This document shows positions 1-52,504 of a stretch of DNA of 52,504 nucleotides, piece by piece (positions within the stretch are counted from its first letter, which is position 1; every line of letters begins with the position of its first letter). A program made the position numbers and the translations under genes. Source of the DNA: an uncultured Methylibium sp. (GTDB taxonomy: Bacteria > Pseudomonadota > Gammaproteobacteria > Burkholderiales > Burkholderiaceae_C); the NCBI RefSeq assembly GCF_902826655.1, contig NZ_CADEFR010000024.1, positions 1 to 52,504 on the forward strand, written 5' to 3'. The notes beneath the pieces were generated by a model. It was not told the DNA's origin. It saw only the letters and a list, made by a program, of their open reading frames with translations, and did no database searches.

Positions 1-566
<566 letters not shown>

Positions 567-587
567 ACACCGCTCGACGTGAACCGG

Positions 588-612
588 AAGGCCCGCTTCG
601 GCGGGCCTTCTT
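588..612 (+). terminator. Rho-independent terminator after hppA
   Basis: A perfect 9-bp stem AAGGCCCGC / GCGGGCCTT is closed by a TTCG tetraloop at 597-600 and followed by CTT. It starts 21 bases after the hppA stop and its right arm touches the stop codon of the convergent cytochrome b561 gene, so it may serve both strands. The T-run is short. Confidence 0.75.
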
Positions 613-1160
613 CATGGCCGGCCGGGCAGCATGTGGCGCAGCGTGTCGTCGCCGCGGATGCGGTGGTGGTAGATCGCCGCCGCGGCATGCAGCGCGATCA
701 GCGCGTAGACGGCACGCCCGATATCGCCGTGCCAGCCGCGCAGCTGCTTGCCGAGGTCCTTGTCCTCGGCGAGCAGCGGCGGCAGCTCGATGCCGAAGAA
801 GATCACCTCGTCGCCGCGCAGGCCCATCATCGCCAGGGCGAGCAGCGGCATGCCGATCATGAAGGCATACAGCAGCGCATGCGACAGCCGCGCCGCCCGC
901 CGCTGCCACGCCGGGAGCGGCGGGTGGATCGCCGGTGTGCCGCCGAACCAGCGCGCGACCAGGCGGACCAGCGCCAGCCCCAGCACCGTGAGTCCGCAGC
1001 TGAAGTGCGCCTGGCGCATGAAGTCGCGCTCCGGCGTGCCGCGCTCGAACAGCACGCGCAGCTCCGTGAACGCATAGGTCAGCGCGATCAGCCCCAGCAT
1101 CAGCCAGTGCAGGGCGATCGACAGGTCGCTGTAGCGGGTCACGGGATGGCGGTCTGGCAT
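612..1160 (-). CDS. Cytochrome b561-family membrane protein
   Basis: A 182-residue integral membrane protein of the bacterial cytochrome b561 (CybB-like) family, which moves electrons from the quinone pool through two b hemes. Four hydrophobic helices are visible. Candidate heme histidines are in IALHWLML (first helix), LSHALLYA and the C-terminal ALHAAAAIYHH segment. I chose the start at MPDRHPVTRYSDLSIALHW because GAAGGA lies about six bases upstream and family members begin just before the first helix. A longer frame to 1241 would add 27 residues with no family likeness. It follows a FecA-like receptor gene on the same strand, so a part in iron reduction or in draining excess electrons is possible but only inferred. 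A terminator hairpin separates the two genes. Confidence 0.85.
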   Translation of the reverse strand: MPDRHPVTRYSDLSIALHWLMLGLIALTYAFTELRVLFERGTPERDFMRQAHFSCGLTVLGLALVRLVARWFGGTPAIHPPLPAWQRRAARLSHALLYAFMIGMPLLALAMMGLRGDEVIFFGIELPPLLAEDKDLGKQLRGWHGDIGRAVYALIALHAAAAIYHHRIRGDDTLRHMLPGRP

Positions 1161-1191
1161 GGCGGTCCTTCGCGGCGAGGCAAGGCAAAGC

Positions 1192-1223
1192 AAGAAAAGC
1201 CGCGGACGATCGCTCGCCCGCGG
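1192..1223 (-). terminator. Terminator or attenuator between the TonB receptor and cytochrome b561
   Basis: Read on the minus strand, CCGCGGGCGA and TCGTCCGCGG pair over 10 bp with one G-U pair around a GCGA tetraloop, followed by CTTTTCTT. The structure ends about 30 bases upstream of the b561 start codon, so little room is left for a separate b561 promoter. Confidence 0.7.
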
Positions 1224-1271
1224 TGAAACGGCCCCCTTCACAGGACCGGACTCAGAACCACGACGGTCGAC

Positions 1272-3554
1272 TCAGAAGCGGACGCGTGCTCCCACGAACA
1301 CCTGCCGCGGCGCCCCGGCGAAGGCGCCGTTGACGCGGCTGACGAGGTAGGTCTTGTCGGTCAGGTTGGTGGCGCTCAGGTAGAGCGTGGCGCCCTGCTG
1401 CGGCAGACGCAGGTTCACCGAGGCGTTCAGCGTCGTGTAGCTCGGGATCAGGCCCGACTGCCCGTCGGCCGCCGCCTCGCGCGTGTTCAGCGCATCGGTG
1501 TACTGCTCGCCGACATGGCTGACGCCGATGCGCGCGTCCCACAGCGACCCGTGCTCGTAGCCGAGACTCGCCGACACCGTCTGCCGCGGCGCGTACGGCA
1601 AGCGCTTGCCGCGCGCGTTGCTGAACACCGTCGTCTCGTCCTCGCCCGGTGCGAAGTCGGGGGTCAGCAGGTCGCTGTCGAACCGGGCCGTGAACAGGTT
1701 CGTGTAGCTCAGGCTCAGGTAGGGGTTGTTCGTGCGGCCCTGCAAGCGCCCGAAGTCGACACGCGCGCCGAGCTCGACGCCGCGGTTCAGGCTGCGTCCG
1801 GCGTTGGCGAAGGTCTGGCCCTGCCCGACGGCATAGCCCGGCAGGATCTGGTTCTTGAAGTCGATCTGGAACAGCGTCGCCTCGACCTGCACTCCGGTCG
1901 CGGGCGCGCTGCGGGCCCCGATCTCGATGTTGGTGCTGATCTCGGGGTCGACCTTCTGCAGATCGGCATCGCCGGGCGGCAGGTTGGCGTCGGGTCGCGG
2001 CGGCGCGATGCCGCGGTGGACGCCGGCGAACAGCGTCGTGCCGGGCCAGCCGAACCAGGTCACGCCCAGGCCGGGCAGCAGTTCGGTGTGACGCTGCGCG
2101 GTCTCGGCGGGCGGCGACACCGGCGCGAACTCGTCCTGCGTGATGCGGTTCTTCTGGCGGTAGTTCTCGTAGCGCAGTCCGGGCGTGAACGACCAGTGCC
2201 CGGCATGGAAGGTGTTCTGCACGTAGGCCGCGACCGCCTCGGTCTCGATGTCGAACTCGTCGCGCAGGCCGGTGCCGGGCGAGTCCTCGCGCGCCGTCGC
2301 GAAGGCGCCGTTGTAGCGTTTGCGGTTGATCGTCTCCTTGTGCAGGCGCAGGCCGACCACCAGCTCGCTGCGCAGCCCGAACAGGCCGTGCTGCAGCTCG
2401 AGGCGCGGCTCGATGCCGTAGAACTCGTAGGTGCGCGGCCGCATCTGGTTGCCGCAGACCGACGCGAACTGCTCGAAGCCGCCGGGCACGCTGTAGTCGA
2501 CGTCGACCGGACAGCCGGCGACGATGCCGCTGCCGTCGGCCCCGACCTCGTCGTAGCGCAGGCCCTCGCGCTCCTTCTCGGCCTCGACGCCATCGGCATC
2601 GGCCTCGACGATCGCGTCGAGCTGCCGATACGACGCGCGCTCGACCTTCTGGTAGTAGACCTGCGTAGCCAGGCGACTGGTGTCGGAGAAGTTGAAGGTG
2701 TGCACCGCCTGCAGGCTGCGCCGCTCCAGCTCGAACACGTCGTTGCGGAAGGCGTTCTGGAACGGATCGGTGTCGAAGCGGGCCTGGTCGAGGCCGGCCT
2801 CGCCGAAGCGCGAGTCCTCGTCGTAGTAGCCGAAGCGCAGGCGCAGCGACTGCTGCGTGCCGAGGTCGAACTCGGTCTTGAGCGACACGTCGCGGATGCG
2901 GTGATGGCTGCCGTCGCGGCTGCCGTTGCCGCGACGCATCGCGGCTTCGGCCAGCCAGCCGCCCCAGGCGCCACCGCTGCCCACGCTGGCAGCGGCCCGT
3001 CCGAAGGCCCGGTCGCCGACCGACAGGTCGACGCTGCCCTCGAAGGCCCGCGGCACCGCGCGCGTGACGAAGTTGATGACGCCGCCGACCGTCTGCGGTC
3101 CGTGGACGATCTGGCCCGAGCCCTTGATCACCTCGATGCGCGACAGCCGCTCCAGCGGTGTGTGGTAGTGCGCTGTCGGGTCGCTGTACGGCGCCAGGTG
3201 GATCGGCATGCCGTCTTCCAGCAGCAGGGTGCGGCTGGTGCGTCGCGGGTCGAGGCCGCGCACGCCGATGTTCAGGTTCAGGCCGAAGGCGTCCTCGCCG
3301 ACGACGTGCAGCCCGGGCACGCCCTGCAGGGCTTCGCGGATCGAGTACGGCCGTTCCGCCTCGAGCTGACGAGAGCCGACCACCACGCTCGAGCCGGGCA
3401 CCGCCTCCAGCTGGTTGGGCAGGGCCGCGGTCACCGTGACCGGCGGCAGGGCCGTCACCGGCGCGGCAGTCTGGGCAACGGCGCCGGTCGCCACCAGGCA
3501 AGCCGCTGCCACCGCGGCGGGCAGCGCCCGGCGCGGCATCTTGCGTTGTCTCAT
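1272..3554 (-). CDS. TonB-dependent outer-membrane receptor, FecA-like
   Basis: A 760-residue outer-membrane active transporter for a ferric complex. After an N-terminal signal peptide (MRQRKMPRRALPAAVAAACL..., likely cut after VAQ) comes a plug domain with NIGVRGLDPRRTSRTLLLEDG, HLAPYSDP, then GPQTVGGVINFVTRA, a pattern typical of the ferric-dicitrate receptor FecA and relatives. The rest is a 22-strand-type barrel ending in the canonical aromatic residue (VFVGARVRF). There is no N-terminal signalling domain of the FecR-contacting kind, so it is not a FecI/FecR transducer. A loop carries a Cys pair (GCPVDVD ... FASVCGN) that may form a disulfide. I chose the ATG at 3554 because GAGAGGA lies six bases upstream. 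The exact ligand is unknown. The control region upstream contains four TTGAC half-sites. Confidence 0.9.
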   Translation of the reverse strand: MRQRKMPRRALPAAVAAACLVATGAVAQTAAPVTALPPVTVTAALPNQLEAVPGSSVVVGSRQLEAERPYSIREALQGVPGLHVVGEDAFGLNLNIGVRGLDPRRTSRTLLLEDGMPIHLAPYSDPTAHYHTPLERLSRIEVIKGSGQIVHGPQTVGGVINFVTRAVPRAFEGSVDLSVGDRAFGRAAASVGSGGAWGGWLAEAAMRRGNGSRDGSHHRIRDVSLKTEFDLGTQQSLRLRFGYYDEDSRFGEAGLDQARFDTDPFQNAFRNDVFELERRSLQAVHTFNFSDTSRLATQVYYQKVERASYRQLDAIVEADADGVEAEKEREGLRYDEVGADGSGIVAGCPVDVDYSVPGGFEQFASVCGNQMRPRTYEFYGIEPRLELQHGLFGLRSELVVGLRLHKETINRKRYNGAFATAREDSPGTGLRDEFDIETEAVAAYVQNTFHAGHWSFTPGLRYENYRQKNRITQDEFAPVSPPAETAQRHTELLPGLGVTWFGWPGTTLFAGVHRGIAPPRPDANLPPGDADLQKVDPEISTNIEIGARSAPATGVQVEATLFQIDFKNQILPGYAVGQGQTFANAGRSLNRGVELGARVDFGRLQGRTNNPYLSLSYTNLFTARFDSDLLTPDFAPGEDETTVFSNARGKRLPYAPRQTVSASLGYEHGSLWDARIGVSHVGEQYTDALNTREAAADGQSGLIPSYTTLNASVNLRLPQQGATLYLSATNLTDKTYLVSRVNGAFAGAPRQVFVGARVRF

Positions 3555-3579
3555 CGCATCCTCTCGTTGTGGTCCAACC

Positions 3580-3618
3580 GTCAAGATCTTGACGATTAGT
3601 TGACATCAAGCTGTCAAC
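3580..3618. promoter_or_regulatory. Array of four TTGAC half-sites upstream of the TonB receptor
   Basis: A perfect 14-bp palindrome GTCAAGATCTTGAC (3580-3593) is followed six bases later by GTTGACA-tcaagc-TGTCAAC (3599-3618), a perfect 7-bp inverted repeat. The four TTGAC/GTCAA units look like a two-operator site. TTGACA on the minus strand (3617-3612) could also act as a -35 element. It does not resemble a classical Fur box to me. The binding protein is unknown. Confidence 0.55.
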
Positions 3619-3697
3619 GAGGGCTGATCATCGACAACGAATGAGAGATCCACCAGGGAATTTCTCCCGTCCTGAACGGAGAGCGCCGCGGCGCGGC

Positions 3698-5119
3698 TCA
3701 GGCCGGGGTCGCGGCGTTCGCGATCAGACGCGGCATGTTGGCCATCGCGGCCGGCACCGACGCCTTGAGGCGGGCCAGGATCGCCTGCTTGTCGGCGTCC
3801 TGCTTGTCGGCGCCGGCCGTCAGCCGGCCGAAGGCGTCGAGCCGGCAGTGGCGGATCCACTTTCGCAGCACTTCGTCCTGGTTCCAGTGGAACTGGTTGG
3901 CCAGCGCCGCCGCCACCGTGCGCGGGTAGTCGGCCGCGACATGCGGGAACGGCACCGGCGCGCACAAGCGATTCTTGAGCGCATCGTCGTCGTGGTGAGC
4001 CTCGATCCACGCGGTGAGCGCCGCACTGAAAGCTACCAGCGGCGCACGCAACAGCTGCACGACGATGCGGTCCGGCTGGAACACCGGCTCCGACGCCCTG
4101 AACCCGACGGCCGACGCGGTGCAGTCGACGTAGAGACTGCCCGGCTCGACGTCCGCGCGCCCCTGCTCCAGCACCATGTGGTCGGCCGCCAGCGTGCGCG
4201 CGCGGCCGAGGCGCAGCACGCGCCGGATGCGGCGCAGCACCTCGACCTCGGCTTCCGACAGCGTCGCGAAGTGGAACATCGTCGGCAGACGCTCGCGATC
4301 GATGCGCAGCATGGCGCCGCAGGCCTCCAGGCGCAGGAACAGGTCGTCCGCCGAACTCGCCTGTGCCATCGCCTCCATCTGGTCGGCCTGCCCGCCGATG
4401 GCCTCGTTGAAGAACTCGGGCGCGTTCTGCGTCGTCAGCCGGTTGGTCACCCACGAGTCGCGCGGCACGACCCAGGTGATCGCGTCGGCATCGGCACCCG
4501 ACTGCAGCAGCCAGATGCAGGTGTCCATCGCGGTCTTGCCGGCACCCAGCACGACGAAACGCCGCGGCACGATGCCGCCCTGCGACCGGTGCCACAGCCC
4601 CGGCAGGCTGTTCGGCGGCACGACGTGCACGCCCTCGCCGACCTCGAAGCCGCGCACGTGCGTCGAGGGCACGGCCGGGGTGAACCAGGTCGCATCGACG
4701 ATCTTGCGGCGCACCGTGAACGGCGTGCGCGCCCCCGACAGCAGCGACTCGACCTCGCCGCCGCCGAGATGGTTGCTCAGCGGGTGATAGCTCACGCGCC
4801 CGCTGGCCAGCAGGCGATGGTTCATCACGCGGTCGAAATAGCCGCAGACCTCGGGGCCGCTCGCCAGCTCGTACAGGCCGCGGTTCAGCCCGACCGGGTC
4901 CTTGAGGCCGCTGCCCATCTCCAGCGAGGCGACACCGTAGAACGACGACGGCTGGTGCAGCGTGACGAACGGATAGGCGTCGTTCCAGTGACCGCCGGGC
5001 TTGCCCTGCCGGTCGACGATCGTGACATGCGCGTCGGTCTCGGCGATCAGCGTGTCGGCGAAGGCCAGACCGGTCGCGCCGGCACCGACGATCAGGTAGT
5101 CGGTGCTCGCGGATCGCAT
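3698..5119 (-). CDS. FAD/NAD(P)-binding oxidoreductase of unknown substrate
   Basis: A 473-residue flavoprotein. The N-terminus holds a dinucleotide-binding fold, DYLIVGAGATGLAFADTL (residues about 7-24), ending in the acidic VDRQGKPGGHW motif typical of FAD-binding monooxygenase-like proteins. A second Rossmann motif, RRFVVLGAGKTAMDTCIWLL, occurs near residue 190 and should bind NAD(P)H. The layout resembles flavin monooxygenases and similar pyridine-nucleotide oxidoreductases, but I cannot name a substrate. The start was placed at MRSASTDYLIVGAG, 28 bases after the lpdA stop. No terminator is visible in that gap, so the gene is probably cotranscribed with aceE-aceF-lpdA. Its ribosome site (GCGAGACC) is weak, so lower translation than its neighbours is likely. 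Confidence 0.8.
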   Translation of the reverse strand: MRSASTDYLIVGAGATGLAFADTLIAETDAHVTIVDRQGKPGGHWNDAYPFVTLHQPSSFYGVASLEMGSGLKDPVGLNRGLYELASGPEVCGYFDRVMNHRLLASGRVSYHPLSNHLGGGEVESLLSGARTPFTVRRKIVDATWFTPAVPSTHVRGFEVGEGVHVVPPNSLPGLWHRSQGGIVPRRFVVLGAGKTAMDTCIWLLQSGADADAITWVVPRDSWVTNRLTTQNAPEFFNEAIGGQADQMEAMAQASSADDLFLRLEACGAMLRIDRERLPTMFHFATLSEAEVEVLRRIRRVLRLGRARTLAADHMVLEQGRADVEPGSLYVDCTASAVGFRASEPVFQPDRIVVQLLRAPLVAFSAALTAWIEAHHDDDALKNRLCAPVPFPHVAADYPRTVAAALANQFHWNQDEVLRKWIRHCRLDAFGRLTAGADKQDADKQAILARLKASVPAAMANMPRLIANAATPA

Positions 5120-5147
5120 GAAGGTCTCGCGGTGCCGGCGGGCAGGC

Positions 5148-6902
5148 TCAGCGCCGGGCCGGCGGCAGGTCGGTGCAACTGCCGTGCGCCACCTCGGCGG
5201 CCATGCCGATGCTCTCGCCCAGCGTCGGGTGCGGGTGGATCGTCTTGCCGATGTCGACGGCGTCCGCACCCATCTCGATGGCCAGCGCGATCTCGCCGAT
5301 CATGTCGCCGGCATGCGTGCCGACGATGCCGCCGCCGACGATGCGGTGCGTCTCCTCGTCGAACAGCAGCTTCGTGAACCCCTCGTCGCGGCCATTGGCG
5401 ATGGCGCGGCCCGAAGCGGTCCACGGGAACAGGCCCTTCTTCAGCTTCATTCCGCGTGCCTTGGCCTCGTCCTCGGTCACGCCGACCCACGCCACCTCGG
5501 GGTCGGTGTAGGCCACGCTCGGGATCACGCGCGCGTCGAACTGCGACTTGGCGTCGCCGCTGGCCACCTCGGCCGCCACGTGGCCCTCGTGCACCGCCTT
5601 GTGGGCCAGCATCGGCTGCCCGACGATGTCGCCGATCGCGAAGATGTGCGCCACGTTGGTCCGCATCTGCACGTCGACCGGGATGAAACCCCGCTCGCCA
5701 ACGATCACGCCGGCCTTGTCGGCACCGATCTTCTTGCCGTTGGGCGTGCGGCCGACGGCCTGCAGCACCAGGTCGTACACACCCTCGCTCTTCGCGCCGT
5801 CGAGTCCCTCGAACTGCACGCGGATGCCGTCCTTGGTCGCCTCGGCACCGACGGTCTTGGTCTTGAGCATCAGCTTGTCGAAGCGCGGCGCATTCATCTT
5901 CTGCCAGACCTTGACCAGGTCGCGGTCGGCGCCCTGCATCAGGCCGTCGAGCATCTCGACGACGTCGAGCTTGGCGCCCAGCGTCGAGTAGACCGTGCCC
6001 ATCTCCAGGCCGATGATGCCGCCGCCGATCACCAGCATCTTCTTCGGCTGCTGGCGCAGCTCGAGCGCCCCGGTGCTGGTGACGATGCGCGGGTCGTCCT
6101 TCGGCAGGAAGGGCAGCTTCACCGCCTCGGAGCCGGCCGCGATGATCGCGTTCCTGAACCTGATCGTCTGCGCCTTGCCGTCGGCCGCGGTGACCTTCAG
6201 GTGGTGCGGATCGGCGAATTCGCCGACGCCCTGAACCACCGTCACCTTGCGCATCTTGGCCATCGCGCTCAAGCCCCCGGTCAGCTTGCCGACGACCTTG
6301 TTCTTGTGTGCGAGCAGCTTGCCCAGGTCGACCTGCGGCTTGCCGAAGCTGATCCCCAACGCGTCGAAGTGCGAGACCTCGTCCATCACCGCGGCGACGT
6401 GCAGCAGCGCCTTCGAGGGGATGCAGCCGACGTTCAGGCACACGCCGCCGAGCGTCGGATAGCGCTCGACCAGCACGGTCTTCATGCCGAGGTCGGCCGC
6501 GCGGAAGGCCGCCGAGTAGCCGCCGGGCCCGGCGCCGAGCACCAGCATGTCGCACTCGAGGTCGGCGCCGCCGGTGTGGCTGGCCGCCTGCGGCGCCGCG
6601 ACCGCGGGGGTCACCGGCGTGGCAGCGGGTGCCGACGCGGGCGTCGGGGCTGCCGCTGCAGCGCCGGCGGCCTCGAGCGTCAGGATCACCGAGCCTTCGT
6701 TGACCGTGTCGCCGAGCTTGAGCTTGAGCTCCTTGACGACGCCCGCGTGGCTGGCCGGAATCTCCATCGAGGCCTTGTCGCTCTCGACCGTGATCAGGCT
6801 CTGCTCCGCCGCGACCGCGTCGCCCGGCTTGACCAGCACCTCGATGACGGCGACGTCCTTGAAGTCGCCGATGTCCGGAACCTTGATGTCGATGATCGCC
6901 AT
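5148..6902 (-). CDS. lpdA: Dihydrolipoyl dehydrogenase (E3) with N-terminal lipoyl domain
   Basis: The E3 subunit of the pyruvate dehydrogenase complex, reoxidising dihydrolipoyl groups with NAD+. It has 584 residues, about 110 more than a plain E3. The excess is a lipoyl domain (residues 1-80, lipoyl lysine in [10 protein letters not shown]) and an Ala/Pro linker (about 80-112). The catalytic part follows: [19 protein letters not shown] (FAD site), [16 protein letters not shown] (redox-active disulfide), [12 protein letters not shown] (NAD site), [15 protein letters not shown] and the C-terminal HPHPTLGES with the catalytic His-Glu pair. The start ATG lies 10 bases after the aceF stop, with a GTAGGGGG ribosome site that overlaps that stop. 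Third gene of the aceE-aceF-lpdA operon. Confidence 0.97.
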
Positions 6903-6912
6903 CGCCGGCCCC

Positions 6913-8568
6913 CTACAGCAACACGCGGCGGAAGTCCGCCAGGATCTGACCCAGGTAGGCGTTGAAGCGAGCCGCCGCCGCGCCGTCGATCACGCGGTGG
7001 TCCCAGCTCAGCGACAACGGCAGGATCAGCCTCGGCGCGAACTGCTTGCCGTCCCACACCGGGCGCGTCGCGCTCTTGCAGACGCCCAGGATCGACACCT
7101 CGGGCGCATTGATGATCGGCGTGAAGTAGGTGCCGCCGATGCCGCCGAGCGAGCTGATGCTGAAGCAGCCGCCGCTCATGTCGGCGGGCCCCAGCTTGCC
7201 GTCGCGCGCCTTGGCCGCGAGTTCGTTCATTTCCTTGCTGATCGCGAGCACGCCCTTCCTGTCGGCGTCCTTGATCACCGGCACGACCAGGCCGTTGGGC
7301 GTATCGGCCGCAAAACCGATGTGGAAGTACTGCTTGAGGACGATCTGGTCGCCATCCAGCGACGCATTGAACTCCGGGAACTTCTTCAGCGCCGCGACGG
7401 CCGCCTTGATCAGGAAGGCCAGCATCGTGACCTTGACGCCCGACTTCTCGTTCTCCTTGTTGAGCTGCACGCGGAAGGCCTCGAGCTCGGTGATGTCGGC
7501 GTCGTCGTGGTTCGTGACATGCGGGATCACGACCCAGTTGCGGTGCAGGTTGGCGCCGCTGATCTTCTTGATGCGCGACAGGTCCTTGCGCTCGACCGGG
7601 CCGAACTTGGTGAAGTCGACCTTGGGCCAGGGCAGCAGGTCGAGCCCACCGCCGCCGGCAGCGGTCGCTGCCTTGCCGGCAGGCGCGGCCGTGCGCGCGC
7701 CGCTCATCACGGACTTGACGAAGTTCTGCACGTCCTCGGGCGTGATGCGTCCCTTCAGGCCGCTGCCCTTGACCTCGGCCAGCGGCACACCCAGCTCGCG
7801 CGCGAAGCGGCGCACGGAAGGAGAGGCGTGCGGCAGGTGGCCGCTCGGCGTCGTCGGCTCGTGGGCCGGCAGCGCTGCGGTCGGCGGCGTGCGTTCGACG
7901 GGCTGGCTCGCCAGCGGCGCCGGCGCCGGCGCGGCAGCGGCCGGCGCCGGCCCGGGTGCGGGCACAGGAGCCGCCGCACCTGCCGCTCCGGCCAGCACCG
8001 CGATCGGCGTTCCCTTGGACACCTTGTCGCCAACCTTCACCAGCAGCGTCTGCAGACGCCCGGCCTGGGGCGACGGGATCTCCATCGAGGCCTTGTCGCT
8101 CTCGACGGTGATCAGGCTCTGCTCGGCCTTCACGTCCTCGCCGGGACGGGCCAGCAGCTCGATCACGGCGACCTCGTCGAAGTCGCCGATGTCCGGGACG
8201 ACGACTTCGACCGTGCCGCCCGCGGGGGCCGCGGCAGCGGCAGCGGCAGCGGCAGCGGCAACCGGCGGTGCGGCGACAGGCGCCGTGGCAGCGGCTGGGG
8301 CCGCCGGCGCCGTGGCCGGGGCCGACGCGCCGGCCGTCTCCAGCAGCAGCACGACCGAGCCCTCGCGGACCTTGTCACCGAGCGCGACGCGCAGTTCCCT
8401 GACGGTGCCGGCGTGGCTGGCCGGGATCTCCATCGAGGCCTTGTCGCTCTCGACCGTGATCAGGCTCTGCTCGGCCTTGATCGCATCCCCCGCCTTCACC
8501 AGCACCTCGATCACCTCGACCTGATCGAAGTCGCCGATGTCGGGCACCTTCACTTCCACGAGCGCCAT
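6913..8568 (-). CDS. aceF: Dihydrolipoamide acetyltransferase (E2) of pyruvate dehydrogenase
   Basis: A 551-residue E2 core subunit that transfers acetyl groups from lipoamide to CoA. Domains in order: lipoyl domain 1 (about 1-78), Ala-rich linker containing a run of ten or more alanines, lipoyl domain 2 (about 118-195), Ala/Pro linker, peripheral subunit-binding domain ([34 protein letters not shown]) and the trimeric catalytic domain ending with the active-site [15 protein letters not shown]. The two lipoyl motifs are both [11 protein letters not shown], the same as in lpdA. The ATG at 8568 follows GGAGACGG at good spacing. Betaproteobacterial E2 proteins commonly have two lipoyl domains, against three in E. 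coli. Confidence 0.97.
8231..8260. repeat. Hexanucleotide tandem repeat (GCGGCA)x5 inside aceF
   Basis: Five exact copies of GCGGCA encode the poly-alanine linker between the two lipoyl domains. The unit is six bases long, so copy changes keep the frame and would only lengthen or shorten the linker. Confidence 0.85.
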
Positions 8569-8616
8569 GTTCCGTCTCCGTTCTCGTTCTGTTCTGCGCC
8601 GCGCCCGGAGCGCGCT

Positions 8617-11355
<2,739 letters not shown>

Positions 11356-11431
11356 GGCTTGTCTCCTGGTGTCAGGCGCTGTCGTCGCGCCTCGGTGTGC
11401 GGTGTTCGAAGTCTGTCACAGCCTCTCGAAA

Positions 11432-11460
11432 ATTTCAAATAGCGCGACTTGATTTCATAT
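11432..11460. promoter_or_regulatory. Direct repeat pair in the aceE / sensor-kinase intergenic region
   Basis: ATTTCAAAT (11432-11440) and ATTTCATAT (11452-11460) are 20 bases apart start to start, two helical turns, in an unusually A+T-rich patch between the divergent aceE and histidine kinase genes. They could be sites for the neighbouring FixJ-type regulator, or simply promoter DNA. On the minus strand a TTGAAA -35-like element overlaps the first repeat. Confidence 0.4.
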
Positions 11461-11518
11461 TGTGGATACTACGCATCCTCGCCCCCGGACCGGGGCCGAA
11501 GTCCGGCGCGCCGGGTTC

Positions 11519-11524
11519 GATAAT
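11519..11524 (+). promoter_or_regulatory. -10 element GATAAT six bases before the kinase ATG
   Basis: GATAAT is followed by CCGCGC and then the ATG at 11531. Transcription would begin at or next to the start codon, and no Shine-Dalgarno sequence is present, which suggests a leaderless mRNA. No clear -35 element is seen. Confidence 0.5.
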
Positions 11525-11530
11525 CCGCGC

Positions 11531-14077
11531 ATGGCCGTCCCCGCGCCCGACTCCACCCTCGATCCACTCGCTTCGCCGCCGCGGCGCCTGTTCTGGGCAT
11601 GGTGGAAACGCCAGTCGCCGGCCCGGCAGGATCGCTTCGCCACGCTCGCGCCGCTGCTGTCGGTGCTGCTCTTCCTCGCGGCGATCATCACGGCCTTCTG
11701 GTATCTGCGCAACGAGGAATTCGAGCGCGAGCAGGAGTCGGTCAAGCGCGACACCGAGATCGCCCAGCAGCAGATTCGACTGCGGTTGATCGAGAACCAG
11801 GAGCAGCTCGTCCGCATGGCGCGCGAGGTCGCGACCCGCAGCATCGACCTCGACGAGTTCCTGGGCCAGGCGGTCAGCTTCGCGCGGGAGCGGCCCGAGA
11901 TCGTCAGTGTCAGCTGGCTCACGGCGGACCAGTCCGTCAAGGCGCACCACATGTCGCCCAATCACCCGGGCGATCCGGTGCGATGGCCCCAGGAGAACTC
12001 GACGACGACGGCCTCGCCCTCGCAGGTCACCGAGCCGGCCTGGGCCTTTGCCGCCGCCCGCGACCTGCGGCAACCGGTCTACTCGCGACCCTTCGAGGGC
12101 GGCGCGGCACAGGCCGTGTTCCAGGTCCACGTGCCGCTGGTCGATCGCAGCGCGTTCGCAGGCACGGTCGTCGCGGAGTATTCGGTGGAGGCGCTGTTGC
12201 GCTACTTCGTGCCGGCCGAGGTGACGCGCCGTCACGCGATCAGCCTGCTCGACAGCAACGAGCGCGTGCTCGCCAGCAGCGTCTCGCGCGAGCCGCCCGG
12301 CAGCACACGCCGCAGCGGCATCGTCCACGAGATCGCGCTCGCACCGTCCGGCAACGGCCTCGTGGTACGCGGCCAGGGGTGGCGCACCTCGATCGGCCTG
12401 ATCGGCAACACGCTGTTCTGGATGGTCGTGGCGCTGTCGGCCCTGACCGTGTGGATGCTGCTCGGCACGTGGCGCCACATGCGGCGGCGCTCGCAGATGC
12501 AGAGCACGCTGGTGTCCGAGACCAACTTCCGGCGCGCGATGGAGAACTCCATGCTGACCGGCATGCGGGCGATGGATCTCGAAGGCCGCATCAGCTACGT
12601 CAACCCGGCCTTCTGCGCGATGACCGGCTTCGCCGAGAGCGAACTGATCGGGAGGCTGCCGCCCTTCCCGCACTGGCCGCCCGACCGCATGGAGGAGAAC
12701 ACGCGCCTGCTGCAGCAGGAACTGCAGGGCCGCAGCCCGGCCGGCGGCATCGAGGTCAAGGTGATGCGCAAGGACGGGACGCTGTTCGACGCGCGCATGT
12801 ACGTCTCGCCGCTGATCGACGCCAAGGGCCACCAGACCGGCTGGATGACGTCGATGACCAACATCACCGAGGCCAAGCGCATCCGCGACCAGCTGTCGGC
12901 GTCGCACGAGCGCTTCACGACCGTGCTCGAGGGCCTCGAGGCGGCCGTGTCGGTGCTGTCCGTGGCCCAGGGCGAGCTGCTGTTCGCCAATCGCTCCTAC
13001 CGCCTGTGGTTCGGTGCCGACTCGCGCGGCCACGCGCAACTGGCAGGTGCCGAGGAGAACCTGGCCGCGCTGCGCGAGGCCGATGAGAGCGTCGACAACT
13101 TCGGCGGACTGCCCACGCAGGAGCTGACCGAGGCGGCCGGCGATGCCCGCGAGGTCTTCGTCGAACCGCTGCAGAAGTGGTTCGACGTGCGGGCGCGCTA
13201 CGTGCAGTGGACCGACGGCCGGCTCGCGCAGATGCTGATCGCCACCGACATCACCGCGCGCCGGCGCGCCGAGGAGCTGGCCTCGCACCAGGCCGAGAAG
13301 GCCCAGGTCACGAGCCGCCTGGTGACGATGGGCGAGATGGCCTCGAGCGTCGCCCACGAGTTGAACCAGCCGCTCACCGCGATCACGAACTACTGCAACG
13401 GCATGGTCTCGCGGGTCAAGGGGGACGCGATCGAGAAGCCGGACCTGATCGCCGCGCTGGAGAAGACCGCGCGCCAGGCGCAACGCGCCGGGCAGATCAT
13501 CCACCGCATCCGCGCCTTCGTGAAGCGCAGCGAGCCGCAGCGCCAGGCCGCCAAGGCGCGCGACATCGTCGAGGACGCGGTGGAACTGGCCGGTATCGAG
13601 ATCCGCCGACGCAACGTGCACATCCGCACCTACGTGGCACAGCGCCTGCCGGACCTGCAGGTCGACCCGATCCTGATCGAGCAGGTGCTGCTGAACCTGC
13701 TGAAGAACGCCGCCGAGGCGATCGACAACGCCCACCTGCCGCCGTCACGCCGCCACATCGAGCTGCGCGTCGTGCCCAAGCACACGCCCGAGGAAGGTGG
13801 CGTCATCGAGTTCAGCGTCACCGACCACGGCCCCGGCGTGCGCGACGAGGTGATGGCCCGTCTGTACGAGGCCTTCTTCTCCACCAAGCCCGACGGTCTG
13901 GGCATCGGGCTGTCGCTGTGCCGCTCGATCATCGAGTCGCACCGTGGCCGGATACGTGCCGAGAACCTCTACAATGGCAACGCCGTGACAGGCTGTCGCT
14001 TCGCCTTCACCCTGCCGGTCGAACTGGCCGCTCCGGCCGCCGAATCGGCCGGTCCCACGCTGATCGAAACCTCGTAA
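11531..14077 (+). CDS. Membrane PAS-domain sensor histidine kinase
   Basis: An 848-residue sensor. A first transmembrane helix (about 38-59) and a second (about 293-312) enclose a periplasmic sensing domain of roughly 230 residues. Two PAS domains follow (about 330-445 and 460-575). The HisKA motif MGEMASSVAHELNQPLTAITNY contains the phosphorylated His609, and an HATPase_c domain shows LLNLLKNAAEA, DHGPGV and GLGIGLSLCRSI. The kinase half is FixL/DctB-like. The signal is unknown. A GTG at 11462 would add 23 residues, but it has no ribosome site, so I prefer the ATG at 11531 behind a -10-like box. The response regulator gene begins 9 bases after its stop, so they form one operon. Its place next to aceE suggests, without proving, control of pyruvate metabolism. 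Confidence 0.9.
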   Translation: MAVPAPDSTLDPLASPPRRLFWAWWKRQSPARQDRFATLAPLLSVLLFLAAIITAFWYLRNEEFEREQESVKRDTEIAQQQIRLRLIENQEQLVRMAREVATRSIDLDEFLGQAVSFARERPEIVSVSWLTADQSVKAHHMSPNHPGDPVRWPQENSTTTASPSQVTEPAWAFAAARDLRQPVYSRPFEGGAAQAVFQVHVPLVDRSAFAGTVVAEYSVEALLRYFVPAEVTRRHAISLLDSNERVLASSVSREPPGSTRRSGIVHEIALAPSGNGLVVRGQGWRTSIGLIGNTLFWMVVALSALTVWMLLGTWRHMRRRSQMQSTLVSETNFRRAMENSMLTGMRAMDLEGRISYVNPAFCAMTGFAESELIGRLPPFPHWPPDRMEENTRLLQQELQGRSPAGGIEVKVMRKDGTLFDARMYVSPLIDAKGHQTGWMTSMTNITEAKRIRDQLSASHERFTTVLEGLEAAVSVLSVAQGELLFANRSYRLWFGADSRGHAQLAGAEENLAALREADESVDNFGGLPTQELTEAAGDAREVFVEPLQKWFDVRARYVQWTDGRLAQMLIATDITARRRAEELASHQAEKAQVTSRLVTMGEMASSVAHELNQPLTAITNYCNGMVSRVKGDAIEKPDLIAALEKTARQAQRAGQIIHRIRAFVKRSEPQRQAAKARDIVEDAVELAGIEIRRRNVHIRTYVAQRLPDLQVDPILIEQVLLNLLKNAAEAIDNAHLPPSRRHIELRVVPKHTPEEGGVIEFSVTDHGPGVRDEVMARLYEAFFSTKPDGLGIGLSLCRSIIESHRGRIRAENLYNGNAVTGCRFAFTLPVELAAPAAESAGPTLIETS

Positions 14078-14086
14078 AGAGCGCGC

Positions 14087-14710
14087 ATGAGCCTCATCCC
14101 GAAGAAGGGCACCGTGTACGTCGTCGATGACGACGAAGCCGTGCGCGACTCCCTGCAGTGGCTGCTCGAAGGCAAGGACTACCGCGTCAAGTGCTTCGAC
14201 TCGGCCGAGTCCTTCCTGTCGCGCTTCGACCCGCGCGAGGTCGCCTGCCTGATCGCCGACATCCGCATGGACGGCATGAGCGGCCTGGAGCTCCAGGACC
14301 GCCTGGTCGAGCGCAAGAGCCCGTTGCCGGTCGTCTTCATCACGGGCCATGGCGACGTGCCGATGGCCGTCACGACGATGAAGAAGGGCGCGATGGATTT
14401 CATCGAGAAGCCCTTCAAGGAAGAAGAGCTGCTCGGCCTCGTCGAACGCATGCTCGACCAGGCGCGCGCTGCCTTCAGCCAGCACCAGGAGGCCGCCAGC
14501 CGCGACGCGCTGCTGAGCCGACTGACGACGCGAGAGGCCCAGGTGCTCGAGCGCATCGTCGCCGGGCGTCTCAACAAGCAGATCGCGGACGACCTGGGCA
14601 TCAGCATCAAGACGGTCGAGGCGCACCGCGCCAACATCATGGAGAAGCTCAACGCCAACACCGTGGCCGATCTGCTGAAGATCGCGCTCGGGGCCCAGGC
14701 CAAGGCCTGA
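14087..14710 (+). CDS. FixJ-type two-component response regulator
   Basis: A 207-residue regulator. The receiver domain has the acidic pocket VVDDDEAVRDSL, the phosphorylated Asp58 in LIADIRMDGMSG, FITGHGDVPMAV and the conserved Lys in IEKPF. The C-terminal LuxR-type helix-turn-helix is LTTREAQVLERIVAGRLNKQIADDLGISIKTVEAHRANIMEKL. It should be phosphorylated by the kinase encoded just upstream and activate transcription. The LVxRML-type linker and overall sequence place it in the FixJ/TtrR/StyR group. Targets cannot be read from the sequence; the nearby aceE promoter region is the obvious candidate. Confidence 0.93.
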   Translation: MSLIPKKGTVYVVDDDEAVRDSLQWLLEGKDYRVKCFDSAESFLSRFDPREVACLIADIRMDGMSGLELQDRLVERKSPLPVVFITGHGDVPMAVTTMKKGAMDFIEKPFKEEELLGLVERMLDQARAAFSQHQEAASRDALLSRLTTREAQVLERIVAGRLNKQIADDLGISIKTVEAHRANIMEKLNANTVADLLKIALGAQAKA

Positions 14711-14727
14711 GGCCGATCCTGCCGACC

Positions 14728-14755
14728 AGGGCCGCCGCGAGCGGCCCTTTTCTTT
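14728..14755 (+). terminator. Rho-independent terminator after the two-component operon
   Basis: AGGGCCGC (14728-14735), a CGCGA loop and GCGGCCCT (14741-14748) form a perfect 8-bp stem followed by TTTCTTT. Confidence 0.85.
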
Positions 14756-14793
14756 GACGCCCGCTTCGACGAGGCAAGGACACAAGGACGCGC

Positions 14794-15645
14794 ATGACCG
14801 CCAAGACCATCGACGGCAACGCCCTCTCCCGCCATCTGCGCCACGAGGTGGCCGAGCGCGCCGCCCTGCTGCGCGAGCGGGGTATCACCCCCGGCCTCGC
14901 GGTGATCCTGGTCGGCGAGAACCCCGCCTCCCAGGTCTACGTGCGCAACAAGGTCAAGGCCTGCCACGACAACGGCCTGCACTCGGTGCTCGAGCACTAC
15001 CCCGCCGCGATGACCGAGGCCGAGTTGCTGGCCCGCATCAAGGCGCTCAACGCCGATGCCGCGATCCACGGCATCCTGGTCCAGCTGCCGCTGCCGGGCC
15101 ACATCGACGCGCATCGCGTGATCGAGACGATCGCGCCGGCCAAGGATGTCGACGGCTTCCACGTCGCGAGCGCCGGCGCGCTGATGGTCGGCCAGCCCGG
15201 CTTCAGGCCCTGCACGCCCTACGGCTGCATGAAGATGCTCGAGTCGATCGGCTGCGACCCCAAGGGCAAGCACGCGGTCGTGATCGGCCGCAGCAACATC
15301 GTCGGCAAGCCGATGGCGATGCTGCTGTTGCAAGCCAGCGCCACCGTCACCATCTGTCACAGCGCGACCGCCGATCTGGGCTTTCATACGCGGCAGGCCG
15401 ACATCGTGGTCGCCGCGGTCGGCAAGCGCAACGTGTTGACGGCGGACATGGTCAAGCCCGGCGCGGTCGTCATCGATGTCGGCATGAACCGCGACGAGCA
15501 CGGGCGCCTGTGCGGCGACGTCGACCATGCCGGGGTCGCCAAGGTGGCCGGCCACCTGACGCCGGTGCCGGGCGGCGTCGGCCCGATGACGATCACTATG
15601 CTGCTGATGAACACGATCGAATCCGCGGAACGCAACGCGGCCTGA
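14794..15645 (+). CDS. folD: Bifunctional methylenetetrahydrofolate dehydrogenase / methenyltetrahydrofolate cyclohydrolase
   Basis: A 283-residue cytosolic enzyme that interconverts 5,10-methylene- and 10-formyl-tetrahydrofolate with NADP. Diagnostic motifs: [15 protein letters not shown] (catalytic Tyr49 and Lys53), [20 protein letters not shown], the nucleotide site [14 protein letters not shown], and [13 protein letters not shown] near the C-terminus. Length is as expected. The start is supported by AAGGA about six bases upstream of the ATG. The M3 peptidase gene starts 35 bases after the stop. Confidence 0.97.
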
Positions 15646-15680
15646 CACTGTCACAGACATCCCGGACACCGGTCACGACC

Positions 15681-17729
15681 ATGAGCAATCCCCTCCTCGA
15701 CTCCGCGGCCCTGCCGCGCTTCGACGCCATCCGCCCGGCCCACGTCGCCCCGGCGATCGATGCGCTGCTGGCCGAAGCCCAGGCCGCGCTCGACAAGGCC
15801 ACCGGCCCCGCGGTCCCGGCCGACTACGACGCGCTGTCGGCGGTGCTCGATGTCGCCACCGAACGCCTGGGCCGCGCCTGGGGCGCCGTGAGCCACCTCA
15901 ACGCCGTCGCCGACACGCCCGAGCTGCGCGCCGCCTACACCGAGGCCCTGCCCAAGGTCACCGACTTCTACACCCAGCTCGGCGCCGACGAGCGGCTCTA
16001 CGCCAAGTACAAGGCCATCGCCGGTGGCTCGCAGGCCGAGGCGCTGAATGCCGCGCGCCGCAAGGCCTTGTCCAACGCCATGCGCGACTTCGTGCTGTCG
16101 GGCGCCGAACTGCAGGGCGCGGGCAAGGAGCGCTTCGCCGCCATCCAGGCGCGCCAGGCCGAGCTGGGCCAGGCCTTCTCCGAGCACGTGCTCGACGCCA
16201 CCGATGCCTGGAGCCACGTCGCCACCGAGGCGGAACTGGCGGGCGTCCCCGACGACGTCAATGCCGCCACGCGCGCCGCTGCGGCCGCCGACGGCCTGGC
16301 GAGCGGCCACAAGCTGACCCTGCACATGCCCGTCTACCTGCCGGTGATGCAGTACGCGCAGGACCGCGGCCTGCGCGAGCGCCTCTACCGCGCCCACGTC
16401 ACCCGCGCCTCCGAGGCCGGCCCGGCCGAGCGCGACAACAGCACGGTGATGCGCGAGATCCTGGCCCTGCGCGAGGAGGAAGCCCGGCTGCTCGGCTACG
16501 CCAGCTTCGCCGAGGTCTCGCTGGTGCCCAAGATGGCCGACTCGCCGCAGCAGGTCGAGACCTTCCTGCGCGACCTGGCCCGCCGCGCCCGGCCGCACGC
16601 CGAGCGCGACCTCGCCGAGCTGCGCGACTTCGCCCGCAGCGAGCTCGGTCTCACGGACCTGCAGGCCTGGGACATCGCCTACGCATCCGAAAAGCTCAAG
16701 GAGGCGCGCTACGCCTTCAGCGACACCGAGGTGAAGCAGTACTTCACCGAGCCCAAGGTGCTGGCCGGCCTGTTCAGGATCATCGAGACCCTGTTCGAGG
16801 TGGCGATCCGCCCCGACAGCGCGCCGGTATGGAACGAAAGCGTGCGCTTCTTCCGCATCGACCGCACGGACCCGCAGGGGCCTGACGGCGCCCGCCAGCT
16901 CGTCGGCCAGTTCTACCTCGACCCGTACGCGCGCCCCGGCAAGCGCCCCGGCGCCTGGATGGACGACGTGCGCGGGCGCTGGGCCCGGCCCGAGGGCGGG
17001 CTGCAGACGCCGGTGGCCCAGCTGGTCTGCAACTTCGCAGCGCCCGTCAACGGCAAGCCCGCGCTGCTGTCGCACGACGACGTGACGACCCTGTTCCACG
17101 AGTTCGGCCACGGCCTGCACCACATGCTGACCCAGGTGGACGAGATCGGCGTGGCCGGCATCTCCGGCGTCGAGTGGGACGCGGTCGAGTTGCCGAGCCA
17201 GTTCATGGAGAACTTCTGCTGGGAGTGGGAGGTCGTGCGCCACATGACGGCACACGTCGACAGCGGCGAGCCGCTGCCGCGCGCGCTGTTCGACAAGATG
17301 CTCGCCGCGCGCAACTTCCAGAGCGGCTTGCAGACGCTGCGCCAGGTCGAGTTCGCGCTGTTCGACATGCGCATCCACGCCGAGCCGGCGGCGGCGATCG
17401 ACATCCAGCGCTCGATCGACGCGGTGCGCCGCGAGATCGCGGTGCTGCAGCCGCCGGCCTTCAACCGCTTCCAGCACAGCTTCTCGCACATCTTCGCGGG
17501 CGGCTATGCGGCCGGCTACTACAGCTACAAGTGGGCCGAGGTGCTGAGCGCCGACGCCTACGCGGCCTTCGAAGAGGAAGGCGTGTTCAATCCCGCCGTG
17601 GGCCGCCGCTACCGCGAGGCCATCCTGGAAGCCGGCGGCAGCCGCCCGGCGATCGAGAGCTTCAAGGCCTTCCGCGGCCGCGAGCCGCGCATCGACGCCC
17701 TGCTGCGCCACCAGGGCATGGCAGACTGA
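15681..17729 (+). CDS. prlC: M3-family oligopeptidase (oligopeptidase A type)
   Basis: A 682-residue zinc metallopeptidase that trims short peptides in the cytoplasm. The zinc motif is TLFHEFGHGLHHML with His473, Glu474 and His477; the third ligand Glu lies in SQFMENFCWEW about 25 residues later. The C-terminal signature FNRFQHSFSHIFAGGYAAGYYSYKWAEVLSADAYAAF fits oligopeptidase A/PrlC rather than the dipeptidyl carboxypeptidase Dcp, though the split is not absolute. The start ATG precedes SNPLLDSAALPRFDAIRPAHV, the usual N-terminus. No good ribosome site is visible, so translation may be coupled to folD or the message may use another route. Confidence 0.93.
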   Translation: MSNPLLDSAALPRFDAIRPAHVAPAIDALLAEAQAALDKATGPAVPADYDALSAVLDVATERLGRAWGAVSHLNAVADTPELRAAYTEALPKVTDFYTQLGADERLYAKYKAIAGGSQAEALNAARRKALSNAMRDFVLSGAELQGAGKERFAAIQARQAELGQAFSEHVLDATDAWSHVATEAELAGVPDDVNAATRAAAAADGLASGHKLTLHMPVYLPVMQYAQDRGLRERLYRAHVTRASEAGPAERDNSTVMREILALREEEARLLGYASFAEVSLVPKMADSPQQVETFLRDLARRARPHAERDLAELRDFARSELGLTDLQAWDIAYASEKLKEARYAFSDTEVKQYFTEPKVLAGLFRIIETLFEVAIRPDSAPVWNESVRFFRIDRTDPQGPDGARQLVGQFYLDPYARPGKRPGAWMDDVRGRWARPEGGLQTPVAQLVCNFAAPVNGKPALLSHDDVTTLFHEFGHGLHHMLTQVDEIGVAGISGVEWDAVELPSQFMENFCWEWEVVRHMTAHVDSGEPLPRALFDKMLAARNFQSGLQTLRQVEFALFDMRIHAEPAAAIDIQRSIDAVRREIAVLQPPAFNRFQHSFSHIFAGGYAAGYYSYKWAEVLSADAYAAFEEEGVFNPAVGRRYREAILEAGGSRPAIESFKAFRGREPRIDALLRHQGMAD

Positions 17730-17761
17730 CAGCCTGTGCTTCACACTTGGGGGACTCCGCG

Positions 17762-18382
17762 ATGACCCACCAACCCGTTGTCCGCGCGCTGCTGGTCCTC
17801 GGCCTGCTCGGGGCCGCCGGCTCGCCGCTGCTGGCCCAGTACAAGGTGGTCGACCCCGACGGCCGTGTCACCTACACCGACCGCCCGACGCCGTCGAGCA
17901 CGGCCAAGGTGCAGCCGATCCGCACCACGCCCGGCAGCGAAACCGTGTCGTCGCTGCCCTACGAGCTGCGCCAGGTCGCCGAGCGCTATCCGGTCACGCT
18001 GTACAGCGGCGACAACTGCGACGCCTGCACGGCCGGGCGCAACATGCTGCGCCAGCGCGGCGTCCCCTTCACCGAGAAGACCGTCAAGACCGATGCCGAC
18101 ATCCAGGCGCTGAAGCGCCTCGAGTCCAGCAGCGAGCTGCCGGTGCTGCGCATCGGCACGCAGCAGCTCAAGGGCTACACCGACGCCGAGTGGCGCAGCT
18201 ACCTCGACGCCGCCGGCTACCCGGCGCAGTCCAGGTTGCCGGCCAGCTACAAGAGCGCCGACCCGGCACCGCTGGTCGGCCAGACCACCGCGACGCCGCC
18301 CGCCCGGCCCGCGGCACCACCGCAGCCGCCGGCCCAGTTGCCGCCCGCGCTCGAGACAGCGCCGCAGGGCATCCGCTTCTAG
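17762..18382 (+). CDS. Secreted DUF4124 / glutaredoxin-like protein
   Basis: A 206-residue exported protein. A signal peptide (MTHQPVVRALLVLGLLGAAGSPLLA) is followed by a DUF4124-type module, QYKVVDPDGRVTYTDRPTP (about 26-45), and then a glutaredoxin-fold domain (about 77-155) with the redox motif GDNCDACTAG (CxxC) and LPVLRIG for the cis-proline. The tail (about 170-206) is rich in Pro and Ala and probably unstructured. Such fusions occur in Burkholderiales. A periplasmic thiol-disulfide role is likely but the partner is unknown. The ATG follows GGGGA at good spacing, 32 bases after the peptidase stop. Confidence 0.85.
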   Translation: MTHQPVVRALLVLGLLGAAGSPLLAQYKVVDPDGRVTYTDRPTPSSTAKVQPIRTTPGSETVSSLPYELRQVAERYPVTLYSGDNCDACTAGRNMLRQRGVPFTEKTVKTDADIQALKRLESSSELPVLRIGTQQLKGYTDAEWRSYLDAAGYPAQSRLPASYKSADPAPLVGQTTATPPARPAAPPQPPAQLPPALETAPQGIRF

Positions 18383-18390
18383 CGCCGCTC

Positions 18391-18430
18391 TCAAGCAAAT
18401 GTGGCTCCGCCACTTTGCTTGAACCCCCGC
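18391..18430. repeat. REP-like hairpin element between convergent genes
   Basis: TCAAGCAAA pairs with TTTGCTTGA (18391-18399 and 18414-18422), with an inner GTGG/CCAC stem around CTCCG, followed by a CCCCCGC run. It sits between the ends of the convergent glutaredoxin-like gene and rpiA, where it can act as a bidirectional terminator. Its core TTTGCTT-GAA-CCCCCGC recurs inverted at 32364-32379, which suggests a dispersed repeat family. Confidence 0.65.
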
Positions 18431-18439
18431 GGGGGGCGC

Positions 18440-19099
18440 TCAGTAGCGCAGCGTCTGCACGCCCTCGGGCGTGCCCAGCAGGCAGACGCTGGCGCGGTGG
18501 CGCGCGAACACGCCGACCGTCACCACGCCGGGCCACTGGTTCACCTCGGTCTCGAAGGCCAGCGGCTCGGCGATGCGCAGGCCGTGCACGTCGACGATGC
18601 ACTGGCCGTTGTCGGTCACCACCCCCTCGCGCACGCGGGCGTCGCCGCCCAGCGCCGCGAAACGGCGGCGGACCTGCGCCACCGCCATCGGCACCACCTC
18701 GACCGGCAGCGGAAACCGCCCCAGCACGTCGACGCGCTTGGAGGCATCGGCGATGCACACGAAGCGCAGGGCCAGGTCGGCGACGATCTTCTCGCGCGTC
18801 AGCGCCGCGCCTCCGCCCTTGATCATGCAGCCCTGCGGGTCGATCTCGTCGGCGCCGTCGACGTAGACCGGCAGGGACTCGACCTCGCTCGCCTCGAAGA
18901 CCCGGATGCCATGGGCCTGCAGCCGCTCGGTGCTGCGCACCGAACTCGACACCGCGCCGGCGATCTGCGACTTGATCCCCGCCAGCGCGTCGATGAAGCA
19001 GTCGACCGTCGAGCCGGTGCCCACGCCGACGATGCTGCCGGCCACGACGTGATCCAGCGCGGCGCGCCCGACGAGGGCCTTGAGTTCGTCCTGGTTCAT
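18440..19099 (-). CDS. rpiA: Ribose-5-phosphate isomerase A
   Basis: A 219-residue enzyme of the pentose phosphate pathway that interconverts ribose 5-phosphate and ribulose 5-phosphate. Family motifs: [16 protein letters not shown] (phosphate loop), [28 protein letters not shown] (catalytic region) and [11 protein letters not shown]. Length matches E. coli RpiA (219). The minus-strand promoter region contains GATAAT about 25 bases upstream of the ATG and shares the gap with the divergent pyrD gene. Confidence 0.97.
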
Positions 19100-19155
19100 G
19101 CATTCGCCTCGGGTTGCGACCGCATTATCCCGGCCGCTGCCGGCAGGGCCTCTGG

Positions 19156-19161
19156 GACAAT
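19156..19161 (+). promoter_or_regulatory. -10 element GACAAT six bases before the pyrD ATG
   Basis: GACAAT, then CCGCCC, then the ATG at 19168; no Shine-Dalgarno sequence. Same layout and nearly the same bases as upstream of the sensor kinase gene at 11531, consistent with a leaderless transcript. Confidence 0.5.
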
Positions 19162-19167
19162 CCGCCC

Positions 19168-20202
19168 ATGCCTCTCGTTCCCTACGCCCTGGCGCGCCCT
19201 TTCCTCTTCGGCCTCGATGCCGAGCATGCGCACGAGCTGACGCTGGCCGCCATCGCGCGGCTGCAGGACACGCCGCTGCAGTGCACCTGGCAGCAGGCGC
19301 GCGTCGACGACCCTGTCACGGTGGCCGGCCTGCGCTTCCCCAACCGCGTCGGCCTGGCCGCCGGCCTGGACAAGAACGGCCGCTGCATCGACGGCCTGGG
19401 GGCGATGGGCTTCGGTTTCATCGAGGTCGGCACCGTCACGCCCAAGGCCCAGCCCGGCAACCCGAAGCCGCGCCTGTTCCGGCTGACGGCGGCGGACGCG
19501 CTGATCAACCGCCTGGGCTTCAACAACGACGGGCTCGAGGCCTTCGTCGCCAACGTGCGGCGCGCGCGCTTCCGCGAGCGCGGCGGCGTGCTCGGGCTCA
19601 ACATCGGCAAGAACGCCGCGACGCCGATCGAGGACGCCGCCTCGGACTACCTGCTGGGCCTGGACGGCGTGTTCCCGCACGCCGACTACGTGACCGTCAA
19701 CATCTCCAGCCCCAACACCAAGAACCTGCGCAGCCTGCAGAGCGACGCGGCGCTCGACGCGCTGCTCGGCGCGCTGCAGGAGCGGCGCCAGCAGCTCGTC
19801 GCGCAGCACCGGCGCAGCGTGCCGATGTTCGTGAAGATCGCACCCGACCTCGACGAAGCCCAGGTCGGCGTGATCGCCGCCACGCTGCGCAGGAACGCGA
19901 TCGACGGCGTGATCGCCACCAACACGACGCTCGCGCGCGACGCGGTGCAGGGCCTGCCGCACGCCGGCGAGGTCGGCGGCCTCAGCGGCCGACCCGTCGC
20001 CGACGCCAGCAACCGCGTGATCGGCCAGCTGCGCGCAGCGCTCGGCGCCGGCTATCCCATCATCGGCGTGGGCGGCGTGATGAGCGGCGCCGACGCCCGG
20101 GCCAAGCGCGCCGCGGGCGCCGACCTGGTGCAGATCTACACCGGACTGATCTACCGCGGCCCCGCCCTCGTTCCGGAGGCCGCGCAGGCCCTGCGCGGCT
20201 GA
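19168..20202 (+). CDS. pyrD: Dihydroorotate dehydrogenase, quinone-dependent (class 2)
   Basis: A 344-residue FMN enzyme that oxidises dihydroorotate to orotate in pyrimidine synthesis and passes electrons to quinone at the inner membrane. The N-terminal amphipathic region [24 protein letters not shown] is the class 2 membrane-association module. Catalytic and FMN motifs: [54 protein letters not shown] (active-site Ser) and [13 protein letters not shown]. The ATG at 19168 gives the conventional N-terminus; a longer frame to 19114 has no family support. Confidence 0.97.
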
Positions 20203-20225
20203 CCCCGCCCCCCGCGCCCAGGGGC

Positions 20226-20253
20226 CCCGGCTCGGGCACTGCCGCGAGCCGGG
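20226..20253 (+). terminator. Hairpin after pyrD
   Basis: CCCGGCTCG (20226-20234) and CGAGCCGGG (20245-20253) form a perfect 9-bp stem 24 bases after the pyrD stop. There is no T-run, so it may be a weak terminator. Its last three bases are shared with the larger inverted repeat that follows. Confidence 0.45.
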
Positions 20254-20299
20254 CCTTCGCCCCGGTGCTAAGCTGCGCGCCCCACCGGGGCGAAGGCCC
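20251..20299. promoter_or_regulatory. 17-bp perfect inverted repeat upstream of the class V aminotransferase
   Basis: GGGCCTTCGCCCCGGTG (20251-20267) and its exact reverse complement (20283-20299) flank a 15-base spacer holding TAAGCT, a possible -10 box. The gene's ATG is at 20319. As RNA it would be a very stable hairpin; as DNA it could be an operator around the promoter. No T-run follows. Confidence 0.55.
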
Positions 20300-20318
20300 C
20301 CGCTTCACGGAATCCAAC

Positions 20319-21446
20319 ATGCCCGGCTTGCTCCCCGACGTCGACCCGCAAGGCCTCCTCGAGTACTCGGTCGTCTACACCGACCGCGCGCTCAACCACA
20401 TGTCCCAGAAGTTCCAGGGCGTGATGCGCGACATCTCGGCCACGCTGAAGGAGGTCTATCGCGCGAAGTCGGCGGTCGTCGTGCCCGGCAGCGGCAGCTT
20501 CGGCATGGAGGCCGTCGCGCGCCAGTTCGCGACCGGCCGGAAGGTGCTGGTGATCCGCAACGGCTGGTTCAGCTACCGCTGGACGCAGATCTTCGACATG
20601 GGCTCGATCCCGTCGGAAGCGATCGTGCTGAAGGCGCGCCGCGTCGAGGACGGCAAGCAGGCCGCCTGGGCGCCGGCACCGATCGCCGAGGTCGTCGCCA
20701 CCATCCAGGCCGAGCGGCCCGCCGTCGTGTTCGCGCCCCACGTCGAGACCTCGGCCGGGATGATCCTGCCCGACGACTATCTCAGGCAGGTGGCCGATGC
20801 GGTGCACGCCGTCGGCGGTCTCTTCGTGCTGGACTGCATCGCCTCGGGCACGATCTGGGTCGACATGGCGGCCACCGGCGTCGACGTGCTGGTCAGCGCC
20901 CCGCAGAAGGGCTGGAGCGGCCCGCCGTGCTGCGCGCTGGTCGCGCTGAGCCCGCTCGCGCGCGAACGCATCGACGGCACCACCAGCACCAGCTTCGCCT
21001 GCGACCTGCGCAAGTGGCTGCAGATCATGGAGACCTACGAGGGCGGTGCCCACGCCTACCACGCGACGATGCCGACCGATGCGCTGACGCGCGTGCGCGA
21101 CGTGATGAACGAGTCGCGCGCCATCGGCTTCGCGTTGCTGCACGCGCGCCAGCAGGAACTCGGCGATCGCGTGCGCGCGCTGTTCGCGCACAAGGGCATC
21201 AAGAGCGTCGCGGCGGCCGGCTTCCAGGCGCCGGGCGTGGTCGTCAGCTACACCGAGGACGCCGGCATCCAGACCGGCAAGAAGTTCCTCGGCCTGGGCC
21301 TGCAGGTCGCGGCCGGCGTGCCGCTGCAATGCGACGAGCCGGCCGACTTCCAGACCTTCCGCATCGGCCTGTTCGGCCTGGACAAGCTGCAGAACGTCGA
21401 GCGCACCGTGCGCTCGCTCGACGACGCGCTGAACCAGCTGCTCTGA
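20319..21446 (+). CDS. Class V PLP-dependent aminotransferase (alanine/serine-glyoxylate type)
   Basis: A 375-residue fold-type I pyridoxal-phosphate enzyme. Visible features: VVPGSGSFGMEAVARQF (phosphate-binding loop), HVETSAGMILPDDY, the cofactor Asp in FVLDCIASG (Asp172) and the Schiff-base Lys197 in VSAPQKGWSGPP. The overall match is to alanine-glyoxylate / serine-pyruvate aminotransferases, but substrate choice cannot be settled from motifs. The start at MPGLLPDVDPQGLLEYSVVY has only a weak ribosome site (CGGAA). Its end is seven bases from the convergent waaA stop. Confidence 0.85.
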   Translation: MPGLLPDVDPQGLLEYSVVYTDRALNHMSQKFQGVMRDISATLKEVYRAKSAVVVPGSGSFGMEAVARQFATGRKVLVIRNGWFSYRWTQIFDMGSIPSEAIVLKARRVEDGKQAAWAPAPIAEVVATIQAERPAVVFAPHVETSAGMILPDDYLRQVADAVHAVGGLFVLDCIASGTIWVDMAATGVDVLVSAPQKGWSGPPCCALVALSPLARERIDGTTSTSFACDLRKWLQIMETYEGGAHAYHATMPTDALTRVRDVMNESRAIGFALLHARQQELGDRVRALFAHKGIKSVAAAGFQAPGVVVSYTEDAGIQTGKKFLGLGLQVAAGVPLQCDEPADFQTFRIGLFGLDKLQNVERTVRSLDDALNQLL

Positions 21447-21453
21447 CCGGGCG

Positions 21454-22731
21454 CTAGCGGCCGGCGAGCTGCGACAGGATCGCCGCCGCCATGCGCCGCG
21501 CCGCGCCACGGTGCGCGGCCGCAAAGTCGAGGGCCTGCGTGGCCATGCGCCCCCGGACCGCCTCGTCGGCCAGCAGCGCGACGGCGCGCCGGACCGCCGA
21601 CGCCAGGTCGCCGACCCGCTCGGCCGCACCGGCGGCGATCGAACGCTCCGCGGCCTCGGCGAAGTTGAAGGTGTGCGGCCCCATCAGCACCGGGCAGCCG
21701 CAGGCCGCCGCCTCGATCAGGTTCTGCCCGCCCAGCGGCGCGAAGCTGCCGCCCAGCAGCGCGACGCGCGCGGCCGCGTAGTAGGCCGGCAGCTCGCCCA
21801 TCGTGTCGCCGAGCCAGACATCGGCGGCTCGCGCCGCGTCATCGGGGCCGGCCGCCGGCCACGCGCTGCGGCGCGACAGCGACAGCCCGGCACGCTCCAC
21901 CAGCGCCGCCACCTCGTCGAAGCGTTGCGGATGGCGCGCCACGAGCAGCAGCCGGGCCGCCGAGGCCACAGAGGGCCACGCCGCCAGCAGTTCGGCCTCC
22001 TCGCCCTCGCGCGTGCTGGCGGCCAGCACCAGCGGCCGCGCACCGACCTGCGCCCACGCGCGGCCTTGCGCCAGCCGATCCGCATCGGGCGTCACGTCGA
22101 ACTTCAGGTTGCCCGCGACCTCGACCTGCGGAGCGCCCGCCGCGCGCAGCCGCTCGGCATCGGCTTCGGTCTGCGCCAGCACGCGCGCCAGCGCGGCCAT
22201 CGCCGGGCGCAGCAGCGCCTCGAAGCGCAGGCCGCGCCGCAGGCTCCTGTCGCTGAGCCGGGCGTTGACCAGCAGCACCGGCACGCCGGCGCGCGTCGCC
22301 CGGCGGACCAGGTTCGGCCAGACCTCGGTCTCCATCAGCACGCCCACCGCCGGCTGCCAGTGATCGAGGAAGCGCCGCACGGCCGCCGGCGCGTCGTAGG
22401 GCAGCCAGCACTGCGCGTCACCCGGCTGCAGCAGCGCCGCACCGGCCTCGCGTCCGGTCGCGGTGCCATGCGTCAGCAGCAGGCGCAGGCCCGGTCGGGC
22501 GGCACGCAGCGCATCGATCAGGGCCGCCGCGGCACGCGTCTCGCCCAGCGAGACCGCGTGGATCCACACCGCCCCCGGTCGCGCCGGCGGATAGCCCCGG
22601 CCGAAGCGCTCGGCCATCGCATGGCGGTAGAGCGGCTCGACGGCACCGCGCCGCCACAGCCTCACCCGGTAGAGCGGCGCAACGACCCACAGCAGCGCGT
22701 CATAGGCCCAGCGCGCCAGCGCCGCCTTCAC
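21454..22731 (-). CDS. waaA: 3-deoxy-D-manno-octulosonic acid (Kdo) transferase
   Basis: A 425-residue membrane-anchored GT30 glycosyltransferase that adds Kdo to lipid A precursor. The N-terminus has one hydrophobic segment (YDALLWVVAPLYRVRLW), and the conserved IHAVSLGETRAA contains the catalytic Glu. Further motifs: ETEVWPNL, VNARLSDRS, GNLKFD, ASTREGEE, VARHPQRFDEV, GDTMGELPAYYAAA and GGQNLIEAAACGCPVLMGPHTFNF. The start is a GTG overlapping the waaC stop (GTGA), which implies translational coupling. The open frame continues far upstream, but that part is merely waaC and the mutase read in another frame. Confidence 0.94.
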   Translation of the reverse strand: MKAALARWAYDALLWVVAPLYRVRLWRRGAVEPLYRHAMAERFGRGYPPARPGAVWIHAVSLGETRAAAALIDALRAARPGLRLLLTHGTATGREAGAALLQPGDAQCWLPYDAPAAVRRFLDHWQPAVGVLMETEVWPNLVRRATRAGVPVLLVNARLSDRSLRRGLRFEALLRPAMAALARVLAQTEADAERLRAAGAPQVEVAGNLKFDVTPDADRLAQGRAWAQVGARPLVLAASTREGEEAELLAAWPSVASAARLLLVARHPQRFDEVAALVERAGLSLSRRSAWPAAGPDDAARAADVWLGDTMGELPAYYAAARVALLGGSFAPLGGQNLIEAAACGCPVLMGPHTFNFAEAAERSIAAGAAERVGDLASAVRRAVALLADEAVRGRMATQALDFAAAHRGAARRMAAAILSQLAGR

Positions 22732-23705
22732 GCGACGCGCTCCCAGGCCTGGATCGTCTGCGCCACCGTCGGCAAGTCCGCCTCGCTGGCCTGCAGCACC
22801 GCGGTCTTCGGCTGCCAGTAGGCCGCCGCGCGCCAGGCCTTGTCCTCGATGAAGAGCTGCACCGTCGGCCGGCCCAGCGTCGCCGACATGTGCGACAGCC
22901 CGGTGTCCAGGCCGATGCTGCCGTGGCAGCGCGCCATCACGGCGGCCAGCCGGTCGAGCGGCAGGCGCGGCAGCACGGCCGCCCCGGCGCCGACCTGCGC
23001 GGCGATCGCCTCGGCGCTGGCGCGCTCGTCGGCCGTGCCCCAGGGCAGCCAGACGCGCGCACCGCGCTGCACGAGCGAGCGGCCCAGTTCGGCCCAGTAG
23101 CCGGGCGGCAGCAGCTTCTGCGCCTTCGCCGAGCCGTGCACCAGCAGCACCGCGCGCGGATCGCTCCAGGGCGCGTCCTGCGGATCGAGCGCCGGCACCT
23201 GCCAGGGCACGACCGGCGGGCCCTCGGCGCGATGGCCCAGCGCGCGCGCCGCGAGGTCGCGCGAACGGTCGACCACGTGGATGCGCACCGGCATGTGCAG
23301 CGCCTCGTCGTAGGCCCAGCGCGCCGGCGCCTCGTAGGCCGAGCCGTCGGTGCGGTTGGCCAGGCCATAGCGGCGGCCGCGCGGCGCCAGCGGCGCGGCC
23401 CGGGCGATCAGCGCACTCTTGATCAGGCCCTGCAGGTCCAGCACCGCGTCGTAGCGCAAGCCGCGCAGGTGGCGCCAGAAGGCCGCGACCTCGTCGCGCG
23501 CCGCCCCCGGCGCCTTGCGCCAGCGCCGCAGCGCGATCGGCAGCACGTGCTCGACGCCGGCGAAGCAGCGCAGCAGCGGCACGAAGGCCTCCTCGGCCAC
23601 CCAGTCGATGCGCGCGCCCGGGTGCGCGCGGTGGATGTCGGCCAGCACCGGCGCCGCATGCACGACATCGCCGAGCGAGGACAGCCGGACGATCAGCACC
23701 CGCAT
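22728..23705 (-). CDS. waaC: Lipopolysaccharide heptosyltransferase I
   Basis: A 325-residue GT9 enzyme that adds the first heptose to Kdo in the LPS inner core. Motifs: MRVLIVRLSSLGDVVHAAPVLADI (N-terminal acceptor site), AVLDLQGLIKSA, LLVHGSAKAQKLLP and the ADP-heptose site GSIGLDTGLSHMSATLGRPTVQLF. Length is right for WaaC. It lies between the phosphohexomutase gene (18-base gap) and waaA (4-base overlap) in a probable operon. Confidence 0.94.
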   Translation of the reverse strand: MRVLIVRLSSLGDVVHAAPVLADIHRAHPGARIDWVAEEAFVPLLRCFAGVEHVLPIALRRWRKAPGAARDEVAAFWRHLRGLRYDAVLDLQGLIKSALIARAAPLAPRGRRYGLANRTDGSAYEAPARWAYDEALHMPVRIHVVDRSRDLAARALGHRAEGPPVVPWQVPALDPQDAPWSDPRAVLLVHGSAKAQKLLPPGYWAELGRSLVQRGARVWLPWGTADERASAEAIAAQVGAGAAVLPRLPLDRLAAVMARCHGSIGLDTGLSHMSATLGRPTVQLFIEDKAWRAAAYWQPKTAVLQASEADLPTVAQTIQAWERVA

Positions 23706-23723
23706 GGCGGCTGCGCGGCGCGG

Positions 23724-25115
23724 TCAGTGCGCTGCCGCGGCCACCTGCGCGTCGGGCTTCACGGCACGCAGCGCGGCCATGAACTGCGTCTGGATGCGCT
23801 CCAGCGCCGCCGCCGTCTGGCCCTCGAAGCGCAGCACGAGCACCGGCGTCGTGTTCGACGCGCGGATCAGGCCGAAGCCGTCGGCATACTCGGCGCGCAG
23901 GCCGTCGATCTTGATGATCTCGCTCGCGCCGTCGAAGCGCGCCTGCTCGCGCAGCTTCGCGACGACCTCGTGGTGCTCGCCCTCGGCGCAGGGCACGTTG
24001 AGCTCGGGCGTGCTGTGGCTGGTCGGCAGCGCGTCCAGCACGGCGCTCGGGTTCTTGTGCCGCGACAGGATCTCCAGCAGCCGCGCCGCGGTGTAGGTCG
24101 CGTCGTCGAAGCCGTACCAGCGCTCGCCGAAGAAGATGTGCCCGCTCATCTCGCCGGCCAGCGGCGCGCCGCTCTCCTTGAGCTTGGCCTTGATCAGCGA
24201 ATGGCCGGTGCGCCACATCACCGGCTCGCCGCCGGCCTCGCGGATCGCGGTGACGAGCCGCTGGCTGCACTTGACGTCGAAGATGATCGGCGCGCCCGGA
24301 TGGCGCTTCAGGATGTCGCGCGCGAACAGCATCAGCTGCCGGTCCGGGAAGATGTTGTGGCCGTCCGCCGTGACGACGCCGAGGCGGTCGCCGTCTCCGT
24401 CGAAGGCCAGGCCCAGTTCGGCGCCGCTCGCCTTGACGCTGCGGATCAGGTCCTCCAGGTTCTCGGGCTTGCTCGGGTCGGGATGGTGGTTGGGGAAGTC
24501 GCCGTCGACCTCGGAGTACAGCTCGATCACCTCGCAGCCCAGCGCGCGCAGGATGCCGGGCGCCGAGGCGCCGGGGATGCCGTTGCCCGAGTCGACGACG
24601 ATCTTCATCGGCCGCGCCAGCTTGCAGTCGCCCACGATGCGGTGCGCGTACTCGGGCACGATGTTCATCATCGCCGAGCGGCCGACCGACTGCTGGTAGT
24701 CCTCGGCCTCGATGCGGCGCCGCAGGCCCTGGATGTCCTCGCCGTGGATCGCGCGGCCCGCCAGCACCATCTTGAAGCCGTTGTAGTCCTTGGGGTTGTG
24801 GCTGCCGGTCACCTGGATGCCGCTGCGGCAGCCGTGCGCGCCGCGCGTCGCGGCCACGTAGTACAGCATCGGCGTCGTCACCGCGCCGAGATCGACGACG
24901 TCGAGCCCCGTCGAGCGCAGCCCGCGCACCAGGGCCGCGACGAGCGCGGGCCCGGACAGGCGTCCATCGCGACCGACGGCGACCGCCTTCTCGCCGAGCT
25001 GGCGCGCCTCGGTCCCGAAGGCCCGGCCCAGGTGCTCGGCGAAGCGCTCGTCGATCGTCTTGCCGACGATGCCGCGGATGTCGTAGGCCTTGAAGATGGA
25101 ATGGGCAAGCTGCAT
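23724..25115 (-). CDS. Phosphomannomutase / phosphoglucomutase
   Basis: A 463-residue alpha-D-phosphohexomutase that interconverts hexose 1- and 6-phosphates, feeding sugar nucleotide and LPS synthesis. The active-site phosphoserine is Ser105 in GIQVTGSHNPKDYNGFK, the magnesium loop is AFDGDGDRLGVV, the sugar-binding loop is GEMSGHIFFGERWYGFDDATY, and RASNTTPVLVLRFEG forms the phosphate site. The layout matches dual-specificity PMM/PGM (AlgC-like). A GAGGACACCGA ribosome site precedes the ATG. On the minus strand TACAAT (25163-25158) makes a plausible -10 box with a leader of about 35 bases. First gene of the unit with waaC and waaA. Confidence 0.93.
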   Translation of the reverse strand: MQLAHSIFKAYDIRGIVGKTIDERFAEHLGRAFGTEARQLGEKAVAVGRDGRLSGPALVAALVRGLRSTGLDVVDLGAVTTPMLYYVAATRGAHGCRSGIQVTGSHNPKDYNGFKMVLAGRAIHGEDIQGLRRRIEAEDYQQSVGRSAMMNIVPEYAHRIVGDCKLARPMKIVVDSGNGIPGASAPGILRALGCEVIELYSEVDGDFPNHHPDPSKPENLEDLIRSVKASGAELGLAFDGDGDRLGVVTADGHNIFPDRQLMLFARDILKRHPGAPIIFDVKCSQRLVTAIREAGGEPVMWRTGHSLIKAKLKESGAPLAGEMSGHIFFGERWYGFDDATYTAARLLEILSRHKNPSAVLDALPTSHSTPELNVPCAEGEHHEVVAKLREQARFDGASEIIKIDGLRAEYADGFGLIRASNTTPVLVLRFEGQTAAALERIQTQFMAALRAVKPDAQVAAAAH

Positions 25116-25261
25116 TCGGTGTCCTCGGGAGCCCTGCCGGCATGGCAGAGCCGCCAGATTGTAGGGACGCCCCCGGCGGGGCCGACGGGGGTCGCCCGCC
25201 GGGCCGGCGGGCGTGCCGAAGCACAGGTCCGAAAACGGCGAGTCGGCCGGCCCGGCGCGCC

Positions 25262-25267
25262 TAAGAT
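25262..25267 (+). promoter_or_regulatory. -10 element TAAGAT six bases before the ada/alkA ATG
   Basis: TAAGAT, then GCCGGC, then the ATG at 25274; no Shine-Dalgarno sequence. Third case in the window of this spacing, consistent with a leaderless message. Confidence 0.5.
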
Positions 25268-25273
25268 GCCGGC

Positions 25274-26770
25274 ATGCTCTCCCCCGATTCCACCGCGGCG
25301 ACCGCCTCGTCGCCCATCGACGAGGACGCCGCCTACCAGGCCTGGTGCACGCACGACGCGCGTTTCGACGGGCGCCTGTTCGTCGGCGTGACCTCGACCG
25401 GCATCTATTGCCGGCCGGTGTGCCGTGTGCGCATGCCGCGGCGCGCGAACATGCGCTTCTTCGGCAATGCCGCGAGCGCCGAGCGCGACGGCTTCCGCCC
25501 CTGCCTGCGCTGCCGGCCCGAGCTGGCGCCGGGCCTGGCGCTGGTCGACTCCTCGCAGGTGCTGGCCCAGCACGCGGCGCACCTGATCCAGGAGGCCGTG
25601 CACGCCGGCCGCAGCGTCGGCATGCCCGAGATCGCCGGGCGCCTGGGCGTCACCGACCGCCACCTGCGCCGCATCTTCCTGGCCGTGCACGGCGTGACGC
25701 CGATCGATCATCTGACGACCCAGCGCCTGCTGCTCGCCAAGCAGTTGCTGACCGACACCGCGCAGCCGGTCACCCAGGTCGCGCACGCCAGCGGCTACGA
25801 CAGCCTGCGGCGCTTCAATGCCGCCTTCCAGCAGCGCTACCGGCTGAGCCCGAGCGCGCTGCGCCGCGCCGGCCGCGCCGGCCCGGCCGGTGGCCCGCCC
25901 GACCTGGTCCGGCTGCGCCTGGGCTGGCGGCCGCCCTACGACATCGACGGCGTGCTGCGCTACTTCGCGCAGCGCCAGGTCGGCGGGCTCGAGGTGGTCG
26001 ATGCGACCGGGCTGCGCCGCACGCTGGCGCTGTCGCATGGCGGCCGGCTGCACCGCGGCTGGTTCGCGGTGCGCTTCGACGCGCAGCGCCACGAGTTGGA
26101 AGCCGCCATTTCACCGGGGCTCGCGCCCGCGCTCGGCGGCGTGCTGCAGAGCCTGCGCCAGGCCTTCGACCTCGACGCCGATCCCGAGCGCATCGACCCG
26201 GTGCTGGCCCGGCTGCCCGTGGCGCCGCGACCCGGCATCCGCCTGCCCAGCGGCTTCGGCGGCTTCGAGATCGCGGTGCGCGTGATCCTCGGCCAGCAGG
26301 TCACCGTGAAGGCCGCGCGCACCCTCGCACAGCGCCTGGTCGATCGCTTCGGCGAGCCGGTCGCCACGCCCTTCGCCGACCTGTCGCGGCTGTTTCCCAC
26401 CGCCGAGGCGCTGGCCGCTGCGCGGGCCGAGTCCATCGGCACGCTGGGCATCGTGCGCCAGCGCGTCGGCGCCCTGCAGGCGCTGGCGCGCGCGGTGGCG
26501 GACGGCACGCTGGACCTGCACCGCGGCGCGCCGCTGGAGCCCACGCTCGACGCCTTGCGTGCGCTGCCCGGCGTCGGCGAGTGGACGGCCCAGGTCGTCG
26601 CGATGCGCGCGCTGGCCTGGCCCGACGCCTGGCCGGCCACCGACATCGGCCTGTACAACGCGCTCGGATCACGCGACCCGAAGCACCTCACCGCACTCGC
26701 CGAGGCCTGGCGGCCCTGGCGCGCCTATGCCGTGATGCGGCTGTGGCAGGAACTGGAGAAACAGACATGA
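25274..26770 (+). CDS. Ada-type regulator fused to AlkA 3-methyladenine DNA glycosylase
   Basis: A 498-residue three-part protein. Residues about 15-85 are an Ada zinc domain with Cys46, Cys50, Cys77 and Cys80, the same 4/27/3 spacing as in E. coli Ada. Cys46 corresponds to the cysteine that takes methyl groups from phosphotriesters. Residues about 95-200 are an AraC-type DNA-binding domain (EIAGRLGVTDRHLRRIF, VAHASGYDSLRRFNAAF). The rest is an AlkA-like domain with a helix-hairpin-helix, LPGVGEWTAQVVAMRAL, and the catalytic Asp in WPATDIGL. It should sense methylation damage, activate its own operon and excise 3-methyladenine. Its stop overlaps the next start (ATGA). Confidence 0.92.
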   Translation: MLSPDSTAATASSPIDEDAAYQAWCTHDARFDGRLFVGVTSTGIYCRPVCRVRMPRRANMRFFGNAASAERDGFRPCLRCRPELAPGLALVDSSQVLAQHAAHLIQEAVHAGRSVGMPEIAGRLGVTDRHLRRIFLAVHGVTPIDHLTTQRLLLAKQLLTDTAQPVTQVAHASGYDSLRRFNAAFQQRYRLSPSALRRAGRAGPAGGPPDLVRLRLGWRPPYDIDGVLRYFAQRQVGGLEVVDATGLRRTLALSHGGRLHRGWFAVRFDAQRHELEAAISPGLAPALGGVLQSLRQAFDLDADPERIDPVLARLPVAPRPGIRLPSGFGGFEIAVRVILGQQVTVKAARTLAQRLVDRFGEPVATPFADLSRLFPTAEALAAARAESIGTLGIVRQRVGALQALARAVADGTLDLHRGAPLEPTLDALRALPGVGEWTAQVVAMRALAWPDAWPATDIGLYNALGSRDPKHLTALAEAWRPWRAYAVMRLWQELEKQT

Positions 26771-27264
26771 GCACCACCCCCTTGCGTGCGCAGGCACGCG
26801 CCGACACTCCGCTGGGCCCGATCACCGTGGCGGCGACCGAGCACGGCCTCGCCGGCCTGTGGTTCGACGACCAGAAGCACCACCCCGGCGAGATCGACGC
26901 GCCCGACGACCCGTCGCAGCGCTGGATCGCGCAGGCGCTGGCGGAACTCGCGGCCTACTGGCGCAACGGTGAAGGCCGCTTCACGACGCCGGTCGACCTG
27001 GACGGCAGCGCCTTCCAGCGCAGCGTCTGGGACGCGCTGCGCGGCATCGAGGCCGGGCGCACGACGAGCTACGGCGCGCTGGCCGGCTCGCTGGGCCGGG
27101 CCTCGGCGGTGCGCGCCGTCGCCGCCGCCGTGGGCCGCAACCCGCTGTCGGTCATCGTGCCCTGCCACCGCGTGCTGGGCGCCGACGGCTCGCTGACCGG
27201 CTATGCCGGCGGCCTGGAGCGCAAGGCCGCGCTGCTGCAGCTGGAAGGCGCGCTGCTCCGATGA
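26767..27264 (+). CDS. ogt: Methylated-DNA--protein-cysteine methyltransferase
   Basis: A 165-residue suicide repair enzyme that removes methyl groups from O6 of guanine. The active-site Cys133 lies in VIVPCHRVLGADG. The helix-turn-helix region SYGALAGSLGRASAVRAVAAAVGRNP and the TGYAGGLERKAALLQLEG tail are typical. Its start overlaps the ada/alkA stop and its stop overlaps the next start (both ATGA), so translation of the three genes is coupled. Together with the upstream gene it gives a compact adaptive response to alkylation. Confidence 0.95.
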   Translation: MSTTPLRAQARADTPLGPITVAATEHGLAGLWFDDQKHHPGEIDAPDDPSQRWIAQALAELAAYWRNGEGRFTTPVDLDGSAFQRSVWDALRGIEAGRTTSYGALAGSLGRASAVRAVAAAVGRNPLSVIVPCHRVLGADGSLTGYAGGLERKAALLQLEGALLR

Positions 27265-28151
27265 AGTCCCGCGACCTCGCCGAACTGCTCGCGCTGGCCG
27301 CGCTGTGGGGCGCGTCCTTCCTCTTCATGCGGCTGGGCGCGGGCGAGTTCGGCCCGGTCGCGCTGGCCGGGCTGCGCGTGGTCGGCGCCACGCTCTTCCT
27401 GCTGCCGCTGCTGGTCGCGCGCGGCCAGTGGGCGGCGTTGCGGGCCAACGGGCGGGCGATCTTCGCCGTCGGCATCGCCAACTCGGCCCTGCCCTTCCTG
27501 GCCTACAGCTACGCGGCGCTCAGCATCACGGCCGGCCTGTCGTCGATCTTCAATGCCGGCACACCGCTGTGGGGTGCGCTGATCGCCTGGCTGTGGCTGA
27601 GGGACCGGCCGACGTCCTGGCGGGCGCTCGGCCTGGCGATCGGCTTCGGCGGCGTGCTGTGGCTGGCCTGGGACAAGGCCAGCTTCAAGCCGGGCGCCGA
27701 CGGCCTGTCCTCGGGCTGGGCGGTCGTCGCCTGCCTCGCGGCGACGCTGCTGTACGGCTGGTCGGCCAACTTCACCAAGCGCCACCTGGCCGGCGTGCCG
27801 CCGCTGGCGGTCGCCACCGGCAGCCAGCTGTCGGCCGCCGTCGTGCTGCTGCTGCCGATGCTCTGGTGGTGGCCGGCGCAGACGCCGTCGACGACCGCCT
27901 GGGTCGCGGTCGCGCTGCTGGCCGTGGCCTGCACCGGCGTGGCCTACGTGCTGTACTTCCGCCTCATCGCGCATGTCGGGCCGGCCAAGGCGATCTCGGT
28001 GACCTTCCTGATCCCCGTGTTCGCCGTGGTGTGGGGCTGGATGTTCCTGGGCGAAGGCCTGACGCTGGCGATGCTGCTGGGCTGCGCCGTGATCCTGCTC
28101 GGCACGGCGCTGGCGACCGGCCTGCTGAAGCCGCGGCAAGCCGCGAACTGA
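27261..28151 (+). CDS. EamA/DMT-superfamily transporter
   Basis: A 296-residue inner-membrane protein with two EamA repeats and about ten hydrophobic helices. The first repeat starts [21 protein letters not shown] and the second ends [33 protein letters not shown], both typical. Drug/metabolite transporters of this kind export small molecules or amino acids; the substrate is unknown. The ATGA overlap with ogt places it in the alkylation-repair operon, which could be chance or could point to export of a toxic agent. Confidence 0.88.
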
Positions 28152-28338
28152 GGCCGGATCGCGGCCCAAGTCGGCGCTTCGCCGGGCCGGCCGGCGGCCG
28201 ACACTGTCGCCGTCGACGTCTTGCCGGGGGGCCGGTCCGATGCCGCCGGGGCGATCAGCGCTCCGACGATCCGACGACAACGCGTCTGCAAAGCCTGCAG
28301 TACCTGTCCTGTCGCCGCACCTTGCATCGGAGCCTTTC

Positions 28339-29883
28339 ATGCGCCTCAACGAGCCCGTCACCCAGCGCGAGTTCGAGTTTCCCGACCACGCCACGCTGAT
28401 GTCGACCACCGACACGCAGAGCCACGTCACCTACGCCAACGCCGCGTTCATCGAGGTCAGCGGCTTCAGCCGCGACGAGGTGATGGGCCAGCCGCACAAC
28501 CTGGTGCGCCATCCCGACATGCCGAAGGAAGCCTTCGCCGACATGTGGACCACGCTCAAGGGCGGCGAGCCCTGGACGGCGCTGGTCAAGAACCGCCGCA
28601 AGAACGGCGACCACTACTGGGTGCGCGCCAACGCGACGCCCGTGATCCGCAACGGCCGGCACGCCGGCTACATGTCGGTGCGCACCAAGGCCAGCCGCGA
28701 CGAGATCGCCGGCGCCGAGGCGCTGTACCGCGAGTTCCGCGAGGGCAAGGCCGGCAGCCGCCGCTTCCACAAGGGCCTGGTCGTGCGCACCGGCCCGGGC
28801 GCCTGGCGCTCGATGTTCCAGACCCTGCCGGTTCGCTGGCGCATCCGCTCGACGCTGCTGACGCTGGCCCCGGCCATCGTCGCCGGCGCCTGGGGCCTGG
28901 GCCTGGCGGGCGGCGCGCTCGGTGGCCTGGCCGGCGTGACCGCGGCCGCGTGCGTCCTCGCGTCGTGGTGGCTGGAGTCGCAGATCTCGCGCCCGCTGGA
29001 GCAGGTGCTCGAGCAGGCGCTGCGCGTGGCTTCGGGCGAGAGCCAGAAAGCCCTGCACATGAATCGCGTCGACGAGATCGGCATGACGCTGCGCACCATC
29101 AGCCAGCTCGGCCTGATGTTCCGCTGGCTGATCGACGACGTCAGCGGCCAGGTGCTCAACGTCCAGACCGCGATCAACGAGATCGCGCAAGGCAACAACG
29201 ACCTGAGCTCGCGCACCGAGCAGGCGGCGTCGAGCGTGCAGCAGACCGCCTCGTCGATGACGCAGATGACCGCGACGGTGAAGAGCAACGCCGACACCGC
29301 GACCCAGGCCAACCAGCTGTCGGGCTCGGCCAGTGACGCCGCGGCGCGCGGCGGCCGGGCGGTCTCCGAGGTCGTGACGACGATGAACGACATCACACAC
29401 AGCTCGAAGAAGATCGCCGACATCATCAGCGTGATCGACGGCATCGCCTTTCAGACCAACATCCTGGCGCTCAACGCCGCGGTGGAAGCGGCGCGCGCCG
29501 GCGAGCAGGGCCGCGGCTTCGCGGTCGTGGCCGGCGAGGTGCGCAACCTGGCCCAGCGCAGCGCGCAGGCGGCCAAGGAGATCAAGGACCTGATCGGCGC
29601 CAGCGTCGACAAGGTCGAGGCCGGCGCCAAGCTGGTCGACGACGCCGGCCGCACGATGGACGACATCGTCAGCCAGGTGAAGCGCGTCACCGACCTGATC
29701 GCCGAGATCAGCTCGGCGACGCACGAGCAGACCGGCGACATCACCCAGGTGAGCCAGGCGGTCGGTTCGCTGGACCAGATCACGCAGCAGAACGCCGCGC
29801 TGGTCGAGCAGAGCGCCGCGGCGTCGGAGAGCCTGAAGCAGCAGGCCACCCGCCTGGTCGAGGCGGTCAGCGTGTTCCGCTGA
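28339..29883 (+). CDS. Aer-like methyl-accepting chemotaxis protein
   Basis: A 514-residue receptor. An N-terminal PAS domain (about 20-125) has the Aer-type [17 protein letters not shown] and [14 protein letters not shown] segments, consistent with FAD-based redox or oxygen sensing. Two close hydrophobic stretches (about 170-215) anchor it in the membrane, followed by a signalling coiled coil with the hairpin tip [36 protein letters not shown], which binds CheA and CheW. There is no C-terminal pentapeptide for CheR/CheB. The start at 28339 ([13 protein letters not shown], the usual Aer N-terminus) follows CGGAG; an in-frame extension to 28240 is not convincing. Confidence 0.92.
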
Positions 29884-29905
29884 GCCTCGCGCTGCAGCAC
29901 GCAAG

Positions 29906-29929
29906 AGGCGGCCCGCGAGGCCGCCTTTT
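29906..29929 (+). terminator. Rho-independent terminator after the chemotaxis receptor
   Basis: AGGCGGCC, loop CGCGA, GGCCGCCT and then TTT (to 29929). The minus-strand AraC gene ends at the same spot, so the hairpin separates convergent units. Confidence 0.8.
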
Positions 29930-30879
29930 CACTTGGCGCGCCGGTAGTCGCTGGGCGACAGCCCGAGGTGGCTGCGGAACACGCGGCTGAAGTGCGCCAT
30001 GTTCGAGAAGCCGAAGGCGAAGGCGATGTCGGTGATCGAGCGCTGCTCGTTGGCACGGTCGTCGAAGCTGCGGCGGCAGGCCTCGAGGCGGCGCCGCAGG
30101 ATGTAGCCGGCCACGCCGTCGGGTTCTTCGGCGAAGGCGTTGTAGAGCTGGCGCCGGCTGCAGTTGAGCGCGTGCGCGATGCCGTCGACCGTGAGCCCCG
30201 GGTCGCCCAGGCGCGCAGCGACGTGCTGCTTGATGCGCTCGCGCAGCGCCTCGCGCTGCGTCACCGCGGTGCCGATGCCGGCCAGGTCCAGCATCGCCAG
30301 GTGCACGAACTGCGTGATCGCGTCGCCGACGCCGCGCGCGGCCGTCTCCGACATGCCCGGCAGCTCGCGGTAGGCCGAGCGCATCGTCTCCAGCGCCAGC
30401 CGCGCGACCCCGCCGCTGCCGCCCAGGCGCCGCGCCATCAGCGGGTCGAGCGAGACGCCGCGTTCGGCGAGGCGCGCCTTGGGCAGCATGACGATCAGGT
30501 GCTCGACGCGCACCGGATTGGCGACCGCATAGCTGTCGGTGGTGTCGTAGATGCTCCACTGGTCGGGCGTGACCCAGGCCTCGCGGCCCTTCTGCTCGAC
30601 CCCGGCGCAACCGACATAGGGCGCGACGATCTTCAGGTAGCCGACCTCGGAGCTGCGCACCATCGCGGCCGAGCGCATCACGCGGTGGCGGTTGGCCTCC
30701 AGTCGCGTCAGCACCACGTCGCCGGCGTGCAGCGTGGTCATGCGGCCGTCGAAGCCGCCGTCGCCGTAGAGGTCGGACTTCAGGCCGCAGAACAGGCGAT
30801 CGATCCAGTCCGACCAGTAGCCGCCGCGCTCGGCCGGCGCGACCTGGTCGGTGTTCATCGCGGTGCTGGTGATGGCCAT
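29929..30879 (-). CDS. AraC-family regulator, FeaR-like
   Basis: A 316-residue regulator. The N-terminal half (about 20-190) resembles the AraC-binding-like domain of FeaR/NahR-neighbour regulators (ADVVLTRLEANRHRVMRS-like core, LVMLPK-like strand). The C-terminal domain has two helix-turn-helix motifs, VDGIAHALNCSRRQLYNAF and ITDIAFAFGFSNMAHFSRVFRSHLGLSPSDYRR. FeaR-type proteins usually activate genes for aromatic amine or aldehyde breakdown. The gene is divergent from an ABC transporter-aldehyde dehydrogenase operon, so control of that operon is the likely role. The ATG at 30879 follows GGAGGG. Confidence 0.88.
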   Translation of the reverse strand: MAITSTAMNTDQVAPAERGGYWSDWIDRLFCGLKSDLYGDGGFDGRMTTLHAGDVVLTRLEANRHRVMRSAAMVRSSEVGYLKIVAPYVGCAGVEQKGREAWVTPDQWSIYDTTDSYAVANPVRVEHLIVMLPKARLAERGVSLDPLMARRLGGSGGVARLALETMRSAYRELPGMSETAARGVGDAITQFVHLAMLDLAGIGTAVTQREALRERIKQHVAARLGDPGLTVDGIAHALNCSRRQLYNAFAEEPDGVAGYILRRRLEACRRSFDDRANEQRSITDIAFAFGFSNMAHFSRVFRSHLGLSPSDYRRAK

Positions 30880-31004
30880 GGCGCATGCCCTCCGGGCCGA
30901 CAGGGTATCGGCGCGGCAGCCGCGCCTCAAGGCCACGAACCCGTCCCCGGGTAAGACACTAGCGGCCGTGCACGGATCGTCAAGCCGCCTGCATGCGGCG
31001 GCAA

Positions 31005-31023
31005 GCGGCGGCGGCGGCGGCGG
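31005..31023. repeat. (GCG)6 triplet run in the divergent promoter region
   Basis: Six GCG triplets and one further G lie between the AraC regulator and the ABC operon. Immediately downstream, AAGAATCCGCCCAT (31026-31039) resembles the -10 regions seen before leaderless genes in this window, so a promoter may start there with a leader of about 60 bases. Length changes in the run would shift promoter spacing. Confidence 0.5.
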
Positions 31024-31096
31024 CCAAGAATCCGCCCATACCGTCACGCATCGACCCACACCGACCGGCCCAGCCGGCGCCCCCAAGGAGACACCG

Positions 31097-32317
31097 ATGA
31101 CCGCACGCCGTCCTTTGCCCGCGGGCCTGAAGCGCCGCACCGTCCTGCAGGCGGCGTCGGCCGCGTCCGCCGCGCTGGCCCTGCCCGGCCTCGTGCGCGC
31201 CCAGGCGGCGCCGGTGCGCATCGGCTACGCCATCGCGCGCACCGGGCCGTGGACCACCGGCGCGCAGGTCAGCCAGGAGCCGAACTACCTGCTGTGGGCC
31301 GAGCAGCAGAACGCGGCCGGCGGACTCAGCGTCAAGGGCGCGAAGCGGACCATCGAGCTGGTCAGCAGCGACGACCAGAGCAACATCGAGACCTGCGTGC
31401 GCACCTACGAGAAGCTGATGGGCAGCGACAAGGTCGACCTGGTGCTGCCGCCCTGGGGCAGCAACGCCAACTTCGCGGTCGCGCCGCTGGCCACGCGCTT
31501 CGGCTATCCCTTCCTCGCGCCGACCGCGCTGAGCCGGCGGCTGATCGAGATGAAGCTGCCCTACTTCTTCTCGCTGCTGCAGCAGCCGGCGCCGATGATG
31601 AACGCGCTGGTCGACATGCTCAAGGCCAACGGCGTGCGCTCGATCGCGACGATCTACGTCGACGACCTGTTCGGCCTGGAGAACTACGCCGCGCTCAAGG
31701 TCGCGCTGCAGGGCACCGGCATCAGCCTGGTCGAGGACAAGAGCTACCCGCTCGGCGTGAAGGACCTGTCGCCGGTGCTGCGCAGCATCAAGGACAAGAA
31801 CCCCGACGCCTTCGTCGGCCTGACCTACCCGCCCGACACCATCCTCGCCAGCCGCCAGAGCAAGGAGATCGGCTTCAACCCGAAGTTCTTCTACGCCAGC
31901 GTCGGCACCGCCTTCCAGCTCTACCGCAACGTGATGACGGCCGCCGGCGCCGAGGGCGTGCTGGGCATGGGCTCGTGGAACGCCAAGACCAGCCCCGGTG
32001 CCAAGGCCTACTTCGACGCCCATGTCGCCAAGTACGGCGCGCAGAAGGAACCCGACCGCTGGGCCAGCGGCGCGACCTGGGCCGGGCTCGAGATCCTGAC
32101 CGCCGGCGTCGCCAGGGTCGGCCTGGACCGCAAGGCGCTGCGCGACTACGTGGCGAACACCGAGCACTCGACCATCCTCGGCAAGATCAGGTTCGCCGGC
32201 AGCGAGAACGTCGGCACGCCGGGTTCGGTGGGCCAGTGGCAGAAGGGCGAGTTCGAGGTGGTCTGGCCCAAGTCGAACGCGACCTCGACGCTGATCGCCA
32301 AGCCGGCGTGGAGTTGA
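31097..32317 (+). CDS. ABC transporter substrate-binding protein, branched-chain amino acid / aromatic type
   Basis: A 406-residue periplasmic type I binding protein of the LivJ family. The export signal contains KRRTVLQAASAASAALALPGLVRAQA, with twin arginines that may route it through Tat. The mature domain starts VRIGYAIARTGPWTTGA. Many members bind aromatic acids or amides rather than leucine, and the adjacent aldehyde dehydrogenase favours an aromatic ligand, which is inference. An AAGGAG ribosome site precedes the ATG. First gene of the operon; a large hairpin separates it from the permease genes. Confidence 0.9.
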   Translation: MTARRPLPAGLKRRTVLQAASAASAALALPGLVRAQAAPVRIGYAIARTGPWTTGAQVSQEPNYLLWAEQQNAAGGLSVKGAKRTIELVSSDDQSNIETCVRTYEKLMGSDKVDLVLPPWGSNANFAVAPLATRFGYPFLAPTALSRRLIEMKLPYFFSLLQQPAPMMNALVDMLKANGVRSIATIYVDDLFGLENYAALKVALQGTGISLVEDKSYPLGVKDLSPVLRSIKDKNPDAFVGLTYPPDTILASRQSKEIGFNPKFFYASVGTAFQLYRNVMTAAGAEGVLGMGSWNAKTSPGAKAYFDAHVAKYGAQKEPDRWASGATWAGLEILTAGVARVGLDRKALRDYVANTEHSTILGKIRFAGSENVGTPGSVGQWQKGEFEVVWPKSNATSTLIAKPAWS

Positions 32318-32335
32318 GTGTCGTGTTGTTGGTGG

Positions 32336-32402
32336 TGCTGCGCGGCGCGGCAGGCGGTGTGCGGCGGGGGAAAAGCAAACGCCGCTCCCAGCACGCGCAG
32401 CA
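32336..32402. repeat. Intercistronic hairpin between the binding-protein and permease genes
   Basis: TGCTGCGCG (32336-32344) pairs with CGCGCAGCA (32394-32402), and an inner GCGGCG (32361-32366) pairs with CGCCGC (32380-32385). The inner loop holds GCGGGGG-AA-AAGCAAA, nearly the inverse of the core of the 18391-18430 element. Such hairpins after a binding-protein gene commonly protect the upstream message and lower permease expression. Confidence 0.55.
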
Positions 32403-32408
32403 ACCGAC

Positions 32409-33287
32409 ATGAGCCTCGGCGCCTGGCTCGAACTGATCGCCTCCGGCCTGATCACCGGCGGCGTGTATGCGCTCGTCGCGCTGGGGTTGAACCTGCAGTA
32501 CGGGCTGATGCGCATCCTCAACATCGCGCATGGCGAGTTCCTGATGGTCGGCGCCTTCCTCACCTGGACTGCGCAGTCCACGCTGGGGCTCTCGCCGCTG
32601 CTGATGATCCCGGTGTGCTTTGCGGTGCTGATGGCGATGGGGCTCGTCATCCATCGCCTGAGCTTCCGGCGCCTCGCGCGCACCAGCCCCAACCTCGACG
32701 TCTTCGAGGCGCGCGGCCTGATGGTCGCCTTCGGCCTGATGTTCCTGCTGCAGAACGCCGCGCAGCTGCTCTGGGGCGGCGACCTGCGCGGCTACGACTA
32801 CCTGACCGGGCCGGTCGCGATCGGCGGCGCGCAGTTCGCGGCCAACAAGCTGCTGCTGCTGGCGCTGGCGCTGGGGTTCAGCGGCGCGCTGATCGCGGTG
32901 CTGCGCGGCACGCTCTACGGCAAGGGCGTGCGCGCGCTGATGCAGTCGCCGACCGGCGCGCAGCTGGTCGGCATCGACACGACGCGGCTGCACCCGCTGA
33001 TGTTCGGCGTGGGCCTCGGCCTGTCGGGCGTGGCCGGCTGCCTGCTGTCGATGACCTACACGATCTCGCCGACCATGGGCGAGCCCTACACGGTGACGGC
33101 GCTGATCGTCATCACGCTCGGCGGCTTCGGCAGCATGGCCGGCGCACTGGTCGGCGGGCTGGCGCTGGGCGTCGTCGAGGCGCTGGGCATGCACTTCGCC
33201 AGCCCGTCGCTGAAGTCGCTGCTCTCCTACGGCATCTTCATCGCGGTGCTGCTGTGGCGGCCCAACGGCCTGTTCGTGCGCAAGTGA
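32409..33287 (+). CDS. Branched-chain amino acid-type ABC permease, LivH family
   Basis: A 292-residue inner-membrane permease with about eight helices. Typical LivH features: ASGLITGGVYALVALGLNLQYGLMRILNIAHGEFLMVGAF at the N-terminus and VITLGGFGSMAGALVGGLALGVVEALG near the end. It pairs with the LivM homologue encoded seven bases downstream to form the channel of the transporter. Confidence 0.93.
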   Translation: MSLGAWLELIASGLITGGVYALVALGLNLQYGLMRILNIAHGEFLMVGAFLTWTAQSTLGLSPLLMIPVCFAVLMAMGLVIHRLSFRRLARTSPNLDVFEARGLMVAFGLMFLLQNAAQLLWGGDLRGYDYLTGPVAIGGAQFAANKLLLLALALGFSGALIAVLRGTLYGKGVRALMQSPTGAQLVGIDTTRLHPLMFGVGLGLSGVAGCLLSMTYTISPTMGEPYTVTALIVITLGGFGSMAGALVGGLALGVVEALGMHFASPSLKSLLSYGIFIAVLLWRPNGLFVRK

Positions 33288-33294
33288 GCGGCCC

Positions 33295-34259
33295 ATGAGA
33301 CGTGACTTCCTGATCCTCTTCGCGCTCGCCGGCTGGGCCTTGTCGGTGCCGCACTACGGCAGCGACTTCGCCGTCTCGCTGGCGCTCACCTGCCTGATGT
33401 ACGCGGCGCTCGCCACCAGCTGGAGCCTGTTCTGCGGCACGACCCGCTACCTGTCGCTGGCGACGGCCGCCTTCTTCGGCATCGGTGCCTACACCAGCGC
33501 GCTGGTGCTGGACGCAGCCGGCTGGGCCGCGGCCATCGGGCTCGGCGCGGCGATCGCCGCGGCCGTCGCCGTCGTCATGGGCCTGGCGGTGCTGCACCTG
33601 CGCGGCACCTACTTCGCGGTGCTGACCTTCGGCATGACCGAGCTGATCCGCCATGCCATCACCTGGTGGGAGAAGCAGGTCACCGGCACCGTCGGCCGCG
33701 TGCTGACCACCGTGCCCGACCGCGACACCATCTACCTCACGATGCTGGCCCTGGCCGTCGCAGCCGTGGCGACGGCCATCGTCGTGCGGCGCAGCCGCTT
33801 CGGCCTGGCGATGGCCGGCATCGGCGCCGACGAACAGCGCGCGCAGACGCTGGGCGTGAACACGCGGCTCGTCAAGACCGCCGGCTTCGCGCTGACCGCG
33901 GCCTTCGCCGGCGCGGTGGGCGCGGCGATGAGCGTGCGCTGGACCTACATCGACCCGGCCACGGTCTTCAACCCCTTCATCGGCTTCCAGACCGTGCTGA
34001 TCGCGCTGATCGGCGGCGCGGCCACGCTCTGGGGCCCGCTGATCGCCGCCGTGGTCTTCAGTCTGCTGGCCGAGACGCTGCGCCTGCAGGCACCGCAGGT
34101 CTACATGATGTCGCTGGGCCTGCTGCTGATCCTGTGCGTGCTCTACCTGCCGGGCGGCCTGGCCTCGCTGCGTGCGGCGACGCTGCGGCAGTGGCGCGAC
34201 GACCTGCAGGCGTGGTGGCGCGCGCTTCGCCGACCCGGCGCGCAATCCGGGAGCACCGC

Positions 34260-34263
<4 letters not shown>
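33295..34263 (+). CDS. Branched-chain amino acid-type ABC permease, LivM family
   Basis: A 322-residue membrane permease. The LivM pattern is clear: LSLATAAFFGIGAYTSALVLD, LRGTYFAVLTFGMTELIRH, RRSRFGLAMAGIGADEQRAQTLGVNTRLVKTAGFALTAAFAGAVGA, and IGGAATLWGPLIAAVVFSLLAETL. Its stop overlaps the livG start (ATGA). Confidence 0.93.
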
Positions 34264-35002
<739 letters not shown>

Positions 35003-35006
<4 letters not shown>

Positions 35007-37246
35007 ACAACGAGATCGAGACCGCGCTCGGCCGCCGCCTGGCCCACCTGAAGGTCGAGGGCCTGTCGGCCGGCTACGGCGCCTTCCTGGTGCTGCGCGA
35101 GCTGTCGCTGGAAGCGCGGCCCGGGCTGACGGTGATCCTCGGGCCCAACGGTGCGGGCAAGACGACCTTGCTGAAGGCGATCGCAGGGCTGATCCCGCGC
35201 GGCGGCAGCTTGACGCTGGACGGCCAGCCGATCGAGCGTGACGCGAAGACGAGCGAGATCGTCCGGCGCGGCATCGCGCTCGTGCCCGAAGGCCGGCAGC
35301 TCTTTCCCCAGATGTCGGTGGCCGAGAACCTCGAGCTCGGCGGCTGGCTGCTGCCGCCCGACGAACGCGCGCGCCGGCTCGAGCAGGCCTTCGCGGACTT
35401 TCCGAAGCTGCGCGAGCGCGCCCGCCAGCTGGCCGGCACGATGAGCGGCGGCGAGCAGCAGATGGTGGCCGTGGCCCGCGCGATGATGAGCGCGCCGCGC
35501 CTGCTGATGCTCGACGAACCCTCGCTCGGCCTCGCGCCGCGCATGGTCGACGAGCTGCTCGCGATCGCGCGCCGCATCGCCGATGCCGGCACCACCGTGC
35601 TGATGGTCGAGCAGAACGTGCGCAAGGCGCTGGCCGTCGCCGACCGCGGCTACGTGATGGAGCGCGGCCGCCTGGTCGCCAGCGGCCCGGCCACGCTGCT
35701 GGCGCGGTCCACCATCGTCCGCCAGGCCTATCTGGGCAGCGGCGCTGCGGCCGCTCCGACAGCCACCAGTTCCCCCGCGAAGGAGAGTCCCATGTCCGAT
35801 CTGTCCATGCTCATCAACGGCCTCGCCGTTTCTGCCGAGAAGGGCGCGACCTTCGAGCGCCGCAACCCGCTGGACGGCAGCGTCGCGACGCGCGCGCCCG
35901 CAGCCAGCGCCGCCGACGCGGTGGCCGCGGTCGAATCGGCGGCCGAGGCCTTCCGGACCTGGAGCCAGGCCGGCCCCGGCGAGAAGCGCGCCCTGCTGCT
36001 GAAGGCCGCCGACGCGCTGGAGGCACGCACGCCCCGGTTCATCGAGGCGATGGCCGCCGAGACCGGCGCCACCGGCCCGTGGGCCGGCTTCAACGTGATG
36101 CTGGCCGCCGGGATGATCCGCGAGGCCGCCGCGCTGACGACGCAGATCGCCGGCGAAGTGATCCCATCCGACGTGCCCGGCTCGCTCGCCATGGGTCTGC
36201 GCCAGCCGGCCGGCGTGGTGCTGGGCATCGCGCCGTGGAATGCGCCGGTGATCCTGGGCGTGCGCGCGATCGCCGTGCCGCTGGCCTGCGGCAACACCGT
36301 GGTGCTCAAGGGCAGCGAGAACTGCCCGCGCACCCACCAGCTGATCGTCGAGGCCTTCCAGGACGCCGGCTTCGCGCCGGGCGTCGTCAACTACCTCACC
36401 AATGCGCCGGCCGACGCCGGCGCGGTGGTCGAGGCCATGGTCGCGCACCCGGCGGTGCGGCGCGTCAACTTCACCGGCAGCACGCGCGTCGGCAGGCTGA
36501 TCGCGATGACCTGCGCCAGGCACCTGAAGCCGGTCGTGCTGGAACTGGGCGGCAAGGCGCCGCTGGTCGTGCTGGACGATGCCGACCTCGACGCCGCGGT
36601 CGATGCCGCGGCCTTCGGCGCCTTCGCCAACAGCGGGCAGATCTGCATGAGTACCGAGCGCCTCGTCGTCGACGGTCGCATCGCCGACGACTTCGTCGCG
36701 AAGTTCGTCAGGAAGGCGAAGTCGCTGCCGCTCGGCGACCCGCGCAAGCCCGAGCCGGTGGTGCTGGGCTCGGTGGTCGGCATGGGCACGGTCGAGCACT
36801 GCAACGCGCTGATCGACGACGCGCTCGCCAAGGGCGCAAAGCTGCTGTGCGGCGGCAAGGCCGACAGCACGCTGATGCCGGCCACGGTGCTGGACCACGT
36901 GACGCCGGCCATGCGCATCTACCGCGAAGAGACCTTCGGCCCGGTGAAGTGCGTCGTGCGCGTCGACGGCGTCGAGGCCGCGGTCGCCTGCGCCAACGAC
37001 AACGAGTACGGCCTGTCGGCGGCCGTGTTCGGACGCGACGTGGCGCGTGCGATGAACGTGGCCCGGCGCATCGAGTCCGGCATCTGCCACATCAACGGGC
37101 CGACGGTGCACGACGAGGCCCAGATGCCCTTCGGCGGCGTCAAGGGCTCGGGCCTGGGCCGCTTCGGCGGCAAGGCGGGCATCGCCGAGTTCACCGAGCT
37201 GCGCTGGATCACGGTGCAGACGGCGCCCCGGCACTATCCGTTCTGA
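35003..37246 (+). CDS. In-frame fusion: LivF-family ABC ATPase joined to aromatic-type aldehyde dehydrogenase
   Basis: A single open frame of 747 codons. Residues 1-240 are a LivF-type ATPase: Walker A GPNGAGKTTLL, signature MSGGEQQMVAVARAM, Walker B LLMLDEPSLGL, H-loop-equivalent MVEQNV, and the usual end RQAYLGSG. No stop follows. Instead an Ala/Pro/Ser/Thr stretch (AAAAPTATSSPAKESP) leads directly into a complete 484-residue aldehyde dehydrogenase that starts at an internal ATG (35792) with its own AAGGAGAG ribosome site. Both halves look intact. The cell could make the fusion, free dehydrogenase, or both; free ATPase could only come from cleavage. A lost livF stop (real or a sequencing error) is the main alternative. 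Confidence 0.85.
35792..37246 (+). CDS. Aldehyde dehydrogenase, salicylaldehyde/vanillin dehydrogenase-like (internal start)
   Basis: Starting from the internal ATG gives a 484-residue NAD(P)-dependent aldehyde dehydrogenase of normal length. The catalytic Cys285 lies in NSGQICMSTERL and the general-base Glu251 in VLELGGKAPLVVL. The cofactor region has GIAPWNAPVILGVRAIAVPLACGNTVVLK and FTGSTRVGR. The IAGEVIPSDVPGSLAMGLRQPAGVV segment is characteristic of the benzaldehyde / salicylaldehyde / vanillin dehydrogenase branch, so oxidation of an aromatic aldehyde to its acid is likely. AAGGAGAG six bases upstream of the ATG supports independent initiation even though the frame is open to livF. Strong terminator downstream. 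Confidence 0.85.
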   Translation: MSDLSMLINGLAVSAEKGATFERRNPLDGSVATRAPAASAADAVAAVESAAEAFRTWSQAGPGEKRALLLKAADALEARTPRFIEAMAAETGATGPWAGFNVMLAAGMIREAAALTTQIAGEVIPSDVPGSLAMGLRQPAGVVLGIAPWNAPVILGVRAIAVPLACGNTVVLKGSENCPRTHQLIVEAFQDAGFAPGVVNYLTNAPADAGAVVEAMVAHPAVRRVNFTGSTRVGRLIAMTCARHLKPVVLELGGKAPLVVLDDADLDAAVDAAAFGAFANSGQICMSTERLVVDGRIADDFVAKFVRKAKSLPLGDPRKPEPVVLGSVVGMGTVEHCNALIDDALAKGAKLLCGGKADSTLMPATVLDHVTPAMRIYREETFGPVKCVVRVDGVEAAVACANDNEYGLSAAVFGRDVARAMNVARRIESGICHINGPTVHDEAQMPFGGVKGSGLGRFGGKAGIAEFTELRWITVQTAPRHYPF

Positions 37247-37260
37247 GGCTGGTGGCCGCA

Positions 37261-37294
37261 CGGAAGAAACGGGCCCGCGGGCCCGTTTCTTCCG
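37261..37294. terminator. Bidirectional terminator between aldehyde dehydrogenase and Cys-repeat protein genes
   Basis: CGGAAGAAACGGGCCC and its exact reverse complement are separated only by GC, giving a stem of up to 14 bp. The A-rich/T-rich flanks supply a T-run on both strands. It lies between two convergent genes. Confidence 0.9.
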
Positions 37295-37310
37295 GTCGAG
37301 AGGCGGCGAC

Positions 37311-37862
37311 TCAGCCCTTGCCGAACTTCGCCTTCGCGTCGGCGACGCAGCTGGCCTTGGCGTCGCCCGACAGCGCGTCGCACTTCTCGAGCGCCACCTT
37401 CAGGTCGGCCTCGCGCTTGTCGGCGGTCGCCTCCCGGGCCGCGGCGCCGGTCGCCTTGCTCATCCTGGCGTCGGCCAGGGCCTTGGTCTCGGCGGCCTTG
37501 GCTTCCTTGACGCAGACGTCCTTGTCGTTGCCGGCCTTGTCGTCGCACTTCTCCTTGGCGACCGCGTAGGCCGTCTCGGCCCTCACGACCAGCAGCTTGT
37601 TGCGGTCGTCCGGCTTGCCGCTGTAGCTGGCGTCGAGCTCGGCCCGCGCGACCTTCTCCTTGCCCTTCGCCTGCTCGACGCAGACGTCCTTGCCGTTGCC
37701 GGCCAGCGAGTCGCAGGCAGCGCGATCGGCCTTGTGGTCGGCTTCGATGCGCGTCTTCGCGGCATTGAAGTCGGCCTTGCTCATGCCGGCGGCGTGAACC
37801 ACCGGCAGAGCCAGCATGGCGGCGACGATGATCGAGGTCTTGAGAGCGAAGGTCTTGTTCAT
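37311..37862 (-). CDS. Periplasmic protein with three Cys-pair repeats, unknown function
   Basis: A 183-residue exported protein. A signal peptide (MNKTFALKTSIIVAAMLALPVVHA) is followed by a highly charged, Lys/Ala/Asp-rich mature part, probably alpha-helical. Three similar units are visible: ACDSLAGNGKDVCVEQAK, KCDDKAGNDKDVCVKEAK and KCDALSGDAKASCVADAK, each with two cysteines 11 residues apart. That suggests three intra-unit disulfides or a metal/thiol function. Similar proteins are annotated as hypothetical in Burkholderiales. A CGTAGGAC motif shared with other genes in this region lies about 110 bases upstream of the start. Confidence 0.8.
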   Translation of the reverse strand: MNKTFALKTSIIVAAMLALPVVHAAGMSKADFNAAKTRIEADHKADRAACDSLAGNGKDVCVEQAKGKEKVARAELDASYSGKPDDRNKLLVVRAETAYAVAKEKCDDKAGNDKDVCVKEAKAAETKALADARMSKATGAAAREATADKREADLKVALEKCDALSGDAKASCVADAKAKFGKG

Positions 37863-37968
37863 GAAGGTCTCCTGTCGAGTGGGTCCGCGGCGGGACCGCG
37901 GTGACCGCAGTGTGCGAACGCGCCGTCGCCGCGACCATCGGAAGGACTCGCCGCCTGCGGTAGTCGTC

Positions 37969-37976
37969 GTCCTACG
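37969..37976 (-). promoter_or_regulatory. GTAGGA motif upstream of the Cys-repeat protein gene
   Basis: Minus-strand CGTAGGAC, followed by GACGAC. It overlaps the stop codon of the upstream DUF2177 gene and lies about 110 bases before the ATG at 37862. One of four related motifs in this region. An 8-bp inverted repeat CGCCTGCG / CGCAGGCG (37952-37959 and 37975-37982) surrounds it. Confidence 0.35.
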
Positions 37977-38385
37977 CAGGCGCTCGCGGCAGGAAGAGAT
38001 CGAAGGCCAGCTTGCCGGCCACGCCCGAGACCGCGCTGACCGCGCTGCCCCAGGCCATGTCGATCAGCGACAGCCCGACCGGCCAGCCTTTGAGCGTGGC
38101 CAGGTTGGTGAGGTCGTAGGTCGCGTAGGCGAAGAAGCCGAACAGCGCGGCCCACAGCGCCGTCCGCGTCCATCCCGGGTCGGCCGCCGTCGGCAGCACC
38201 GCGAACACCACCAGCCCCAGCGCGAACACCGCGTAGAACAGCACGGCGACCGGCACGTTCGGCCGCTCGAGCATCAGGTGCCCGATGCCATGCTGGTACA
38301 GCGGCCTGGCGATCACGCCCAGCCACAGCAGGTCGAGCACGACCATCACCAGGGCGGTGGCAGCGTAGGCGGCGGCGTACTTCAT
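37972..38385 (-). CDS. DUF2177-family inner-membrane protein
   Basis: A 137-residue protein with four hydrophobic helices. The family core is visible: ALVMVVLDLLWLGVIARPLYQHGIGHL, FYAVFALGLVVFAVLP, AALFGFFAYATYDLTNLATLKGWP and DMAWGSAVSAVSG. The function of this family is not known. GGAGGA precedes the ATG. It is the last gene of a minus-strand run with AsmA-like, sugar dehydrogenase and phospholipase D-type genes, with a 17-base gap to the latter. Confidence 0.85.
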   Translation of the reverse strand: MKYAAAYAATALVMVVLDLLWLGVIARPLYQHGIGHLMLERPNVPVAVLFYAVFALGLVVFAVLPTAADPGWTRTALWAALFGFFAYATYDLTNLATLKGWPVGLSLIDMAWGSAVSAVSGVAGKLAFDLFLPRAPA

Positions 38386-38402
38386 GAGGCGGTTCCTCCG
38401 GA

Positions 38403-39788
38403 TCAGAGCCAGTATTCCCAGGCCCGGGCGAAGGCCTCCTTCAGCCGCAGGTCGAGCGGGCGCCGCTCCCACTGCTCGAGCGTCACCTCGTCGGACGCCG
38501 CCAGGTCCTGGTCGAACATGGCCCGCAACTCGCGGCCGAACTCGGCGCCCAGCACCACGGCGTTGAGCTCGTGGTTGTGCAGGAAGCTGCGCCAGTCGAG
38601 GTTGGTCGACCCGACGGTGGCCCACACGCCGTCGATCAGCCCGGTCTTGGCATGCAGGATCGCGCCGCGCCGCTCGTGGATCCTGACGCCGGCGCGCAGC
38701 AGCCGCGCGTAGTAGCCGCGCCCGGCGTGGAACACCAGCCACGAGTCGGTCTGGCCCGGCAGGATCAGCTTCACGTCGACGCCGCGCGCGGCGGCCGCCT
38801 CCAGGGCCGCCAGCAACTGCGGGTCGGGCACGAAGTAGGCGTTGGTGAGCAGCACGCTGGTCTCGGCGCTGGCGATGGCCGACAGCAGCGTCTTGTAGAT
38901 CTGGCTGTACGGCTCCTCGGGCGAGCTGCCGATCGCGCGCACGACTTCGCGGCCGACGTTCTCGGGCGGCGGGAAGTAGTGGCGCGGCAGCAGCGGCGGG
39001 CCCTTCTGCTGACCCCAGGTCGCGAGGAAGAGCTGTTGCAGCTCGGCCACCACCGGTCCCTGCAGCTGCAGGTGGGTGTCGCGCCAGGCCAGGGCGCTGT
39101 CGGTGTCGGCCCGCCGGCGCGAGCCGCCGGAGTAGACGCTGCTGATGTTGATGCCGCCCAGGAAAGCGGTGCGGCCGTCGACGATCAGCAGCTTGCGGTG
39201 GTCGCGCTGGTTCACCTGCCAGTCCTTGCGCACCGCCAGCGGGTTGACGGGGTTGAACTCGAGCACCTGCACGCCGGCGTCGGTCAGGCGCTGGAAGAAC
39301 GCCGCCGGCGTGGCGATGGTGCCCACGCTGTCGCGGATCAGGTTGACCTGCACGCCCTGCTGCTGACGGGCGATGAGAGCCTGCGCGAAGCGCTGGCCGA
39401 CCTCGTCGTCCTCGAGGATGTAGGTCTCCATGTTGATGTGGTCGCGCGCCGCTGCGATGGCCGCGAACATCGCCTCGTAGGTCGCCGGGCCGTCCTGCAG
39501 CAGCCGCACGCGGTTGCCGGTGGTCAGCGGGCTGCCGACGATGGCTTCCTCCAGCGCCAGGTGGCGGTCGAAGATGTCGGTGTCCTGGCCGCGCTGGCTG
39601 CGCAGCCTGGCGATGATGGCCTGGCTCTGCGCGGTCGACAGCGGACCCTGCGCGCCTTCCAGCCGCACCGGCCCGGCGGGCCGCCGCTCGAGGTCGGGCA
39701 CGAAGGTCGGCAGCGTGCCGCAGCCGGCCAGCAGCAGGATGCAGGCGAGCGCGGGCCCCAGGACCTGCCGTCGAATCGTCGCGACCAT
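38403..39788 (-). CDS. Phospholipase D-superfamily lipoprotein, cardiolipin synthase-like
   Basis: A 461-residue protein with a lipoprotein signal (ILLLAGC, lipidated Cys23). Two HKD motifs form one active site: HRKLLIVDG with His197, Lys199, Asp204, and HAKTGLIDG with His379, Lys381, Asp386. Each is followed by the usual GGINI or GSTNLDWRS segment. The overall pattern is that of cardiolipin synthase-type transphosphatidylases, but the lipoprotein anchor replaces the two N-terminal membrane helices of ClsA, closer to ClsC-type or envelope phospholipase D proteins. Gap to the upstream dehydrogenase gene is 20 bases, so cotranscription is likely. Confidence 0.88.
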   Translation of the reverse strand: MVATIRRQVLGPALACILLLAGCGTLPTFVPDLERRPAGPVRLEGAQGPLSTAQSQAIIARLRSQRGQDTDIFDRHLALEEAIVGSPLTTGNRVRLLQDGPATYEAMFAAIAAARDHINMETYILEDDEVGQRFAQALIARQQQGVQVNLIRDSVGTIATPAAFFQRLTDAGVQVLEFNPVNPLAVRKDWQVNQRDHRKLLIVDGRTAFLGGINISSVYSGGSRRRADTDSALAWRDTHLQLQGPVVAELQQLFLATWGQQKGPPLLPRHYFPPPENVGREVVRAIGSSPEEPYSQIYKTLLSAIASAETSVLLTNAYFVPDPQLLAALEAAAARGVDVKLILPGQTDSWLVFHAGRGYYARLLRAGVRIHERRGAILHAKTGLIDGVWATVGSTNLDWRSFLHNHELNAVVLGAEFGRELRAMFDQDLAASDEVTLEQWERRPLDLRLKEAFARAWEYWL

Positions 39789-39808
39789 CGCGCACCGCTC
39801 CCGGATCG

Positions 39809-41140
39809 TCAGGGCCGGGCGCTGACGCGCCAGACCACGTTGCCCACGTCGTCGGCGACGAGCAGCGCACCGCGCCCGTCGATCGCGACACCCACCGGCC
39901 GCCCGCGGGCCTTGCCGTTCTCGCCGAGGAAGCCGGTCAGCACGTCGATCGGCGCCTCGCCGGACGGCCGGTCGCCGCGGAACGGCACGAAGATGACCTT
40001 GTAGCCGCTGTGCGGCCGCCGGTTCCACGAGCCGTGCTGGCCGATGAACATGCCGTCGGCAAAGGCCGGCGGCAGCGCGTTGCCGGCCGACGCCGCCAGC
40101 CCCAGCGACGCGGTGTGCGGACCCAGCGCGTAGTCCGGCGCGATCGCGCGCGCCACCAGGTCGGGCCGCGGCGGCTGCACGCGCGTGTCGACGTGCTGCC
40201 CGAAGTAGCTGTAGGGCCAGCCGTAGAAGCCGCCGTCCTTCACCGCGCTCAGGTAGTCCGGGACCAGGTCGCTGCCGATCTCGTCGCGCTCGTTCACCAC
40301 GGTCCACAGCGCCCCGCCCGGCGCCCAGGCCATGCCGTTCGGGTTGCGCAGGCCGGACGCGAAGACACGATGCGCGCCGCTGGCGGTGTCGACTTCCCAG
40401 ATCGCGGCGCGGCCTTCCTCGGCCGCCATGCCGCGCTCGCCGACGTTGCTGTTGGAGCCGACGCTCACGTAGAGCCTGCTGCCGTCGGCGCTGGCGATCA
40501 GGTTCTTGGTCCAGTGGTGGTTGATCGGCCCGGCCGGCAGCTCGACCACGCGCGTGCCGGCAGCGCCGATGCGCGTCTCGCCGGGCGCATAGGGGAAGCG
40601 CAGCACCGCGTCGGAGTTGGCGACGTACAGCGACGACCCGACCAGCGCCATGCCGAACGGCGACTTCAGGCCTTCGAGCAGCACCGAGCGCAGGTCGGCG
40701 ACGCCGTCGCCGTCGGTGTCACGCAGCAGCGTGATGCGGTCGGCGCTGCGCGTGGCCGCACCGGCGCGCCGCATCACCAGGCCCATCACCCAGCCCCTGA
40801 CGCCGCGGGCGTCGTCGGGCTTGGGCGGGGCGTTGGACTCGGCCACCAGCACGTCGCCGTTGGGCAGCACCAGCAGCCAGCGCGGATGGTCGAGCCCCTG
40901 CGCGAAGGCGACGACCTGCAGGCCGGCAGCCGGCTGCGGCATCGCGCCGGGCGGCCAGGGTTGGGCCGGCGCGATGTTGACCGTCGGGATCCAGGACTCG
41001 CGCGGCGCCGGCAGCGTCGGTTGCGGTCCGGTGCCGGCCGACACGGGCAGCTTGGCGACATCGCCGCAGCCGCCGAGCGCCAGCGCAACTGCCAGCGCGA
41101 CTGCCGGCGTGGATCCCAATCTCGGCTTCGGTGTCCGCAT
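39809..41140 (-). CDS. PQQ-dependent sugar (sorbosone/glucose) dehydrogenase-type lipoprotein
   Basis: A 443-residue beta-propeller protein with a lipoprotein signal ending at Cys25 (ALALGGC). Family features include [91 protein letters not shown] and the C-terminal [19 protein letters not shown]. Soluble or lipid-anchored aldose dehydrogenases of this fold oxidise sugars in the periplasm with PQQ. No PQQ synthesis genes are in the window. The ATG follows AGGAG and overlaps the AsmA-like stop (TGATG). Confidence 0.87.
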
Positions 41141-43113
41141 CACGGCTCCTGTCGGGTGTTGCGCGCCGCGCCACGCCGCATCAAGGCCTGGCAGCCAGTC
41201 GCGCTGCGCTCGGCACCGTCGGCGTTGCCGGTGTCGACCAGCGGGATCAGCGCGGCCAGCGGGTTGATCAGACCCAGCAGCAGCGAGGTGGCGACCTTGC
41301 GGCCGAGCCCGCCCTTCTCGACCGACACCGCGGGCTTGGCCAGGCTGCCGCGCACGCGCAGCGGCGTGCGCAGCGCCAGCGGACTGAAGTCCTTGGGCGC
41401 GACCACGGCACGCAAGTCCAGGGTCTCGTCGACCAGCGACAGCGAGCCGTCGATCCAGATCGCCGAATCGGCCGTGTCCACCACCATCACGCGCGGCCGC
41501 AGCACGCCCTTCTCGGCGGCCAGGTCGGCCACCGCGCATTGGACCGGCAGCGCGTCGTCGCCGCGGATCAGCAGGCCCAGGCTCTCGGCCAGGTCCAGGC
41601 CGGCCGCCTCGATCGTGGCATGCGAGATCGAGCCCTCGTGCAGCTCGGTGCGCACGGCGCCGCGCAGGCTGCCCAGGATCTCGGCCGTGGACCGTCCCTG
41701 GCCCGTCAGCGCGGCCCTGCCGCTGAGCCGGCCCGACACGAAGGGCGGCGCGTCGTCGGCCCGCGCCAGGCGCAGCCAGCGCTCGAGCCGCACGCCGTCC
41801 CAGCGCAGGTCGGTGGTCCAGCCGGCCGGACTGTCGCGGCCGTCGAGGCTGAGCCGGCCCTGCAGCCGCCCCTGGGCCGTGCGCGCGTCGACGTCGCGCA
41901 GCGTCATCACGCCGTTCGACAGCAGCAGGTGCGCACGCAGCGGCCGCAGCGGCTCGAGCAGCGCGGTGTCGAGATCGACCTCGGCGATGTCGATCAGCAC
42001 GTTGGCGTCCATCGCACGCAGCGACGGCAGGTCGAAGGCCCGGTCCGGCAGCACCCGGCCGGCCTTGCGCGCGGCGCCGGTCGACGCCGGGACCACGCCC
42101 ACCGCCGGACCCAGGTCGGACAACAGCAGCCGGCTGCCGCCGAGCCGGCCGGTCAGCATCGGCCGCGCCGTCCCCGGCCCCCGCACGGGTCCGTAGGCGA
42201 AGGCGCCGCGCAGCCGGCTGCTGCCCACCGTCGCATCGTCGATCGCGACCTGCCAGAGCGACCCGTCGCGCACGACGCTGCCCTCGGCGCGGAAGGCACC
42301 GGTGGTCGGCAAGGTCACGCCCACCGTGTCGCCGACCGCGGCGAGCGACGGACCCTGCAGGCTGTAGCGACCGCCGAGGTCCTGCAGGCCACGGGCATGG
42401 CCGTCGAACGCGAGGCGCGAGCGGCCGACCTCGGCCTTCAGCCGCACGGTCGTCGGGGCGGTGGCGGCCTCGCCGTCCGAGGCGAGCAGCTCCAGCTTCA
42501 GCGGCAGGTCGCGAAAGCGCCCCGTCGCCTCGAGGCGCCACGCTGGCGGGCTGCCGCCACCGGGCGACACGCGCCCGTCGGCATCGACGGCCAGGATCTC
42601 GTCGCGCACGTGGAGATCGGCGCTGCCGAGCTTCAGGTGCACGAAGCGCGGCAGGGACAGGGGACGCGGCGCCGCGTCGGGCAGCTGCGTGCCGAACTGC
42701 CAGGACGCGCGGCCGTCGGCGCGGCGCTCCAGGTGGCTGTCGAGCGTCTTCGCCTCGAGCCGCTGGACTCGCAGCGGCTCGCCGCGGTGGGCGCGCCAGA
42801 GGTCGACGTAGCGCAGCTCGACCGCGACCTCGTTCGCCTGCAGCAGGTGCGGCGCCCGGCTCCAGGCCGGCGCGCCGACGACGAGTCGCGGCGCGTGCAG
42901 CTGCACGCCGCCGACGAAGCGCAGGCGCACGCTGCCGCTGCCTGTTGCGTCGGCGGACAGGTCGACCTTGCGTTCCAGGCGCTCGGACAGCACGCGCTGC
43001 AGCGGCGGCACGAGGAACGGCCAGCCACGCCATTCGCCCAGCGCCACCGCGGCCAGCAGGGCGAGCAGCACGCCCGCGGCCACGAGCTGCCAGCGTCGGC
43101 TCAGCATCTTCAC
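41140..43113 (-). CDS. AsmA-family envelope protein
   Basis: A 657-residue protein with one N-terminal membrane helix ([21 protein letters not shown]) and a long periplasmic region of beta-strand character. The C-terminal AsmA signature is visible: [118 protein letters not shown]. AsmA-like proteins help move phospholipids between membranes. I chose the GTG at 43113 because GGAGA lies five bases upstream; an ATG six bases further in is possible. First gene of a four-gene minus-strand unit. Confidence 0.85.
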
Positions 43114-43252
43114 GGCGGTCTCCGTCAGGTCAGGGTCTTGGCCGAACGCGGTCGCGCGGCCTGGCCCCGACTGTGGATCCGCGGCGGCGTGCCCGGCATC
43201 GGCAGAGCGCGCGTCGGCGTGTCGGCCGCGGCAGCACCGCGGTGCTCGCGAT

Positions 43253-43260
43253 GTCCTACA
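43253..43260 (-). promoter_or_regulatory. GTAGGA motif upstream of the asmA-like operon
   Basis: Minus-strand TGTAGGAC followed by ATCG, about 145 bases before the AsmA-like start at 43113. The same eight bases occur upstream of the superoxide dismutase gene. Confidence 0.4.
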
Positions 43261-43303
43261 GGCCGGCGTTCGATGTCGAACAGACGGCCGCTGCGTGCGG
43301 CCC

Positions 43304-43309
43304 TAGCGT
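43304..43309 (+). promoter_or_regulatory. -10-like element TAGCGT six bases before the ATG at 43316
   Basis: TAGCGT, then CGGTCC, then ATG; no Shine-Dalgarno sequence. Fourth case of this spacing in the window, though this hexamer is a weaker -10 match. Confidence 0.35.
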
Positions 43310-43315
43310 CGGTCC

Positions 43316-44281
43316 ATGGTCGCCACCCCCGCCTCGGCATCGCCACGCAAGGACGCGCGCCGGATCGCGCCATCGCGGCTGGCGTGGCTGGCGCTGTGCG
43401 GCGCCCTCCTCGTGTGGCCGGCCGCGCAGGCGCAGGACGCCGCGTCGCTGCGGGCGCGCCATGCGGCACTGCGAGAGACGCTGTCGACCAACGCCTTCCG
43501 CCGGCCGCTGCACGTGGAGTCGCGGCAGGGCGACGGGGAGCTGCGAGGCGACATCCATGCCGTGATCGAGCAGCCCTACGCGAGCGTCGGGCCCGCCCTG
43601 ACGCCGGTCGGCGCGTGGTGCGACATCCTGATGCTGCATCTCAACGTCAAGCAGTGCACGGCCTCGAGATCGTCGGCCGGCGAGGCCCTGCGCCTGGCGA
43701 TCGGGCGCAAGTTCGACCAGCCGCTGGCCGACGCCTACCGCTTCGAGTTCGGCTACCGCGTGCTCGCGGCCCGGCCCGACTACCTGCACATCGCGCTGCA
43801 GGCCGACGAAGGTCCGCTCGGCACCCGCCGCTATCGCATCCAGGTCGAGGTGGTGGCGCTCGACGCGCAACGCAGCTTCCTGCACATGTCCTACTCCTAC
43901 GCCCACGGCGCGGTGGCGCGGATGGCGATGCAGACCTACCTGGCGACCGCCGGACGCGACAAGGTCGGCTTCAGCGTCGTCGGCACCGATGCAGGCGGGC
44001 GGCCGGTGCACGTCGGCGGCACGCGCGGCGTCATCGAGCGCAACACGATGCGCTACTACCTGGCCGTCGAGGCCTACCTCGGCGCGCTGGCCGTGCCGGC
44101 CGCGCAGCGGCAGGAGAAGCGCCTCAACGACTGGCACAGCGGCGTCGAGCGCTACCCACTGCAGCTGCACGAGCTGGAGCGCGACGACTACCTGCGGATG
44201 AAGCGCGGCGAGCTCCGTCGCCAGCAGGCGTCGCTGGCAAGAGCCCCCGGGCCGTCGGGCCGGCTTAGGATCGCTGCATGA
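43316..44281 (+). CDS. Exported protein of unknown function
   Basis: A 321-residue protein I do not recognise. An N-terminal signal peptide (LAWLALCGALLVWPAAQAQ) indicates export. The mature part alternates strands and helices, contains one Cys pair (AWCDIL ... NVKQCTAS) and several aromatic-rich strands (FEFGYRVLAARPDYLHIAL, FLHMSYSYAHG), followed by GGTRGVIERNTMRYYLAVEAYLGAL. The pattern could suit a lipid- or ligand-binding START-like fold, but that is only an impression. Its stop overlaps the start of the AI-2E-type transporter gene (ATGA), so the two are probably coupled. Confidence 0.75.
   Translation: MVATPASASPRKDARRIAPSRLAWLALCGALLVWPAAQAQDAASLRARHAALRETLSTNAFRRPLHVESRQGDGELRGDIHAVIEQPYASVGPALTPVGAWCDILMLHLNVKQCTASRSSAGEALRLAIGRKFDQPLADAYRFEFGYRVLAARPDYLHIALQADEGPLGTRRYRIQVEVVALDAQRSFLHMSYSYAHGAVARMAMQTYLATAGRDKVGFSVVGTDAGGRPVHVGGTRGVIERNTMRYYLAVEAYLGALAVPAAQRQEKRLNDWHSGVERYPLQLHELERDDYLRMKRGELRRQQASLARAPGPSGRLRIAA
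44266..44271 (+). promoter_or_regulatory. -10-like element TAGGAT six bases before the AI-2E transporter ATG
   Basis: TAGGAT, then CGCTGC, then the ATG at 44278. It lies inside the 3' end of the upstream gene, so it may be chance, but the spacing equals that of the other four cases. Confidence 0.35.
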
Positions 44282-45489
44282 GCCCCGACACCCCGCCGCC
44301 CCGTCGCGACACGACCGACGACGGACCGGCCCCGGGCGAGCCCGCGCCTCGCGAGCGCTCCAGCGTGGCGGCCACGGTGCTCGCCACGCTCGCGGTGATC
44401 GCCGCGCTGTGGTGGGGGCAGCGCTTCCTGATCCCGCTGACGGCCGGGCTGATGCTGGCCATGCTGGTCATGCCGCTCAACGCCCGGCTGACGCGGGTGC
44501 TGCGCAGCGCCGTGGCCGCGACCCTGCTGAGCCTGCTGATGGTGCTGGGCACGCTGGTGCTCGGCGCCATGGCCTTCGGCGGGCAGTTCGTCCGCGTGGC
44601 CGAACGCACGCCGGACATGATCGGCATGGTGACGCAGCAACTCGCCGAGCGCGACCCGGGCACGGACTCGCTGCTGACGCGGGCACGCGTCGCGCTGCAG
44701 GAGCTGGACCGGGCCGCCGACCGCATGATGCGGCCCGAGCCGCCGGCCCGGCCGAAGCGACGCGCGGCCGCCGCCACGACGCCCGCTGCGGCACCGGCCG
44801 CCGCCAGCGCCCCGGTGGCCAGCATCACCGAGGGCGCCACGGTCGCGCTGCGCGAAACCGCGGTCACCGGCTCGAGCGTGCTGCTCGCCTTCGCCGGCAA
44901 CCTGTCCATCATCTTCTTCATCGCGTTCTTCGTGCTGACCGGCGGCGCGCCCCTGACCGAGCGCTTCCTCGGACTGTGGGGCCACGATCCGCGGGTCCAT
45001 GCGCGCGCCCGCCAGGCGCTGCTGGAGTCGGGGCGGCAGATCCGCATCTACGGCGTCGTGCTGCTGGTCACCAACACCGTCATCGGCATGGCCGTGTGGG
45101 TCGCCTTCTCGCTGGCCGACCTGCCCGACGCCGCGGGCTGGGGTGCGGCCGCCGCGGTGCTGCATGTCATTCCCTACCTCGGCATGGCCCTGCTGACCGT
45201 GCTGGGCGCGGCCGAGACCTTCCTGGCCCACGGCACGGCGGGTGCCGCGCTCGGCATGGCCGGCTTCGTCGTGCTGCTGTCGACGCTGGTCGGAACGCTG
45301 GGCACCGCGTGGCTGCAAGGCCATGCCGCGAAGATGAACGCCGCGACCGTGTTCATCGGCCTGGTGTTCTGGGGGGCGCTGTGGGGGATCTGGGGGCTGT
45401 TCCTCGGCCCGGCCCTGGTCGTGCTGATCAAGGTCGTCGCCGAACACTCGCGGTCGGGCGGGCGCCTGGCGCAGCTGATGAAGGGCTGA
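44278..45489 (+). CDS. AI-2E/TqsA-family membrane transporter
   Basis: A 403-residue inner-membrane protein of the AI-2 exporter superfamily, with about eight hydrophobic helices. Typical parts are ALWWGQRFLIPLTAGLMLAMLVMPLNARL at the start, GNLSIIFFIAFFVLTGGAPLTERFLGL, and the C-terminal NAATVFIGLVFWGALWGIWGLFLGPALVVLIKVV. A long cytoplasmic or periplasmic insert (about 140-185) is rich in Arg, Ala and Pro. Members export autoinducer-2, ions or unknown compounds; the role here is undefined. The end is only six bases from the convergent Crp-like gene. Confidence 0.88.
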   Translation: MSPDTPPPRRDTTDDGPAPGEPAPRERSSVAATVLATLAVIAALWWGQRFLIPLTAGLMLAMLVMPLNARLTRVLRSAVAATLLSLLMVLGTLVLGAMAFGGQFVRVAERTPDMIGMVTQQLAERDPGTDSLLTRARVALQELDRAADRMMRPEPPARPKRRAAAATTPAAAPAAASAPVASITEGATVALRETAVTGSSVLLAFAGNLSIIFFIAFFVLTGGAPLTERFLGLWGHDPRVHARARQALLESGRQIRIYGVVLLVTNTVIGMAVWVAFSLADLPDAAGWGAAAAVLHVIPYLGMALLTVLGAAETFLAHGTAGAALGMAGFVVLLSTLVGTLGTAWLQGHAAKMNAATVFIGLVFWGALWGIWGLFLGPALVVLIKVVAEHSRSGGRLAQLMKG

Positions 45490-45495
45490 GCCCCG

Positions 45496-46227
45496 TCAGG
45501 CGGCCTGCGGCAGCGGCAGGAGGCGGCGCTGCTCCTGGCGCACGACCGCATAGCACTCGCAGGCGCGCTGCTCGAGCCGGGGCCGGTCGAGCACCGCGAT
45601 GTGGCCCCGGCGGTAGCGGATCACGCCGGCATGCTGCAGCTTGAGCGCCGCCGAGGTCACGCCTTCGCGGCGCACGCCCAGCAGCCGGGCGACGCCCTCC
45701 TGCGTCATCTCCAGCTCGTTGGAGGGCGACCGGTCCAGGCTCTGCAGGAGCCGGCGGCACAGCTGCTGATCGATCGTGTGATAGCGATTGCAGGCGGCCG
45801 TCTGCGTCGCCTGCACGATCATCGACTGCGTGTAGCGCAGCAGCATCGTCAGCACCGGGCCGCCGCGCGCGAGGTCCTGCTTCATCAGTGCGCCGCGCAG
45901 GCGATACGCCTGGCCCGCATGCTGCACGACCGCCTGGCTCGGCGACGCATCGCCGCCCATGCAGTGCGCCAGGCCCACCAGGCCGTCGTTGCCGATGACC
46001 GCGGTCTCGATCGAGGCACCGTCCTGCGTCAGGTACAGCAGCGACACGACGGCCGAGACCGGAAAGTGGACATGGCCGGCGGCGGAACCGGGCTCGCCGA
46101 TCACCTGGCCGGCGCGCAGGTCCACGACTTCCATCTCGGGCAACCAGCGCCGCAGGTCGGAGTCGGGCAGCGACCCGAGCAGATGGTTCTGGCGCAGGTC
46201 GGAGATGGATCGGGCTGTCGCATTCAC
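45496..46227 (-). CDS. Crp/Fnr-family transcription regulator
   Basis: A 243-residue regulator. The N-terminal half is a cyclic-nucleotide-binding-type barrel (LRAGQVIGEPGSAAGHVHFPVSAVVSLLY, IGNDGLVGLAHCMGG), followed by a long dimer helix and a winged helix-turn-helix (MTQEGVARLLGVRREGVTSAALKLQHAGVIRYRRGHIAVLD). It lacks the N-terminal cysteine cluster of Fnr and the clear cAMP-binding RxS signature of Crp, so the ligand is unknown. The start is a GTG at 46227 behind GGAGAG; no ATG fits better. A TGTAGGAA motif lies about 90 bases upstream. Confidence 0.87.
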   Translation of the reverse strand: MNATARSISDLRQNHLLGSLPDSDLRRWLPEMEVVDLRAGQVIGEPGSAAGHVHFPVSAVVSLLYLTQDGASIETAVIGNDGLVGLAHCMGGDASPSQAVVQHAGQAYRLRGALMKQDLARGGPVLTMLLRYTQSMIVQATQTAACNRYHTIDQQLCRRLLQSLDRSPSNELEMTQEGVARLLGVRREGVTSAALKLQHAGVIRYRRGHIAVLDRPRLEQRACECYAVVRQEQRRLLPLPQAA

Positions 46228-46313
46228 GGGACTCTCCGCAGTTTCGAGTCCCGATGGTCGACCCCGACGCATCGCACCGATATCGGCGCAGGCCGGGTTC
46301 CCGTGTCGGTCGC

Positions 46314-46321
46314 TTCCTACA
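46314..46321 (-). promoter_or_regulatory. GTAGGA motif upstream of the Crp-like regulator gene
   Basis: Minus-strand TGTAGGAA followed by GCGACC, about 90 bases before the GTG at 46227. Seven of eight bases match the motifs at 43253 and 47628. Confidence 0.4.
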
Positions 46322-46369
46322 GCGGCGACGTGGCGGCGGCCGCCCGGCATCGCGTCGGTCGGCCCGCGG

Positions 46370-46840
46370 TCATGAAGCCGCCTTGCCCTCGTCGTCGACA
46401 TCGAGGCCGCGCGCCGGCGACTCGAAGCTCTGCACCTCGCCCGCCGTACGGTCGACCAGCTCCTCGACGAGGAAGCGCCCGTAGCGCCGCGCGGCGGCCG
46501 CGCCCGTCGCCGCCGCCAGGTCGGCGACGCGCCGCGCACGCTCCTCGTCCGGCGTCGGCACCACCAGGAAGCTGCAGCCGCTGCGTGCCAGGTCCCGATG
46601 GGCCTTGACCAGGTTCAGGTCCTGGCCCAGCGACGCCATCGGGCTGGCATTGCGCAGGTCCGCGTCGGCTTGCGCCACCATCTCCTGCGGCGTGTAGCGC
46701 GTCAGCGCCTCGACGTCGAACCCGGCGAGGCCCAGCGCCGCCGCCGCCGCCTCCATGCCGGCAGCGGAGCGGAACGCGAGCACGGTGTGGCCGACCGGGC
46801 TGAAGACGCCGAAGCTCTCGGGGGGATGCGACTTGTCCAT
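46370..46840 (-). CDS. Small cytosolic protein of unknown function next to sodB
   Basis: A 156-residue soluble protein I cannot name. It begins MDKSHPPESFGVFSPVGHTVLAFRSA and contains two alpha/beta-like halves, with no signal peptide, no cysteine pair apart from one Cys (SGCSFLVVP) and an acidic C-terminus (LDVDDEGKAAS). The GHTVLAF ... AALGLAGFDVEALTRYTPQEM stretch looks like a small regulatory or stress-protein domain. It starts 11 bases after the superoxide dismutase stop and has no clear ribosome site, so it is probably the second gene of that unit. Confidence 0.7.
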   Translation of the reverse strand: MDKSHPPESFGVFSPVGHTVLAFRSAAGMEAAAAALGLAGFDVEALTRYTPQEMVAQADADLRNASPMASLGQDLNLVKAHRDLARSGCSFLVVPTPDEERARRVADLAAATGAAAARRYGRFLVEELVDRTAGEVQSFESPARGLDVDDEGKAAS

Positions 46841-46851
46841 CGTCGTCGGCC

Positions 46852-47472
46852 CTAGCCCAGGTTGTCGGCCGCGAAGCCCCAGTCGACCAGCCGGTCGATC
46901 ACGGCGCGCACATGCTCCGGGCGCCGGTTCTCCCAGTCCAGGTAGTAGGCGTGCTCCCAGACGTCGATGGCCAGCAGCGGCCGCAGGCCGCGCGTCGCGG
47001 GCACCTCGGCGTTCACCGTCGTGATCACCTTGAGCTTGCCGCGCTCGAGCACCAGCCAGGCCCAGCCGCTGCCGAAGTGCTTGATCGCGGCGTCGGCCAG
47101 CATCGCGTTGCAGGCGTCGACGCTCTCGAAGGACGCCTCGATCAGCGGCCGGATCGACAGCGGCGGCACGCCCCCGCCGTCGGGTCGCAGGCTCTTCCAG
47201 TAGAAGTCGTGGTTCCAGGCCTGCGCCGCGTTGTTGAAGACCGGCACCTCGTCGGCCTGCCCGGCGGTCGCGGTGATGATGTCCTCGAGCCTCATCTCGG
47301 CATAGGGCGTGCCGGCGATCAGCTTGTTCAGGGTATCGACATAGCCGCGCTGGTGCTTGCCGTGGTGCAGGCCCACGGTGCGCGCCGAGATGACAGGGGC
47401 CAGCGCGTCCTCGGCGTAGGGCAGCGGGGGAAGCTCGTGCGACGGGCTGTGGGTCGTCGGTCTTGCGCTCAT
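46852..47472 (-). CDS. sodB: Superoxide dismutase, Fe-type
   Basis: A 206-residue Fe/Mn-family superoxide dismutase that protects the cytoplasm. Metal ligands are His36 (LHHGKHQRGYV), His88 (NHDFYW), Asp170 and His174 (DVWEHAYYLDW). The Gln in NAAQAWNH (Gln84) is at the position that distinguishes Fe enzymes, whereas Mn enzymes carry their Gln elsewhere, so iron is likely. The N-terminus is about ten residues longer than in E. coli SodB. AAGGA precedes the ATG. A TGTAGGAC motif lies about 160 bases upstream. Confidence 0.94.
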   Translation of the reverse strand: MSARPTTHSPSHELPPLPYAEDALAPVISARTVGLHHGKHQRGYVDTLNKLIAGTPYAEMRLEDIITATAGQADEVPVFNNAAQAWNHDFYWKSLRPDGGGVPPLSIRPLIEASFESVDACNAMLADAAIKHFGSGWAWLVLERGKLKVITTVNAEVPATRGLRPLLAIDVWEHAYYLDWENRRPEHVRAVIDRLVDWGFAADNLG

Positions 47473-47627
47473 CTCGGGTCCTTTCGATCGGGTGCGTCGC
47501 CGCGACGGCGCCGCAGCAACACGGTCGATGAAGGCTAGGGACCGCGTGCGCGCCGGTCTGTGGGCCAGGCCACACAAGCACGCAGAAAGCGCGCTTCGAT
47601 CGCCGCGGAGCCCGCACGCGCGGCGTT

Positions 47628-47635
47628 GTCCTACA
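47628..47635 (-). promoter_or_regulatory. GTAGGA motif upstream of sodB
   Basis: Minus-strand TGTAGGAC followed by AACGCC, about 160 bases before the sodB ATG and identical over eight bases to the motif before the AsmA-like operon. A nearby TGTGGGCC / GGCCACACA partial inverted repeat (about 47560-47577) might be a second site. Confidence 0.4.
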
Positions 47636-47675
47636 CCCGGTGGCCCCGGCGCGCAGCGCGACGCGCCGGCGGTCC

Positions 47676-48797
47676 TCAGGCCGTCGTGGCCTCGGCGCGC
47701 CGCACCTGGGCCGCCAGGGCCAGCAGCGCGCCGACGACGATGCCGGCCACGGCCAGCGCCGCGCCGGCCGACAGCATCGCGAGCCCGGTCACGCCCTGCC
47801 CCACCGAGCAGCCGGCGGCGGTGACGCCGCCGATGCCCATCAGCAGGCCGCCCAGCAGGTGGTCGCGCAACTCGCGCGGGCCGGAGAAGGACTCGAGCCG
47901 GAACTCGCCGCGCAGCCGCGCCGACACGAAGCTGCCCGCCAGCACGCCGACGGTCAGCATCACGCCGAAGCTCACGGTCGCGTTGCGGTCGGACCAGAAG
48001 GTCAGCAGGTCCAGCGTGTGCGCGACCGGCGCGGTGAAGGTCAGCGCCTCCGGGCGGCGCGACTGCGTGCCCAGCCAGGCCGGCTCGAGCGTCTCGGGGT
48101 GGTCGGGCAGGTAGCCGACGAAGCCGGTGAGCCACCAGGCGGTCGGCACCAGCAGGCCGATGACGACGCTGGCGACCCACTGCGTCGGCTCCATGTCGGC
48201 GCGTCGCCGCCACAGCCAGACGATGGCGGCCAGCAGCACGAGCCCCAGCAGGACGCCGCGCCAGGCCGCAGCCGATCCCGGCAGCCAGGCGGTCAGCAGC
48301 GAGCCCAGGTCCTGCGGCGTCGGCAGCTGCACGCCCCAGCTGTCGACGCTGCGCACGCGCGCCTCGGCGAACACGCCGCGCAGCGTCATCTGCGCCGCGA
48401 TCGCCGCCACCAGCAGCGTGACGATCGCCTTCAGGTTGCCTGCGCCGGCCTTCACCAGGCTGCGCTGCGGGCAGCCGGCCGCCAGCACCATGCCGTAGCC
48501 GAACACGACGCCGCCGAGCAGGTAGGACGCCCACAGGAAGCGGTCGCTCCAGGCCAGCGCGCGCGGCGCCTCGAAGACCTGCAGCGCGATCAGTGCCTGC
48601 GTGCCCGCCGCGGCGACCACGACCACCAGCAGCCAGGACAGCATGCGCCCCTGGCCGCCGAAGATGTACCAGTCCGCGATCGCGCCGCGCACGCAGAAGC
48701 GCGAGGCCTGACCGGCCGCGCCCAGCACCAGCCCGAGCAGCAAGGCGCCCCAGACGACGGCCTGGGTGGCGGCTTGCGGGGAGAGCGGGAAGTCCAT
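47676..48797 (-). CDS. YeeE/YedE-family sulfur-compound transporter
   Basis: A 373-residue inner-membrane protein with about nine or more helices, of the YeeE (TsuA) family that imports thiosulfate or related sulfur compounds. The three functional cysteines of the family are present in order: Cys35 in SRFCVRGA, Cys109 in LAAGCPQRSLVKAG and Cys330 in TAAGCSVGQGVTG. The start at MDFPLSPQAATQAVVWGALL matches the first helix; an upstream ATG at 48863 would add a Pro-rich stretch without family support. It is divergent from the soxCDYZA genes across about 115 bases, so thiosulfate uptake or export of sulfite is plausible. Confidence 0.87.
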   Translation of the reverse strand: MDFPLSPQAATQAVVWGALLLGLVLGAAGQASRFCVRGAIADWYIFGGQGRMLSWLLVVVVAAAGTQALIALQVFEAPRALAWSDRFLWASYLLGGVVFGYGMVLAAGCPQRSLVKAGAGNLKAIVTLLVAAIAAQMTLRGVFAEARVRSVDSWGVQLPTPQDLGSLLTAWLPGSAAAWRGVLLGLVLLAAIVWLWRRRADMEPTQWVASVVIGLLVPTAWWLTGFVGYLPDHPETLEPAWLGTQSRRPEALTFTAPVAHTLDLLTFWSDRNATVSFGVMLTVGVLAGSFVSARLRGEFRLESFSGPRELRDHLLGGLLMGIGGVTAAGCSVGQGVTGLAMLSAGAALAVAGIVVGALLALAAQVRRAEATTA

Positions 48798-48861
48798 GGG
48801 CGGCGGCGGTCGGATCGGGCCGACATTCTGCCCGCCGGGCGGTGCAAACCCGCATAGCCGC

Positions 48862-48886
48862 ATATTTGCATACGCTTATATTTGCA
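48862..48886. promoter_or_regulatory. ATATTTGCA direct repeats in the yeeE-like / soxC divergent promoter
   Basis: Exact 9-base repeats ATATTTGCA at 48862-48870 and 48878-48886, 16 bases apart, lie in the only strongly A+T-rich patch of the region. TATATT (48877-48882) fits a -10 box for soxC, with a leader of about 22 bases. ArsR-family regulators of sox and sulfide genes bind A+T-rich sites of this kind, so an operator is plausible; no such regulator gene is in the window. Confidence 0.5.
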
Positions 48887-48911
48887 CTCACTGATCTAGA
48901 CGACACCCACC

Positions 48912-50285
48912 GTGCCCCCTCCCCCGTCCCTGGCCGGCCGCCTGCTGAAGGCTCCCGAGAACTTCCTCGACCGCGACGACATCCGCACGGTGTTCCGCGA
49001 AGGCAAGGCCGGCCGGCGCGACTTCATCCGCAACGCCTTCGCCGCCGCGGTGGCCGGCGGCGCGGCACCGCTGGCCGCGGCCCGGGCCAACCCGGTGGCC
49101 GGCGACGGCGACCCCAACATCCTGAGGCTGCCCGAGCACAGCCGCGGCCTGGGCCGGCCGGTCGCGACCGACGGCTACGGCAAGCCCTCGCGGTACGAGT
49201 CCAACGTGCAGCGCCGCCAGAGCCCGGGCCTGACGCAGACCACGCAGGCCTCGGTGTCGTTCGCGCCGCTGCAGAGCCTGTTCGGCATCGTCACGCCCAG
49301 CGGCCTGCACTTCGAGCGCCACCACCAGGGCTGGTGGGACATCGATCCGTCGAAGCACCGGCTGATGATCAACGGCTCGGACGAGGCGATGCTGAAGCGT
49401 GCGATGGTCTTCACGCTCGACGAGCTGATGCGCCTGCCGTCGGTGTCGCGCTTCCACTTCATCGAGTGCGGCGCCAACACCGGCATGGAGTGGGGCAACG
49501 TCGCCGTGCCCACCTGCCAGTACAGCCACGGCATGATCAGCTGCAGCGAGTTCACCGGCGTGCCGCTGAAGACCCTGCTCGACCTGTGCGGTGCCGACTG
49601 GAAGCGCGGCCGCTTCGTGCTGGCCGAAGGCGCCGACGGCTCGTCGATGACGCGCACCATCCCGCGCTCGCTGATCGACAGCGGCGAGGTGATCGTCGCC
49701 TACGGCCAGAACGGCGAGATGCTGCGGCCCGAGAACGGCTATCCGCTGCGCCTCGTCGTGCCCGGCGTGCAGGGCGTGAGCTGGGTCAAGTACCTGCGGC
49801 GCATCGAGCTCGGCGACCAGCCCTACGGCACCAAGGACGAGGTGCTGCACTACGTCGACCTGATGCCCGGCGGCCTGCACCGCCAGTACAGCTCGCTGCA
49901 GGAGGTGAAGAGCGTCGTGACCACGCCCTCGGGCGGCCAGGTGCTGCTGGACCGCGGCTACTACAACGTCTCGGGCCTCGCCTGGTCGGGCCGCGGCAAG
50001 GTCCGGCGCGTCGACGTGTCGGTCGACGGCGGCCGCAACTGGCGCATGGCGCGGCTCGAGCAGCCGGTGATGTCGAAGTGCCTCACGCGCTTCAACGTCG
50101 ACTGGGCCTGGGACGGCAGGCCGGCGCTGGTACAGAGCCGCGCGACCGACGAGACCGGCCACGTGCAGCCGAGCTATCAGCAGCTGCGCGCGGTGCGCGG
50201 CTCGCGCTCGATCTATCACAACAACGCGATCCAGACCTGGCTGGTGCAGGAGAGCGGCGAGGTGCGCAATGTGCAGCTGGCGTGA
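48912..50285 (+). CDS. soxC: Sulfane dehydrogenase subunit SoxC (molybdenum cofactor protein)
   Basis: A 457-residue periplasmic molybdoenzyme that, with SoxD, oxidises the sulfane sulfur bound to SoxY. The Tat signal GRRDFIRNAFAAAVAGGAAPLAAARA has Arg35-Arg36, suiting export of a folded cofactor protein. The molybdopterin-binding Cys186 lies in FHFIECGANTGMEWG, and TCQYSHGMISCSEFTGVPL is specific for SoxC rather than plain sulfite oxidase. The C-terminal dimer domain has VRRVDVSVDGGRNWRMARL. The start is a GTG without a clear Shine-Dalgarno sequence. Its end overlaps soxD by 17 bases. Confidence 0.94.
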   Translation: MPPPPSLAGRLLKAPENFLDRDDIRTVFREGKAGRRDFIRNAFAAAVAGGAAPLAAARANPVAGDGDPNILRLPEHSRGLGRPVATDGYGKPSRYESNVQRRQSPGLTQTTQASVSFAPLQSLFGIVTPSGLHFERHHQGWWDIDPSKHRLMINGSDEAMLKRAMVFTLDELMRLPSVSRFHFIECGANTGMEWGNVAVPTCQYSHGMISCSEFTGVPLKTLLDLCGADWKRGRFVLAEGADGSSMTRTIPRSLIDSGEVIVAYGQNGEMLRPENGYPLRLVVPGVQGVSWVKYLRRIELGDQPYGTKDEVLHYVDLMPGGLHRQYSSLQEVKSVVTTPSGGQVLLDRGYYNVSGLAWSGRGKVRRVDVSVDGGRNWRMARLEQPVMSKCLTRFNVDWAWDGRPALVQSRATDETGHVQPSYQQLRAVRGSRSIYHNNAIQTWLVQESGEVRNVQLA

Positions 50286-51324
50286 GTCCCTGCTGGCCGT
50301 CGGCGCGCTGCTGCTGTCGGCCGCCGCACTGGCGCAATCCGCCGCCCTGCCCGGCATCGGACGCCCCGCAACGCCCAGGGAGATCGCCGCCTGGGACATC
50401 GACGTGCGGCCGGACTTCAAGGGCCTGCCGCCCGGGTCGGGCTCGGTGGCCCGGGGCCAGGAGGTGTGGGAGGCCCAGTGCGCGTCCTGCCACGGCGTGT
50501 TCGGCGAGTCGGGCGAGGTCTTCAATCCCGTGGTCGGCGGCACGACCCGGGCCGATGTCGAGCGCGGCCGCGTCGCGCGCCTGACCGATGCCGGCTATCC
50601 GGGCCGCACGACGCTGATGAAGGCCTCGCAGGTCTCGACGCTGTGGGACTACATCAACCGCGCGATGCCCTGGACCGCGCCCAAGTCGCTGAGCGTCGAG
50701 GAGGTCTACGCGGTCACGGCCTACGTGCTCAACCTGGGCGGCGTGCTGCCCGACGACTTCGTTCTGAGCGACCGCAACATCGCCGACGTGCAGCGGCGCC
50801 TGCCCAACCGCGACGGCATGACACAGCGGCACGCGCTGTGGCCGGGCCGCGAGTTCGGCGGCAGCGCGCGGCCCGACGTGCAGGGCTCGGCGTGCATGCG
50901 CGACTGCGGCGGCGAGCCGAAGCTCGCGTCCTTCCTGCCCGACTTCGCGCGCGATGCGCACGGCAACCTGGCCGACCAGAACCGCGAGGTCGGTGCGCAG
51001 CGCGGTGCCGACACGCGCCGCGCCGCCGCGAACCAGCCCGTGGCGGCGGCGACATCGCCCCCCGCGCCCGCGAACGCCGCCGCACTGGCGCAGAAGCACG
51101 GCTGCACCGCCTGCCACGCGATCGACAGCCGGATCCTCGGTCCGTCGTTCCGCGAGATCGCTGCGCGCCACGCCGGTCGCGACGATGCATCGACCTGGCT
51201 CGCCGGCCGCATCAAGGCCGGCAGCAGCGGCGCCTGGGGCACGATCCCGATGCCGCCGCAATCCGCGCCCGATGCCGACCTGCGTTCGATCGCCGACTGG
51301 CTGGCGCGCGGCGCCGCGCCCTGA
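50269..51324 (+). CDS. soxD: SoxD diheme cytochrome c
   Basis: A 351-residue periplasmic electron acceptor of SoxC. A signal peptide (LLAVGALLLSAAALAQ) precedes two heme c domains: CASCH at 71-75 and CTACH at 279-283, separated by a long linker with a Cys pair (SACMRDCGG) and an Ala/Pro stretch (about 255-272). Axial Met candidates are in RAMPW and TIPMPP. Two hemes match the Paracoccus-type SoxD. The start overlaps the soxC end, so translation is coupled. The presence of SoxCD implies full oxidation of thiosulfate to sulfate rather than sulfur-globule storage. Confidence 0.93.
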   Translation: MCSWRESLLAVGALLLSAAALAQSAALPGIGRPATPREIAAWDIDVRPDFKGLPPGSGSVARGQEVWEAQCASCHGVFGESGEVFNPVVGGTTRADVERGRVARLTDAGYPGRTTLMKASQVSTLWDYINRAMPWTAPKSLSVEEVYAVTAYVLNLGGVLPDDFVLSDRNIADVQRRLPNRDGMTQRHALWPGREFGGSARPDVQGSACMRDCGGEPKLASFLPDFARDAHGNLADQNREVGAQRGADTRRAAANQPVAAATSPPAPANAAALAQKHGCTACHAIDSRILGPSFREIAARHAGRDDASTWLAGRIKAGSSGAWGTIPMPPQSAPDADLRSIADWLARGAAP

Positions 51325-51397
51325 TCCACCGGCTAGGGATGGCACCGAGCCGGGACCCGCCACGAATCATTAGCATCGAGTGATGAAGGAGACCCTG

Positions 51398-51865
51398 ATG
51401 AACACCCGTCGAGACATGCTCCAGCGCAGCGCGAGCGTCGCCGCGCTGATGATGGCGGCCGGCCTGCTGCCGACCGTCGCCCGCGCCCAGGCCTCGGGCT
51501 ACAACGCCGCGGCCTTCGAGACGAAGACCATGGCCGAGCTGATGAAGGCGCTCGGCGGTTCGGCACCCGCCGAGAGCAAGGACGTCACGATCACCGGTCC
51601 CGACATCGCCGAGAACGGCGCCGTCGTGCCGCTGGGCGCCGCGACCACGCTGCCGGGCGTGAAGCGTCTCGCGCTGCTGGTCGAGAAGAACCCCAGCATC
51701 ATGACCTCGATCTTCGAGCTGACCGATGCGGTCGAGCCCTCGATCACGACGCGCGTGAAGATGGGCCAGTCGTCCAACGTCTTCGCGGTCGCGATGATGA
51801 ACGACGGCCGCGTGCTGTATGCGCAGAAGGAAGTCAAGGTGACGCTCGGCGGTTGCGGCGGCTGA
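51398..51865 (+). CDS. soxY: Sulfur-carrier protein SoxY
   Basis: A 155-residue periplasmic protein that carries sulfur intermediates on its penultimate cysteine: the C-terminus is LGGCGG, the defining SoxY tail. The Tat-type signal TRRDMLQRSASVAALMMAAGLLP indicates export, probably already folded with SoxZ. I chose the ATG at 51398 because AGGAGA lies six bases upstream; a GTG/ATG pair at 51380/51383 would add a few residues only. It follows soxD by 73 bases. Confidence 0.96.
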   Translation: MNTRRDMLQRSASVAALMMAAGLLPTVARAQASGYNAAAFETKTMAELMKALGGSAPAESKDVTITGPDIAENGAVVPLGAATTLPGVKRLALLVEKNPSIMTSIFELTDAVEPSITTRVKMGQSSNVFAVAMMNDGRVLYAQKEVKVTLGGCGG

Positions 51866-51917
51866 AGCCTCGCGCCCGCTTCGACACCCCGAACCGCAAC
51901 GATCGAAGGAGATTCCC

Positions 51918-52229
51918 ATGGCAGACCCGATGCGCATCCGAGCCCAGGTGGCCGGCCCCAACGCCACCGTCCGCGTGCTGATGGCCCACGAGATGGAGAC
52001 CGGTCAGCGCAAGGACTCGTCCGGCAAGACGATCCCGGCCTGGCACATCCAGCAGGTCAGCGCGAAGCACAACGACAAGACCGTGATGACCGCCCAGTGG
52101 GGCCCGGCCGTCGCGAAGAACCCCTTCCTGCAGTTCACGATCAAGGGCGCGAAGGCCGGCGACAAGGTCGCGATCACCTGGGTCGACAACAAGGGCGACA
52201 CGCGCACCGACGAAGCCACGGTGTCCTGA
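51918..52229 (+). CDS. soxZ: Sulfur-carrier partner SoxZ
   Basis: A 103-residue immunoglobulin-like protein that forms the SoxYZ heterodimer. The sequence MADPMRIRAQVAGPNATVRVLMAHEMETGQRKDSSG is typical of SoxZ, as is the IPAWHIQQVSAKHNDKTVM segment. There is no signal peptide; SoxZ travels across the membrane with SoxY. GAAGGAGA precedes the ATG. The gap to soxY is 52 bases. Confidence 0.96.
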   Translation: MADPMRIRAQVAGPNATVRVLMAHEMETGQRKDSSGKTIPAWHIQQVSAKHNDKTVMTAQWGPAVAKNPFLQFTIKGAKAGDKVAITWVDNKGDTRTDEATVS

Positions 52230-52274
52230 GCACCCGCGCGCGATCGGCAGGAAGAACCACGGAGACAAGCCCGA

Positions 52275-52504
52275 ATGAGACACGCAAGGATCGCCGGCGG
52301 TGCGCTGGCCGCCGTCGCACTGGCCACGGCCGGCGTCGCCTGGTCGCAGGCCAGGAGCACGGCCGACGGCATCGCCGAATACCGCAGGATGCTCGAGGAC
52401 GGCAACCCGGCCGACCTCTTCGAAGCCAAGGGCGAGGCCCTGTGGAAGCAGAAGCGCGGGCCGAAGAACGCCTCGCTCGAGCGGTGCGATCTGGGCAAGG
52501 GGCC
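52275..52504 (+). CDS. soxA: Thiosulfate-oxidising cytochrome SoxA (N-terminal fragment)
   Basis: The first 76 codons of soxA, cut by the right edge. A signal peptide (IAGGALAAVALATAGVAWSQ) is followed by DGIAEYRRMLEDGNPADLFEAKGEALWKQKRGPKNASLERCDLGKG, a clear SoxA N-terminus. SoxAX joins thiosulfate to the SoxY cysteine as the first step of the pathway. The ATG follows GGAGA. soxX and soxB, needed for a working system, are expected to the right but are not seen. Confidence 0.93.
   Translation, partial: MRHARIAGGALAAVALATAGVAWSQARSTADGIAEYRRMLEDGNPADLFEAKGEALWKQKRGPKNASLERCDLGKG

Follow-up and report, generated by a model that had tools for sequence, protein, structure and literature searches.

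In ABC importers, the ATPases bind the inner face of the permeases, and some of them, such as MalK, MetN, and ModC, carry C-terminal regulatory domains. The enzyme under study here is an aldehyde dehydrogenase (ALDH) whose nearest solved relatives by sequence in the PDB are a vanillin dehydrogenase (9ihb), a salicylaldehyde dehydrogenase (6qhn), and NahF (4jz6). We take 6qhn to be SALDAP, in agreement with the title of that entry. SALDAP is reported to be a dimer that prefers benzaldehyde (PMC12718228), and a second source describes SALDpp as dimeric and one related enzyme as trimeric (PMC5324060). The words “transporter” and “fusion” are absent from the main text of PMC5324060, as are “ABC transporter” and “fusion” from that of PMC12718228. 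A gene that yields a long chain as well as a C-terminal product has been described for cas8b, in which Cas11b is made from an internal start with a possible Shine-Dalgarno (SD) sequence (PMC11899642). For a fusion of the LivF-ALDH type, we found no published description among open-licence PMC papers; it consists of known domains in a recurrent combination.

The importer operon and its fused frame

We analyzed a stretch of 52,504 nucleotides from an uncultured Methylibium sp. (contig NZ_CADEFR010000024.1), called the window below. It contains a row of genes that begins with a divergent AraC-type regulator (29929..30879, minus strand; AraC_binding_2 and HTH_18 by Pfam; start at 30879 or 30858) and continues on the plus strand with a periplasmic substrate-binding protein (31097..32317; Peripla_BP_6 by Pfam, with AAGGAG before the start), a LivH-type permease (32409..33287), a LivM-type permease (33295..34263), and a LivG-type ATPase (34260..35006), the TGA of which overlaps the livF ATG. 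LivF-ALDH is the last gene of the row. With a binding protein, two permeases, and two ATPases in the operon, and with the Walker A, signature, and Walker B motifs present in LivF, the importer is of the HAAT type. LivG and LivH fell short of the LIV amino-acid equivalog cut-offs, scoring 192.6 of 362 bits and 90.4 of 379 bits, respectively.

Two details of the flanks can be recorded here. The N-terminus of the binding protein (31097-31200) has an RR motif ahead of a hydrophobic stretch (MTARRPLPAGLKRRTVLQAAS...) and by eye resembles a Tat-type signal. At the other end, 3′ of the fusion stop, lies a terminator-like hairpin without a T run (37261..37294, plus strand; −31.2 kcal/mol for 37259-37300), which was not among the four terminator-like sites of a consensus scan; the promoter scan found none. 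Facing this hairpin is a convergent gene at 37311-37862, whose 183-aa product has an N-terminus resembling a signal and drew no match from Pfam at 1e-5.

The first-pass annotation had proposed that a LivF-like ATPase runs without a stop into a complete dehydrogenase across a flexible-looking linker, and both statements held: the frame at 35003-37246 (plus strand) is open over 747 codons and terminated by TGA, and residues 247-263 have a pLDDT below 50 in an AlphaFold model. Pfam places ABC_tran at residues 32-174 and Aldedh at 279-736 of the fusion. The LivF-type part covers residues 1-246 (35003..35740), with GPNGAGKT, MSGGE, and LMLDEP intact by Pfam and a motif check. It is followed by a stop-free linker of 17 residues rich in Ala, Thr, Ser, and Pro and predicted to be disordered (35741..35791), and then by a complete ALDH of the salicylaldehyde/vanillin dehydrogenase type (35792..37246, residues 264-747), which has its own ATG at 35792 and in which the Cys and Glu motifs were found. 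The model as a whole has a mean pLDDT of 87.0 and consists of two confident domains, with low confidence confined to residues 1-13, the linker, and 715-718. Note that a mechanical ORF of 762 aa runs antisense across the entire fusion. Long frames are common in the GC-rich DNA of the window, so the open frame alone proves little, and relatives were therefore compared.

Fused relatives, frame retention, and the internal start

A search of 399 genomes of the family gave 109 matches at E 1e-200; the junction was read in 72 of these 109 genomes, and 23 of the 72 carried the fusion. Together with one locus from a search of the order (L184) and two named records (L068 and L081), these make 26 distinct fused loci. 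Counted by LivF identity of at least 70%, there were 67 loci, 27 fused and 40 not, and one of the former (L065) copies another (L054), which again leaves 26. We built a tree of 64 rows from LivF and ALDH without the linker, leaving out L065 as a copy and L128 and L170 as too short. The 25 fused rows form one clade (support 99/93) requiring one change of state, and the 30 rows of its sister clade all have LivF and ALDH as separate genes; no reversal was seen within the fused clade. A quick tree of 87 rows recovered the same fused clade with a support of 93.

These relatives bear on the plain alternative, already raised in the first-pass annotation, that a sequencing error or the loss of a single stop in this one genome had joined the genes. 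It is contradicted by 26 distinct fused loci forming one clade: no stop interrupts the junction in any of the 25 fused-clade rows, and the two genes are separate in 30 of 30 sister-clade rows. Two fused genomes (G085 and G119) are single-contig assemblies, which makes a draft-assembly error an unlikely cause. Sequencing error and a chance open frame are thus ruled out by the fused relatives in one clade, and comparison of the sequences confirms the LivF-ALDH fusion as genuine and beyond chance. The motifs of both domains are retained in the 28 fused loci checked, with the exception of E.FGP, one of six patterns, which was not found in L068 and L184.

The gene order is identical in the sister clade and in alphaproteobacterial relatives with LivF and ALDH separate, and fusion is therefore not required for function. 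Across 19 neighborhoods annotated with a crude gene finder, the recurring families were ALDH/LivF (19), the binding protein (18), LivH (18), and LivM/LivG (16). Of the 18 other neighborhoods, 11 had a homologous divergent regulator; the gene finder missed the window's own copy, and most flanking genes were not common to the 19. The importer-ALDH operon thus looks like a self-contained recurring module. It is a patchy one, given that the five other genomes of the window's genus, within the same family search of 399 genomes, had no match at E 1e-200. Among loci with ALDH identity of at least 45%, 59 of 114 had no LivF within 1.5 kb upstream, some of them being cut by contig ends.

Ala, Ser, Thr, Pro, Lys, and Glu abound in the linkers of the fused clade, which otherwise vary freely and evolve fast. 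By parsimony, at least 12 length changes have occurred among these linkers (12-21 residues), all of them preserving the frame. Of 25 changes in spacer length in the sister clade, 11 were frame-altering (Fisher P = 0.007 against the fused clade, with the counts treating changes as independent events). The total branch lengths of the fused and sister clades are similar, at 2.57 and 3.00, and a loss of frame in the fused clade would appear as a separate row inside it; none was seen. Retention of the frame across lineages and length changes makes it well supported, from sequence comparison, that the fusion is under selection. We set aside the stop-free linker as evidence by itself, since that very property served to define the fused loci, and stops are scarce in the linkers' other two frames as well (4 in 860 codons). 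Third-position GC in the linkers was 0.78, against about 0.94 in genes and an overall GC of 0.56 in 39 spacers of unfused loci, a comparison that is suggestive only, and substitutions in nine pairs of linkers fall on all three codon positions.

Past the shared core, which ends at residue 246, LivF has tails of 1-3 residues in the outgroup and 14-37 in the sister clade, next to the linkers of 12-21 residues in the fused clade. Possibly a tail was acquired first and later became continuous with the reading frame of the gene downstream. In four other loci (L133, L137, L139, and L140), LivF has a long Ala/Pro-rich C-terminal tail that almost reaches a more distant ALDH of 40-44% identity across spacers of 436-559 nt; the LivF-ALDH pair has been elaborated differently there.

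The dehydrogenase had also been said to retain its own SD site and ATG at 35792, and it does: AAGGAG lies within the linker at 35780..35785 (plus strand), spaced for the ALDH start, with an SD energy of −8.8 kcal/mol. This is the strongest value among the five starts measured in the operon, ahead of LivG (−6.6), LivM (−3.9), LivF (−3.0), and LivH (1.1). All 26 fused loci have an SD energy of −6.6 kcal/mol or better at the internal start (median −8.5; 92% at −7 or better), similar to the −8.1 of 40 unfused genes, and 2.8% of 1,542 other in-frame ATG or GTG codons reach −7. The start codon is ATG in 20 of the 26 and GTG in 6, and the codons preceding it vary. A conserved SD and start codon, as expected for internal in-frame translation, were thus found in 26 of 26 loci. 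RNA structure at the internal start was no more stable than in shuffled sequences (z = 0.14). Two products from one gene would be the simplest reading of this conserved internal start, and selection appears to keep both the fusion and the free enzyme.

The architecture recurs outside this clade. A search of 98 genomes in another family of the order gave 15 matches at E 1e-150, and in 14 of 16 loci examined, LivF is in frame with an ALDH whose nearest relatives are benzaldehyde and 4-hydroxybenzaldehyde dehydrogenases (two partial loci, L245 and L247, are counted among the 14). The remaining two are an ALDH alone (L243) and a fusion to an ALDH of the window's type (L246). SD energies in this second clade ranged from −9.3 to −12.1 in the 11 loci with the start properly placed; the values for L241, L242, and L244 were left unused because their projected ALDH starts were misplaced by at least one codon. 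In a quick tree of LivF sequences, the window's clade groups with its unfused relatives, and six LivFs of the second clade lie outside that group; this tree placed six of the 10 second-clade loci tried, four having been missed by the pattern, and it has long outgroup branches with the outgroup not on one side. Hyphomicrobium sp. CS1BSMeth3 (L071) and L246 are fused amid otherwise separate, mostly alphaproteobacterial genes, and a tree of 49 rows including both needs three changes of state, which leaves room for either two gains or a gain plus a loss in that group. Judging from these trees, the LivF-ALDH architecture arose at least three times in all, including once or twice among operons of the alphaproteobacterial type.

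Among 99 loci without an adjacent LivF match, none had a further ABC ATPase in an open frame upstream of the ALDH, and eight had a long upstream frame. One of these eight loci (L169:937-5211, plus strand) has an open frame of 1,425 codons that leads from a TPP enzyme (TPP_enzyme N, M, and C domains) into an ALDH 82% identical to that of the window, with AAGGAG and ATG at the junction. This single case may be chance, or it may join an aldehyde-making type of enzyme to the ALDH. In-frame joining of this ALDH type to a neighbor is therefore not confined to importers.

Proposed mechanism and its alternatives

The Cys and Glu motifs and a predicted full-length fold assign the ALDH to the salicylaldehyde/vanillin type. 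In a structural comparison, its identity is 65% to 6qhn and 53% to 4jz6, and from the former we infer that it oxidizes aromatic aldehydes with NAD+. No named NCBIfam ALDH equivalog could be assigned: among the best 25 of 224 families, none reached its cut-off, HpaE being the best at 340.1 of 638.35 bits.

We also considered the import of mandelate or benzoylformate as a shared role. At E 1e-100, the benzoylformate decarboxylase family occurs in 7 of 24 fused genomes, 2 of 24 separate ones, and 0 of 18 others, and it was not found in the window's genome at that threshold. In two loci, the decarboxylase lies within about 9 kb of the ALDH start (L176:15861-17558 and L081:15896-16966, the latter a shorter ORF below the family cut-off). 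Since the family is present in only 7 of the 24 and absent here, no single substrate is supported, and we rejected this role, keeping it as a hint. The window's genome does have a 4-hydroxybenzoate hydroxylase above cut-off, which could allow it to use an acid such as 4-hydroxybenzoate. In a plasmid of Ensifer sp. PDNC004 (L229), downstream of the unfused operon lie genes annotated as an SDR, a TPP-requiring protein, and a member of the 2,4′-dihydroxyacetophenone dioxygenase family, a hint at an aromatic ketone or aldehyde as substrate.

The reading we favor, and consider somewhat better than evenly supported, is one gene with two proteins, in which the fused ALDH would be tethered to the cytoplasmic face of the importer, free subunits would complete the oligomers, and incoming aromatic aldehyde would be oxidized. 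Translation from 35003 would give a LivF-linker-ALDH chain of about 80 kDa, and initiation at the internal SD and ATG (35780-35794) would give free ALDH. LivF would sit beside LivG under the LivH/LivM pore, with the ALDH held on its flexible linker at the cytoplasmic mouth; such a tether at the pore exit is plausible. A free ALDH subunit would pair with the tethered one, as it could do because related ALDHs are mostly dimers. An entering aromatic aldehyde, or a precursor that yields one, would then be oxidized to the acid, which would hold down the level of the toxic aldehyde and maintain a steep inward gradient. The aromatic substrate, the making of both proteins, and the aid that the tether would give to oxidation at the membrane are the parts of this scheme that are deduced.

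Fusion might instead do no more than set a minimum of one ALDH per importer, or couple folding or translation, with nothing gained from proximity to the pore. We regard this as rather unlikely. It fits the sister genomes, in which livF and the ALDH gene are already adjacent and co-directional, and it fits the strong internal start of the fused gene, which makes the supply of enzyme independent of a tether. Against it, adjacent genes with good SD sequences are already coupled, and coupling by itself leaves unexplained both the retention of the frame through 12 changes in linker length and the recurrence with another ALDH subfamily.

Neutral loss of the livF stop is improbable. On that account, the long chain would be an innocuous side product of a LivF indifferent to its C-terminal extension and an ALDH translated from its own start, which agrees with the natural range of LivF tails (1-3 residues in the outgroup, 14-37 in the sister clade), with retention of the internal start in 26 of 26 loci, and with the joining of the same ALDH type to an unrelated upstream gene in L169. 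Neutrality should have produced out-of-frame linkers, however, and there are none in the 25 fused rows, whereas 11 of the sister clade's 25 spacer changes altered the frame. Three or more origins of the architecture also speak against it, as does the retention of both domains' motifs in the fused loci checked, save for E.FGP in two of them. That the ALDH is a regulatory C-terminal domain, sensing aldehyde or NADH and gating transport, is very improbable: it does lie where other importers' ATPases bear such domains (as in MalK, MetN, and ModC), on a short linker of 12-21 residues, but that linker is predicted to be disordered and evolves fast, and the retained catalytic motifs imply that the ALDH is at least also an enzyme.

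Going beyond the tethered pair of proteins favored above, we propose only tentatively, and think it less likely than not to hold in full, that these loci represent a class of importer with a pathway enzyme built into the ATPase, with at least three origins and two ALDH subfamilies, in which mixed oligomers of tethered and free subunits would oxidize the substrate where it leaves the pore, perhaps with feedback on ATP hydrolysis. If such a class exists, import and the first catabolic step would be one machine.

Comparison with known systems

Whether bacteria physically couple an ABC importer to the enzyme that starts its pathway is difficult to examine when the association is weak; here the connection is covalent, conserved, and has evolved repeatedly. 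Nature also supplies unfused sisters and apparent intermediates, with LivF in short, tailed, and fused forms, and the value of the tether is thus directly testable by separating the domains. The gene has apparently been selected to make fused and free forms of one enzyme.

Compared with the LivFGHMJ importers of the HAAT family (branched-chain amino-acid/urea type), the operon has the same parts and its ATPase motifs are intact. It differs in that the second ATPase is fused to a catabolic enzyme, with LivG and LivH below the amino-acid equivalog cut-offs. As in MalK, MetN, and ModC, the extra domain follows the ATPase and would lie on the cytoplasmic side, but here it is a whole oxidoreductase with its catalytic motifs. 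Cas11b within cas8b is alike in being one gene with an internal start; there, the second product has been demonstrated and belongs to the same complex as a subunit, whereas here it is suggested by conservation only. Finally, NahF (4jz6), 6qhn, and 9ihb share the Cys and Glu motifs of the dehydrogenase, but those are free enzymes of 467-500 residues, and the window's ALDH additionally forms the C-terminal portion of an importer ATPase.
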